Assembly (NCBI GenBank): GCA_963924555.1
Contig: OZ004590.1
Coordinates: forward strand, 372,001 to 436,000
Origin: Crambe crambe
Taxonomy: Eukaryota > Porifera > Demospongiae > Poecilosclerida > Crambeidae
Length of the DNA stretch: 64,000 bases
Direction of reading: 5' to 3'
Of the stretch, positions 1 to 64,000 are shown one piece after another. How positions within the stretch are numbered: position 1 is the stretch's first letter; every line of letters starts with the position of its first letter. The notes under the pieces were generated by a model. The model made no database searches. It worked only from the letters and a program-made list of their open reading frames with translations, and was not told the DNA's origin. The position numbers and the translations under genes were made by a program.

Positions 1-230
1 ATGGTCACCAGTATCCTCTATGCTAGTACAAACTATATCTGCACTTGATGATCTATATCTCTATTCCTAGTTGAGGAACATTGTTTTCTAGAAAAGGAGT
101 TGATTAAGGACCCATGGCCATTACTCTCCAAAAAGATAAGGTGTGTTCTGTTCCAATGGTCACCAGTATCCTCTATGCTAGTACAAACCATATCTGCACT
201 TGATGATCTATATCTCTTTCTCGTGCCCAG
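1..230 (-). repeat. 155-bp satellite, inverted block
   Basis: One and a half units of the satellite that fills 1885-4560, but in the opposite orientation. The words CACCAGTATCCTCTATGCTA and TAGTTGAGGAACATTG recur as reverse complements of the later array. The open frames here are repeat shadows. The block lies on the far side of the 90-bp array from its relatives, so the whole 1-4560 segment is an inverted arrangement around a different satellite. Confidence 0.85.
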
Positions 231-507
231 GACACTCAGATGGAGTTGAGCTTCCCTGTATGTGCAATAATAGGAGGAGGTACAATCATATAAAATGCTA
301 CAATGATCAAGACTTGCTGATTCAGAAATTATCCCTGAAGAGAACTTCTCTACCACCAGCTACTGAGAAATCTGACTCCAAAAAAAAAAAAAAACAAAAA
401 AACACACACACACAAAATGATTATGTTAATTAACAGCAGAAATGTACTCTTAATTACATACCTTTGATGAATACATGGTGTACCCATGCACTTGAATGCT
501 GACTACA
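231..507. other. Non-repetitive spacer with A-rich tract
   Basis: No gene is supported. The stretch contains an A-rich tract near 380-400 followed by a short CA repeat. The small open frame across it runs out of the satellite and ends in the A tract, so it is not considered coding. Confidence 0.5.
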
Positions 508-510
508 TTG

Positions 511-1710
511 GATGCTACCAACCAGAGTTCAGGGCACCAGACTACCATACACGTTTCCACCCCATTACCTGCTGAATGCTACATTTCATGCTGAACGTTG
601 GATGCTACCAACCAGAGTTCAGGGCACCAGACTACCATACACGTTTCCACCCCATCACCTGCTGAATGCTACATTTCATGCTGAACGTTGGATGCTACCA
701 ACCAGAGTTCAGGGCACCAGACTACCATACACGTTTCCACCCCATCACCTGCTGAATGCTACATTTCATGCTGAACGTTGGATGCTACCAACCAGAGTTC
801 AGGGCACCAGACTACCATACACGTTTCCACCCCATCACCTGCTGAATGCTACATTTCATGCTGAACGTTGGATGCTACCAACCAGAGTTCAGGGCACCAG
901 ACTACCATACACGTTTCCACCCCATCACCTGCTGAATGCTACATTTCATGCTGAACGTTGGATGCTACCAACCAGAGTTCAGGGCACCAGACTACCATAC
1001 ACGTTTCCACCCCATCACCTGCTGAATGCTACATTTCATGCTGAACGTTGGATGCTACCAACCAGAGTTCAGGGCACCAGACTACCATACACGTTTCCAC
1101 CCCATCACCTGCTGAATGCTACATTTCATGCTGAACGTTGGATGCTACCAACCAGAGTTCAGGGCACCAGACTACCATACACGTTTCCACCCCATCACCT
1201 GCTGAATGCTACATTTCATGCTGAACGTTGGATGCTACCAGGGCACCAGACTACCATACACGTTTCCACCCCATCACCTGCTGAATGCTACATTTCATGC
1301 TGAACGTTGGATGCTACCAGGGCACCAGACTACCATACACGTTTCCACCCCATCACCTGCTGAATGCTACATTTCATGCTGAACGTTGGATGCTACCAAC
1401 CAGAGTTCAGGGCACCACACGTTTCCACCCCATTACCTGCTGAATGCTACATTTCATGATGCTACCAACCAGAGTTCAGGGCACCAGACTACCATACATG
1501 TTTCCACCCCATTACCTGCTGAATGCTACATTTCATGATGCTACCAACCAGAGTTCAGGGCACCAGACTACCATACACGTTTCCACCCCATTACTTGCAC
1601 ATTTCATGCTGAACGTTGGATGCTACCAACCAGAGTTCAGGGACGTTGGATGCTACCAACCAGAGTTCAGGGCACCAGAATACCATACATGTTTCCACCC
1701 CATTACTTGA
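511..1710 (+). repeat. 90-bp tandem satellite (30-codon period)
   Basis: Eight consecutive near-identical 90-bp units start at 511, 601, 691, 781, 871, 961, 1051 and 1141, each opening GATGCTACCAACCAGAGTTC. Two shortened units follow (1231 and ~1310), lacking about 10 bp after GATGCTACCA. After that come degenerate, partly deleted units to about 1710. Because 90 is a multiple of three and the unit has no stop in one frame, an open frame of 263 codons appears. It has no start context, intron signals or recognisable domain, so I treat it as satellite DNA, not a gene. Near-identity of the central units and decay at the 3' edge is typical of arrays homogenised by unequal exchange. Confidence 0.95.
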
Positions 1711-1884
1711 TGTACATCACTCCTTAAATTTCATGATGAATTAATAAGAAGTCATGATATAGAATTTGCTTGCTAGCAAGTAATCATAGAAAAAAATGAA
1801 CAGCATCCAGTTTCACAGAAGTGGCAGAAGTTTTTCAATCAGGCGGCAAAGAATTCACTCATCTCACTGCTCAGTAGTAAAACA
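1711..1884. other. Unique spacer between two satellites
   Basis: Non-repetitive sequence with no open frame worth calling. It separates the 90-bp array from the 155-bp array. Confidence 0.5.
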
Positions 1885-4560
1885 GCCATGAGTTCCTCAA
1901 CTAGATGTATAGAAAGATAGATCATGAAGTGCAGATGATTTGTACTAACATAGAGGATACTGGTGACCAAGCATACCTGAACATAACGGTCATGGGTCCT
2001 TAATCAACCCCTCTTCTAGAAAACAATGTTCCTCAACTAGGAATAGAGATATAGATCACCAAGTGCAGATATAGTTTGTACTAGCAAAGAGGGTACTGGT
2101 GACCATTCGAACAAAACACACCTTATCTTTTTGGAGAGTAACGGCCATGGGTCCTTAATCAACCCCTCTTATAGAAAACAATGTTCCTCAACTAGGAATA
2201 GAGATATAAATTGTCAAGTGCAGATATAGTTTGTACTAGCATAGAGGATAATGGTGACCATTGGAACAGAACACACCTTATTTTTTTGGAGAGTAATGGC
2301 TATGGGTCCTTAATCAACTCCTCTTCTAGAAAACAATGTTCCTCAACTAGGAATAGAGATATAGATCATCAAGTGTAGATATAGTTTGTACTAGCATAGA
2401 GGATACTGGTGACCATTAGAACAGAACGCACCTTATCTTTTTGGAGAGTAACGGCTATGGGTCCTTAATCAACTCCTCTTCTAGAAAACAATGTTCCTCA
2501 ACTAGGAATAGAGATATAGATCATAGATCATTAAAATGCAGATATAGTTTGACCATTGGAACAGAACGCACCTTATCTTTTTAGAGAGTAACGGCCATGG
2601 GTCCTTAATCAACTCCTCTTCTAGAAAACAATGTTCCTCAACTAGGAATAGAGATATAGATCATCAAGTGCAGATATAGTTTGTACTAGCATAGAGGATA
2701 CTGGTGACCATTAGAACAGAATGCACCTTATCTTTTTGGAGAGTAACGGCTATGGGTCCTTAATCAACTCCTCTTCTAGAAAACAATGTTCCTCAACTAG
2801 GAATAGAGAAATAGATCATCAAGTGCAGATATAGTTTGTACTAGCTTAAAGGATAATGGTGACCATTTGAACAGAATGCACCTTATCTTTTGGAGAGTAA
2901 CGGCCATGGGTCCCTCTTCTAGAAACGATGTTCCTTAACTAGGAAGAGAGATATAGATCATCAAGTGCAGATATAATTCGTACTAGCATAGAGGGTACTG
3001 GTGCCCATTTGAACAGAACGCACCTTATCTTTTTGGAGAGTAACGGCCATGGGTCCTTAATCAACTCCTTCTAGAAAACAATGTTCCTCAACTAGGAATA
3101 GAGATATAGATCATCAAGTGCAGATATGGTATGGAGGATACTGGTGACCATTTGAACAGAACACACCTTATCCTTTTGGAGAGTAACGGCCATGGGTCCT
3201 TAATCAACTCCTCTTCTAGAAAACAATGTTCCTCAACTAGGAATAGAGATATAGATCATCAAGTGCAGATATGGTATGGAGGATACTGCTGACCATTTGA
3301 ACAGAACACACCTTATCCTTTTGGAGAGTAACGGCCATGGGTCCTTAATCAACTCCTCTTCTAGAAAACAATGTTCCTCAACTAGGAATAGAGATATAGA
3401 TCATCAAGTGCAGATATGGTATGGAGGATACTGCTGACCATTTGAACAGAACACACCTTATCCTTTTGGAGAGTAACGGCCATGGGTCCTTAATCAACTC
3501 CTCTTCTAGAAAACAATGTTCCTCAACTAGGAATAGAGATATAGATCACCAAGTGCAGATATAGTTTGTACTAGCAAAGACGGTACTGGTGACCATTTGA
3601 ACAAAACACACCTTATCTTTTTGGAGAGTAACGGCCATGGGTCCTTAATCAACCCCTCTTATAGAAAACAATGTTCCTCAACTAGGAATAGAGATATAGA
3701 TCATAGATCATTAAAATGCAGATATAGTTTGACCATTGGAACAGAACGCACCTTATCTTTTTAGAGAGTAACGGCCATGGGTCCTTAATCAACTCCTCTT
3801 CTAGAAAACAATGTTCCTCAACTAGGAATAGAAATATAAATCGTCAAGTGCAGATATGGTTTTAACTAGCATAGAGAATACTGGTGACGATTGGAACAGA
3901 ACGCACCTTATCTTTTCGAATAGTAACAGCCATGGGTCCTTAATCAACCCCTCTTCTAGTAAACAATGTTCCTCAACTAGGAATAGAGATATACGTAGAT
4001 CATCAAGTGCAGATATAGTTTGTACTAGCATAGAGGATAATGGTGACCATTTGAACAGAACACACCTTATCTTTTTGGAGAGTAACGGCCCATGGATCCT
4101 TAATCAACCCCTCTTCTAGAAAATAATGTTCCTCAACTAGGAATAGAGATATAAATCGTCAAATGCAGATATAGTTTTAACTAGCATAGAGAATACTGGT
4201 GACCATTGGAACAGAATGCACCTTATCTTTTCAAAGAGTAACAGCCATGGGTCCTTAATCAGCCCCTCTTCTAGTAAACAATGTTCCTCAACTAGGAATA
4301 GAGATATACATCATCAAGTGCAGATATAGTTAGTACTAGCATAGAGGATACTGGTGACCATTGGAACAGAACGCACCTTATCTATTTGGAGAGTAACGGC
4401 TATGGGTCCTTAATCAACTCCTCTTCTAGAAAACAATGTTCCTCAACTAGGAATAGTGATATAAATTATATATAGTTTGTACTAGCATAGAGGATACTGG
4501 TGACCATTGGAACAGAATGCACCTTATCGTTTAGGACAGTAATGGCCATGGATCCTTAAT
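1885..4560 (+). repeat. 155-bp tandem satellite array
   Basis: About 17-18 tandem units of roughly 155 bp, recognised by TTCCTCAACTAGGAATAGAG recurring every ~140-157 bp and by the linked words GGTCCTTAATCAAC and TGGTGACCATT. Units differ by point changes and small deletions (for example some lack the block before TGACCATTGG, at ~2549 and ~3730). Some neighbouring units share the same variant (3130-3470), a sign of multi-unit amplification. Frames of 60-90 codons inside the array are shadows. Confidence 0.93.
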
Positions 4561-5187
4561 TTTTTTTGACCATTCCTCTTCTTGAATATTATATTACTCT
4601 TTTACATTGATGGAAGTAAGTGAGATGCTCTGAGGTTACTTCATACTCCTTCCTCAATGTATCAGATATATTACACTTGCCTGGATCCATGCCACTTAGC
4701 TAGATTTTAGTCCAGTAGCTTATTGAGTAGCTGCAAGTAGCACTGCAAGTAGCTCGTTTAATCCGAATGTATGGGGTTAAATCAATTAAAGATGACGTCA
4801 TTTAGGTCCTTAGAAATGGGTCCTAGCCTAATTTTTTATCCAAATAATACTTGCGTGTTTGGCTGATGCTGTTGGTGTGATGCTTATTGCTACGATTATT
4901 TGGATAGTTTGTAGCTCCTTTGAAGGAAGCTTTCTATCTTTTATCACCAGTTTTAGATGCCAGGACTAAGCCTTTCCTAAGTACCACTACTAGTTTTTGT
5001 GGATGTGCTACAATTAGAAACAAAGATGATCGAACAGAAGAGGATGCTATGCAGCATTGGCTGGACAGAACAACTCTAAATTGGATATTACAACGGAGGT
5101 GTGAGTAAAGACTGTAACTACCAAGTTTCATAACCTAGGAGAAAACAGAAAATTTGTTTGCACGTGTCCACCATTAGCTAGCTCTGT
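4561..5187. other. Intergenic, no clear gene
   Basis: The array breaks off at a T tract near 4560. A 62-codon frame at 4920-5108 ends next to a good splice donor (GTGAGT at 5100), but the encoded peptide matches nothing I know. It could be an exon of the decayed transposon that continues at 5274, or chance. Confidence 0.4.
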
Positions 5188-5265
5188 TTCACACTAATTG
5201 AACTCATTTGCATCCAACTCCAGATTACCTTGATTGTCCTCTTCTCCAAATATCATGTCCATGAT
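5188..5265 (-). pseudogene. Acidic tail remnant of CXC transposon protein
   Basis: On the minus strand a short frame reads TCNHSEEIMDMIFGEEDN and ends in a stop near 5188. It looks like the end of a Cys-rich tail followed by an acidic tail, as in the remnant at 7332-7640 (CRNCCNTTERDHDVDIMDF). It abuts, on the opposite strand, the better preserved CXC remnant at 5274-5434. Low confidence because it is short. Confidence 0.3.
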
Positions 5266-5273
5266 TTCTTCTG

Positions 5274-5434
5274 AGTGGTTACAAGTGCATCACAGGCTGC
5301 TCCACCAGACGCTGCAGCTGCCTCAGGAAACAGACCCAGTGTGGCGAAGAGTGCCAGTGCCAGAATTGTGACAATCTCTATCCCCCCTCTGATGACAACA
5401 CCCAGCAAGAGGCTAGTGAACCCTTACAATGGTA
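5274..5434 (+). pseudogene. CXC (tesmin-like) Cys-rich domain, transposon remnant
   Basis: Frame from about 5275 encodes KCITGCSTRRCSCLRKQTQC followed by GEECQCQNCDN, then an acidic tail and a stop at 5432-5434. The spacing of nine cysteines matches the tesmin/TSO1-type CXC zinc-binding module that ends many invertebrate transposon proteins. Upstream the frame closes, so this is either a 3' exon (acceptor at about 5273) or a fragment. The overlapping Ala/Ser-rich frame is a shadow. Related remnants lie at 7332-7640 (-) and 58030-58420 (+). Confidence 0.6.
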
Positions 5435-6510
5435 AGCTTTACTTCCCACCCATGATTAACTAGTGGTTCCAGAATCATAGAATTTGGTCGGCTTGTTGCC
5501 ACATGTCAACATGTTCTTTGCCAATGTCATCTGAGGGTGTAGCCAGGTGTTTTGTTGTATATCCTCCAACCATTCAGAATGTTGTTTGTTTGTTTGTTTG
5601 ATTTTGGCTTTCTAAATTTTAGAAAATGGGCTGTCGGTGATACATTAGCAAAGCCAGTGGCATATTTCTTGTCATATGCAGTTCCAATTAAATGTATAAA
5701 TACCAACTGTATATTGGTGTTAGGGTGTTATACACCATAATTATGATAGTTTGACTTGCACATGGGGGTTGGTGAAGGTACATCTATTGCTCTGTATAGC
5801 TCTAGCTATGCTTTGTGGATTCATTTTTGTGGCTACAAATGAAGTGTCTTCACACCCTGGTACTTACCATTTCTAACCCAATGAGCCCTTCGGGTATGTG
5901 TTGGCATATTCATAACTTTATTGATATCCACCCTACAGGGCCGGCAGTGCAGATGGCTGCATCAAGAGGCAACTCTGGAGAGACAGGGCATACTCCCAAG
6001 CTGGCTCACATACCTATTGTCTTGTGTGGCTGTGATAGCTATTACATATTTGCCTTGTATCTCTACTCATAATGACTTTTTTAATAATTCATTATCAACA
6101 ACTGATTACCTTGTGGTCAGGTATGGATGTTCATACAAAAAAGGTAGAGGCGCATGTCTAGTCTACCGCCTTGATTGATAACAGCTGAAATTGTAGCGTG
6201 TGTAGCGCGCTTTCTACCGTTGGGAACAAAATGTATTTTGCGTGAGTGTAACTTCAGTTCATGGTCTCAAAGATGGTGCAGAATTTAAGTCGTGGCCACT
6301 TACAGAAAATCCAGTTGCACCTCTACCGTCAAGGCACTTGTTTCCAAGTGATCGTGACTTCGTGTATCTGGAAGTAACAACTTTTTCACATAGTTAGATA
6401 GGTCTATGTGTGATCTGTTTGTGTGAAGTGTTTTACTTACTACACGTATAAAGTGTAAGAGTTATAGCAGGAATTATAAGTTAACTAAACAGGAAAATAT
6501 TCCAAATGAA
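5435..6510. other. Intergenic, no gene supported
   Basis: Two overlapping 85-codon frames at 5815-6178 share sequence in different registers and neither has a recognisable domain. A possible acceptor (CCCTACAG at ~5939) is isolated. I see no gene here. Confidence 0.45.
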
Positions 6511-6511
6511 G

Positions 6512-6577
6512 AACTTCCGGTGCAAATAAAATTGTATGGGGCCCTATGACTTCCGGTTCCGCTGGCGTAACGACTGT
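6512..6577 (+). repeat. Short dispersed repeat, copy 1
   Basis: About 65 bp ending GACTTCCGGTTCCGCTGGCG and TAACGACTG. It matches 9527-9594 in the same orientation with point differences. The two direct copies bracket a stretch rich in transposon remnants, so they could be ends of one larger element or unrelated dispersed copies. Confidence 0.55.
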
Positions 6578-6578
6578 A

Positions 6579-6579
<1 letters not shown>

Positions 6580-6611
<32 letters not shown>

Positions 6612-6612
6612 C
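6580..6612. repeat. (AAT)n microsatellite
   Basis: Eleven or so AAT trinucleotides. A comparable tract precedes the homologous dispersed repeat at 20820. Confidence 0.85.
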
Positions 6613-6840
6613 AGATCGACGTACCGGCTTACTGGCTATAGTCATCAAAATTCTGCTTTGGCCATCTGTTAGAGCGGCACCTAGAGGCTGATCTTTTGCT
6701 ATTAGTTTTGACTAAGGCTCTACTACACTATTCGAGCACTCGGAACACTAGCTAATCTTTCGAGGCCATTTTGAAGCGCACGTTGGTAGGGGGCGGGGCT
6801 TATGGGCGGAGCCACGTAAGCTTAGCTAGGTCTTCGTTTA
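6613..6840 (+). repeat. Dispersed repeat family A, copy 1
   Basis: About 220 bp beginning GATCGACGTACCGGCTTACT and containing CATCTGTTAGAGCGGCACCT. It matches 20821-21020 in the same orientation, 23985-24128 in reverse, and a worn fragment near 47890. All copies end in or near GGGCGGAGCCACGTAAGCTT or an A/T microsatellite. No coding capacity is seen. Confidence 0.75.
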
Positions 6841-7331
6841 GCTAGCTACTACAGTCAGTCGTTACTCAACCTTAAATTTTAATTTTTTATGACGTCATGT
6901 TTGACTTGCCACGTGGGCAATTTTTTGTTGAAGAAGTGGTAGGTAGTTCTAGCCTCTCTACTCTCCTTTAGAGCAGTTTTCAGTGGCCACGCTTGAAGTA
7001 CCTATGCAGGAAAGCTGTAAAAACAAGCTATGTGTTTATGGAGTGTAGATAGCTAGGCACTCTGTTTTTAACGGGGAACTTCTGTTAGATGGATTAAAGA
7101 GCTGTACTTGGGTCTCGTTGGAAAGCGCGCTCTAGGACAACATTGGAAAGCGTGCACAATTCAATAACCAGGTATGTTAAAGATAGTTATTTTACCAGTA
7201 GATATGTCATTTTAAAGTAGATGTATAGGTGTCGAAAAATATAATCCACGAGATTACAGAATGATAATAATAATAGAGCTACAATAAATCCATCTATCAT
7301 CCTCACTTTCAATTTCAAAGTCAATTTCATC

Positions 7332-7640
7332 TTAAAAAACGAAGTCCATAATATCAACATCATGATCTCTCTCTGTGGTGTTGCAGCAGTTTCTGCATTC
7401 ATATCCAGCTGAGCAAGAGTTCGCCTTCTTTCTACAAACACCTGTAACCTCTTATCAAACTCTCAAGTCTATTCCTGATGGTCTTGATGTTTTCATTAGT
7501 GTCTCACACTACAGCGAGTGAGTTATTCTTTATGGACCATCTGTAATAATTATGATAGTGACTGAAGTATTGTCCCCACAGGTGCAGAACCCAGCAGGAT
7601 CTCTTCCAGTGCTTCATTGGAGGCTGTCATCCCATTTTCA
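7332..7640 (-). pseudogene. Decayed CXC-type transposon protein, 3' part
   Basis: Minus-strand frame from about 7633 reads MKHWKRSCWVLHLWGQYFSH, later NENIKTIRNRLESLIRG with an internal stop. A shifted frame then gives AGYECRNCCNTTERDHDVDI and a stop at 7332. This order (HW+RSCWVL motif, a D/N-E-N-I helix, Cys-rich module, acidic tail) is that of the CXC-tailed transposon proteins also seen at 58030-58420. At least two frame breaks and one stop make it non-functional. The N-terminal exon of the same gene may be the Cys-rich frame at 8729-8962 on the same strand. Confidence 0.55.
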
Positions 7641-8050
7641 AATTTTGTTCTGAACCACGGATGTCATCAAGCCATTTATGATGCTGTTCTTCCACCGACA
7701 ATCCCAGGTTATTGAACATAGAGTAGTGGGTGGCCGGACATTGTGTAATAAAACCTTTTGAAGTACACCGTACCCACTAATTGTAGGAATTCCAAATAGC
7801 CTGACTTCCAGTTTAAGGGTAACCCTTAGGCAGCTTTAGTATTAGCCAGTGGCTAGTTGGTTTGCCTTGTGCCCATTTTGGACACTAAAGTTATAAAATA
7901 AAAGGTTCCTGAAGCAGTACTTCTAGTAATAAGGAAGCAGAAAAGTGGCTTTACCTATCCCACTGAAAAAGGACACATAATCACAGCCAGTACATACCAA
8001 CAGTGTCTGAAGAACATGGGGTAACTCTGATGGTGTGAGCTTGCCTAGCT

Positions 8051-8059
8051 CTGGATCAG
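8051..8059. repeat. 9-bp target-site duplication, left
   Basis: CTGGATCAG immediately before the element at 8060-8644. The identical 9-mer follows the element at 8645-8653 in direct orientation. Confidence 0.85.
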
Positions 8060-8644
8060 TAGTCTGACGTAGCCGACCCTTTACCTTCCTTTTCTTGGGG
8101 GCGGGGGAAGGAGAAAGGGTCTGGTGACTCTAGCATCAACGACTTGTGTCGCACATGAAAAACAACACTTGGATTCATCATGTGATATAGCCATAAACTT
8201 TTGTTTCTACCACTTTTTGGAGCCTGCCCCTTGCTTTTCTATGGGATCAAGATAGACTCGATAAGCCCTTGATGGGAATCATGGGATCGATTGTGGCTGT
8301 AGCTAGCTGTTTCAAGTGAGATGAGAAGTTATCAGCAGGTGGATCAATTGACTTATATGGCATTATGAGGCTAGGGGAGCGAGCATTAGGTGTATGGGAC
8401 GTACTATTCAAACACTGTTGTGACTCCAAGGCTCTTGTCACTTGATCCCCACTTCTTAGACCTCTCCAAGAATTCTCCTTTCTCTAACTACTGCTTTTCA
8501 CGCAAATTACTTGCGCACGGTTTATGATTGCCATGATGTAATGTTCAAAAATGACACAAGTTGTATATGCTAGAGTCACCAGACCCTTTCTCCTTCCCCC
8601 CACCCCCAAGAAAAGGAAGGTAAAGGGTCGGCTACACCAGACTA
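8060..8644. mobile_element. 585-bp TAGTCT-ended non-autonomous element
   Basis: The ends are inverted repeats of about 100 bp: left starts TAGTCTGACGTAGCCGACCC, right ends GGGTCGGCTACACCAGACTA. Both are flanked by the direct 9-bp duplication CTGGATCAG. The interior has one short minus-strand frame (8247-8441) without a known domain. The TAGTC.../...GACTA tips and the 9-bp duplication are shared with the RecQ-bearing element at 49763-57309, suggesting the same transposition machinery. A 9-bp duplication plus long terminal repeats recalls Mutator-like elements, but no Mutator transposase is visible. Confidence 0.85.
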
Positions 8645-8728
8645 CTGGATCAGCTTCTAAGGCCATGATCAGATTTTTGAGGTGAAATAGCCTTAACTCT
8701 CTGGCACTATAAAGGCTGATTTATGCAA

Positions 8729-8962
8729 TTATGTCCTTGTTTTTGGAAAAGTAACCAGCCACCTAGGTGTATGACTAGGATCTGCAAGTACCCTTGTTAT
8801 ATCCCTTCTGCAGGTTTGACAGATTACTCCATCTTCAGGGACATCAAGGCTTGATATGTACCTGTAACCCTCTACATTTTTCCACTTGGATGGCGTATTC
8901 AGATGGATTTTTCCATGGCAGAGGTAGCAAGCTTCTGTGAGGCTGGTGGTCTGCTCTGTCAT
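8729..8962 (-). pseudogene. Cys-rich N-terminal exon of a transposon gene
   Basis: 77 codons from an ATG at 8962. A CxxC pair (CYLCHGKI, residues ~13-20) and a second pair (VICQTCRRDI, ~46-55) suggest a ZAD-like zinc-binding fold. The paired spacing resembles the N-terminus of the minus-strand gene at 54588-54855 (CCSCGRD...FICRPC). The frame stops 22 residues after the second pair, in sequence that may be intron. It is followed downstream by the inserted element 8060-8644 and then by the CXC remnant at 7332-7640. I infer a single decayed gene, minus strand, interrupted by the insertion. Confidence 0.5.
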
Positions 8963-9526
8963 TGCACTATAGCTATATGTATTAGTGTACTGATAACCTT
9001 TTTTAATGATAAAATATTACCATGTATATTCGTTTGTTCCTTCTCTCCCTCAGAATACACTCAGCAGCAGTTGAAATACTAAGTAATAGGATTGTTTACC
9101 TACTTATCAACCTACATACAATTATAAACCACAAGTACACTTACCTTAACCACTTTCAGCTGCACAGTGAATGCAGCTGGACTTTGCACGCGCTAAGTAC
9201 ACTGCTGCCGATCGTGCACAAGTCCATACTTGGATGATTGTAAGCTAAGGATGTCTGAATAGTGTTGGAGAAAGTAAAGCTTTAGATCTGTGTCGGAAAA
9301 TATTATACCACGCTAGTTAGTACATCCTTTCAAAACAGGTATGTTGCGTGTTTGGTGCCCGTGCAAGTGGATTTTGGCAGTTGTAAGCGATTAAGTGCGT
9401 TAATAGTGTACTAGGAAGGTTGTGTGTCCTCGCTAACAAATTTCAAGTCCAAGAATGCACAGGTAACGGAATAAGAAAACGTTTTCTAGAGGTGCTGTTT
9501 TGATTCACCGTGCACCTACGGCAAGA
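8963..9526. other. Intergenic, no gene supported
   Basis: A 71-codon plus-strand frame at 9022-9237 is low-complexity and without a domain. Nothing else is seen. Confidence 0.45.
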
Positions 9527-9594
9527 ATTGACATTTCCGGTAAAATTAAATTTCAATGGGGCTCAATTGACTTCCGGTTTGGTTGCGTAACGAC
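9527..9594 (+). repeat. Short dispersed repeat, copy 2
   Basis: Matches 6512-6577 in direct orientation (AATGGGGCTCAATTGACTTC then CGGTTTGGTTGCGTAACGAC). It abuts the dispersed repeat B that starts at 9598. Confidence 0.55.
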
Positions 9595-9597
9595 TGA

Positions 9598-10165
9598 CTA
9601 GGGCAATGTTCAACATTCAGTTGACAGCGAGCGAGCAAGCAAGTATTCTTCAACGATTTTCATTTGCTGTTGAGTATCTGTAGCAATGTGCAGCATTTGA
9701 CAGTGAGCAATTAAAGTAGCTGATAGGCTTCAGTGCTTGATATTGCTAAGAGTCATGTAAGTGGTGGCAGGCAGCTGCATACATACTTACCTCAAAGCAC
9801 TTAGATAAGCCTAGTGCCTACAAGCCGCTTAGATAAGCCTCTTGTGCCTGCTGCCCAAAAGGCTGTAGAAATGTTGAGCTGATAGTTCATTTGTGCTTTG
9901 CTGTTGTGTTATGTAGCTAAGTGGCAGGCAGCTGCATGCATAGAAAGCTAAGTACTTACCACAAAGCACTTGGATATGTCTAGTGCCTACAATCCACTTA
10001 GATAAGCCTAGCCCTACTATCCACCATGCTATATACAAAGCGATGTAGAAATCAATCAAGCAATTGCAACTGGAGCATGCGCATAAGTGCACGCGCAGGG
10101 GCGCTACTATTGCACGACACGTACGTACGTACGTACGCCTGGGGCATTTTGGAGTGTAGACCTAG
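9598..10165 (+). repeat. Dispersed repeat family B, copy 1
   Basis: About 565 bp from CTAGGGCAATGTTCAACATT to GGAGTGTAGACCTAG, including an (ACGT)n tract near 10118-10135. Near-identical copies lie at 11145-11712 and 33372-33920; partial ones are near 22490-22600, 22935-23330 and 43855. The tips CTAGGGC/GCCCTAG are short inverted repeats (clearest in copy 3). No coding frame is conserved across the copies, so this is probably a non-autonomous element. Confidence 0.85.
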
Positions 10166-10173
10166 ATATACTA

Positions 10174-10429
10174 CACAGCGAAAAATCTACAACTTGTAAG
10201 CATTCTGTAACAGGTATGTAACAGAACAAAAATCCGTAAACCCTAGGCACCGGAAGTACTAATTTTTGATCTGTAGGCAGTTGGTGGGGCAGCAGGTCTG
10301 ATACAGTCCAAAAATACGGACCTGTTACAGACTTGTAGATTTTACTGACCCGTTACAGACCTGTGTACAGGTCATAACTGGTATGTGGGGCAGTCCAGAC
10401 CTGTTACAAGTTGTAGATTTTTCGCTGTG
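10174..10429. mobile_element. 256-bp TA-flanked MITE
   Basis: Perfect inverted ends of about 26 bp: left CACAGCGAAAAATCTACAAC, right GTTGTAGATTTTTCGCTGTG, each followed outward by TA. TA duplication and CA...TG tips fit a Tc1/mariner-type non-autonomous element. No coding capacity. Confidence 0.75.
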
Positions 10430-10639
10430 TAGAGATGCTCGTATAGCATTAGTTGGGCGAGCAAGCAGCCAGTGGTCATTTCAATGTGCTCCTCCCTCAC
10501 TTATGATTATATAGCCCCAACAGTGACTTTCAATATCTAGCTATTCAGGTTGTTAACTGACTTGGTGCATTCCCAGTTAGCATTAGAGTGTCTTCTCTGA
10601 ACCCAGGCTACCACTCCTGTTCAGACTCAGTAGCCAGTC

Positions 10640-10870
10640 TCTCAAATAATGAGCCCTCATATGCTGTAATCTGGCAGCTCTGTGTTCTGCTGACTCTGCT
10701 CTCCTTCTAGCTCTCATTTGCTCTGCTCTTTCAGCATTATCTTCTGCTGACTCTGTACATTCCCTCCTCCTGGCTCTATCTGTCGCATTTCTTTGCTAGT
10801 CTTGTTTTTCTCTGTTCCTTTGACTCTGTTCTCCTTCTAGCTCTGTCTCTTTCATTTCTTTCATGAGGTC
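10640..10870 (-). pseudogene. Arg/Glu/Ala-rich motif, Helitron-like ORF remnant
   Basis: On the minus strand, shifting frames encode repeats of the type RDRARRRTESKEQRKTRLAK and RARRRAESAEHRAARLQHMR. Tandem RRRAES/ARLQxMR repeats of this kind typically precede Helitron/Pif1-type helicase proteins in invertebrates (from memory of the family). No helicase follows here. Stops and frame changes show decay. Confidence 0.4.
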
Positions 10871-11144
10871 TCGCTCTTCTTTGCTGGTCAGTTTCTAGAG
10901 GGTGTTCTGGGGCCCTCCTTCGCTTGTTTTCTGGTTCTCTGGGTTCCATAATACTCGCTACAATAGTGCTTCAACTTCAAGCTTAACGAAAACGATCGCT
11001 TATTATGACGTTGCTTAGTAGCTATTTCGTGCGCATGCGTAAGCGCATGCGCATTTTGAGTGACGTACGTGTAACATATAAATATCGCAATTTTCAATTT
11101 TGACCAATTAGTGTGGGGCTTCGCTCGCTTCGCTCGCTCGCCAA

Positions 11145-11712
11145 CTAGGGCAATGTTCAACATTCAGTTGACAGCGAGCGAGCAAGCAAGTATTCTTCAA
11201 CGATTTTCATTTGCTGTTGAGTATCTGTAGCAATGTGCAGCATTTGACAGTGAGCAAGTGAGCAATTAAAGTAGCTGATAGGCTTCAGTGCTTGATATTG
11301 CTAAGAGTCATGTAATGGTGGCAGGCAGCTGCATACATGCTTACCTCAAAGCACTTAGATAAGCCTAGTGCATACAAGCCGCTTAGATAAGCCTCTTGTG
11401 CCTGCTGCCCAAAAGGCTGTAGAGATGTTGAGATTTATGCCTTGCTGTTGAGTTATGTAAGTGGAGTGGCAGGCAGCTGCATGTATAGAAAGCTAAATAC
11501 TTACCACAAAGCACTTAGATATGTCTAGTGCCTACAATCCACTTAGATAAGCCTAGCTATCCACCACGCTATAAACAAAGCGATGTAGAAATCAATCAAG
11601 CAATTACAATTGGTGCATGCGCATAAATGTACGCGCAGGGCGCTACTATTGCACGACACGTACGTACGTACGTACGTACGTACGCCCGAGGCATTTTGGA
11701 GTGTAGACCTAG
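11145..11712 (+). repeat. Dispersed repeat family B, copy 2
   Basis: Same boundaries as copy 1 (CTAGGGCAATG to GACCTAG) with an expanded ACGT tract at about 11658-11685. The foldback element at 11716 inserted at a TA just outside its right end; copy 1 shows the corresponding uninterrupted GACCTAGATATA. Confidence 0.85.
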
Positions 11713-11715
11713 ATA

Positions 11716-13075
11716 CAGTGCCACAGGCTTAAAGAGTAGAACTTTTGTATTTTTCATGTTTCTGTGTTCCAGAGTTTATATTTTCTAAGCTACAGGTCAG
11801 AGGGGTCTGAAACTCAGCAAGGATATAAATCAGCTATCACTCTCACTACATTACAAATATCAATGTTGAAAATGAAACTGTATTGTTTATGAACAACTGC
11901 ACGCGAAGGTACCTAAAACGGGTGTGGGATTCACCTTTTTTAGCTCATAATTTCTATAATTCATTTAGTTAAGGTCTACAATCTTGAATGTTTCTTCCAC
12001 TAGCATTAGTGTCACCTCTACAGTTCTCTTTGCCACTCTAGCACAAGGTAGGTTTCCACAATATTCAAGAGAAGCTGTTTTTTCTTCATATTTTTAGGTC
12101 CAAATGTGTTTAGATCATATTTTGTCCAAATATTGTAGTTAAGATTCATTATTTGAAAAGTATGTCCAGCTAGTGTCCAGTTTACATCACTCCAAAAATA
12201 GAGTTCCATCATTCAACGGTTTCTGTGTTACAGCTGTGTTTGTTGCTAGACCGGAGTAAAAGCTCGGATTCAGCAACAAATCATGACGTCACAAGCACCA
12301 CGTGCCGGCCTCGCTAGTTTAGCGCCATTTTCCCGCTGTAAGTTTGCAGACCTGTAGAAAGAAAATATAAGTTGCAGACCCCTGTCTTAGCTTTAAAAAA
12401 TTGCTAACATGTCGATTGCCATCGTTTTACAGATCTCTAGCTGCATGTAAGGCTACAGTGGGAAAATGGCGGCAAACTAACGAGGCCACGTGGTGCTTGT
12501 GACGTCATGATTTGTTGCTGAATCCGAGCTTTTACTCCGGTCTAGCGACAAACACAGCTGTAACACAGAAACCGTTGAATGATGGAACTCTATTTTTGGA
12601 GTGATGTAAACTGGACACTAGCTGGACATGCTTTTCAAATAATGAATCTTAACTACAATATTTGGACAAAATATGATCTAAACACATTTGGACCTAAAAA
12701 TATGAAGAAAAAACAGCTTCTCTCGAATATTGTGGAAACCTACCTTGTGCTAGAGTGGCAAAGAGAACTGTAGAGGTGACACTAATGCTAGTGGAAGAAA
12801 CATTCAAGATTGTAGACCTTAACTAAATGAATTATAGAAATTATGAGCTAAAAAAGGTGAATCCCACACCCGTTTTAGGTACCTTCGCGTGCAGTTGTTC
12901 ATAAACAATACGGTTTCATTTTCAACATTGATATTTGTAATGTAGTGAGAGTGATAGCTGATTTATATCCTTGCTGAGTTTCAGACCCCTCTGACCTGTA
13001 GCTTAGAAAATATAAACTCTGGAACACAGAAACATGAAAAATACAAAAGTTCTACTCTTTAAGCCTGTGGCACTG
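11716..13075. mobile_element. 1.36-kb foldback element with TA duplication
   Basis: Tips are CAGTGCCACAGGC...GCCTGTGGCACTG flanked by TA on both sides, as in Tc1/mariner elements. The inverted repeats are not short: the left arm (11716-~12341) and right arm (~12453-13075) are near-identical over about 620 bp, leaving a loop of only ~110 bp. The element is therefore one giant hairpin. The mirrored 64-codon frames at 12018-12212 (-) and 12579-12773 (+) are the same arm sequence read twice and are not evidence of a gene. Confidence 0.9.
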
Positions 13076-13080
13076 TATAT

Positions 13081-13146
13081 ATATTTAAAATTTCAATGAG
13101 TCATGACCTGAGAGTCAGCTCGCTCGCTGCGCTCGCTCGCTGCAAT
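13081..13146 (+). repeat. Direct flanking repeat, left copy
   Basis: ATTTAAAATTTCAATGAGTC continuing to GCTCGCTCGCTGCAAT. A close copy begins at about 19560, just past the right end of the P-like element 13147-19542. Further partial copies are near 22895 and 24744. Confidence 0.8.
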
Positions 13147-13851
13147 CATAGATACTATAGACTACGTACACGGGATAGGAAACTAGATCACGTGCGCCAT
13201 AGCCACAATAGGAAATGACAATCCCACTCCGTGTCCACCGTTTCGAGCAGGAAGAGGAGGCTCCTATTCGCCGTATGCGGGATGTGCGTTACCTTATAGT
13301 CGCATTAATAAGATGAAAACAGTAAGTATCCTAGCTGAAAGGCTACTAATGCAAAAATTAAAACTGTAGGAGAGATATAAATGAAATTTAGGCCTATAAT
13401 AGCTAGAAATACCATGGAAACCACTTTTGTGGAACCATAAGTAATCACAGTCTAGCCATACGTAGCTGTTAAAGCAATAAGCCACTCATATTAACTTAGT
13501 TCTATGCGTTAGTATCATTTCTAGGATAAAAATACATTAGTTAATGATGATACAGTCACTGTATCTCCCTGAACACTCCAAAGTTTGTGGGACACCATGA
13601 AAGATATATTCAGAAATGAAGTTATCTCCTGGTTATCATGACTTCCTTAAGAGCATAATAAATGAGGTTACACTGGTTTTATGTGCATGTTACTTCTATT
13701 TTGGTAGAAATGAGGCGTATAGCTATTGCATGTCTTTCTTTGTTGCATGGTAATAAGTCTTTGAAATGTATCTTATACTTATACTGGCATATAGAGTAGG
13801 GAGAATACTCAAATTAGCTACATAGTATGATGTTCTACTTATTCTTTAAAG

Positions 13852-16576
13852 GCATGAGTCGGCGAAAGCTTCGATTTTATACCCCAAAAAACTGGGAGAG
13901 AAAATTGCAGCAGCAAAGACTTCTCATAAAAATTCCTCGAAAAGTAGCAGACAGAGCATTACTCTTTAATCAGATGAAGAGTGTTGAACTTGAAGGATGG
14001 ACCAAATTATATGTCTCCTCCACAGGGTCAATTGCAAGGATATGCAAATATGACCATTCCACAATTCCTTCAAAAGTATTAATCATGGTGGATGTTGAGG
14101 ACAATGCATGCAAAGTGTATGCAGGATCCAAAGCTGTTCCTCTTTATGATAAAGCAGTGTCTAGTATATCAGAGTTACTTTTTATTCTAGAGCAGTTGAA
14201 CACATATAGTATTTGTCCAGCAATTGATGATCCGAAGTTTAAACCTTTAATCGAGAAGCACGGTGGATTGTTCTATGACTGTCATGGTAAGAAAGTAGCT
14301 ATAGAGATTATATAGTCATAGATCATTGTATACAATCAGTTACTTAATCTATCTTCTAATAAGGTAATATGATTGCTCAAGTGGACGACAAGACCATACG
14401 ACATGTGAATTGTTCCATGTTGGTAAAGCCAGATGAATCTGTGAACAATGCAAGCTTTACAAGAAGAACTCTCTGTTACGTCAACTTAATCGTTTATTGA
14501 AAGATAACAAGGAAAATGATTTATGCTCTGCAAGTAGCCATGTTAATTATCGATTTCTTACCGGCATTCAAAAGAATGAGCGCCTTAAGGCACTGCACTC
14601 TGAGCTTCGTGCAAAATGTAGGCAGTTGCATTCACTTGAAAAAAAGATACAGCAGTTACACGAGAAGGAAGCAGTGACTTTGGATGATGATAGTGATTGT
14701 GACATGCGTGCCTTGGTGGAGAAATACTCATCTATCGTGATGAGCTCACAACCTGAAAACTCTAATAGGTCATTTCAATACTTGTTTTGGAAGCAGCAAC
14801 TAGATGCTATCACTAAATCAGATGCACGATCTATTCGATGGCATCCTCTGATAATTAAGTGGTGCCTTTACCTACACCACAGATCGAGTGGTGCTTATAA
14901 AACATTACGGGAATCAGGACTTCTTTCTTTACCATCTGGCAGAACACTTCGTGACTATCGTCATTTTGCTCCAGCTAAATCTGGATTCAGCACTGCATAT
15001 GACCAGCAACTTCTCGATCTTGCTACAAAGACCAATTTTGAAATGGCAAAGAACATAGCGATCTTGATTGATGAAATGTACGTGAAGGAGGGATTGGTGT
15101 ACAATAAAACTTCAGGGGCTCTTACAGGATTTGTTGAATTGGGTGACATTGATTCTCACCTTAATGAATATGAGCGTTCCATATATGAGCCAAAGAAACA
15201 AAAATCTTTAGCTAAAACCATAGTTGTCTTCATGGTTCGAGGAGTGGTGACCAGCTTGATCTTCCCATATACTATTTTCCCTGTGAGCTCGTTGAAGGGC
15301 TATAACTTATTTCCTCTGGTTTGGGAAGTTATTGGACGACTTACTCGTCACGACTTCAGGGTTTGGGCAATTATTTGTGATGGAGCCTCTAATAATCGAA
15401 AAATGTTCCGCATGCATAGTTCAACAGGAGATGAAAATATTTTCAAAACCACTAATGTTTACAGTGAAGATCAGTATCCTATATATTTTATATGTGATCC
15501 TCCACATTTATTGAAAACCATTCGAAATTGTTTTGCAAGTTCAACCCGAAATTTATGGGTAAGTTCATTCTGTATGTCAATTTATGACCACCTTTTATAT
15601 TCTTTTTATTTTAAAGTGTAAAGCAGGGACATTAAATGGAGCCATATTATCAGACTCTACTATCAGAATGCTGATGCAGCCACTGGTTTGTGCTTGATAC
15701 CGAAATTGAAATATGAACATGTATATTTAACATCACGGTCTAAAATGCGTGTGGATCTTGCTGCACAGGTTAGACTGAGTTGATGATCATGCATATTAGC
15801 TATAGGCATAAGAAACTTTTTTCAGGTCTTGAGTGAAAGTGTATCACTAGCACTTCATCTAACTGGAGGAGAACAAGCTCATGAAACTGCTAACTTCATT
15901 AACAAAATAGACAAATTTTTTGATTCTCTCAATGTTACATCATTTGATGAGGGAATGCTGAAGAGAAAGCCTTTTTTACAGCCTTACAGAAGTTCAACTG
16001 ATTTTCGATTGAAGGTATGATGTAACGAGCTGCTATCTTTGCATGCTGTTATTTATATACATTATAGTTTCTTAAAGATGAATTTTTGGGATATCTGGAT
16101 GCATGGGAAGTGAGTGTCAAGAATAGGGAAGGCTTCACTGATGTTGAATGAAGAAACATGATGTTAAGCAGGGAAACTTTGACTGGGATCAAAATTACAA
16201 GTATGCTCTATAGTATTTTTTTCTACCACAATCTATATTAGACATGATAACTGTAGTTTCTTCATTCCTGGAGTTTGTGCCATCAATTTTGAAAGTGCCA
16301 GGGGTGACTGTCTTTTTGAGTGTAAAACTTAATCAAGATCCACTTGAGAAGTTTTTTGGCTGCATTAGACAACATGGTCGAGTTAATGATAACCCTACAG
16401 TGCTTCAGGCAATGACAGCCACACAAACTTTGCGAGTAGCTAACTCCCTAAGATTTGCAACAATCACTGGCAATTGCAGAGGAGCTAGCAAGAAGGAAAG
16501 AGTTGATGACAATGATGATACATGTAAGCTCCCAAAGCGAAAACAATCACGGAAAAAGAAACCCAAGAAACATTGA
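13852..16576 (+). pseudogene. P-element-type transposase, multi-exon, damaged
   Basis: Probable exons: 13852-14286, 14364-15558, 15627-15768, 15826-16014, 16068-16200, 16242-16576; the start is taken at the ATG at 13854. The N-terminus (MSRRKLRF) resembles that of the nested element's ORF. Family landmarks in order: first catalytic Asp in ILIDEMYVKEG; second in [40 protein letters not shown] with [27 protein letters not shown] with NDNPTV near the C-terminus; and a basic tail. It is broken: the frame must shift near 14436, where HVNCSML passes to CEQCKL; exon 15627 does not join its predecessor in phase; and a TGA lies in frame at 16149. A THAP domain is not recognisable. This copy is unlikely to make active transposase. 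Confidence 0.85.
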
Positions 16577-16666
16577 GAATTATAATTCCCCATGCATATC
16601 TGCTATTGTATTCATTGAACATAAAATGTAATTGACTGATTAAGGAGTGAGGTATATATAAACTAT

Positions 16667-17696
16667 TCAGATACTTTTTCTTAGAGGCTTTGATTTTGAT
16701 GTGTTCTTCTTGCTGACTTGTTTATAAGTTTCCATAACTGATTTAGTGAAAGAAAATCCACGAATTGTTACATACTTAGCTACTATCAAACTTAAAATCA
16801 CTCCTTTCTTATCTTCATCTATCATTCCTGCTGCAGAGCACCAGTTAAATAAAACATCTGAATCACCTAGAATGCTGTCATGTATTTCTTTCTTATCAAA
16901 CTCATTTGTAGTTGAATGGCAGCGAATACAATACTCGATGGCACTAAGAGTTTGGCAAAAGCCGTCAGTAATATGAATAAGCCCACCTCTATCAACACAG
17001 CACACCCATTCATTTGAAGATGACATAGGAGAAGCTTCATCTTTGATCAGATATTTTGTGCTAGCTGACACGCTCTGATCCTTGGATATTGATTGAATGA
17101 TATAGCCACCTATGTAGCGGATAGCATTGATCTCTTCATATGAAAGATCGCTAGGAATGGTACCAACATCCTTTATTATTGGTAGAATAGAATCTATCAA
17201 TAACTTCAAATAAATAGATGATAAATACTGATACAAAGCTGGATCAGCGTTTAATTTTTGACTAGTTAAAAACTCTTCCCATTTCTCTTTGAAATCTTGT
17301 GCACTTCGTATCTGGTGAAATGACACCCAGAGTTTCTCCCTCTTAATTTTTTTGGTACGTTCTGATTGTGCACCATCAATTATTCTCTTTAGTGATGAAT
17401 ACAGCCAGTTAGAAAAATTTACAGTGCCTTTCTCAACTGCACAAAGCTGACTTAGAAGTCTCTCCAAAATTTCCTTTAAAGTTTTTGATTTCTTTGGACA
17501 AGCACAAAACTCTTCATCTTTTAGGATACTGTCACAAGCTTCTTTGAAAAATTGAATGGAAATCATATCTAAAAAAAATTATTGTTACAGCACTGTTTTC
17601 TTTATCATAGCTAGTTTCATATCTTAAGCTGTAATAATGCATAATGCAGTAGCTAGCTAGTAATGATAATATACCATTTTGAAGAGGAGACTCCAT
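16667..17696 (-). CDS. P-element accessory protein, ~307 aa, convergent
   Basis: Two exons: ATG at 17696 in a 22-nt first exon (17675-17696, MESPLQN), intron 17569-17674, then 16667-17568; the phases join cleanly. The protein is intact, unlike the transposase it faces. Visible features are an acidic/basic helical N-terminal half, then LSYEEINAIRYIGGYIIQSI (residues ~150-170) and DRGGLIHITDGFCQTLSAIE (~200-220), with Cys pairs between and after. A 'RY-GGY ... RGGL' pattern of this kind occurs in other invertebrate transposon-linked proteins whose role I do not know. Its stop lies 90 bp from the transposase stop. The nested element inserted 19 bp upstream of its ATG and probably disturbs its promoter. 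No function is assigned. Confidence 0.65.
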
Positions 17697-17714
17697 CCCT
17701 AGCCTTAGCCGCCG

Positions 17715-17721
17715 ATTCGAG
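17715..17721. repeat. 7-bp target duplication, left
   Basis: ATTCGAG directly before the nested element; the same word follows it at 19398-19404. Confidence 0.85.
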
Positions 17722-19397
17722 CATAGATACTGTACATACATGAGTAGGGATAGGAAACGCGCGCAATTAATTGATTCTATTTTTGATCATCCGCGTTATG
17801 CTCACGTGATAATAATAATTAATGTTGTTGCTAAGAGAAATTGTCTACTCCCGGAATTATATGCTCGCAAAATAATGAATAAGGTCAAGAAAGTAATTTC
17901 TTTAATTCTTGAAAGCCCAGAGTACCTTCTGGATACACCAAGGAACACCATCACATTGTCATTACTTGTCCATTCTCCTCTTTCTTTTTGGGAGGGGGGT
18001 TTCATCAATGACTATTTCTTTTTGTCTTCTTCTCTTTCTGCAATTTCCTCTGACAGGGTCAAGTGCCACTGAACCCTGCAATCTCAGCGAAGTAGTGTTA
18101 TCCATAAACTGTTTTACAGTAGGATTGTCATTCCGGCCACCACAGGCACGTTGCTTGCCAAAGAATTCTTCCACAGGATCTTGACAGAATCTTTCACTGA
18201 ATAAGTACTTCACCCCATGTTGTCTCAAGAGGTACTTTGCCATATCTACAAAGGAGTTCACTGCAACATGCTGCATGGGGTACTTTAAAAGTTGATGAGG
18301 TTATTGCATGCACTGAATATAGCTGTTTTATCCTCTATACCAGTTATCTTTAGGCCATCCAGAGTCTCCCTAGAGAGGCACATCATTTTCTTCTGTCCTT
18401 TTGTGAAAGTGGTTCTTGTATCAACACTATTCTGCCACTCCTCAAGATATCCCAGAAAGCAGTCCATACACATGAACAGTCCAAGAGCTATCACTTTTGA
18501 TGGTAAGGCAGTATTTCATCATAGTACATTCAGCAGACATTTTACAGAAAGTAATGCATTCATTCGTGAGTGGTGAGACATCCTTCCATTCTACACTAGG
18601 GAGAGTTATGCGCTGTTTTATGGAAGCCAATTTCATATTCACCTATACACAGGAGTTGACATTATTTTTTAGGTACCTATGATCATAGAGTACCACTTAC
18701 TCTCTGCTTATAATCTCCATAACGTTTTGTACCCTTCTTTGGTGGGCGCCCTTTGGGCCTGATGATATACTCTGCTGTCTTTCTTTCTTCGTTTTTTTCA
18801 ACCTTGAGGCGTAATTTTCGTTTCCCCATTACTTGCTTCTGTTTATACCAAACAAAGATTCCTTATACTTATGGCATGTAGTAACCATTACTATGTATAA
18901 TGATAAGAAATGGAAATTGAAGAAACTTATATGCCTTGAGAAAGAATCCCGCAAACTCTGTCTAGAATGTCACTAAGAAAAACACTAAAACCAGCAATGA
19001 ACATAATACCTATCATTCTAAATGGGATAATGGCATGTAGTTGTGTAGAAACTGCCTGTTGAAAATACCTATACTATTGTGTCGATTTAATATCATCCAA
19101 AAAATTCCCACAAAGTATTATCCTCAGCATTAAGAATTTGCATGCACAGTTGCATGGTACGTGCAGAACCTCAAAGCAGACTATGACAATTGACATTTAC
19201 TAGAATTTAGAACCTTTTTACATTGATAATCCTCCAGTTATCAATTTCGGAGGAGACAGCTTAGACCACCGAAAACTTCCCTACTCGCATAAATAACCGT
19301 TACTATGCAGGTACCGTAACGAGCTAATTCCATCGCTGTGACGTCATTGCCCGAAAAAATTTTGCGCGTTTCCTATCCCTAATGTACAGTATCTATG
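17722..19397 (-). mobile_element. Nested, internally deleted P-like element
   Basis: Inverted ends CATAGATACTGTACAT / ATGTACAGTATCTATG continue into TAGGGATAGGAAACGCGC. Flanks are the 7-bp duplication ATTCGAG. Length is 1676 bp. It carries a minus-strand transposase gene from which the whole catalytic core is missing, as in the internally deleted (KP-type) derivatives known in Drosophila. The family differs from the host element (tip-proximal sequence diverges after CATAGATACT), so this is a distinct P-like lineage. Confidence 0.88.
17962..18829 (-). pseudogene. P-type transposase with core deleted
   Basis: Exon 1 (18701-18829) encodes 43 residues starting MGKRKLRLKVEKNEERK and containing an AT-hook-like RPKGRPPKKG; the donor is GTAAGT. 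Exon 2 starts at 18642 and encodes an N-terminal-type domain ending SSWTVHVYG. From about 18475 the sequence switches frame into CFLGYLEEWQNSV and MCLSRETLDGLKIT, which belong near the transposase C-terminus. The last part (17962-18276) has FCQDPVEEFFGKQ and NDNPTV. So the segment with the catalytic residues is gone. If spliced and read from exon 1, the product would stop soon after the fusion point, leaving only the DNA-binding-like N-terminus. Such a product could act as a repressor; that is inference. Confidence 0.75.
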
Positions 19398-19559
19398 ATT
19401 CGAGCTTGCTACTATTAAACTTTCTGTCGTCAAGAGAGACTCTCGTACGGCGAGGGTTAATTATGATATTACCCTAGGACACGGAGTGCAGGGGTTAATG
19501 GGCTAGTTTCCTATCCCGTGTACGTAGTCTATAGTATCTATGGATATATATATATAATT

Positions 19560-19622
19560 ATTTAAAATTTCAATGAGTCATGACCTGAGAGTCAGCTCAC
19601 TCGCTTCGCTCGCTCGCTGCAA
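19560..19622 (+). repeat. Direct flanking repeat, right copy
   Basis: ATTTAAAATTTCAATGAGTC to CGCTCGCTGCAATTATTC, matching 13081-13146 across the P-like element. Confidence 0.8.
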
Positions 19623-19624
19623 TT

Positions 19625-20036
19625 ATTCTTATCTGATGATGTTCCAGTCACTCCTCGCTGAATTGCAGTACAGATGCTCATCTTATAGTAGTATTATAGC
19701 CAGTACTTGGCTGTAGTGTAGTCAGCTCACTTCACCATGCCATGCACATGTCATTAAGCTACATTGCTGTTGCTGTAAAGTTTTATATTAAATAATAGAC
19801 AAAACTTAAATAGCTAAACAAATTCTTCAACCAGAGACTGTGTATGTACCTACAAAAGAAAAAGATAAGTTTTATGTAGAGCTGGCTTTGTATAGTAGCT
19901 ACTGTACTGTAGACTCGTGTCAAATTAATAATCACTGCATGCATACTCTCAGTTGAAGTGACAGTCAATACTGCCACTCAATTCTTTACATACACAACTT
20001 ACATTCAACTTCAAGCACTAAGAAAAAAGGATAGAA
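19625..20036 (+). repeat. Dispersed repeat family C, copy 1
   Basis: From ATGATGTTCCAGTCACTCC through CTTCAACCAGAGACTG to ACTTCAAGCACTAAGAAAAA. A second copy is at 21050-21350 in the same orientation and a third, inverted, at about 23500-23740. Each copy leads directly into a palindrome of the AAGTAGGGAT family, so C and the palindrome may be one composite repeat. Confidence 0.75.
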
Positions 20037-20296
20037 ACAAGTGAATGCAAAAAATTTCTTCTAAATAAAAAGGTTAAGTAGGGATAGCTTAAAATCTAGC
20101 TGGGCTATATAATGTACTGCAGCCTCGTATGAAAACAATCCCTACTTTTACAACTGCCATAGCTAGCTATAGGTAGTGGATGTAAATGTAGGGATTGTTT
20201 TCATACGAGGCTGCAGTACATTATATAGCCCAGCTAGATTTTAAGCTATCCCTACTTAACCTTTTTATTTAGAAGAAATTTTTTGCATTCACTTGT
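20037..20296. repeat. 260-bp near-perfect palindrome
   Basis: Ends ACAAGTGAATGCAAAAAATT and its complement AATTTTTTGCATTCACTTGT. The arms of about 115 bp meet at a short centre near 20165. They contain AAGTAGGGATAGC and GCTGGGCTATATAATGTACT. A member of the modular hairpin family that recurs at 21355, 21843, 23340, 37990, 41105, 45620 and 61260. Confidence 0.9.
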
Positions 20297-20545
20297 AATA
20301 ATAATCAGAGAGTGCGGTAGCACTCTCTAAGTAGGGATGGCAGGTCAAAGTCCATAGGACAGTATAAACTAAAAACTCTTCTTTCTCTTCTACCCTTACT
20401 CTACAGGTTCTCAGAAGGCTACAGTGAATTATTATATATACAAAGAAGAGAGGAGAATGTTCAAAAGCCAAAAATTCATTCGCCAACATAAGAAAAAAAC
20501 GAGTTCTAAAATTGACTTTTCGTTCTTTTTCTTTATAATTATAAT
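20297..20545. repeat. ~245-bp tandem unit, copy 1
   Basis: Begins ATAATAATCAGAGAGTGCGG and includes the small hairpin AGAGAGTGCGGTAGCACTCTCT. It is repeated almost identically at 20546-20795; a diverged inverted copy lies at 24495-24735. The 148-codon minus-strand frame across both copies is the same peptide twice and I do not call it a gene. Confidence 0.85.
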
Positions 20546-20820
20546 AATAATCAGAGAGTGCGGTAGCACTCTCTAAGTAGGGATGGCAGGTCAAAGTCCA
20601 TAGGACAGTATAAACTAAAAACTCTTCTTTCTCTTCTACCCTTACTCTACAGGTTCTCAGAAGGCTACAGTGAATTATTATATCTACAAAGAAGAGAGGA
20701 GAATGTTCAAAAGCCAAAAATTCATTCGCCAACATAAGAAAAAAACGAGTTCTAAAATTGACTTTTCGTTCTTTTTCTTTATAATAATAATAATAATAAT
20801 AAGGATAATAATAATAATAA
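20546..20820. repeat. ~245-bp tandem unit, copy 2, with (ATA)n
   Basis: Second copy of the preceding unit, followed by an (AAT/ATA)n microsatellite that leads into repeat family A. Confidence 0.85.
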
Positions 20821-21030
20821 GATCGAGTACCGACTTACTGGCTATAGTCATCAAAATTCTGCTTTGGCCATCTGTTAGAGCGGCACCTAGAGGCTGATCT
20901 TTTGTTATTAGTTTTGACTAAGGCTCTACTTCACTATTCGATAGCACTCGGAACACAGCTGCTAATCTTTCTACGCCATTTTGAAGGGGGCGGGCTTATG
21001 GGCGGAGCCACGTAAGCTTAAGTTTAGCTA
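20821..21030 (+). repeat. Dispersed repeat family A, copy 2
   Basis: Matches 6613-6840, including CATCTGTTAGAGCGGCACCT and GGGCGGAGCCACGTAAGCTT, and again preceded by a trinucleotide microsatellite. Confidence 0.8.
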
Positions 21031-21049
21031 TAGCCAAGGTCTTCATTCA

Positions 21050-21455
21050 TTATCTGATGATGTTCCAGTCACTCCTTGCTGAATTACAGTACAGATGCTC
21101 ATCCTATAGTAGCATTATAGCCAGTACTTGGCTGTAGTGTAGTCAGCTCACTTCACCATGCCGTGTACATGTCATTTACATTGCTGTTGCTGTAAAGTTT
21201 TATATCAACAAAACTTAAATAGCTAAACAAATTCTTCAACCAGAGACACTGTATGTACCTACAAAAGAGATTTACGTAGAGCTGGCTTTGTATAGTACTG
21301 TACTGTAGCCTCCCTCATTCAACTTCAAGCACTAAGAAAAAAAGATAAAAACAAGTGAGCGTAAAAAATTTCTTCAAATAAAAAGGTTAAGTAGGGATAG
21401 CCTAAAATCTAGCTGGGCTATCTATGATGTGCTGCAGCCTCGTATGAAAAAAATC
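21050..21455 (+). repeat. Repeat family C, copy 2, with half palindrome
   Basis: Copy of 19625-20036 followed by one arm only of the hairpin (AAAAAGGTTAAGTAGGGATA ... GCCTCGTATGAAAA) at about 21365-21450. The second arm is missing. Confidence 0.7.
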
Positions 21456-21842
21456 TTCGCGATATTACCTCATAAAAGGGGTGGGGCAATTAATAGCAGT
21501 TCTCCTCATATAACACCTGCACAGGATGTGGCCATTTGATGGCATCCACTATTATGATCACTACACCAAATGCATAAACTCCCCATACTCCTCCCTCAAG
21601 CAAGACATACGTACCATCTCAATAATTATTTCAGTGATCACATATGTAACAATTAGCTAATGCTGTTCACTTTTTAAAATGTTCACTCCTTTCAGTACTC
21701 CATTACACTGCAGATGATCATCCTTCAAACTCTCCTCCCTGAACAGAATGAAATACTGATCATTAAATAAATTTAGTTCAATCAAGGAAGCCTTTAGTGT
21801 CTATCAATTTTCATAATCACAAAGAAAAAGAATGCAAACAAG
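21456..21842. other. Unique intergenic sequence
   Basis: No open frame or repeat recognised. Confidence 0.45.
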
Positions 21843-22281
21843 TGAATGCAAAAAATTTCTTCGAAATAAAAATGTGAAGTAGGGATGCTATTATAACTGC
21901 AGCTTCATTATGAAAACCAAGTACTGCAGCATCGAAGCAGTATGGCCCAAAAATCTAGCTGGAATATGTATTATAACTGCATGCAAGAGAGTGAACTTAG
22001 TGAAGTGACCCTTACCCATCATCAAGTACAAGATACTATTCCTACTTCACTCCCTTGGCTCTTGATCATGGGAGTGAAGTAGGAATAGTATCTTGTACTT
22101 GATGATGGGTAAGGGTCACTTCACTAAGTTCACTCTCTTGCATGCAGTTATAATACATATTCCAGCTAGATTTTTGGGCCATACTGCTTCGATGCTGCAG
22201 TACTTGGTTTTCATAATGAAGCTGCAGTTATAATAGCATCCCTACTTCACATTTTTATTTCGAAGAAATTTTTTGCATTCA
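21843..22281. repeat. 439-bp near-perfect palindrome
   Basis: Arms of about 215 bp meet near 22062 (centre CCCTTGGCTCTTGATCATGG). The ends TGAATGCAAAAAATTTCTTC / GAAGAAATTTTTTGCATTCA are the same as in the palindrome at 20037. The interior is different: it includes a block with GTGAACTTAGTGAAGTGACC and CTATTCCTACTTCACTCCC also found at 37990, 41150 and 61320. So ends are conserved while interior modules are exchanged. Confidence 0.92.
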
Positions 22282-22934
22282 TATACATAAGCTTAGCTAG
22301 AATTGAATTTCAACAGTGTGCACTGTATTACCTCATATTCTACCAGTGCCGAGGCACAAGTCTTTTTGAAGACAAACTTGTTGATTTATTATTATATGAG
22401 TAAAAAGTACCATAAACCTTAATCCCCCAAATGGTACCAACCGACCCCCCTGGCTGATGGACTATTAGTGGTTCAACTCTTTAGAAGATTTTGCTGTTGA
22501 ACAAAGCACTTAGATAAGCCTAGAGGTTCAACAACTACTACTATAGCAATGAGCATTTGACAGTGAGGAGCAAGTGAGCAAGTAAAGCAACAGACTATAA
22601 ATACATATATTTCAATTTCAATAGCCCCGTTTATACAGAGCCACTTATCCAGATTCAAATCCGGATAGAAATCCACTTTGCTCAATGTAAACGAAATTAT
22701 CTAGAATGGAATCTGGATTGAATAACCCACATCCAGAGTTAATGTGACATACGTATCATGTGACCGAAATCTCAGTTTGCATGAATAGGGGGTAAACTCG
22801 CTTTGCTTGCCAATATATTTTACAATTTCAATGAAGTTTAACACTTATTAAATGTATTATTAAATATATTGGTTACTATTATTTCCTTTATTTATTTTTA
22901 ATGACCTGACAGTCAGCTCGCTGAAATAAAGTTA
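22282..22934. other. Intergenic with partial repeat B fragments
   Basis: 22490-22600 and the 22900 region carry fragments of repeat B and of the TCAATGAGTCATGACCTGAG repeat. The 70-codon minus-strand frame at 22473-22685 lies in repeat sequence and is not called. Confidence 0.5.
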
Positions 22935-23335
22935 AACTAGGGCAATGTTCAACATTCAGTTGACAGCGAGCGAGCAAGAAAGTATTCTTTAGTGCTACAT
23001 CTCTTTAGAAGATTTTGCTGTTGAGTTTATATGTAACAAAGCACTTAGATGAGCCTAGAGCCTCTACAACTACTTACTCTATAGCAATGTGCAGCATTTG
23101 ACAGTGAGCAAGTGAGCAAGTAGCTGATAGGCTCCAGTGCTTGATATTGCTAAGAGTTATGTATAAGTGGTGGTTCCAATCAGGAAGCTCCATGCATTAA
23201 ATACTTACCACAGATACCTACAATCCACTTAGAATATAAGCCTACGTAGTGTCTCTATGACAAAAGGCTGTAGAAAAAGATTACATGCACATCATACAGG
23301 GCACTACTTATGCCTGGGGTGTATGAGCATGAAAA
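22935..23335 (+). repeat. Dispersed repeat family B, worn copy
   Basis: Starts CTAGGGCAATGTTCAACATT and keeps TGCAGCATTTGACAGTGAGC and TGATAGGCT(C)CAGTGCTTG, with an internal insertion/deletion relative to 9598-10165. Confidence 0.75.
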
Positions 23336-23339
23336 GGCT

Positions 23340-23740
23340 AAGTAGGGCTAGCCTAAGATCTAGCTGGGCTGTAGCTATAATGTACTGCAGCCTTGTATGA
23401 AAATGACAGATATGACAGTTTGTAAATGTAGGGATTCTTTTCATACGAGGCTGCAGTACATTATAGCTACAGCCCAGCTAGATTTCAGGTTATATATTCC
23501 TTTTTGCGCTAACTTGTTTCTATCCTTTTTCTTAGTGCTTTAACTTGAAAGTAAGTGTGGCAGTATTGATCGTCACAGTATACAGTGATTGTTCATGAGC
23601 CAGCTCTACTGTCTACATATTAAAACCTTATCTTTTTTCTTTTGTAGGTACATACATAGTCTCTGGTCGAAGAATTTGTTTAGCTATTCAGTTTTATCTA
23701 TTATTTAATATCAAATTTTACAGCAACAGCAATGTAGCTA
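23340..23740 (-). repeat. Palindrome plus inverted repeat C
   Basis: Arms around AATGTACTGCAGCCTTGTAT / ATACGAGGCTGCAGTACATT form a ~160-bp hairpin of the AAGTAGGG family. It runs on into an inverted copy of family C (TTTGTAGGTACATACATAGT, GAAGAATTTGTTTAGCTATT). Confidence 0.7.
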
Positions 23741-23984
23741 AAATGACATGTGCATGGTATGGTGAATTCGAAGTGAGCAGAGTCCAATGACACTCGAAGG
23801 ACAAGTGCACGTAGAAGGGTAAGATCACTTCTATTTGGAGACTCAGGGATGTCTGGTTGTACCAAAGGGGGAAAATGGAGAGATGGAAATTTTTGCCTCC
23901 ACTCAGAGTGTAGACGGAACTCAGAAGTTGGCAGCAAAGGCTCTGGGGCTACCGGCCAACCGGATAGTATCAAAATGGCATAGA

Positions 23985-24128
23985 AAGATTACCTAGTGTT
24001 CCGAGTGCTATCACTGATTTGTGAAGTAGAGCCTTAGTCAAAATTAATAGCAAAAAATCAGCCTCTAGGTGCCGCTGGCCCAAACAGAATTTTGATGACT
24101 ATAGCCAGTAAGTCAGTATGTCGATCTT
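23985..24128 (-). repeat. Dispersed repeat family A, inverted copy
   Basis: Reverse complement of 6640-6780: AGCACTCGGAACACT on the minus strand, with CAGAATTTTGATGACTATAG on plus. Confidence 0.75.
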
Positions 24129-24134
24129 AGTAAT

Positions 24135-24249
24135 AGTTAGAACAGGGTAGTCTGGTGATTATGGCCAATAAACAACCGAATCCGAGGGCGCAGCCCGAGG
24201 ATAAGGTTGTTTATTTGGCCATAATCACCAGGACTACCGTGTTCTAACT
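24135..24249. repeat. 115-bp hairpin (AGTTAGAAC family), copy 1
   Basis: AGTTAGAACAGGGTAGTCTG pairs with GACTACCGTGTTCTAACT; the centre is GGGCGCAGCCC. The homologous hairpin at 40258-40361 has the same stems and the same right-hand flank (GTTATATAT, then ATTCCATTGGTC or ATTTCATTGGTC), so the repeat extends outside the hairpin. Confidence 0.85.
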
Positions 24250-24494
24250 GTTATATATCCCCAGGGCACACGATTTCATTGGTCGGTCTGTAGTTTTAGC
24301 TAGCTAGCTACTCCTTAATTACGAAATAAAATTATCTTCATTATCATCTTCTTCCAACAGTCAGCTTCAGAAAACCTAAAACTGATAACAGTGTGTTTGT
24401 GAGTCATAAACACACTTTACCGGAATTTATGACAGTAAGAGCACTTTTCTCTATGGGAGTAAATGTATCAGGTGGGCTATATTTATTATTATCC

Positions 24495-24735
24495 ATATAT
24501 AAAGAAACAGAACGAAAGTCAATTTTAGAACTTGTTTTTTTTTTATTAGCAAATAAATTCTATACTTTTAAACATTTCCCCCTCTTCTGTGTAGAAGTAG
24601 TATTTCACTGTAGCCTTCTGAGAACATGTAGAGCAAGGGTAGAAGAGAAAGAAGAGTTTTTATTTATAATACAGTCTTATGACCTTTGACCCATCATCCC
24701 TACTTGGAGAGTGCTAACGCACTCACATAATTTTA
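24495..24735 (-). repeat. Inverted diverged copy of the 245-bp unit
   Basis: AAAGTCAATTTTAGAACTTG through AGAAGAGAAAGAAGAG matches 20297-20545 in reverse complement. The frame at 24393-24689 is a shadow of this repeat. Confidence 0.75.
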
Positions 24736-24964
24736 TCTACACTTTCAATGAGTCATGACCTGAGAGTCAGCTCACTCGCTGAATTACATACCGAGTAGAA
24801 AAAAGAAATACGTAATGTAATGTAATGTAATATAATAAAAGTGCGTTTCTTCCACAGGGCTTCGCTGCCATCACAGATCTCTAAAGTACCTTCGTCCTTC
24901 TCCATGCTATTAACTTAGAGCGCCTAACTCTACTTCGTTTTGGACTGCACATCAGGTCAGAAAT

Positions 24965-25240
24965 TGTACTACCGTCTCCATGCTGACAATCTTTACCACA
25001 CAATCTAAGAACATGTGCAAGCAGAGTTCTTTACTTTTAGCTTTCTTCTGTAGCAGTAAGCCTTGATTGTAGACAGAGACGAGACTCTGTCTAGACAGCT
25101 TTAACTACGGTATCACTACCATCTCCATGTTGATGATCTTTACCATACAATCTAAGAACATGTGCAAGCAGAGTTCTTTAGCTTTCTCACCTGTAGTGGC
25201 AAGCCTTGATTGCAGACAGAGATGAGACTCTGCTAACCAG
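24965..25240 (+). repeat. Two tandem ~155-bp units
   Basis: TCTAAGAACATGTGCAAGCA plus GAGTTCTTTA and AGCCTTGATTG occur at about 25005 and 25150 with the same neighbours. Confidence 0.8.
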
Positions 25241-25607
25241 TGTGTTACAGGCATTATGTGTATCTAGTCAGCTTTAACTATCAATAATAGCAGCAGCTAG
25301 GTCATAATCAGCTGCTTGTACCTTTTATCAGGTTATGGCCTTCCAGCTTCAATAATCTGTGACTTGGGACACTAGTGAGAGAATAGAATTGTACTTCCTG
25401 ACCTGTAGCTCATTCAATCTAACTGTGTTACTGAGAATACTTTTTTCTTCAAGCAATTCTGGTTCTTATAGCTACTAAGTTGTGCAAGTCTTGTGGCCAT
25501 CACAGTCATTTCAATTGCAAGGTGTGCAAAAAAAAAAGCAGCTCTCCCCTTCAAGGAAGGAGTAAGAAATCTGTAAGTAGTAAAGAATACAATGTAGGCT
25601 GCTCTGG

Positions 25608-25685
25608 AGGTAGGTCCAAGGGTACTGGTGCCAGTGATGGTTACTGTGTCTAGGTAGGCCCAAGGGCACTGGTGCCAGTGATGTG
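25608..25685 (+). repeat. Short tandem duplication
   Basis: GGTAGGTCCAAGGGTACTGG and its variant GGTAGGCCCAAGGGCACTGG, each followed by TGCCAGTGATG. Confidence 0.75.
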
Positions 25686-25724
25686 TGTCTTCTCTATTGT
25701 TATTATTATTCTTCTCATATCTCT

Positions 25725-26225
25725 CAAATCACTCAAGCTACAGCTATGATTTCTGGATAAATCCACTCCAAATTCTACCAGTTACGATCTTTTACACTCA
25801 TCCATCCTCGAAAGAGTCGAAGAAAAAGGAGACACTACAGAGCACAGTACTCAACTAACTTAATTAGTGGAAGCCATTTTATGTGCATAAAATTGATACT
25901 TTGAAAGTACAATATTACTCGTACTAAAGTGGTATAACAAAAGTGAAATTCTAGTTCTCCCACTTAGACTTAACAAAAGCTACTGTGAATGATTATCTGC
26001 TTACTAGAGCCTACTACAAAGTGCAAACTAAGTTTCAGGACCAGGGAGCGACGGCAAGCAGATGAGTCATGTTGTTCTTCTTAGACAACCATACCTCAAG
26101 CTATAAGCAAATATTTCTGGATAAATCCACTCCAAGTTCTACCAGCTACAATCTTTTTTTCTACTGGTCAATTCTTGAAAGAGTCGATGTAAAAGGATAC
26201 AAAGTACTATTAACTTAATTACTGA
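25725..26225 (+). repeat. Direct duplication, two ~135-bp copies
   Basis: TTTCTGGATAAATCCACTCC followed by an AGAGTCGA block occurs at about 25750-25850 and again at about 26110-26200 with moderate divergence. The sequence between is unique. No gene is seen from 24740 to 26520. Confidence 0.7.
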
Positions 26226-26524
26226 TTTAATACACATGCGCATATTTTTCATCTGTCCCTGCACACACATAGAAGAATGAACTCCTGCATTTTATGTATA
26301 GGAAAAAATTCTTCTGAGTGCATACATAGACCAGAAACAAGTGCAGAGCATTTAATGTAGGTAGGACCATAGATACTAAATACGGACCTGTAGCCAGCAA
26401 GCCAGGAGAAAAATTCCCATCACTTTCCCAGTCAAGATATCGCCTGGTACCCCCAGATACACATCACCATGGAGATGTATGTAGATAAACAATGTTCACT
26501 CAGGAAGGTATGGTGCAAGGGCTG

Positions 26525-26531
26525 GGCAAAC
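26525..26531. repeat. 7-bp target duplication, left
   Basis: GGCAAAC immediately before the element at 26532 and again at 27641-27647. Confidence 0.85.
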
Positions 26532-27640
26532 CATAGATATAAGAGGTTTACGGGATTGGAAACGGATCACGTGCTCTCGTTAGCAACTAACAACCGAGGC
26601 GCGTTGACAGCTGAATGACATAGCATTTTTGTCAAAGTTGCTGTTCTGACAAGATCCGTGAGGTAAGACTTATGCCAATGATACTATAATACACTAGGGC
26701 ATAGATTTACTGTATGAAATAAATTTCAGCTCAGATTTTCAAGTTTATTCCTACAAATACTACTGTAGTGGTTAATGGGACTGTAATCCCTCTCACGCTT
26801 GATGGAATCAATTGCTGTTGCCCATTTTCTGATCGAAAGGCATGTAAACTTTAGCTACATGGAATAGTAATGTTGGTTTTTGTATTAGCTGACATATATT
26901 GTCTCTAGCATTTGCAAGTGGTGTTAAAACTGTAATCCCTCTCCCAAGAAATAGATTAACAATATTGAAACTGTATTAGTTATTTCAGGGAAAGGATAGA
27001 ACAGTAAATGGAATTGGTGCATTCGTTTTCTATACAATAGTCATCCTATGGAGATGGCAAGCTTACTATATTTCCCCCCTAATATCCATAGGGTCCACAG
27101 GACAGCTGACTGAGCCGAATTCTTGAGGTGGATGGTGTCAAAACCCAACAGCCAAAAGCTGGAAGTATTGCAATAATGTTGATGAGGGAGAACTGAGCAG
27201 AAACTGGCGGATAACTTTGGGGCAAAATTATCTAGCTATAATAATAATGAATTTATGTCTAATTTTAATACCAAAAGTCATTCTGGCCTTTCTTTCAAAT
27301 CAATCACATAAAATTAATGTATAATGAGCAATGATAGGTACTCATAGTTATAATTACAAGGAAAAAAGTTATGAATAATTAATAACTTCCTTCCTCAGAC
27401 TCTCCAACTTCAACTCTCTGACTCTTCACTTCTTCGATACCTTCCCCTTAGCTTACTTGTACTATTCTGTGAGCTGTAGGGGCAGAATATCACTTTAACT
27501 GCCTTGAAAGGAGTGAATATTGATCTCTTTTCACAACGATTAATATAATTAATGCTGCATGCGCATGCGCATCTGTCAACGCGCCACGGTTGTGCAGTTC
27601 ATTGGGCGTTTCCAATCCCGTAAAACCTCTTATATCTATG
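26532..27640. mobile_element. Non-autonomous P-like element, 1109 bp
   Basis: Inverted ends CATAGATATAAGAGGTTTAC and its complement, continuing GGGATTGGAAACG, flanked by the 7-bp duplication GGCAAAC. No transposase motif is visible. One short stretch (around 26770-26850) could be a relic exon: NGTVIPLTLDGINCCCPFSD. The subterminal GGGATTGGAAACG is shared with the element at 54988-57240, so the two belong to one subfamily. Confidence 0.88.
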
Positions 27641-27756
27641 GGCAAACCTATTGAAGACAAGGGTCAGAGTTCAACAGGGTGTTCATGAGCACAATTTCTA
27701 ACTACTGGTTCATCAGCGAAAATACCGAAACTCACGGTGGCAGGTATGTGTTTGCT

Positions 27757-28727
27757 CATGAATAATTCATGATTTATATAATGAGGCAGGTAGTTGCACC
27801 AGCTATGCAATGTTGCCAGGTTGCTCTCTTAAAAAATCCACAGACAGAAAAGGATATCATAGACATCTGTGGAAAATCCATGAACCTGGTAACACTGCTT
27901 AGGCTATGAAATGCTGCAGTTGAAAACTAGTTTCATACTTTTTTGGTGAAGAATTAGAGTATGAATCATTCACATGAGATTCGTTTATATGCATTTGTGA
28001 CCAAGGTACACTAGAAGTATTTTTCTTACATCCATTTACTGTTGTATTACAGTTCACCCTGATGAAGGCTAGAGTATTCTGGTCGAAACGTTGGTGGTTT
28101 GTTTCATAAGCTAATTTTATGAGAACTAATTCTATTGAATTAGTTTCATACTGACTAGCACTTCCTATTTTACAACTGAGGGTAAACAAGACACTCAAGA
28201 CTACTACTCCAGAGAAACTCAACCGCTAAGCAGCCATACCTCTCGATCGACTTTTTTTTTTCTCGAACTGCAGCCATGTTCTGACCGTATTTTTGTACTT
28301 ATTCTTATTATATGAACCAGTGGGCAGGGGCCCGGGCGCAGGCTTAGAGATTTTGAAAAGAAGCCACTGTATGCATGCATCGAGACGGCTAAAAGCGATC
28401 AAAATTCAGGAGTGTTGGCTTTTCTGGCTAAAATCTCTCAGTGCCGCCCTGCATCTTGGTTTATACAACTGGAATAAGCACAAACACTTCAAGAAAATTG
28501 ACGTCAAAAAATCGATCGAGTTAGCGGTTGAGTTTCTCTGCAACGGTAGTGTTATCGAGTGTCTGGTTTGCCCTCAGTTGTAGAGTAGGAAATGCTAGAG
28601 TAGGAAATGCTAGTCAGTATGAAACTACAGCTTTCAACTTTTACTAGCATCTTATAGCCAGTGCAACCATATCTATGGTGCAACTAACCTCATTAACTTA
28701 TGAATTATTCATGAGCAAACACATCCG
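27757..28727. repeat. Nested inverted repeat, ~970 bp
   Basis: Outer arms: TGTGTTTGCTCATGAATAAT at 27757 pairs with ATTATTCATGAGCAAACACA at 28705. Inner arms: ACAACTGAGGGTAAACAAGA with GAGAAACTCAACCGCTAA (28165-28230) pair with TTAGCGGTTGAGTTTCTC and CCCTCAGTTGT (28520-28585). The frames in between (27899-28222 -, 28293-28583 +) overlap the arms and have no recognisable domain. Confidence 0.75.
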
Positions 28728-29019
28728 GATACTATTTTCAGAGCCATTAGTCCAATTCTGGTGACCAGACCGGATGTTCCAAAAATAATGCATGTAATAT
28801 AAATTCTTGGTCAAATTTAGTAAATTACTGGAGAAGGAATAAGGCATAATCAATATAATACCTGAGTAAAAATTCAACACAGAGTTATTGATATGGTGCA
28901 GGACCTTTTGTTTAATTTTTATGCTGTTCTTTTGTTCATTTTTGTTGTCATTTTTTGTTTTTCTGGTTTGTTGGTTTATTGTTCTTTTTTTCTTATTTAT
29001 CTACTTAGTATGTAATTCA

Positions 29020-30420
29020 TGTCATGACCACTGCACTGATAAACTCATTCATGGGATAACTCTCTGGAATAAATCTGCTGGGTTCATTAACTAACCAACC
29101 TCCTGCAGCATTGATATAAGCATTTACGACACCTATAGTCTTCTAGTTTTGCCATTGGAGGAAAGCTGAAGCTCAGTTTACTATCTGGTATGGTGAATAT
29201 CAAAGGAGCTGCAAAATTCTTGCATGATCGCAGAAGCAGTCTCGAGTGACTCTCCAGTACAGGTTCACTTCTCATTTCAAGCAACTCACCATGGAACAGC
29301 TTGGTGAAATACAGCACCCTCACGTACCCACATATATGTTTAACAGGAATCACATATGGAGCTGATGCTTTTCTAGTATTTGATCACTATGTCACTAAAG
29401 GAGAAGCACTGGATAGGGTTTCAACCAAAATGAAGATTGAAGTTCAAAAAATTCATTGGAGAAGCAGTTTACTGAACTTCAACAAAATTGACAGGACTGA
29501 AACAAGTAAGAAAAACCAACCCAATAACATACGTATGATGAAGCACTTGAGTTTTGTAAGATGTTACAGAGAAGAATTCAAACCAAAAATAGTGATAGCA
29601 AACTATCAACACTCACCACTGGATATAACTTCTCGAGTTGAAGAAATAGCATTTATACCATACTACAAGTGATCTCATGGTAAATTCCGTTTGCAACGAC
29701 CTTAGACCAATCTCAATAAATTGCTGGATCATTTAAAGAGAGACTTTGTAGGGGAAGCTCTCTCAAATACTATCCAAGTTATAGTGCTGGAGTCAAGGCA
29801 AAAGGCTGTAGTTTATCATCTCTAACACGTAGGTGATGATGAGATTAAGCATGTTGTCTTCTTTGGATTTAATGTCACTTCAGAAACTTCAACTTATATG
29901 TTAAAAACCATAACACTGGATGATAAAAAAGGGCCTGAAATAGAGAGCAGAGATAGAAAAATTTCTTCAGTGTATGTTAGTTGAATCTACCACTGAAAAA
30001 ATGACCTATGTTGTGACAAGCACAAATAAAAAGATTTGTAACGAATCACATTAGTTTATACTGATGGTGTTCCTATGCTGCTTAATTTCCTGGAACCCCA
30101 CAAGCAACTAAAGTTACTATTGACAGCATCACTCTTATGGACTGTTCCAAAGCATGTTAAAGTTTCATCATTATTATAAAGTGCTGTACCGGAATAAGTT
30201 ACATGACAATAAACTGTCGTGGCCTAATAACAGGGCATTACATTGAAGGCTTATCTCATGGAGATGAGTACGAGTTCTGAGTGCAAGCAACTATACTGGA
30301 TTTACAGTTGAGAGTGACTCAGCTTTCATCAGTACTACTAGTACTTTCTTCCAGTGAGGGACCCCTTGAGAAGGCAGATGGAACACTGCAAGAAGAAGTA
30401 CAAGAAGTGTTCAACTGTGC
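29020..30420 (+). pseudogene. SNTX-like/FN3/GTPase pseudogene
   Basis: Fragments in changing frames follow the order of the intact family. DKLIHGITLWN (29037) is the N-terminal SNTX-like motif, then GITYGADAFLVFDHYVTKGE (29347). Next come EEFKPKIVIANYQHSPLDIT with SRVEEI (helical domain), TTEKMTYVVTSTNKKICNES (thioredoxin-like region), FN3 pieces ending TVESDSAFISTT (~30335), then directly GPLEKADGTLQEE of the GTPase. The P-loop half of the GTPase is deleted, and many stops and frameshifts are present. It is closest to the edge-truncated gene at 61562-64000 (for example EGEALDKVS versus KGEALDRVS), so it derives from that paralogue. Confidence 0.85.
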
Positions 30421-30424
30421 GGTG

Positions 30425-30800
30425 GTTGTAACTACCAATGAATCCACCAATGAAGTAGAAGATATCACAGAACCATCAAGTCACATCACTGCAATAACAG
30501 CAGAACATTATAGTAGTGTTGAAAGGTTACTGCATGTCCACTACCGGAGGTTCCACTGTATAGTGTGTAAAATTGACAATACTACCGCTTCACTAAAATC
30601 AAAGTAAGTGCAATTAGCACCTCTAGCTAACTTCCTTGGCCGTTTCAAAAAATAATTACATTGTTATTAAAGTGGATGTGGCTGCAATGTACTTTGAAAT
30701 ACAGCTGTGAGTGAGTTAAAGCTTCCACCCATAATCAAGAAACGTGGCAGGCCTAAAGGAGCTGAAGACTTGCCTAGACGCAAAAGGTTCAAGTGAGGAA
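30425..30800 (+). pseudogene. AT-hook-bearing transposon ORF fragment
   Basis: After the GTPase fragment the open frame continues into ITAEHYSSVERLLHVHYRRF with HCIVCK (to 30606). After a gap with intron-like sequence comes LKLPPIIKKRGRPKGAEDLP with RRKRFK and a stop at about 30796. KKRGRPKG is an AT-hook of the type common in invertebrate transposon proteins. I read this as an unrelated mobile fragment fused onto the decayed gene, not as part of the gene family. Confidence 0.45.
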
Positions 30801-31516
30801 ACCTGTGTCATTCTTGAAGAAATCTCCTGGAAGTAGCTATTCTCTCTGTATGCTAATTTCTAGTGTGGGTAGTGAGGCTCACAATTGTAATGTTGTCCAT
30901 GCACTCAGCATACCCAAGAAAGGAGGGGGCGTTTGGTGCACAGTCAGCTGGCTTGGCCAATGGTAACAATTTGCATTTTTTTTCTTTTTTGTGTATGCAT
31001 GTATTATATTCAGTGATTCTATCGTGGTTCATGGACTGCCACTGTATTGACAAGGAAGAGACTGGTAGAAGAACAAGATGTGGAGGTGTTGCCGGAGCGA
31101 ATACCTGCTTCATGCTTGGATGAAAAAAGTTGTGCATACAGGAGATGCTTGGGCTGTCATATTGCAGTTGTACGAAGAAATGCTGTCTGGTTTTGCTCAA
31201 AAGTTATATCATGACGAGACTGAAAACTAGAACCTATGTCTCTTATGCCATGTGTAGCAATTAAAAAGACCCCAAAAATAAACCAATGGTTTGTAAGCTA
31301 ACTCTATCATTCTTTATTATTTTATCTGTTGAGTTGATTAATCATTAGCTAACTGTTTTGGCCTTGAGCCCTCTGACCTGACCTTTGACACAGAATTGGA
31401 GGGCTGGTATATAAACCATGTGACCCTTGGTGAAAGGAAGCCATGGCACACCTGTGGTAGCCCAAAGTGAATACCAGGCCCTCTTAAAGGGAGGGCAGAG
31501 GGCAGAAGGCAAAGGG

Positions 31517-31607
31517 CTAGTCTGGCTGCGCCGACCCTTTACCTCCTTTTTCTTGGGGGCGGGGGCTTTCCCCTAGGTAAAGGATCGGCGCCACCAGACT
31601 AGCATGC
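31517..31607. mobile_element. Mini hairpin related to TAGTCT elements
   Basis: CTAGTCTGGCTGCGCCGACC ... TCGGCGCCACCAGACTAG, about 90 bp in all, with a G-rich centre (CTTGGGGGCGGGGG) as in the ends of the element at 8060. GCAAAGGGC lies directly left and recurs 4 bp beyond the right end, a possible but imperfect target duplication. Confidence 0.6.
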
Positions 31608-31916
31608 AAAGGGCATGCACGTACATAGGCATGGAGGTAAAAAAAAAATTGGCCTATTACTCATTCTGCAGTGCTCCTCCATATTCTTTTCATAGTAGCA
31701 TTATTCTCATCATGCTACAAAAAGGATGTAAAAAAAAACAACTTTAAAAATAAGATCGCTGTTATTTAGTGTTAATATTGGATGGGGTCAAAGGTGATGC
31801 GCGCGTTCGCATGGTGGTTTCCGGACGACGGATAGAGCTGCATCGCATCCGGTTGCCGGAAAATACAATGATAGACTGGCACGCAATACCACCTGTAGTG
31901 TGAGTGCACCAAAGAA

Positions 31917-32900
31917 ATGACTGATATCCTTCTTGTGGGCAAGACCGGTCAAGGCAGGACCCGGTTAGGAAATAACCTTCTCGATCTGGAGAGGACGGAT
32001 GGCTCCAAGATCAAGAGATTTAAGTCATCCGTTGCAGACGTGCCGCTAATATCCAATGAAGCTACCCGCATTCGAGTTCTAGACGCTCCGGGTTTTTCCG
32101 GCATTGTTACTGGGAAGCAAACAACGGCACAGAGGAATGAAGAGATAGTTAAGTCCATTGGTAGCATGCAAGGAGAGTTTCAGCTGAAGATCAGGCGCGT
32201 AGTATATTTTCTTCCAGGTCGAGGGTCGCTGGGGAAGGCCGATGGAGCGATGCAGGAGGAACTGAAGATACTAAACCATTACTTTGGGAGGCAAATTTTT
32301 GAATGTATGGTAGTGGCAGCTACTAATTCACGCAAGTTTCAAGAGCCAGGGTTTGATGAAGAGGATTTTGAAGAAACAGAAAAAGTATTTTATGCTGCTC
32401 TGAAAGAAGCCATTAATACCAACGATATTAAATGTCCTCCTATTGTATTTATTGGCTTGAATGACAGCCATGAAATTGCCTTGAGCAAGATACAGGATGC
32501 CTCAGTACTGAATGATGATGCCATTATTCCAAGAATCAGAGAATATGTCAGTCCTCTCTATCCAGACAAGCCTGATACGAATGTGGATATAGAACCACAG
32601 CCTTCTTCTGACCCCAAGTACAAGTCTGAAGACAAGTCTAGTGGGAGCATGAAAGGACATGTTGATTCAGACCCCTCTTCTGGTCCTGAGTCGTCTATTA
32701 TAAAGAAACTCTTTGGGACTCTTTTTCACATAGTTACATTTGGCCTAGTTTTCCTGTATGAGCACAAGTCTGGTAAAAGGATAGTACCTAGCTTCTTCCC
32801 CTCTGGACGAGTGCACACTGAGCATGATGAGAATGATGAGACTCCTGAAAGTGGAATGATTGAGATTACTGAAGGACATGATAATATGACCATTCAGTGA
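31917..32900 (+). CDS. AIG1-like GTPase-only protein with altered P-loop
   Basis: Single-exon frame of 327 residues from an ATG at 31917. It is the GTPase part of the family in this window without SNTX-like or FN3 domains. The P-loop (residues ~8-16) reads GKTGQGRT where the paralogues have GKTGQGKS, so the invariant lysine that contacts the nucleotide phosphates is arginine. Other marks: VLDAPGFSG (G3-like DxPG), FLPGRGSLGKADGAMQEE, VVAATNS at the G4 position, and PPIVFIGLNDS. The C-terminus has a hydrophobic stretch (LFGTLFHIVTFGLVFLYEHK) but lacks the CxxC-rich tail; it ends in an acidic, Ser-rich region. The frame has no stops over 1 kb, so it is probably expressed. Weak or no GTP hydrolysis is inferred. 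Confidence 0.8.
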   Translation: MTDILLVGKTGQGRTRLGNNLLDLERTDGSKIKRFKSSVADVPLISNEATRIRVLDAPGFSGIVTGKQTTAQRNEEIVKSIGSMQGEFQLKIRRVVYFLPGRGSLGKADGAMQEELKILNHYFGRQIFECMVVAATNSRKFQEPGFDEEDFEETEKVFYAALKEAINTNDIKCPPIVFIGLNDSHEIALSKIQDASVLNDDAIIPRIREYVSPLYPDKPDTNVDIEPQPSSDPKYKSEDKSSGSMKGHVDSDPSSGPESSIIKKLFGTLFHIVTFGLVFLYEHKSGKRIVPSFFPSGRVHTEHDENDETPESGMIEITEGHDNMTIQ

Positions 32901-33371
32901 ATTAACTTTATACATACCATTATTGCTATTAGCTAGTTGACCCCAGGTGGGGTTTGATTAAACATTGTTACAGTGTTGTTATTGCTGGACACCAATTAGT
33001 GAATAATTAAATTATTGAGCATTTACCAGCACAATACTGGCATAATAGTTACTTCCAGGGGTTGGCAGATATGGAGGCATTGATGTTGACTCTTGAGTTC
33101 CTTTGTATAAACTGCATTAGAGTGTAATTGGTGGTGATAACAAAAAACAACAAAAAACAAACAAAACAAAACAACTATCTGTTTTCTTTACTAATGTTCC
33201 AGCAAACTAACTTGCTGCTGATAAAATTATGATGAGAAGCCGCAATTATGAACAATTACTTATTAATTTTCTTACAAATTATTTTTTAAAGCATAATAGG
33301 CATTTTTGTTGAGCATAAAGGGAAGAAAAAAAGCATGTCCCTATCCTGGCCCCGTAGCGTGTTTAATCATA
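32901..33371. other. Intergenic, nothing recognised
   Basis: AT-rich 3' flank of the GTPase gene with a CAAAAAACAAAACAAA-type tract near 33142-33175. No gene is seen. Confidence 0.5.
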
Positions 33372-33920
33372 CTAGGGCAATGTTCAACATTCAGTTGACA
33401 GCGAGCGAGCAAGCAAGTATTCTTCAACGATTTTCATTTGCTGTTGAGTATCTGTAGCAATGTGCAGCATTTGACAGTGAGCAATTAAAGTAGCTGATAG
33501 GCTTCAGTGCTTGATATTGTTAACATGTAAGTGGTGGCAGGCAGCTGCATACATGCTTACCTCAAAGCACTTAGATAAGCCTAGTGCCTACAAGCCGCTT
33601 AGATAAGCCTCTTGTCAGTCTTGTGCCTGCTGCCCAAAAGGCTGTAGAAATTGTGTTATGTAGCTAAGTGGCAGGCAGCTGCATGCATAGAAAGCTAAGT
33701 ACTTACCACAAAGCACTTGGATCTGTCTAGTGCCTACAATCCACTTAGATAAGCCTAGCCCTACTATCCACCATGCTATATACAAAGCGATGTAGAAATC
33801 AATCAAGCAATTGCAACTGGAGCATGCGCATAAATGCACGCGCAGGGGCGCTACTATTGCACGACACGTACGTACGTACGTACGTACGTACGCCTGGGGC
33901 ATTTTGGAGTGTAGCCCTAG
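33372..33920 (+). repeat. Dispersed repeat family B, copy 3
   Basis: CTAGGGCAATGTTCAACATT to GTAGCCCTAG. The matching CTAGGGC and GCCCTAG tips define the family boundaries. It ends about 100 bp upstream of the start codon at 34024, so it may supply part of that gene's promoter region. Confidence 0.88.
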
Positions 33921-34023
33921 CCCCGCACCCAAAATTTTTTTTTCAAATTAGCATAGATAGCTAATAGAAATTATCTATCTTTGAAATTGGACGTTCGACG
34001 AGAAGCTGTCGCCGGTGATAAAA

Positions 34024-37000
34024 ATGAATCCGCAGATTCCGAGCCTTGGAAGACCTTTTCAACTTGGCATGCTGTACAATAGCCTCACTGATAAGCTCAT
34101 TCCCGGGAGGACACTCTGGAATGCTGAAAAGATCAAATCCACGAAACTCACAAGCGAGAAACCAACCTCAAGTTATGAAGTCATCACTGAAAATTCCATC
34201 AAGACCAGATTTTCCAGCCTGGGTGTCGACCCCAACATGAAGCTCAGTGTGATGTCTGGTTTGGTGGAGGTGGAGGGAGCTGCAGAGTTTTTACATGTTC
34301 AGAAGTCTTCTGAGAGGCAATGTCAAGTAACTCTGCAATACAGATCCACCACACATTTTGAGCAGCTAGACATGGACGAGCTTGGAAATGTAGAGTACCC
34401 AGATGCACTCAATGAACTGAATGCCACGCATGTAGTGACTGGAGTCACGTATGGAGTTGATGCTTTCTTTATATTCAATCGATGCATCAAAAAAAGTGAA
34501 CAATTAGATGATGTTCATGAAAAAATGAAAAGTGCTGTGGAGCTCATACCCTGGGTCAATGCTTATGATGTCGTCTCATCAAGCAAGGAAAATATATTCT
34601 CTGCTGCAAAAGCAGACGATTTCCAGTGCAATTTTCATGGTGATCTGATTCCAGAAGTCAATCCATGTACACTTGCTGGAGCAATTAAACTCTCTGAAAG
34701 CCTCCCAATTAACAAAGCTAAGAGTGTACCAAAGTTTATTTACCTAATGCCGCTCTCAAAAATGATTAGAAAATCTGTCAACTCAGTTTCAGTTGACTTG
34801 ATTTCTCGTATTGAAGAAATAATGGAGCATATTCAAGATGCAGAAATGTGCACCAATGATCTTATGAAAATTGATGCATGCAAAAGTTTCGTCGATGTTA
34901 AAAATCAGCTATTGAATCTCAAGAAATTGCTTATTCGTTTTAAGGCTAATTTTGTGGAGAAACTGTCTCAATTAGTACCACAGATTCGCAGTGGTGCAGT
35001 GAAGGAGGACAATCTAGCTGATCTGATTACTTCAGTCAATATGTCACCATTCAGCTCTAGTTACACAAAAAAGTACCTGCAACAAAAAGAGCAAGAAATT
35101 AATAAGCTTACTTGTCTACTGAAAAGCTTGAAGAAAAATAAGAAGATTCGACTTGATTCTCACACAAAAGAATGCACTTTACGCGATGTAGAACATGTCA
35201 TTTGCTTTGCATTTAATGTGACTTCTGAAAGTTCACCTTATATCAAAAATCTGGAGAGCTATATTGAAACAGGAAAAATCGAGCAAGAAGATGATAAAGA
35301 GTGGTTCGATAATCCGGAAATAATTAGTCAATTGGAGTCACAGAGAGTGAAATTTCTTCAATTTGTAGAAAAGACTTGCAGTGACAACAAAATGGCTTAT
35401 GTTGTGACAGATTCTAACCGGGAAACCAATGAATCAGGTCCTTGTATAATTTTGTACACTGATGGTGTCCCAACACCATTAGATTTACCTGGAACTCCAC
35501 AAGCAACCGAAGTTACATTTCACAGCATCACTCTACAATGGACTGCTCCAAAATATGTGAAAATTTTATTATACAAAGTTCTTTATTGCTCAAAAGCTAA
35601 ATCAGGCAAGTCTCACTTTGAAAGCATTGACAGCTCAGGCCCTGTTACAACATGTTGCATTGAAAACCTGTTACATGGTGTAGAGTATGAGTTCAAAGTA
35701 CAAGCAATCACTTCTTCTAAATTTACACTGGAAAGTGAAATCGCTTGCATCGAAACTGCAGAATATTATGATATTGTGCTTGTTGGCAAGACTGGACAAG
35801 GCAAGAGTACGTTGGGAAATAAGCTGCTTGACGTAGAGAACACTGATGAGTCAAAAATCATTTTGTTCCAATCTCCTTCAGCAACTTCTTCCCCTGCATC
35901 TAATGTTAAGACACCTTCCGCCACTATCTCTCCTACAAATCATACATCCTCTTCTGACGACCCCATTGAAACACCTTCTTCCACTTCCACTGAAGTAGCT
36001 TCTTCTGCTTCTACTGAAGTAGCGGAAGATTCCTCTTCTTTTAAGAAGAAACGGTTCTTTCAGGCTGATGATCTGGAATCTTCTCAAATTGGTAAGCAAA
36101 TGCTTTCTATCACTGAAGAGTGCAAGTTGATGTCCAATGAAGTCAGAAATATTCGAGTTTTGGATGTTCCTGGTTTTTCAGATTCAGGCACTTTGCAGAG
36201 AGCAGCAGGAAAAAAGGTTTCTGTTTTTGATGGGAACCTGCAGATTGTACGTTGGGTTGTGAGGGAGCAATTACAGTCACAGCTCAAGATGAGACGCATG
36301 GTATACTTTCTTCCAGTGAGAGGACCCCTCGAGAAAGCAGATGGAACACTGCAGGAAGAACTGAAAGTATTGCATCATTTCTTTGGAAAACAAATTTTCA
36401 ATAATATGGTGGTCATAGCCACCAATTCTCCGAAGAAGAAATTCCAAGACTTGGGATTTGACGAACAGGATTACGAAGAGACTGAAAAAATATTTCATTT
36501 GGCTATACAAACAGCCATCGGTGATAAAGGTATTGCCTGTCCTCCCATTGTTTATATTGGTTTGAATGACAGCCCACAAGAGACTTTGAGCAAGATAACA
36601 AATGCGGTAGTTTTGAGAGATGATATCATTGTTCCACTAGCCTTTCTGGAGGACACCTGTGCACTCTGCTCCGTCAAAATTTGCTTCAATGAGAATAGTG
36701 AGAAGATTTTGATAGTCAATGGGGATGGAACTGTCATTCCTTATGCAGAGTCAAAGTGCCATCCCTGTTTCGTACCAAAGTACTCCAGTGTCAAAAAGGT
36801 TATAGGCGGTGTTGGCCACATACTTACAATGGGTATGTTTATATTACTCAAGAAGTTTGTACATATTGAATCATGGCCTGGCTTTACAAACTCGGACGAA
36901 GTATGCATAGCATGTAATCAGTCACCAGGAGCTAAAGGATGCCAACTAGTTGGTAAAGAGCTCGAATTTTGTCATAAGGGTGACAAGAAAACAATATTCG

Positions 37001-37029
37001 TGACACCAGAGCATTCAAATAAGCTGTGA
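34024..37029 (+). CDS. SNTX-like, thioredoxin-like, FN3 and GTPase protein
   Basis: Single long exon of 1001 residues; the first ATG is at 34024 (the frame opens at a GTG just upstream). Domain order by rough residue: 5-230, stonustoxin-type MACPF-like module (GRPFQLGMLYNSLTDK, GVTYGVDAFFIFN); 235-340, helical segment like the SNTX FAT-like domain; 385-485, thioredoxin-like segment (HVICFAFNVTS...DKEWFDNPEI...VLYTDGVP-type end); 488-580, fibronectin III; 585-880, AIG1-like GTPase with GKTGQGKSTLGNKLL, DVPGFSDSG and ATNSP. Between P-loop and switch is a Ser/Thr-rich insert (~617-675) the paralogues lack. The tail has CALC, CHPC and CIAC Cys pairs and a hydrophobic VGHILTMGMFILL. In fish SNTX the third domain is followed by PRY-SPRY; here FN3+GTPase takes that place. 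No signal peptide is visible, so a cytosolic location is likely. Function unknown. Confidence 0.85.
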   Translation: MNPQIPSLGRPFQLGMLYNSLTDKLIPGRTLWNAEKIKSTKLTSEKPTSSYEVITENSIKTRFSSLGVDPNMKLSVMSGLVEVEGAAEFLHVQKSSERQCQVTLQYRSTTHFEQLDMDELGNVEYPDALNELNATHVVTGVTYGVDAFFIFNRCIKKSEQLDDVHEKMKSAVELIPWVNAYDVVSSSKENIFSAAKADDFQCNFHGDLIPEVNPCTLAGAIKLSESLPINKAKSVPKFIYLMPLSKMIRKSVNSVSVDLISRIEEIMEHIQDAEMCTNDLMKIDACKSFVDVKNQLLNLKKLLIRFKANFVEKLSQLVPQIRSGAVKEDNLADLITSVNMSPFSSSYTKKYLQQKEQEINKLTCLLKSLKKNKKIRLDSHTKECTLRDVEHVICFAFNVTSESSPYIKNLESYIETGKIEQEDDKEWFDNPEIISQLESQRVKFLQFVEKTCSDNKMAYVVTDSNRETNESGPCIILYTDGVPTPLDLPGTPQATEVTFHSITLQWTAPKYVKILLYKVLYCSKAKSGKSHFESIDSSGPVTTCCIENLLHGVEYEFKVQAITSSKFTLESEIACIETAEYYDIVLVGKTGQGKSTLGNKLLDVENTDESKIILFQSPSATSSPASNVKTPSATISPTNHTSSSDDPIETPSSTSTEVASSASTEVAEDSSSFKKKRFFQADDLESSQIGKQMLSITEECKLMSNEVRNIRVLDVPGFSDSGTLQRAAGKKVSVFDGNLQIVRWVVREQLQSQLKMRRMVYFLPVRGPLEKADGTLQEELKVLHHFFGKQIFNNMVVIATNSPKKKFQDLGFDEQDYEETEKIFHLAIQTAIGDKGIACPPIVYIGLNDSPQETLSKITNAVVLRDDIIVPLAFLEDTCALCSVKICFNENSEKILIVNGDGTVIPYAESKCHPCFVPKYSSVKKVIGGVGHILTMGMFILLKKFVHIESWPGFTNSDEVCIACNQSPGAKGCQLVGKELEFCHKGDKKTIFVTPEHSNKL

Positions 37030-37439
37030 AAACCCTATGATGTACACTTACTTTTTTTAAAAACTTTCCACTAGTAGCTAACACATTGATTTTTTTAAAA
37101 ATGCTGATACTTATTATTCTTTGTCTAAAACTACTGTTATAGTCAGGTGCAGTGCATATGTATGTTGCATGTCATCCAATGAATATCAGTATACACTCTG
37201 TTTAGTGGCTAGGCAACACTCTACCTCCCACTACTGTAACAGCCACGCAGGTAGGATGATTAATGACATCATCTGCAAAACCTTCACTGGTTGGCTAATG
37301 CATATGTCACACACACACTTGTTCTGCAATGCTAGAAGTATTGCCTTGGACTTCATAGCTATAATTAGCTATAGAAAGCTAAGATGGAGTTATCTTTATG
37401 ATCTCAGACTAGTATGAGTTCACAATTGAAGGTTCCCTG

Positions 37440-37600
37440 TCTAAAGAGGCACTTTTAACTGGGCATGTTCTATAATTGTTGCACTGATAAACTCATTCTT
37501 GGGATGACTCTCTTGATAAAAGAAAACTGACATCAGCTGGGTTCACAACTGAAGCTCAGTTTACTGGTATTGTGGATGTCATTCAGCTTGGTGAAGTTTA
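37440..37600 (+). pseudogene. Short SNTX-like N-terminal fragment
   Basis: GGGCATGTTCTATAATTG and TGATAAACTCATTCTTGGGA encode GMFYN(..)TDKLILGMTLL, followed by AGTTTACTGGTATTGTGGA. This matches the N-terminal motif of the gene at 34024 and of the pseudogene at 29020. Stops follow immediately. It is a relic about 400 bp downstream of the intact gene. Confidence 0.65.
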
Positions 37601-37609
37601 ATTTATAAA

Positions 37610-37980
37610 AATGTATTCTTGCATGTAATAATTATCAAGTTATGTATACAAAAAATTGAATTGCTATACTGAACTTGACAAAAAACACAGTTCCTCACCC
37701 CTTATACTTAATACCTTCCTTCTGTAATCTATACACCTCTATGGGAAGTCTTAAAACTGTCCAGAGTGAGTAACTATATATGCCTGACCGTAGCACATTA
37801 CTAAGAGGTCAAGTATTTGTTGTTCTGTCCAGGCTTCTGTGCAATTAATCCCACTGTAACCTAGAATCATAGAACAGAAGTAGGAATAGTTAGCTTGTAG
37901 TTTGGTAATATTGGTGTGGTTCTTGAGTTTGGTGATGGGTACAGGTAAGGGGTTACTTAATTCACTTGTTGCTGAACTAC
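37610..37980. other. Intergenic, no gene supported
   Basis: Unique sequence apart from the beginning of the hairpin-family module near 37880 (GAAGTAGGAATAGTTAGCTT). Confidence 0.45.
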
Positions 37981-38115
37981 TACGAGCTAACTATTCCTAC
38001 TTCACTCCCTTTATATCTCATCTTGGCCTGTCACAGGAGTGAAGTAGGAATAGTTAGCTTGTAGTTTGGTAATATTGGTGATGGGTAAGCTTGACTGAAG
38101 TTCACTCTCTTGTTT
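37875..38115. repeat. Hairpin-family module, imperfect palindrome
   Basis: GTAGGAATAGTTAGCTTGTA occurs at ~37880 and ~38045 and pairs with CTAACTATTCCTACTTCACT at ~37985. The same block occurs at 41150-41235 (inverted) and, with variation, at 45620-45690. It is an interior module of the palindrome at 21843. Confidence 0.75.
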
Positions 38116-39039
38116 TTGAACCACACACAGATATCCCTTTTTTTTATTTAGAATATTTTTTCCTTAGCTTTAAATAATATAAGCTAAGTCAATTAGCCAC
38201 TGAAAGAGCATATGTGGAAGTCAAGCTGTGATGCTATATAGACATACAATTAGATTCATTGGAAACACAATCAGAGATCCGATTTCCAATAAATACATTT
38301 CTTGGGCCACCCTGACTGATGATGTGTGGTCAATTGAACAAACAAGGTCAGTGCCAGCCGGCATGCACAGATAGTAGTATATATGCAAACTCTCTCAAAC
38401 ACCACTCTGGATCAGCTGCTGCAAGCTGGGCTAACTACAGACTCAAAGCAATGTTGCTGAATAAATTTCTTCATAAATAGATGGGCATGTGGCCAAAGGA
38501 TCATGATCTCTCTATTGAAAGGCACAATCATAAGTAGCTCTTCTCTAATAGTGGCACATACACATTAGCTTAATACCATTCATATAGACAATTTTTGATG
38601 TGGACCATGGGGCCATGTGGCATTCCTCCTACAGAATTATGTGGGAGGAAAGTCACATGGTCACATGTTGGTAGTGAATTTCATGTAGGTAATTTTCTAG
38701 CTCTATCTCCAGATGGTCTCAGCTTTGATAGTGAGATACCAACCATCTATATAGCAAACAATTCCACATCCATTTCATAAAGATATTACAAATCTGGCAT
38801 TGAATGAGACAAAAAATGAATAAAAAGGTGATGATTTATTTTACCTGACACATCAAAGATATCCTTTCTTTCTCTGCTTTTCTGGCAGGATAATTTTGAT
38901 GTGTTAGGCAAGAGTAAATTACTAACTAATTAGCCCTACATAAGCCACACCAACAGCCATGCCCAAAAATAAAGCCGCACCCATGATATCCCAAGATCCT
39001 TGAGTAAAATACATCTAATTATTCGACCTAAAGTGGCTG

Positions 39040-39300
39040 GCAGGACCAGTTGGTATGGTCACAAAGTATTCATATGGGAATATATAGTATTCATTTGTTG
39101 TTGGAATGCAACTTCACAGGATCAATGGGTGTGGTCACAAAAGTATTCATACAGGAATATGGCAGTATTCATTTGTTATTGGAATGTAACCTATGGATGT
39201 GATCACAAAAGTATTCATATAAGTGTTCATTGTTATTGGAATGCAACCACATAGGACCAGTGGGTGTGATCACAAAAGCATTCATTACATTATTAAAATG
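39040..39300 (+). repeat. ~70-bp imperfect tandem repeat, four copies
   Basis: GGTCACAAAAGTATTCATAC, GTATTCATTTGTTATTGGAA and variants recur at ~39055, 39130, 39200 and 39270. The small frames here are shadows. Confidence 0.75.
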
Positions 39301-39554
39301 CACAGTAATGATACTTAAATAATTTATTGCTTGTTGTTAAAAGTGTAATGTTATCTGAGCATGATTGAAATAATCTGGTAAAGGTCATCACATAAAGAGA
39401 TTTCAGAGCGGGGTAAAGCTACCGAGAGCAAATTAAAGCCCAGAGTGGAGCCGAAAGTAGTTAGTTTTCTGGAAATTTTCCACATGACTCTCTGCTAGTG
39501 GATTCTCTGTGCATTAAGTGCTCACTAGCTATCTTTAGCTCTATATTTAATCCC

Positions 39555-40005
39555 ATAATTTTGGTGGTATACATGAAAATATTTTGTCCAACTTGTAGGC
39601 TTCATACTGCATTCATACATGCCCCTAGAACCTTTTTTTAACCACCAAAATGCAGCTTTTTTTAAAGAGCTTTCCAATGGTCTATTCAAAAAAACCAAAA
39701 AAAAATATAAAAAAAATCCAACCATGACTAATATGCCAAACACTACACAATGTATGAGAGAAATCAACATGTGGTTGGAAGCTACTACAGTGTGATTGAC
39801 CACCTCTTAGTGGTATGTAGTTATATTTTGGATATCAGTTGTACAAATATCAGTCATGGTTGGACTTAGGGGGTTTTGGATAAACCATTGGAAAGCTCTT
39901 TTAAAAAGCTGCATTTTGGTGGTAAAAAAAAAGGTTCTATGGATATTTATGAAGGCGGTATGAAACCTGGAATTTCAATGAAAATTTTTGTGGTTTTTTT
40001 TATTT
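39555..40005. repeat. Imperfect inverted repeat around 39,800
   Basis: CAGCTTTTTTTAAAGAGCTT with TCCAATGGTCTATT (39652-39686) pairs with AACCATTGGAAAGCTCTTTT and AAAAAGCTGCATTTTGGTGG (39882-39920). Arms are about 130 bp and diverged. The two mirrored frames are arm shadows. Confidence 0.7.
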
Positions 40006-40257
40006 TCAGAACCCCCTTAAAGCATAGTCTAAGCTCAAAAACTTATTTGGTAAAGGGGTTATAATGTACATAAAATCCTCATCAAAATTAGCACTGACCA
40101 GTCTCCAGCTCCAATGTGATTTCCTGCTCTAGTTAGTATAGTAGCTTCAAGTTCTTCATTAAGTTTGGTGGTGTGCATTCATTCACAAGCCTGAATACTA
40201 GGAGCCAGCCAGTTCCCTATCTAGAATAAAAGCAATCATAATGAAGAAAGAAAGTAT

Positions 40258-40361
40258 AGTTAGAATATGGTAGTCCAGTGATTATGGCCAATTAACTACG
40301 GAATCCCCTCGGATTCGGTAGTTTATTTGGCCATGATTACAAGGACTACCATGTTCTAACT
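40258..40361. repeat. 104-bp hairpin (AGTTAGAAC family), copy 2
   Basis: AGTTAGAATATGGTAGTCC pairs with GGACTACCATGTTCTAACT; a second copy of the hairpin at 24135-24249. Confidence 0.85.
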
Positions 40362-41104
40362 GTTATATATTCCCACACACAATTCCATTGGTCAGTCTGT
40401 AGTTACTCAGCTAGCTTGGTTTTACAATACAAAAGGAAAAGAAAAAAAAACAACTCCTATCATAGCTATTTTGCTTGCCTGCCCCTTTTATAGCCTATGC
40501 AGGTATTCAGGCGCTATTTTCAACTCTATAGAGCCTTAGATAATAAAACCATAGGTGGATAGGAAACACTAATGGAGTTAATTGTGTTGCGCGTGTGCCG
40601 ATAGATTACTGATGAAATTCAGTGTAAACTGATTTTGACCTGCACTTACTTTGCACTGAGCCCCTGTCTGGAGATGCAGTGAAGAATTTGTTGCAAGTGA
40701 TCCTGTTAGTCATACAAGGTACTGATTTATGTTAAAAAATAGAGCTAGAATAAATTAGGAGTGGTAGTTCATGCTTGGTGTTAATCTTTAGCTGCAGTAC
40801 CAAGCTCGATGCATGCAAAAAATCAATTCTATTCGTCTACTTCTACATGACATAATTGTCACAGTTTTTATTTGAATGTTTGTGTTAAGATCCTCTCCTT
40901 TTTGCACTTTATCACTTGCCAACATGCTTTATTAAATGACACTTTTGGTAAAGTCATGAGGCATGTGTACAATTGTCATTATATTATTTCAGATACTCAT
41001 TCTGCGAATGAGAGATGTTAGCAATTGTATTGGTCCCCTTTTTATTGTATCATTGATTTGATTATGATAATAATGACCACAAGTAAAGGAAAATTCTAAA
41101 TAAA

Positions 41105-41255
41105 AAAGAAAAGAAGGGATGGCTGTGTGCAGTTCAAAAAAGTTCAGCAACAAGAGAGTGAACTTCAGTCAAGTAACCCCTTACCCATCACCAATATTAC
41201 CAAACTACAAGCTAACTATTCCTACTTCACTCTCACGGTCTTGTTGCTGAACTTA
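41105..41255. repeat. Hairpin-family module, single arm
   Basis: AGGGATGGCTGTGTGCAGTT, AAAGTTCAGCAACAAGAGAG and CAAGTAACCCCTTACCCATC are shared with 61275-61350 and, inverted, with 45620-45720. Confidence 0.75.
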
Positions 41256-41886
41256 TGAAGCATTACATCTGGACTACCTGAATGCAGGGTGGCCTCCTTG
41301 GGGTACATTTAATATATGTAAGGAAGCCAGTTAAATAGGAGCCCTGCATCCACAAAGAAACTATCAACCTGTTATTATGGACAATTTTGAACCAATCCTT
41401 GCCTCGCTCTATATAGTATCCACACTGCAAAGCCTGCATCTTCATTGTCGGTGGCTGAAGCCTTGTTCACTTAATGTAAACGACTACTTCGTTCATTAGT
41501 AGCAATATTACAGCATTTCAGTTGTAGAAAAAAACCGATTTTCTCATAACTGGTATTGCACATGCACAATTTTTAAGTGACATTAAATATTCTACTCAGT
41601 CTGACCAAATTTCAACACACACACAGTGAGTCACATGCATGGAATTCATCTTGCCGTCCTTGATTTAGACATAGTCTTGCTATTATATTTTGCATTGCAC
41701 TCTTATTCTTCTCCAAATTCAGCCTATGATCTGAAAAATGAATTTTTTTTTCCTGGATGCAAACCGCTAAGCTTAGAGGGAGGTATTCATGCAAGTACAA
41801 TAAGAATCATTAGCTATTGACAGTTCCGATATGATTCCAACGTCATAGCTATCAGACAGCATCTAATGAATCTAATTGCCCATGAC

Positions 41887-41896
41887 TATATATAAA
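41887..41896 (+). promoter_or_regulatory. Candidate TATA box
   Basis: TATATATAAA 79 bp upstream of the ATG at 41975. The downstream CCTTCACAGCTTGACTT is also present in front of the decayed copy at 60345 (60275-60292), so this segment was duplicated together with the gene. Confidence 0.5.
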
Positions 41897-41974
41897 TCCT
41901 TCACAGCTTGACTTCTACATGTTTTGCTCTTTCATTAACTACTTTGCTTTGCTTTAGCTATCATTTGGAAAAAG

Positions 41975-43339
41975 ATGAGTTGTAAACTTGGTAAACCTGG
42001 AACTCCGGTAGCTACTGCAATTAACATCGATAATATTACCTTACAATGGATTCCACCAGAGACTGGTGAAGTTAAGTCATACAAAGTTCTCTATCGTCCA
42101 GCCAATGAAACAGAGTTCAAAACTGTTGAGAGCCAAGGAACTGTGGTTGCACGGTATGTCAAAGATTTGACGCATGGTGTTGAATACGAATTCAAAGTGG
42201 TAGCCACCGGTGCTTCTGGGGAGCAAGCTGAGAGTGATATCTCTACCATTAAAACCAAAGAATACTACGACATCGTACTGATCGGCAAGACTGGACAAGG
42301 CAAGAGCACTTTTGGAAATAAATTGCTTAATTTGGGTAAAGTTCCTGCGCCAAAAATTCGTTTATTTGAGGTTTCTTCTAATCCTGTTACGAAACGCTTT
42401 ACCCAAGCCTCTGATAAAGAAGTAACTGACCTTGGTGATCATTTCCTTTCTGTCACTGCAAAATGCAAACTAATGGCCAATGATGACACAGATATCCGAG
42501 TGTTGGATGTTCCTGGTTTCTCTGACTCTGGTACTCTGAAGAATGAAATCGGGAAGAAAGTATCAGTACAAGATGGGAACCTACAAATTGTTCGTTGGAT
42601 CGTTAGGGCACAAGAACAGTCGCAGTTGAAGGTTAGGCGTATCGTGTACTTCCTTCCTGTAAGAGGAGCCCTTGAGAAAGCTGATGGAACGATGCAGGAA
42701 GAATTGAGATTATTGTACCACTATTTTGGCAAGGGAATTTTCGATTGCATGGTGGTGGCAGCCACTAATCATCCAAAACTGAAAGTTCAAAAACTAGGAT
42801 TCGATAAGGAAGATTACGAAAGCGTTCAAAGCGTATTCAGAGCTGCATTGAAGTATGCGATCCCTGATGAAACCATACTTTGCCCTCCTGTTGTATATGT
42901 TGGCCTTTCTGATGGCACGGACAAATGCACCAAAAATATCAAAGATGCTAAGGTGCTGGAAGATTCTATCCTCCAACTGAAGTTCAATGAGAATATTTGT
43001 GCTCGCTGTTCTGTCAAGGTAGTTTGTAAGAATGATGAAAAAATATCTGTCATCCTCTCTGATGGGACTAAAGTTTCTTACCCAAAATCAACATGTCATC
43101 CTGACTTTGTACAGCGTTACAATACTGCACAAAAGTTCTTTGGTGGTGTTGCCCATATTATTACACTAGGCATCGGTCTTATAGTGGAAAAGGCTAGTGA
43201 TAAAGAATCATGGCCTGGCTTCACCAACTCTGATGAAGAATGTATCCAGTGCAAGAAATTCCCTGGTGCTGAAGGCTGTACACAAGTTTATACGCCATAT
43301 GGGGGATCGAAGATGGTGGATCATTCAAATAAGCTTTAG
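41975..43339 (+). CDS. FN3-GTPase protein, 454 aa
   Basis: Single exon from ATG at 41975. Residues ~5-95 form a fibronectin III domain (GKPGTPVATAINIDNITLQW ... GVEYEFKV). Residues ~100-330 form the AIG1-like GTPase with P-loop GKTGQGKSTFGNKLL (~104), DVPGFSDSG, FLPVRGALEKADGTMQEE and AATNHP where an NKxD motif would be expected. The tail has CARC, a CHPD variant of the second Cys pair, a hydrophobic GVAHIITLGIGLIV and CIQCKKFPGAEGC. It equals the C-terminal half of the gene at 34024 and starts cleanly at the FN3 boundary, so the SNTX-like half was either never present or lost. A candidate TATA box lies 79 bp upstream. Cytosolic location inferred. Confidence 0.85.
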   Translation: MSCKLGKPGTPVATAINIDNITLQWIPPETGEVKSYKVLYRPANETEFKTVESQGTVVARYVKDLTHGVEYEFKVVATGASGEQAESDISTIKTKEYYDIVLIGKTGQGKSTFGNKLLNLGKVPAPKIRLFEVSSNPVTKRFTQASDKEVTDLGDHFLSVTAKCKLMANDDTDIRVLDVPGFSDSGTLKNEIGKKVSVQDGNLQIVRWIVRAQEQSQLKVRRIVYFLPVRGALEKADGTMQEELRLLYHYFGKGIFDCMVVAATNHPKLKVQKLGFDKEDYESVQSVFRAALKYAIPDETILCPPVVYVGLSDGTDKCTKNIKDAKVLEDSILQLKFNENICARCSVKVVCKNDEKISVILSDGTKVSYPKSTCHPDFVQRYNTAQKFFGGVAHIITLGIGLIVEKASDKESWPGFTNSDEECIQCKKFPGAEGCTQVYTPYGGSKMVDHSNKL

Positions 43340-43439
43340 TAACTCACAGTTTGAGGTTATTAAAAATAACACTATATTAATTGTAATTAGTTTTGTTGAG
43401 TTATGTCCCCCCTCCCAAAGAGTTACTCAGATTAATAAT

Positions 43440-44795
43440 CTGCAATAAGTTTCCGATGTGTAGAATGCGCGAAAATAGGAAATGGATTTTGTACATTGGA
43501 CAAGAAGCCCACGTGATCCTGTTTCCAAACTCATGCAGGTGATATTATAAACTTTGTCAGCATAGGTCAAATTGTGCTACATACCAGAGGAAAGAAAATA
43601 GCGTCCTGCTGGCCTCACTGAACTAGCTGTTTTCTCAGCGATTGACTCTAGCATGATAGTAGTGAGATAGAAGCTCTAGAGTGTCAGCATTCATTATTTA
43701 TCTACTTGGTATATATGTAATTATTTATTCTATATATATACAGTATTTCCTATAGGAAATAATTAATAATTACAAGTTATTTCATACTGTACTGAGCATG
43801 CACACTGTCATAATTTCCAAGGCAACAGATTCTTTATTTAGTCAGTGGAGAATAGTAGGCGCTAGGCTTATCTAAGTACTTTGTGGTTTTCCTTGTGTGC
43901 AGCTGCCTAGCAACATCTATGGAATAGCCTGTCTGCTATAAATAACCATATAACAACCTACAGATGCTTTTTTATCGAGTATAAAATAAATCATTTATCA
44001 CACTCGTGGAATATGGCAAGTCATTTCACTCATAGGCTGTATTTTCACTCACCGAACAGCCCACCACATTCCGCTCTGACTCGTGCAATAAGATATTCTA
44101 GATACATGAGATTCATCCTTTCGGCAAGGATCAGATTCATTATGGCTCACACAATAAAGCAAACCACCAATGAAATCTCCAAATAGTACATAGCTATCAT
44201 TTAGGACAAACTTTAAGTCAAGAACTGGTTGCAAATTGCTTTAGGTTTCCTGGTTTGTATATAGTCAGCAGAGCATATGATAACAGCCTGACACCTGACA
44301 TTTTCAGGCCAATATTGGCATATGTATGGTCATTATTGGTTTGTCAAGACAAAAGTACTTGTCAAAAAATGCACACTGATGCAATGTACAGTTAAATGTT
44401 AGGATAAACTATACTTTGTGGCATAGGTTCCAACTGTCACGAAAGCTCCGTGACAGCCACGCAATTTCATTCCATCAAAGTGCCACACACGAAATTACTA
44501 CAAGCCTATTGTCTGCCATGGAAGCAGCCACAGACAATCGACTATCTTGCTTAAGAAAGAGGGTGTGGTTAACCAGAAATGGGCATGGTTTCAACAATTT
44601 TCGCGCACAGTATATTAATCACTAATTTTCATTTCAGAAAGTTGGAACCTATGTTGTGGGGACATCATGTCCAGTCAATATTCATAAGCACTGAGTCAGT
44701 GTCAGATACATGTTGTACATGATTTAAAAATGGGGATCTTGATTATTAATCAAAGCAAACAAGTAGGGATGACCAAGTGTAAGGTTGAAGAAAAT
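43440..44795. other. Intergenic; old duplication with 46,800-47,060
   Basis: 43600-43720 (CTGGCCTCACTGAACTAGCT, AGAAGCTCTAGAGTG, TCTACTTGGTATA) matches 46915-47060 with moderate divergence. A repeat-B fragment lies near 43860. No gene is supported; frames at 44049 and 44416 lack domains. Confidence 0.5.
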
Positions 44796-44799
44796 TCTT

Positions 44800-45600
44800 G
44801 AACAAGAGAGTTCTGACAACACCCGGCCATATCACCCATATAACCCAAGTTAGCTAATAGGACCCCTCAGTTATGCATAAGGAAAATTCTTTAATTACCA
44901 AAAGCAGCCAATTTCAATACTGCAAATTGCAAACACAAACAGCATCTTTATCTTACCCTCCAAGCACAATCTCCAGTTTGATTCTGATGCTGAATTAGGC
45001 GGCAGGTTCTTCTTACTGATCACTGCTGGCCTCCCTTGGGTTATTCTTCTCATGAGTCAGCTTGATTTGATGATAGTAGCTAGGTGTGTAAATGGCCAAA
45101 GATGAATCAAATTACTGTACACCTCAGTTTTCAGTATTACCCTGTAGTGATGGGTGGGCCACCTCATGATCTTCCACATGGCCTGAAATAGTACAAGATA
45201 AAGATTTAATATTTCAAATGTGACAGTCCCTAGTAGAAACTATTTTTATATGGCTCTTTATCACCACAACTCAGCATTGGCTTTCATCTACACAAAAAAT
45301 TAATGTATGTATAGATTGCAAGTTTGGCCTTTGAAATGAATAAAGGGACATATTCATGCAAAACCATTCAGTGCTTTTGCTTGCTGTAACAGATGGCTGG
45401 CATCTCTTATCAAAGCCAAGACAATCTGGAGGTAATGAATATTGCACACTGATATTAAATTCATTATCCACATGAGACCAATGCTGTGTGTCACTTATGG
45501 TGCAGATATTATGTGGGAGGAATGGCACAGGTCACATGTCGATTACATACCACACAAGGATTGCAAAACACTCATTGAAATCAATGTGAGAGAGGCTGAA
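44800..45600 (+). repeat. Segmental duplication, copy 1
   Basis: CCAAAAGCAGCCAATTT, CATGAGTCAGCTTGATTTG, CTTCCACATGGCCTGAAATA, GGCCTTTGAAATGAATA and ACCACACAAGGATTGCAAA occur in this order. The same words, slightly diverged and in the same order, occur at 59540-60010. That second copy lies directly upstream of the decayed FN3-GTPase copy at 60345. Confidence 0.8.
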
Positions 45601-45619
45601 TAATGCATAAGAGGGGGAA

Positions 45620-45725
45620 TGAAGTAGGGATAGTTTGCTTGTAGTTTGGCAATATTGCTGTGGTACTTGAGTTTGGTGATGGGTAAGGGTTGCTGAACTT
45701 TTTTGAACAGCCATCCCTACTTCTC
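45620..45725. repeat. Hairpin-family module
   Basis: GAAGTAGGGATAGTTTGCTT, TGATGGGTAAGGGTTGCTGA and CAGCCATCCCTACTTCTC: inverted relative to 41105-41255. Confidence 0.75.
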
Positions 45726-45729
45726 TTTT

Positions 45730-47385
45730 TAACTGTTAGTTCTGTGGTAGATATAGAATTGTGCTATATTCACATTAGACAATCGGAACTTATTGATGGG
45801 ATTCATAGTAATAAACATACCACCTAGTCTGTTGGGGGTGTGCGGACAATAAGCACTTGATCTCTTTAGTGATAAAGTTAAACTGAACAGCATATTCATT
45901 CACTGTTCTTATCACGGCCACCCACGAGAAATGAATTGTTTTCCCCAGGTCGAATGGTAAGAGTAATGGTATCATGGACATCAAATATTCTAGGCATATG
46001 TGTTTGAATTGGATGAAGAATATGCAGAGAGTGATATACCCACTGTCACCCTCTTATATGGCCTTACATATAAAAGAAGAGAGATTATACAACATTTGGA
46101 TCAATCATTGTCAAAATTATTGTGGTACATAGACTTTTAGCCCATTCTGATATACTCATTTGTCATGATCCTGCATTTTCTTAGCTGCAAGTTATGAGCA
46201 GCTAGTGTAATAGCGTATGTATATGTAGGGGTTGTTGGCGGATACACAGAACATCCCAACCCTTTTGAACAATGGTCATCCATACATTTTTTTAAAATTT
46301 CACAGAAATGCTTACTTATATTACTGCACTGTCATATGACAGAGAGTCAATATGATGGGAGATCACTGGTCATCACTATGGCTACGGTAACCAGACCAGT
46401 AGAAAAAATAAACAAAGGGTATATTGGACCCATCAGGTACGTGTCTGAAGCAAGAGAGAAATTGATGTAGCTATATGGTTATAACAAAAGTTTTACTAAC
46501 GAATGAGAAAATTAATGCTGAGCTACTGAAATAGTCGCACTGATTTTTATTTATTTCAACAGCCAACTGCATACCAAGTAGATTTTTGAGCAGTTAGCTA
46601 GAATACTCAGTAAAGGTCATCACATGAATAAGTTGTTCATGCGATGAAGAAAGCCAACTAAAGCCTAGGGAAGAGCAACAACAATTTGAGCAACAAGGTA
46701 GCACAGATAATACTTTAGTACAAGCTGAAAAGCCCACCTTAGTTGTTGGTGATTATTCCACACGATTCTCTGCTGTTGGATTCTCTGTGCACGAAGCTTT
46801 CATGGCTGACTAGCTAATATTCGACGTGTCCATATTCGTAAGCTCTAGAACTATCTCCTGGCATGTGTGAATTGAGAAAGGGTGGCTGATATAACCTGTT
46901 AGTACGTGGCGTTCTATTCCACTGGCCTTACTGAACTACCAGCGTTTGCTGAGCAATGGCATGTAATTTCTGGCTCTTTTATGACAGTAGTAAGTACTGA
47001 GATGGGAAGAATGAAGCTCTAGAGTGAGAGCAGAAACATTGTTAATTTTTCTACTTGGTATGCTATTTGGGGGGAGGGGGGGGGGGGCAATTTCAAACAC
47101 ACACTTGAGCAAATTGTGTCTGCAGGATATCCACTCCTTTATTATGTGTGGATAATGGGCATGCAATTTAATGACATTTTCAAGATAATTTTAATTTTAT
47201 TACACTCCTTGTCTTAAACAGTGGGATTGTCTAGTATAAATGTCCAGAATAGGAACCAGGGGGTGGGGGCTTTGCCCCCCTAAAAATTAATTAAGTGTAA
47301 AGCTATAGTTTACTGTGTTGTTGCATCCCAATCAAAATCACCTTCATGCCAAAAGGCAAGTATAATCAGATGGTATTTTCTAATG
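45730..47385. other. Intergenic, no gene supported
   Basis: 46590-46830 resembles 39340-39480 (AAAGGTCATCACAT, AAGCC(C/T)A, TGGATTCTCTGTGCA). A G-rich tract lies near 47075. No coding region is recognised. Confidence 0.5.
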
Positions 47386-47389
47386 CACT

Positions 47390-47500
47390 TCTTACAGAGA
47401 AACCCTAAATTTTAGCTGGACTGTAATGTACTACAGCCTCGTATGAAAAACTTGTAGGGATGACCCTAAAATCTAGCTTGGCTGTATTATGTACAACAGC
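47390..47500. repeat. Hairpin-family fragment
   Basis: TAGCTGGACTGTAATGTACT then ACAGCCTCGTATGAAAA, as in the arm of the palindrome at 20037; a second, partly matching block follows at 47465. Confidence 0.65.
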
Positions 47501-47504
47501 CTTG

Positions 47505-49753
47505 GCTGACCCATGTCATCATGTGGCTGTGTCATTCCCTGGCACTGTCAGTCACATCAGAATAGCTGATGTAATTCACCAAATCGGCTATCCATTTCTG
47601 ATAGTATGTGGTCAAGAACTGGAGATTCAGAAGGTGTGTTGGCCCTATGAGCTTGATGCTGTACAACTCTTGCTGTTATGACAGTGATATCCTGTGATTC
47701 TCCAAAAGTAACAATCTCAGTAAACCAGGTATGAAATTGTTCCTCACAATTCACTTGAAAATAAATGTAAATCAGAATGCACATCAGAGACCATGCTATG
47801 AGCCTTAAGTATATAACTGAAGTAGACTTATGCACATGCAAATACTGATACGCACGTGGCCCCACCCTTCATGCACATAATGTGCTAGCTTCAAAATGGC
47901 AGAGAAAGACTCACTAGTGTTCTACATGCTATCGTTGCTGATTTGCATCCCTACTGATTCCTCAAAAAATCCTTAATTTGACTATGTGATTTGACTATAT
48001 TATGACATAAATAATTATGTATCATGTCATTTCAGGTAGAATTAAATATCTTGAGGCTGGTCTCTCAATATTCAAAGCATTGTGAAATACTAGACACTGG
48101 TTAAAGCGTTGTGAATGATTGCTGCTACACGAACTATGCACAACACCAAGTAAGTTATACTGTGCATTCTGCCAGAGACTACAACATGTGATTCTATATC
48201 CTCATACAAATACATCACATTTTTATCATTACATTAAAAAGGTGATAAACAAGGAAAATTAAATATTTACGATGACTGTGTAAAGTTAACAATGTGAACT
48301 TGCCCCTCCTAATTTAATAACCACACCTAGCTTCCTTTACACACATATTGACAGGTGAATTATGAATGTCCATTGATAATATGTCATTGTTAGCATCCAA
48401 AAAGGTGTGATTGGGAAAAAGTGGACGTGGGCAGGCCAAAAATTTTTTTGAAGATATGCCTACCCCTCATATTTTGCTCAACCTGAAACCCTTTGTAATA
48501 GATACACACTTCCAAAGCAATAGTATCATGCACAGCTTGCTCAGGATACTAGCACTTAATGACCTTGATATACAATATAAGTCAGGTAATGTCCCCCACT
48601 CAGTCAAGGCTGCATGTACAGGATGTGGCAATTTTACCCACTAAATAGTGGTTACTGCCTCAAATCAATGGATGTGTCTGAAGGATAATGTCCACCATAA
48701 TTATGAACATTATAAAATGTGCATTGTCCATAAACTTATTGAAAGAAAACAAACTCACCATGATAATTTAGTGGAGGACCTGCTGATGCAATACAACTAT
48801 AGGATTTTAGGAAGGTCACAGTCTGATACATACAGTCCCAGGCCTGCAGAATGATAAAGGTCTGGTGTGAATCCACACATGCTAGTAGACATAGTGATTG
48901 TATATGTATGAAATTTTATCTCGTACGTATGAGAAATGCATGGTAATGAGGTGCTTGTTAAACTCTAGTGCGGGAATGATCCTGGGGATTTTAGGATCAC
49001 AGACATGATGATGATGATGAGTAGGTAATGGTTGGAAATCTCTCGAAGCTGCAAAAAAAAAAAAAAAAAAAAAAAAAAAGCACTGGATAATAGATCGCTT
49101 AGACATTGTTGAGACTCAGGGTTCTCCCCAGTGAAACTGATCAGACCAGTACTTGAGCAGTCTAATCGCCAGCGTTGGCGAGGCCCATAGGGCTAATACA
49201 ACTTGAATTGCACAGACACGCACTTTTATCACTCACCAGTTTACGGAAGTATCCGGAGAGAGTATTTGTGGTCAAATTCACTTCTTTTAGTTGTAGTGCC
49301 GAGATTTTCCCTTTACAGAAGGCATAAAGCTGCCTGTAGCTGCACCTTGCACGGTACTAACTCCACTATAATTTTAATAGCAAATGCAGCTGCACGCGCG
49401 AAGCAGCTGCTACATTTTCGTGGTCTTTGATGTTGTGATAATCAATCGTGTTGTGGGCTGTGACATTTGTATTTCACACTACTTCGAAGGTATGTAGAGC
49501 TCCTCCTATTATAAGTGGCATGTTATGCGTAATAAAATTAACTGTCCATTAGTGCATGTCTGTAATACAGCCTTTGCTTTATAGAGCCTTTGAATGCTAC
49601 TCATAGCTTGAAGCTATACTGTTCATTGAATATACAACAATTAGTAATGGCCTACTGAATAAGAATGGTGTGTTGGTATTAGCTATTAGCTAGCAGTAGT
49701 CCATCCAAATCTTACACACACTATAGCAATGACAACCCTTGCCCATGGACCAT
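47505..49753. other. Intergenic, no gene supported
   Basis: A worn repeat-A fragment sits at about 47890-47960 (AAATGGCAGAGAAAGACTCA). A run of about 24 A occurs at 49052-49079 next to a CATC/GATG repeat. Small frames (47460, 48411, 48648, 49203) show no domain. Confidence 0.45.
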
Positions 49754-49762
49754 GTCACTCTG
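49754..49762. repeat. 9-bp target duplication, left
   Basis: GTCACTCTG, repeated directly at 57310-57318 just beyond the right end of the element. Confidence 0.82.
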
Positions 49763-49918
49763 TAGTCTCGCGCGCCCGCCGCGCCCCTCCAAAATAAAAT
49801 CGGAGGGTCTGGTGTCACGCGTATATCAAACTCGTTCTCTCCTCCAGATGGGACATACTTTGAGCTGTATAGCTTATGTAGCGGGTGTGGTTTCATACGT
49901 AAAGCGTGGGTGGGAATA

Positions 49919-51435
49919 ATGCTTATGAAAGTTAGCGCGCTATTATTAAGCTTGAGTCAGGATGTCATGCAGGCTACCATAGCCAAGGTTGCTGATTCTT
50001 TCGGATTTAAACTAAAACTTGAACAAGAAAGAAGTCTACAAAAGTTTATTGCTGGTAATGATATATTCATATCTCTCCCTACTGGCTATGGAAAGTCTCT
50101 TTGCTACATCTTGTTGCCTCCTATTTTTGATATTATAAGAAAGGTTGATAAGAAATCAATTGTTTTAGTTGTGTCTCCATTGATAGCCTTAATGAAGGAT
50201 CAAGTTGCCACTGTAACAGCAATGGGACTATCTTCTACATACGTTACTGATAAGCAATCGACTACTTCTTCAGTTAAAGCAGGAATAAAGAATGGGGATT
50301 ATCAGATAATTTTTGTCAGTCCAGAAGCTCTTTTTTTGTCTACAGAGTGGCGAAATATCCTTTCTTCCGATATCTACATATCAAATTTGATAGCATTTGT
50401 CATAGACGAAGCTCACTGCGTCAAAAAATGGTAAGTTGATGAGGCCCCCTCCAACTACAACTCAAATTAAAGATAAGACTATAATATTTTTTATTTAGGG
50501 GAGAGAAGTTCAGAACTGAATTTTCTCACCTTGATGAGGTACGCAGTATCATACCCAGTACAGTTAGGGTTATGGCATTGACTGCCACGGCAACGAAAAC
50601 TACAAGAAATTTCATAATAAAAAGTTTATGCATGCAAGCACCTGAAATTACATATATTCCTCCAGCTAAGGAGAACTTGTTATATTCTGTCCTGGATAAA
50701 CCCAAAGGTGGAATTTCTGAAGCTTTCAAATCTATCGTAGACAGACTGAAATCTGAAAGAAGTAAAATGGGACATATAATAATATTTTGCAAAACGTACA
50801 ACAATGTAATATCTATATATCAATTTTTTAGACAGAAATTAGGAGAGTACTTTACAGAGCCAAAGGGCTCTCCAAATTATGTGATAAATAGAGTCGTTGA
50901 TACACATTGCACACATGAGACAGTCAAAAATAAGATAATTGCACAGTTCACCAAACCATCAGTACTGAGAGTTGTCATAGCAACCATAGCATTTGGTATG
51001 GGTATCAACTGCCCAGATGTTCGGCATGTGATACATTGGGGTGTACCTGCTGATGCTGAAATGTATGTTCAGGAAACTGGAAGGGCAGGTAGGGATGGGA
51101 AATTGGCATGTGCTACTATACTGAAGACATCATCTGATTTAGACAAACGTTACACTACTCAGCACATGATTGACTATTGTACTAACAAGTCGCTGAAATG
51201 CCGGAGGATAGTACTATTTCAAGATTTTTATGATTGTACTCTGACAGGCACTGGATGCAAATGTTGTGATATTTGCCAGAAGTCCTGCAACTGTGAACAA
51301 TGTGATTTGAACATAAATTCATTTAGTTATTATTCACCTGGTTATTACTGTATATGTTGTGTATTTACATGTACAATCATAATTAATAATTGTAGACAGC
51401 CACTTACACATACATACTGTACAAGTCAACAATAA
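49919..51435 (+). CDS. RecQ-type DNA helicase, transposon-encoded
   Basis: Exons 49919-50430 and 50499-51435 with a 68-nt GTAAGT...TTTAG intron joined in phase inside the motif-II tryptophan; 482 residues from the first ATG (an upstream in-frame GTG at 49910 is not preferred). All superfamily-2 RecQ motifs are present: PTGYGKSLCY (I, ~residue 55), VVSPLIALMKDQ (Ia), VIDEAHCVKKWG (II), ALTATAT (III), HIIIFCKTYNN (IV), VVIATIAFGMGINCPDV (V), QETGRAGRDG (VI). The zinc-binding subdomain follows (CRRIVLFQDFY, then CKCCDIC). After it come only a short Cys-rich tail and no HRDC domain. RecQ enzymes unwind DNA 3' to 5'. Here a role in processing transposition intermediates or repairing the donor site is inferred from its place in the element. 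The reading frame is intact. Confidence 0.9.
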
Positions 51436-51438
51436 CAA

Positions 51439-54400
51439 TTACATAGTGTGTTTGCTGAAGTTTTTGAAAACCCAATCCATTAGCTCCTCTTTCGATAACT
51501 TTCTTATTAAATTGGTTTTTAATTTTGCAAAAGACTCATGAGCATGTGATGTATCAAATATATTGGCATTCAACAATTGTTGTATTATCACCTTCAAGTC
51601 CTTAGACATTGATTTTTGGGAGTGCATACCACTAATCGATGGTACACCAGCTTGATAATCAAAGTTAACCAGGCTTTTGCTGAAAGAACCCACACTTTTT
51701 CCTGCCCTGACAATTGCTTTCTCAGTCTTGTTGGCTCCCAGTCCGTTGATCGACATTTTAACCATCCGATTCAAATGCTCCATATGGAGATCACAGCTGA
51801 TGTTGTGTCCAGGCAAGTCTCCGTGAGTATATAAAATACTGGGTTAGGAGTGTTAGTGCCTCCAAAGCATAGTTAGTATGACCCGTAGCTTTAAAAATGA
51901 GCAAAAAATATTTCCAAATCATTATGATGCGATCACCATCTCCTTCCCTCACTGCATCCTTGAAGTCAAGATAGAGTAGTCCAAGACTCAGGACTTCACA
52001 ACTGTAGTCACATATGGTACCACTTGCTGTACTGGTGGGCTGATTAAAGTCAGTCTTCAGGTCTACACGTAAGTCTATAATGGAGGATGACAAGTCAGTA
52101 AGAATAGATTTTCTTACAGAGTCTTCCTGCATCCACGAGTCTGAAGGTACATGAGAGGCATGGGGTATATCATTAAGAGAGGACATACCAAGGAATTTCA
52201 TGGCCGTCACAATTACACATCCGGTCACCACAACTTCTAAAAAGTCCTCATTTGCATTAACATTACTCTTAACCTCAGTGGTTACGTTTCTTCGATTTAT
52301 GAGGTTTCTCAGCTGGTACAAAGTCCCCCTCTCCATTACTGACTTCGAATTATAGAGGCGTTTCCATATTACCTATTGATAGTGAGCCATATTATAAATT
52401 AATTAATTCTTAATTGAGCCTCAACATGCCATGTACTAATTGAGAGTCTAACACATCATGGTCGAATTAATTTGAGCCAACATGCTGGTTGTGCACAATA
52501 TCTGTGCAGGTTCAAACATGTATATGGCTCAAAATTCCAACAACACCATATTCACATGCTGACATTAGCACAATATGTGCAAGTTCAAACATGCAGAGTA
52601 TCAGGTTCAAGCATGCATTCTTTTACCTCCATGAAACAAACTTTGGCATGCCAATCCTCTGCCACTGGCAAAATGCCACCCAGTGTGTCCTTTGTAAGTT
52701 CAGATGTAGACCGAATTAACTGGGCCCCCCTAGCCCGGGCCACAGATAAATAGTCACCACCAACTAATGTTGTTAGGAAGCACTTGTCTGGTGTTATCCC
52801 TGTCTCAGGAATAAACTTCTCACAGTTCACGGAGGGAACATAAGTATGGTAGTGTTCAAGGATCTCAGTCATGTCCTCATAGTTAGTTTCACTCTTGAGC
52901 AATACTCCAAGAGGGACCTGTACAAGTAATTTGCATAAAAAAGAAAGCACTTCTTCTTATAACACTTACTATTTCTGACTCCTTAGACATTTCATTAGAG
53001 AACTTGTGAGGAATGTGGCTTGGTACAAGTCCTTTGTAATCAGAGTTGAAAAATGGTAGATGTTCTACTAGCAAGCGGGACAAGAGTATTGTAAAGTCCT
53101 GCTTCAATGCTTTATAGTCCTCTTCACCAGGGATAACATCAAATATGTTAACTTCTGTTCGAATTTCACCTGACAAATTGGAAAAAGCTATGCGATCTTT
53201 TACTGCAAAGGATTGCACATAATGTAAGGATCTTGTTTGATAGTCACTTCGCATATACCTGGGGTTGACATTTTTATCTATGTTATCGAACACAATTTTG
53301 TACCCAGCATTGAGGGATAGGGGTTCCCTGATATTAACATCAGCTTCTTTTTCACAACTCTGTGATACACTCAGTGAACCGTCATAACTGGAAGAGTTAT
53401 CAGATGAGTTACTGCTGGAACTGTCAGATGTAGTGCTGCTGTTGAAATCCAGGTCATGACCTACACTTTCTAAAGAAGCTGCTGATGATGACATTGATGA
53501 ATTAGTTTCTTCATCCACATAGAGAGTTAGAGATGACTGAAGAAGTGGTGGTGATAATGGTGATGGAGAAGATTCAACATCAGTATCAATGAGGTTTATC
53601 ATGGTCGTCTCTTCGATGGTGTTGGTCAATGCCAGGATAATGTATACTTAGAGACTGCAATGCCGGCTATACCTTTTTCAAGCTCAACTGTCTTGCTGCA
53701 TTTTCCTGCCATTCTTTCACTTTCATATCGAAACCTTTACCCAACTTATCCACCAACTTGATTGTAGTACTGTGAGACATGCAGATACCCATCTTTTGTA
53801 GACGCTGATATACCTAACCAATTATTAGGGGTGTTATTATACATTTAGCTCCCAACACAAACTTACTTGTTTTGCTGAATGCCCTGCATAGAGGATCAAG
53901 GAGGTCAGTCGCTGAATTAGTGAACACGATTCTCTCTTGTTTTTGCAAATTAAACCAGCAATCGCCACTATTATAAAATTAACATTTAATCTAGGAGTTT
54001 TAGTCTGCAAGCAACATTTCAGAAGGGAGAGTAATGTAGGTGCCTTGTGTTTCAATTCATTGATGACATTGCTGACTTCAAAATCTTCCAAGGATTGTTT
54101 AGTCTTACTCTTCAAAATAGAATTGAATTTATTGGAGCACATTGCTTCAATCTCCTTCTTCAAAATATGCCCAATGGTTTTGACCATAGCTTCTTTTGTT
54201 GTTATGTTTTGTAAACATTTTGTAGCAAAGGATCGATAGTTCTTTCTTATGAGTGGTTTGCAAATTTTTCTCCTAGCTGGTGTCACTTTGAAGGATTTGG
54301 GCTTAGAGTCATAATGAATAGTAGCCTATTATAGACAGATGCTAAAGCTATAGTAGTGGGGAATAACACAGTAGCTTACTGTTAGTGATGGTGAGCATGA

Positions 54401-54855
54401 AGTTACAGAGTCCGAAGGAATAAATGCTGAAGGAAAAGTATCCAAAGATGCAGAGCCTGACTCTGAATGAAATGATCCAGATCCTGAAGGAAGAGAGCCC
54501 AAAGAAGTACTGGGTGATGAAAGAGCTGCAGAGCCAAATAAAACAGATTGATACATAGAAGAAGAAACCCTTATGCCTAGAACTCACCAGTTGTCGGCAA
54601 AAGTGGAATTGCTTTTTTAATATTGCTTTCTAGCTCTCCATAAACACTGTGGTATCTTTGTATCAATCGCACACAAGGTCTGCAAATGAATCCTTTGCTA
54701 ATTTTTGCAGCATCTACTTCAAGGTCTTGCATTTTCTTTATGAAAGTCAGTAATGTCTGCAGCACTGTGGACATAGAAGAACCACAGAGGAGCCTCCTTT
54801 GTTTTCTCTCAGCCTTACTAGAGACATCTCGCCCACAGCTACAGCAATTCTCCAT
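51439..54855 (-). CDS. DUF6589-like transposon protein, probable transposase
   Basis: Seven exons joined by introns of 54-254 nt: 54588-54855, 54380-54525, 53867-54325, 53673-53813, 53608-52970, 52917-52627, 52372-51439. The first six join in phase. Start is the ATG at 54855 (MENCCSCGRD). N-terminus: CxxC pairs (CCSC, FICRPC), ZAD-like. Then a Ser-rich linker, a basic helical region, QRLQKMGICMSHSTTIKLVD, an acidic Ser-rich segment, and a C-terminal half with VNIFDVIPGEEDY, LVGGDYLSVARARGAQ, EDWHAKVCFMEVIWKRLYNS, GTLYQLRNLINRRNV, and NISCDLHMEHLNRMVK plus GLGANKTEKAI. From memory this series belongs to the DUF6589 type of transposon proteins; a DDE-type role is plausible but unproven. Exon 7 is not a multiple of three: the frame must change near 51825, where LTLLTQY passes to THGDLPGH, so this copy probably has a small deletion. 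Without that it would be about 950 residues. Confidence 0.75.
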
Positions 54856-54980
54856 CACTCCTACAGCTAAATCTTTCCTGCTCACGGTCGGCTATTAATA
54901 GCGCGCAAGTTTAGTAATCAATTTAATAATATTCATACATTCTATCAGGCGCGCGTGCGATACTAATGAAGAACGAGTTT

Positions 54981-54987
54981 GATATAC
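54981..54987. repeat. 7-bp target duplication, left
   Basis: GATATAC before the nested element; repeated at 57241-57247. The word is part of the host element's terminal repeat. Confidence 0.88.
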
Positions 54988-57240
54988 CATAGATACTATA
55001 ACCTCCGGACACGGGATTGGAAACGGGCTCACGTGCGCCTATGACAACCATTGAATTGCTTGCGTGCACTCCGCGTTGTAATTTTTGTTGACCGCACATA
55101 AAAAGAGAATAAAGACATCGCTCTGAAACGGATGAATAGAGCGAGCCAGTAAGAAAACAGTTTTGTCTAATACTTTATACTACTCATTTTGATACTTAAA
55201 ACAAAATTTTAAACCCTAGTTCATTGATATGGCTAATTTTTGCCGTGGTTGGTCAATTCCTGGAGAAGAAAACTGTGTGAAAGGTTTTCTGTGTTGAATT
55301 AAGCTATTTTGCATTAAATTTTCCACCAAATGGTATACATAGAGATAAAGTTTGTTATAGAATGCTGTTTTTTCTAAGACTTGAATATTACTGGAAAAAA
55401 ATCTGGGTTTTGTAAGTTCAGGAGGCCATTAATGTGTGTAATTGTGTGCTCAATTTACCAGTCTGGGAGAAGTTTACTATGAAAAATAACTAGTTGATGT
55501 TGTAGCAAAATAAAAGTAGTTTTGCATGTGCATAGTTAGAGTAGGTGTAGGCCTTAAGTTACACATCATAAATATGCTATAACCATAAACTTTAAAAACC
55601 CAATTTGGTCAACTCTGAACTGAATGCATGGATAGCTACTCCTACCTGTGACGATTTTTATCGTTACATTTATATATAGTGGCTAAAAGAAGAGTTTCTT
55701 GTCTATTCTTGTCTATTTGGATGGAGCATAAAAGCAAGGAAAGGGTTTTCCAAAGTTCAGAAAAAGAAAATGCTCCTTAGCCCTGAGACTTTGCTGGGTT
55801 TGAAAATGACAGGTAGCTAGAGCTTGCTAATATTCCTTGTTATAGTATTATCATTTATGGAATATTCTGTTTTCCATTGATGGAGTTAAAAAAAAATTGA
55901 GTGAGCACCTTCTGAAAAGTTTTTTGGGTGCCAGCGACAAAGAGGTGGAACTCATGATAATCCCAGTGTCGAGGAATTTATCAACAACACTCAAGCACTA
56001 TGGGTGATTAATACATTTTGCAGACCAGTTAGAGGCAATTGCAGGGCTCACAGTTCCAAGCCTGATTTGGAAAAAGAAAATGCAAAGCAGAGAATGATTT
56101 CCAAACATGAATGAATCATTATAACAAAAAAAAAATGCATGCTGCATGAATTCTTGATTATTGGTGATGAGGACTTTGTGCAGTCCTTTAGAACATTGGA
56201 GGGACTTTTTCGACCTCTGCTTAAAGTTTCAACCACGCACCACCAAATGAGAACTCACTCCACCCTTCAATGATCATTTTCAGCAACTCCTTCCCAATTT
56301 CAACATTCATATCCAGTGCAACTATATATAGACCAATTCATTCATCTCTCATTACTTCTTCCATGATTTCATCTTTTTTCCACATGATATTTCTCTAGCC
56401 TTAATTGCTCGTACAATAGTATAGCTACCTCATTTTTTAATCAATAAAAATGTCAAATGCATCATCTATATAGATCTAATACAAAATACAAGCCACTTCT
56501 GTTCACATTGAGGATCCAGTTGCTGAAGATTGGACTGCTGCTTCTTCTATAGCTAGCTCTTCATCCAAAAGTTCCTCTAAACTCGATAACCACTCCATAC
56601 ATATTTTTTCACCATGGACTCTGTCCTTCACAGTTCTATAAATGTATCAAAATGGACATGCTGCTGTAACAGTAGATCCCCCATCATGTTCACCTAAAAA
56701 ACCTATCAGATGATATTCTGGAAAATGGGAAATCCACCATATTTTGGTAATGACACCAAGAATTTCTTCCACATTAAGATGAATCCGATGAATAAATGCT
56801 ATAATACCTTTGTTTACAGCTGACTTTAAATAGTCAGAGCTGTTTCAAGTTTGCTATGGATTAAAGCAAAACTTGAAAGCTAACATTCATTCCTGCAGTC
56901 CAGGCACCATGCATATAACTCTCTTGCAGCTTGCAGAGATGCAGAAGCGTTTGATGAAGGAAGTTTAAACCCATTATCTTCTTTTAGAATGAGTATCTCA
57001 GAATTGAGAGGGGCCTAAAAAGTGAATTACATAGCTATAATAGCTGGATTTAAGGTTACAATCTTTGCTTACTTGTAGTTGAAGACGTTTCTCCTATAGC
57101 TTCAGCCATTATCGAAATACTTGCCTTAGCTACTGTTTGGCAACGTCTTTGCTGACTCAGCAAACAACGCGGATTGTATCCTAAAATCTCGCGCGAATCA
57201 CCCGTTTCCAATCCCGTGTCCGGAGGTTATAGTATCTATG
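54988..57240 (+). mobile_element. P-like element nested in the RecQ transposon
   Basis: Inverted ends CATAGATACTATAACCTCCG and complement, continuing GACACGGGATTGGAAACG, with the 7-bp duplication GATATAC. It interrupts the right terminal repeat of the RecQ element about 130 bp upstream of the minus-strand gene's ATG. Contents: transposase remnant (+) at 55885-56085 and minus-strand coding-like pieces at 56220-57010 without recognised homology (for example SASLQAARELYAW). The remaining sequence is non-coding. Confidence 0.88.
55885..56085 (+). pseudogene. P-type transposase C-terminal remnant
   Basis: In changing frames: LLKSFLG / FFGCQRQRGGTHDNPSVEEF, then FCRPVRGNCRAHSSK. This is the counterpart of FFGCIRQHGRVNDNPTV ... 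GNCRG in the transposase at 16242-16576. The catalytic core is not recognisable in the rest of the element. Confidence 0.65.
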
Positions 57241-57318
57241 GATATACGCGTGACACCAGAGTGACCAGACCCTCCGATTTTATTTTGGAGGGGCGGGCGC
57301 GCGAGACTAGTCACTCTG

Positions 57319-57960
57319 TAAGCAGTGATCATTCAGATACACACTTAAAAATATCGATTGACTATTAATCATCATGGGACACTTTCAGACACGGATACCT
57401 CTGCCAGGCTTCCATGAAACAAATCGGAAGGAAAACCCTTAGCTAACATTAAAAATTTCCATCCTTGATGGCTGCCCAACCAAGCAGGTAGCTACGAACA
57501 GAAACAATTTGTTGTATTCAGAACTGTAAAAAACTGACATACAGCACCACCAATCTTTTAATACCCCAGGCCAACCCCAGATAAAGTTGATATTCTCTCT
57601 TGATAGGTACAGATGTGTATCACATACGTTTGATGCTATTATGTTTCCTGGGAGTAAGATTTTCATCCAATTGAGCAAGAGTTACACTAAAGATGCTATA
57701 GGTTCCTGAATCAGAATGCCCTTATCTCTCTTTGAACTCTATCCCAGAAGAGCTACTACCACACTTTATGTCTGTACTCCTTTTTCATGGGATCGGGAAT
57801 ACCAGTTTTCTCTCTACATTCTATCATTTTTCTCCTTCATCAATAATGAAACACTGTGTGGTTCACTAGGACAAGTGACAGCAGATCCTGCCTCCCCTTC
57901 CCTTCAACTTGTTGGCTGTGGATATTTTGGAGTACATTCATCATGATTTCAGCAATCTTC
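57319..57960. other. Unique flank, no gene recognised
   Basis: Frames at 57439-57678 (-) and 57716-57946 (+) have no recognisable domain. They could include worn upstream exons of the CXC remnant at 58030. Confidence 0.4.
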
Positions 57961-58029
57961 ACCAGTCACCCTCTTTTATTCAATGAAATCAGAGTCTCTC
58001 CATGACTTGTACTATCATCAGGAGAACAG

Positions 58030-58420
58030 TGTGGGAGCGAGCAGACATGACCATGCCCTCTACCGAAGCTCTAAAGCTCCACTGGAATCGCTCCCTGTGG
58101 TATTAGAGATGTGGCATCATGCAACTTCCAACGACATTGGTAAGTTAGCTGTTTGAGAAATGTAATTAAGATTCGATTTCTAGCTCATTGACACACATAC
58201 ATTTACCTGTATAGCTGGAAATGGTTGGATGGAAAAGTCCAAAGTGTCTTAGACGTTCCTGAAAACATGGCAAGAGTTCAGGAGAGGTTGGATTTTATTT
58301 TCAATGGGTGTGGCTAAAAATTGACAAGCATACAAATGTGGACCAGGATGCAAGTGTGTCAGCTGTTTAAATAGCTACCATGACAACAGTCTCAATCATC
58401 CTGAAGCAGTGATGGAGCTG
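58030..58420 (+). pseudogene. Decayed CXC-type transposon protein, 3' part
   Basis: MPSTEALKLHWNRSLW, then after a one-base break VLEMWHHATSNDI, a GTAAGT donor (58140) and, past an acceptor at about 58215, WKWLDGKVQSVLDVPENMAR with VQERLDFIFNGCG and a stop. In another frame follows YKCGPGCKCVSCLN. The order (LHW-R-WVL, helix, Cys-rich module) matches the minus-strand remnant at 7332-7640. Several breaks make it non-functional. Confidence 0.6.
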
Positions 58421-58424
58421 TAAA

Positions 58425-59535
58425 CATTGATGGACTTCAGAAACAGAATGAAGAATTGATAGGAGATAATATAGAGAGTGATGAAGAACATGAACTAAAT
58501 GAAAGACAGGATGAATGGGTGTGACATTCGCATTTTACAATACTTACATCCACAAAATTGCTACTGTATATTATACAAGTATTACAGCACAGGATCCAGC
58601 TAGAATCTGAAGTGTCCACTGCTAGGAACGAAAATTCTAGCAAGAAACACTATGACGTGATGAACCTAGCCAAGCAACAGAGGCAACACATAGCTGAATT
58701 TTCTGCCTGTTTATAGCTTGCAACAATGTTTACTGTGCAGTAATACTTACCTAGGTTTCATCTTTAGCCGAAAGTGCTCTCTATATTGCTTCTTCGGCTT
58801 CTAAGAGGCAGTTACAGTCCATACAAAACACCCGCACAGTTTCTGTTTTTTGACTACAATTTATGACGTCATCGCTAATACGTGGTAATTAATTACGTGC
58901 ACTGGCGATTAGACTGTGAGTACCACATTAAAGGATTTTGATATTCTTGTGGCTATTAAAATATATTGTCATGAAAGAAAAATGGGCCCCATCAGAGTGG
59001 TGTTGTACCCGTCTCACACCCTTTGGGGAGAACCTCAAGGCTGAAGTTGGAGCACTCTAACTCGAATGAACAACTACTAATCCAGGAGTCACATGTGGCA
59101 TTATAATTTCACATTTATGCTGGAATGTGTCAGATGGACTGTGCCATGTCATTTGAACAGGCCTCATGTCTCAGTAAGTACTCAATCTGTCAATAATGAT
59201 TATTGTGTGGGAACACTGGTAGTCCGGCGCAGCCAGCCCCAGACACTTCTGGTATTCTGTGTATTGGTTGTGTAGCCAATTTTTACCTTCCCGAAATGAA
59301 GCTATGTGCTAGTCTCGCGCAGACTTTCCTGGATGGGTGGGGCTTCATGGAGAGTAATTGAATAATCTTTCTCACATAGCTTGAAGTATTGCTGTTTTTG
59401 GAAAAGACACTAGTTTTTCTTTTAAGTGATGAAAATATGCCTACTACCCCTTCATTTTTATGTATACGTACTTAAAAAGGAAATACCTGGCCCATAGGAC
59501 CAACACGCAATAACCCATTACCGATACATAAGGAC
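58425..59535. other. Intergenic, no gene supported
   Basis: GGTAGTCCGGCGCAGCCAGC at 59219 and GCTAGTCTCGCGCAGAC at 59310 resemble TAGTC-type tips in the same orientation. No complete element could be delimited. Confidence 0.4.
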
Positions 59536-59539
59536 CAAA

Positions 59540-60035
59540 ATTCTATACCAAAAGCAGCCAATTTGACTGCTGTAATCTAGAACATTCTTTACCCTCCTAA
59601 TTCATAAAAGTCCATCCTCCAGTTTGGTTCTGACATAGTTCCTTTTGGTGTCAGGTTCTTCTTATAGGTAACTGCAGCCATCCTTAGGTCATTCTTTTCA
59701 TGAGTCAGCTTGATTTGGTAGCAGTTAGTCTTCCACATGACCTGAAATAGAATAAAGTGGAGATTTACGTAAATGTATGGTGTTTAATTGGCTTTCACCT
59801 ATATAACTCAGGTGTGAATAAAAAATAAGTGCATGTGGATCACTAACTTGGCCTTTGAAATGAATAGAGAGAAATTAGTGTTCATGCAACTATAACAGGA
59901 ACCATTGCTTAACTAATCAGTGAAGCATAGCCTATAATGTGCAACACTTATGATGGATAATAATTATGTGGGACATGATCACATGTCAATACCACACAAG
60001 GATTACAAACCACTCATCAAAAAAAAAATATTAAT
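59540..60035 (+). repeat. Segmental duplication, copy 2
   Basis: Diverged copy of 44800-45600 (ACCAAAAGCAGCCAATTTGA, CATGAGTCAGCTTGATTTGG, TTGGCCTTTGAAATGAATAG, ACCACACAAGGATTACAAA). Confidence 0.8.
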
Positions 60036-60344
60036 AAAGATGCATTGGAATGAACTATCACAGCTAATGAATATTGTTATTCACTAGGCAGGGTCAATTG
60101 AATGTGCATGGAAATTTCTGACCTACTCCAGACTTGCATGAGCAGCAAACAGGGGCAAATGCACTTATTCATCATGGTACACAGATATAATTTTTTAAAA
60201 TGGATATCATAGCTAATGCCATTCAATCTATTTGATCACATCTATGATTTAAATTATTTGCCAATGCCATGCCATCCTTCACAGCTTGACTTACATACAC
60301 ATCCTGCTGTGCTCTTGCAGTAAGTAATAGACTAGATAAAAAAG

Positions 60345-60885
60345 AATTCTAAACTTGGTAAACCTAGAACTCCGGTAGCTTCTTCAATTAACATCGATAA
60401 TAATGGACTCCACCAGAGACTGGTACAGTTAAGTCATATAAAGTTCTCTATTGTCCAGCCCATGAAACAGAGTTAAACTCATTGAGAGCCAAGGAACTGT
60501 GCTTTCACAGTACGTCAAAGATTTGACGCATGGTATTGAATATGAATTCAAAGTGGAAGTCACCAGTGATTCTGGGGAGATATCCAAGTGTTGGATGTTC
60601 CTGGTTTCTACAAATTGTTCGTTGGATCGTTAGGGCACAAGAACAGTCGCAGTTGAAGGTTAGGCATATTGTGTACTTCCTTCCTGGAAGAGGACCCCCT
60701 GAGAAAGCTGCAGGAAGTATTTTGGCAAAGGAAAATTAATTGCTTTCATCAGGGATCATATATTCCAATGCAGCTTTGGATACGTCTTGAACACTTTCGT
60801 AATCTTCTTTATAGAATCCTAGTTTTGGAAATTTTAGTCGTGGATAATTAGTGGCATGGTGGTGGCAGCCACTAATTATCCTTAA
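60345..60885 (+). pseudogene. Decayed FN3-GTPase copy with internal inversion
   Basis: CTAAACTTGGTAAACCTAGA through GACGCATGGTATTGAATATG is a damaged copy of the FN3 half of the gene at 41975. Most of the GTPase N-terminal half is deleted, joining TCTGGGGAGA to TATCCAAGTGTTGGATGTTC. GTTCGTTGGATCGTTAGGGC and CTTCCTGGAAGAGGACCCCC follow. Next, 60742-60852 is the reverse complement of 42775-42870 (CTTTCATCAGGGATCAT...GAATCCTAGTTTTGG). Then GCATGGTGGTGGCAGCCACT runs forward again. ATAATTAGTGGC/GCCACTAATTAT form a small palindrome at the switch. Not functional. Confidence 0.85.
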
Positions 60886-61260
60886 TTAATTTAATAATTA
60901 CTTCAAATACAAAGAAACAAAAATTATAGTTTACATTTTAGAAATCCAATAAAAGTGTAGAAAAAGAGTCCAGTAGCAAAAGCTCTATTCTGTTAATGAT
61001 GGACAATGCAGGTTGTCGTCCTAATTAATTTACAGATGGACTTAAGCAATTTTTTCCAGCTAACACAACTTCAAAGTTACAGCCATTTTACATGAGTATG
61101 TATGTTACATGCACCGTATTTCATAAAAAAGGTGATAAACAGTAAAGAAAATTAGGAATGACTGTGTGTAAGTTACTTCTCCTAATTGAAATAACCACAC
61201 CCATCATACCCAACTATTATCCTTACTTCATTCCTAAAATAATTACAAGGAAAAATATTT
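60886..61260. other. Intergenic, no gene supported
   Basis: GGTGATAAACA...AAAATTA and ATAACCACACC near 61130-61200 resemble 48240-48330, another sign of old duplication. No coding region. Confidence 0.45.
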
Positions 61261-61261
61261 A

Positions 61262-61360
61262 TTCTAAATAAAAAAGGAAAGTAGGGATGGCTATGTGTTG
61301 GTTCAAAAAAGTTCAGCAACAAGAGAGTCAAGTAACCCCTTACCCATCACCAATATTCCT
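61262..61360. repeat. Hairpin-family module
   Basis: GTAGGGATGGCTATGTG, AAAAAGTTCAGCAACAAGAG and CAAGTAACCCCTTACCCATC as at 41105-41255, same orientation. Confidence 0.75.
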
Positions 61361-61561
61361 TGCCTGGCAACATGTTGTGCTCCTCCAACCATCAACCAAC
61401 AGAAGGAAGGTGAGCAAGGGGAGGGGAATGACAGCATTGCATTTTGTCATTTTCAGTATAGCATGCGCAATTCAATATTTAGTATAATATGTAACTCAAT
61501 AACAAATTGATACAAAGATAATTAATTTAACTTCAGTAACAAAAACCCATGTTGATAAAGT

Positions 61562-64000
61562 TTACAGTCTGTTTGAGTGACTAACTTTCACAGTCTCTTG
61601 CTTTCCATTTTTCTTGATCATTATTGATTCTCCAACCTTTGCACATCCTATCGAACCAGGATACTTCTCGCACGATACACATTTTTCATCTGAGTTCGTA
61701 AAGCCAGGCCAAGTGTGAACTCTAAAAATATGTCCAACTAGTAAAGCAGCACCCCCTGTGGCAATATGTCCAATACCACCTATCACCTTTTCAGCATTGT
61801 TATATTTAGGTATGAAATAAGGGTGGCACACTGATTCTTCATATGGTATGGTTTCTCCTTCTTTAATAAAGACACACACTTCTTTGTTCTGGTCGTCGTA
61901 GCGAATATTGTAGGAGCATCGTCCACACACCTTTTCACTGAAAACCAATGGAAGGATGCTCTCTTTCAGGATTGATGCTCTCTGTACTTTAGCCAAAGTT
62001 TTTTTGGGGCTGTCATTCAAACCAACATAAATAATGGGGGGGCAGGAAATAGCCTCGTCATCGGTTGTCTTTTTCAGAGCCAAGTGAAATGCCTCCTCAG
62101 TTTGTTTGAAGTCATCAGGCTTGAATTCTAGGCCTTGATATTTTTCTCTTGGGTGATTGGTAGCCACAGCCACTAAACAGTTAAAGACTTCTTTTCCAAA
62201 GTAACGATGAAGAACTTGTAATTCTTCTTGCAGTGTTCCATCTGCCTTCTCAAGGGGTCCTCTCACTGGAAGAAAGTATATTATACGCCTGATCTTCAGC
62301 TGTGACTGAATCTGTTCTCTTACAAGCCATCGAATAATTTGCAAGTTCCCTTCGTTAACAGAGACATCATCTTCCAAAGTGCCAGAGTCAGAAAAGCCAG
62401 GCACATCCAAAACTCGTATTTTCGAATTTTCATTGGACATAATCTTGCATCTTGAAGTAACAGAGAGGATTTGCTGACCAGCTTGTTTAACTTGAGGGTC
62501 ATCTGCCTGAACAAACCATTTTTTTATGTCAGGAGCTGCTCTTAAATCAAACAAACCTATTTTGGATTCATTAGTGTTTTTCAAATCCAGTAGCTTATTT
62601 CCCAAGGTGCTCTTGCCTTGTCCAGTTTTGCCGATCACTGCAATGTCGTAGTACTCTGTAGTACTGATGAAAGCTGAGTCACTCTCAACTGTAAATCCAG
62701 AAGTGCTAGTTGCTTGCACTCTGAACTCGTATTCATCTCCATGAGACAAGCCTTCAATGGAACAATTTAGGCCACGACATTTTATGGGCATGTAACTTGA
62801 TTCTCCCTTTGAACAGTACAACACTTTATATGATGAAACTTTAACATGCTTTGGAGCAGTCCACAGTAGAGTGATGCTGTCGATGGTAACTTTAGTTGCT
62901 TGTGGGGTTCCAGGGAAATTGAGCATCATAGGAACACCATCAGTGAAAACTAATGTGGAGGGACCTGACTCGTTGCAAATCTTTTTATTTGTGCTTGTCA
63001 CAACATAGGCCATTTTTTCAGTGGTGGTGGAAGTAGCTTCAACATACCGAAGGAATTTCTCTATCTCTGTTCGCAGTTTGCTTGCTATTTCAGGGTTATC
63101 AAACCATTCTTTATCATCAATTGTTAGGGTTTTCCCTGTTTTAGGATAGGCTTTAAGGCTCTCTATGTAAGGTGAAGTTTTTGAAGTGACATTAAATCCA
63201 AAGCAGACAACATGCTTAATTTCATTATCATCTATCAGAGATGATAAACTACACTCAGTGTCAGGAAAATCGTACTGAAGCCTGGAAGCTTTGTCTCTTT
63301 TCTTCAATTTTTGTAGGTATTGGGCCAAATTTTTTATTTCATTGTCCTTTCCATCAAGGTAATTTCGTGTTTCCTCGGGATTAAATGGTGACTTTTCAAA
63401 TGAAGATAGAAGCTTTTGCAAATTGAAGCCTTCTGCCTTGACTCCAGCACTGTAAATATTGGGTAGTATTTGAGAGAGCTTCTCTACAAAGTCTCTCTTG
63501 AAGTGGTCTAGCAATTTCTTGAAGTTGGTAAGTTCAATTCTAAGGTCGATAAACTTGTTGCAAATGGACTCTTCCATGAGATCACTTGCCCGCATTTTAG
63601 TATGGTATAAATGTTCTATGATTTCTTCCACTTGAGAAGTTATATCCAGTGGTATCGAGTGATACAATCGTTGATAGTTTGCTGCCAGCTTAGAGAGAGG
63701 CATCATGTAGGCTATTTTTGGTTTAAATTCTTCTCTGAGGAAAGTGGGTAATGTCTTGCAAAATTCTAGTGCTTCATCATATGTTGTTGGATAGGTTTCC
63801 GGAATAACATCTCCATAAAACTTGCATTCAAACTTACTGGTTTCAGTTTTTTCAGTTTTGCTGAAGTTCAGTGAACTGCCAGCAGAAACTTCTCCAATGA
63901 ATGGAATTTTATTAATTAAAGTCTTCATTTCATTTGAAACCTTATCCAGCGCTTCTCCTTCAGTGACATAGCGATCGAATACCAGAAAAGCATCAGCTCC
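61562..64000 (-). CDS. SNTX-like, FN3 and GTPase protein, 5' cut by window
   Basis: Open minus-strand frame of 812 residues that runs past the right edge at 64000, so the N-terminus is missing here. Order of domains seen: end of the SNTX-like module (GADAFLVFDRYVTEGEALDK), helical FAT-like segment (PLSKLAANYQR ... DFVEKLSQILPNI), thioredoxin-like segment (HVVCFGFNVTS, DKEWFDNPEI, VFTDGVPM), FN3 (GTPQATKVTIDSITLLW), and GTPase with GKTGQGKSTLGNKLL (P-loop at ~62640), DVPGFSDSG, GPLEKADGTLQEE and VATNHP. The tail has CGRC, CHPYF and CVSCEKYPGSIGC with a hydrophobic GGIGHIATGGAALLVGHIF. Same architecture as the gene at 34024 but without its Ser/Thr insert. Intact in what is visible; the likely parent of the pseudogene at 29020-30420. 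Confidence 0.88.
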   Translation of the reverse strand, partial: GADAFLVFDRYVTEGEALDKVSNEMKTLINKIPFIGEVSAGSSLNFSKTEKTETSKFECKFYGDVIPETYPTTYDEALEFCKTLPTFLREEFKPKIAYMMPLSKLAANYQRLYHSIPLDITSQVEEIIEHLYHTKMRASDLMEESICNKFIDLRIELTNFKKLLDHFKRDFVEKLSQILPNIYSAGVKAEGFNLQKLLSSFEKSPFNPEETRNYLDGKDNEIKNLAQYLQKLKKRDKASRLQYDFPDTECSLSSLIDDNEIKHVVCFGFNVTSKTSPYIESLKAYPKTGKTLTIDDKEWFDNPEIASKLRTEIEKFLRYVEATSTTTEKMAYVVTSTNKKICNESGPSTLVFTDGVPMMLNFPGTPQATKVTIDSITLLWTAPKHVKVSSYKVLYCSKGESSYMPIKCRGLNCSIEGLSHGDEYEFRVQATSTSGFTVESDSAFISTTEYYDIAVIGKTGQGKSTLGNKLLDLKNTNESKIGLFDLRAAPDIKKWFVQADDPQVKQAGQQILSVTSRCKIMSNENSKIRVLDVPGFSDSGTLEDDVSVNEGNLQIIRWLVREQIQSQLKIRRIIYFLPVRGPLEKADGTLQEELQVLHRYFGKEVFNCLVAVATNHPREKYQGLEFKPDDFKQTEEAFHLALKKTTDDEAISCPPIIYVGLNDSPKKTLAKVQRASILKESILPLVFSEKVCGRCSYNIRYDDQNKEVCVFIKEGETIPYEESVCHPYFIPKYNNAEKVIGGIGHIATGGAALLVGHIFRVHTWPGFTNSDEKCVSCEKYPGSIGCAKVGESIMIKKNGKQETVKVSHSNRL

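Follow-up and report, generated by a model that had tools for sequence, protein, structure and literature searches.

AcademH transposons, the closest described relatives of the element reported here, have terminal inverted repeats (TIRs). Helitrons are also eukaryotic DNA transposons that carry a helicase, in their case one of the Pif1 type alongside an HUH nuclease, and they have neither TIRs nor target site duplications (TSDs). Kolobok elements duplicate the 4-bp sequence TTAA, and hAT and P elements generate 8-bp TSDs and are not known to carry a helicase gene. AcademH was reportedly defined by Kojima in 2020 (Mob DNA 11:15), in an article whose title, as cited, names animals. In the available text of PMC10045372, AcademH is a transposon lineage with a helicase and 9- or 10-bp TSDs, and the difference from AcademX, with TSDs of 3 or 4 bp, seems tied to the helicase and nuclease that are encoded. 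A RecQ helicase is named in Academ in the accessible part of PMC3627910 and in KolobokH in that of PMC9587614, and AcademH is cited in fungi in that of PMC10799480. Academ is not mentioned in the accessible part of PMC12730594, and no paper in the literature searched treats Academ, transposons, a transposase and Amphimedon together.

Within the window, by which we mean the whole 64,000-nucleotide stretch of Crambe crambe DNA analysed here, positions 49763-57309 form a DNA transposon with TIRs, a 9-bp TSD, a RecQ helicase gene on the plus strand and a gene for a DUF6589 protein on the minus strand. We read it, with a probability of roughly 0.9, as a low-copy AcademH-type transposon (Academ superfamily) encoding a probable DDE transposase and a RecQ helicase, the comparison with AcademH being one by description. 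The likeness lies in the TIRs, in the RecQ-type helicase and in TSD length (9 bp here and 8-10 bp in relatives, against 9 or 10 bp in AcademH); no difference was found in these features, to which the comparison was confined, the termini (TAGTCTCG here) and the gene order (two convergent genes here) lying outside it. The element is of a type already known and does not represent a new class. A Helitron was considered and rejected on the presence of TIRs and a 9-bp TSD, the RecQ-type helicase being a further difference.

The left TIR (49763..49838, plus strand) starts TAGTCTCG and near 49778 holds 5 inserted bp that the other aligned copies lack. The right TIR is split into an inner part (54970..54986, minus strand), recognized by inverted-repeat pairing, and an outer part (57242..57309, minus strand) that ends CGAGACTA. 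Pairing amounted to 91 % between 49763-49785 and 57287-57309, and to 100 % both over 32 nt (49782-49813/57264-57295) and over 20 nt (49808-49827/57241-57260). The left TSD, GTCACTCTG (49754..49762), is repeated exactly at 57310..57318, and the alternative offsets of 8, 10 and 11 gave only 0/8, 0/10 and 5/11 matching positions. Repeat pairing and exact flanks thereby confirm the proposal of an earlier note on this DNA that TIRs and a 9-bp duplication bound the element and that both genes lie within it. The same note had treated 49763..57309 as one transposon, which held for the outer ends and the TSD but not for the interior: positions 54987..57241 are a separate nested element of about 2.25 kb, with 41-bp perfect TIRs and an ATATA duplication (54982-54986/57242-57246), that severs the right TIR. 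A single 7.5-kb element was therefore rejected, and the transposon without its insert measures approximately 5.3 kb. The ORF list shows none as long as 100 aa inside the nested element, whose last ~70 nt were found at no fewer than 39 further places in the genome, a lower bound obtained from scoring 40 of 146 candidates.

A search with the left 138 bases returned 42 matches in the 143-Mb genome, a figure that counts both ends of each copy as well as the window itself; 20 stretches were fetched, and a minority of the 42 end matches was followed up. Among complete copies of the main family, the TSD matched at 9/9 positions in the window, L009, L011, L012, L014 and a C5 copy that a nested element divides (L028/L013) and at 8/9 in L010; comparison of flanks did not establish TSDs for L015, L016 and L020-L023. 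The 42 end matches, together with six other full copies with 9-bp TSDs (five exact, one 8/9), indicate that the element is not a chance pattern. Copy lengths were 5345 bp (L009), 5359 bp (L011), 5400 bp (L012), 4890 bp (L010) and 7131 bp (L014), and six copies aligned with that of the window agreed with it at 98.7-99.7 % of aligned bases, which indicates recent movement. Both genes were present in 9/20 stretches (L009-L015, L024 and L027, the last being the window copy), and two near-identical stretches (L022, L023) contained helicase fragments only. Ends with neither gene were seen in L016-L021, L025, L026 and L028, the fetched sequence being short and placed around ends in L016-L020 and L028. 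The earlier note had named copies with the same ends but no helicase as a sign of chance capture; stretches with these ends and neither gene do exist, and none of those read with the transposase was without the helicase. Among the stretches with neither gene, L017-L019 hold a 354-bp derivative with family ends at three C1 places, where identical flanks indicate duplication of the surrounding DNA following one original insertion.

The minus-strand gene comprises seven exons. Exon 1 (54588..54855) encodes a cysteine-rich N-terminus to which zf-AD scored 20.7 bits (5.1e-4), short of the cut-off of 28, exon 2 (54380..54525) has splice sites shared with copies L009, L011 and L012, and exons 3 and 4 lie at 53867..54325 and 53673..53813. 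The exon 5 region (52970..53629) contains a DNxD motif with the candidate first catalytic Asp; exon 6 (52627..52917) contains GGDYLSVARARGAQ, with the candidate second Asp, and DWH; exon 7 (51439..52372) contains TNYALEAL, with the candidate Glu, and DUF6589 covers both exons 6 and 7. The DUF6589 profile (PF20231) matched three minus-strand exons at 3.2e-14, 9.1e-9 and 0.0029 (the last at 16.8 bits, under the cut-off of 27), in agreement with the earlier description of the protein as DUF6589-like. Relative to other copies the window gene is broken: a 13-bp deletion before exon 5 has removed the splice acceptor, and exon 7 has lost ~50 bp and acquired a frameshift near 51830. The 982-residue frame was open in 3/5 copies tested (L009, L011 and L012, as opposed to L013 and the window). 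The window copy is no longer able to make a full transposase and can at best be moved in trans.

The predicted fold of the DUF6589 core resembles those of the DDE transposases Hermes (hAT), P element, ISCth4 and RAG1 (RAG1/Transib), at 7-12 % identity and with middling fold values, a likeness of fold that does not amount to membership of those groups. In an alignment of 27 rows, D434 was Asp in 26 (one gap), D606 was Asp in 25 (one Glu, one gap) and E813 was Glu in 24 (three gaps). The modelled core would be an RNase H fold carrying a helical insertion and would employ DDE catalysis, and the DUF6589 protein is probably the transposase of the element. The fold likeness supplies structural grounds for regarding Pfam DUF6589 as the core of a DDE transposase, and animal proteins labelled 'DUF6589 domain-containing' could be better annotated.

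The Pfam DUF6589 entry carries no transposase label, the name DUF6589 was not met in the literature searched, and Foldseek searches against the PDB gave weak matches for both models, all of which would be compatible with a new superfamily defined by RecQ and a DUF6589 transposase. We nevertheless consider this very unlikely, as AcademH has already been published with a helicase and 9- or 10-bp TSDs (PMC10045372, available text) and the features testable here fit that description. The distinct superfamily envisaged in the earlier note is accordingly unsupported. Less probable still is a KolobokH-like element, that is, a member of the Kolobok superfamily with a RecQ, since the TSDs of the Crambe elements are 8-10 bp long and of varied sequence rather than TTAA. 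KolobokH does combine a DDE transposase with a RecQ helicase, but in the accessible part of PMC9587614 its helicase is located downstream of the transposase domain and the lineage is stated to be confined to fungi.

The helicase gene consists of exon 1 (49919..50430, plus strand), encoding Walker A, motif Ia and a DEAH motif, a GT..AG intron (50431-50498) and exon 2 (50499..51435), encoding motifs III and VI and a cysteine cluster, CKCCDIC. Our check of RecQ motifs covered five, all of them present: I (TGYGKS), Ia (SPLIALMKDQV), II (IDEAHCVKKWG), III (ALTATAT) and VI (QETGRAGRDG). Pfam matches were limited to DEAD (2.3e-24), Helicase_C (4e-15) and ResIII; at E <= 1, the window helicase was matched by none of the RecQ zinc-binding, RQC or HRDC models, of which RQC and HRDC are absent from some RecQs. 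The zinc-binding model PF16124 is precomputed for two relatives, P0044 and P0058, the latter of which matches solved RecQ, WRN and BLM chains. The statement that the helicase has every RecQ motif and a zinc subdomain thus stands for the five motifs; as to the zinc subdomain, the cysteine cluster is visible and the Pfam zinc-binding model found no match. Similarly, its description as intact applies to the open frame, but compared with sister copies exon 2 lacks 6 bp near 50899 and the C-terminus is altered by a 10-bp indel near 51323. Of the five copies tested, four (L011, L012, L013 and the window) have a helicase frame that runs on uninterrupted to its end; the helicase of L009 is cut short, and that of L011 is without one cysteine of the CKCCDIC cluster.

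At the loci of this family or L024 that bear the transposase, the helicase was also present in 9/9, tail to tail, so that no transposase was read without it. L024 is a divergent element with a helicase 61 % identical to that of the window, its own TIRs, an exact 9-bp TSD and the same tail-to-tail genes. We picked ten more RecQ-like loci (32-46 % identity) from 110 exon matches, as a sample rather than a census, and read the surroundings of the nine other than L029. A DUF6589 gene was present on the opposite strand within 4 kb downstream of 8/9 RecQ loci read (35-46 % identical), and the 4 kb read beside the other, L032, contained no transposase (L045). Complete elements, 5.0-5.2 kb long, were recovered at four of the eight divergent paired loci; their TSDs measure 9 bp (C1:5604000), 9 bp (C9), 8 bp (C3; 10 bp with the ends set one base in) and 10 bp (C1:7211200). 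At C14, C12 and C5:5982800, end repeats were looked for and none was found, nor any TSD, and C8:6364500 has a 61-bp repeat with no matching flanks by eye. Outside the Crambe genome, the longest contig is 5616 bases for both P0016 (DUF6589) and P0076 (RecQ), which suggests that the two lie on one contig; viral contigs contained no relative of P0016. In sum, TIRs, 9-bp TSDs, Pfam matches and the recurring gene pair support a cut-and-paste-type transposon with a RecQ helicase and a probable transposase, and the DEAD and Helicase_C matches, the RecQ motifs and the repetition of the pairing at other loci uphold the earlier view that the helicase is more than an incidental fragment.

Among the best 120 of 7998 candidates in a search for helicase homologues, those named near the top were from the sponges Amphimedon (P0058, P0083) and Dysidea (P0087), and bacterial RecQs stood lower, at 33-35 % identity. 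A tree of 32 rows was anchored on the query helicase. Main-family helicases joined L024 (100/100), and the main family grouped weakly (88/92) with rows of 40 % identity or more, 21 rows in all. Five loci of the Crambe genome at 35 % identity formed their own group (100/100), with 4/5 adjoining a DUF6589 gene. L029, on a very long branch, and the bacterial RecQs fell outside. L029 itself has a 1479-aa open frame encoding a diverged RecQ-like helicase, with LDEAHLFHYWQ as motif II. The position of the window helicase, grouped with L024 and further loci and separated from both L029 and the bacterial RecQs, argues against recent host-gene capture in a tree whose rows do not include the canonical host RECQ1/4/5, BLM and WRN. 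That an ordinary transposon picked up a host RecQ gene by chance merits almost no credence. A compact RecQ with Pfam matches only to DEAD, Helicase_C and ResIII could speak for it, as a host gene fragment might yield the same; the reading was rejected because the two genes are found together again, convergently arranged as here, at divergent loci.

How such an AcademH-type element might move can be outlined from its gene content. Where open, the minus-strand seven-exon gene would produce a 982-residue probable DDE transposase with DUF6589 as its catalytic core, which would bind and pair the TIRs, excise the element and join it to its target with a 9-bp stagger. The compact RecQ helicase would most likely take part in the same reaction by opening the ends or unwinding strands, candidate steps being excision, strand transfer, and gap repair or joint processing. 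A role for RecQ in transposition is plausible, and we infer that it acts at one of these steps. TSD length may likewise be tied to the helicase, as proposed for AcademH in the available text of PMC10045372. We lean slightly towards a machine in which the RecQ is an obligate, co-inherited component of DDE transposition, kept next to the DUF6589 transposase across families and acting directly in end opening or gap processing so as to produce the long 9-10-bp stagger, and in which DUF6589, in Pfam a domain of unknown function, would be a hAT/P/RAG-like catalytic core. The near-identical AcademH-type copies in this animal, some of which have both genes open, offer material for studying the role of a helicase in cut-and-paste transposition.

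Two further observations concern the terminal repeats. The outer part of the right TIR contains an extra 9-nt segment (57257-57265) that is the exact reverse complement of the window TSD and is absent from 22/22 other ends compared; possible origins are chance, template switching or the excision footprint of another element. A different short insertion occupies the same TIR position in L016, near 1272. Apparent nesting of elements whose ends are of this type was seen in two regions, one running from L028 position 453 to L013 position 752 (C5) and the other at C1:7211200 (L051/L030/L043), with TSDs GGTGTCACG and GTCACCAGAC; the element nested in the C5 copy, read at its ends, has a 9-bp TSD. 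The presence of two elements inside the apparent TIRs of like elements hints at self-nesting or a target preference.
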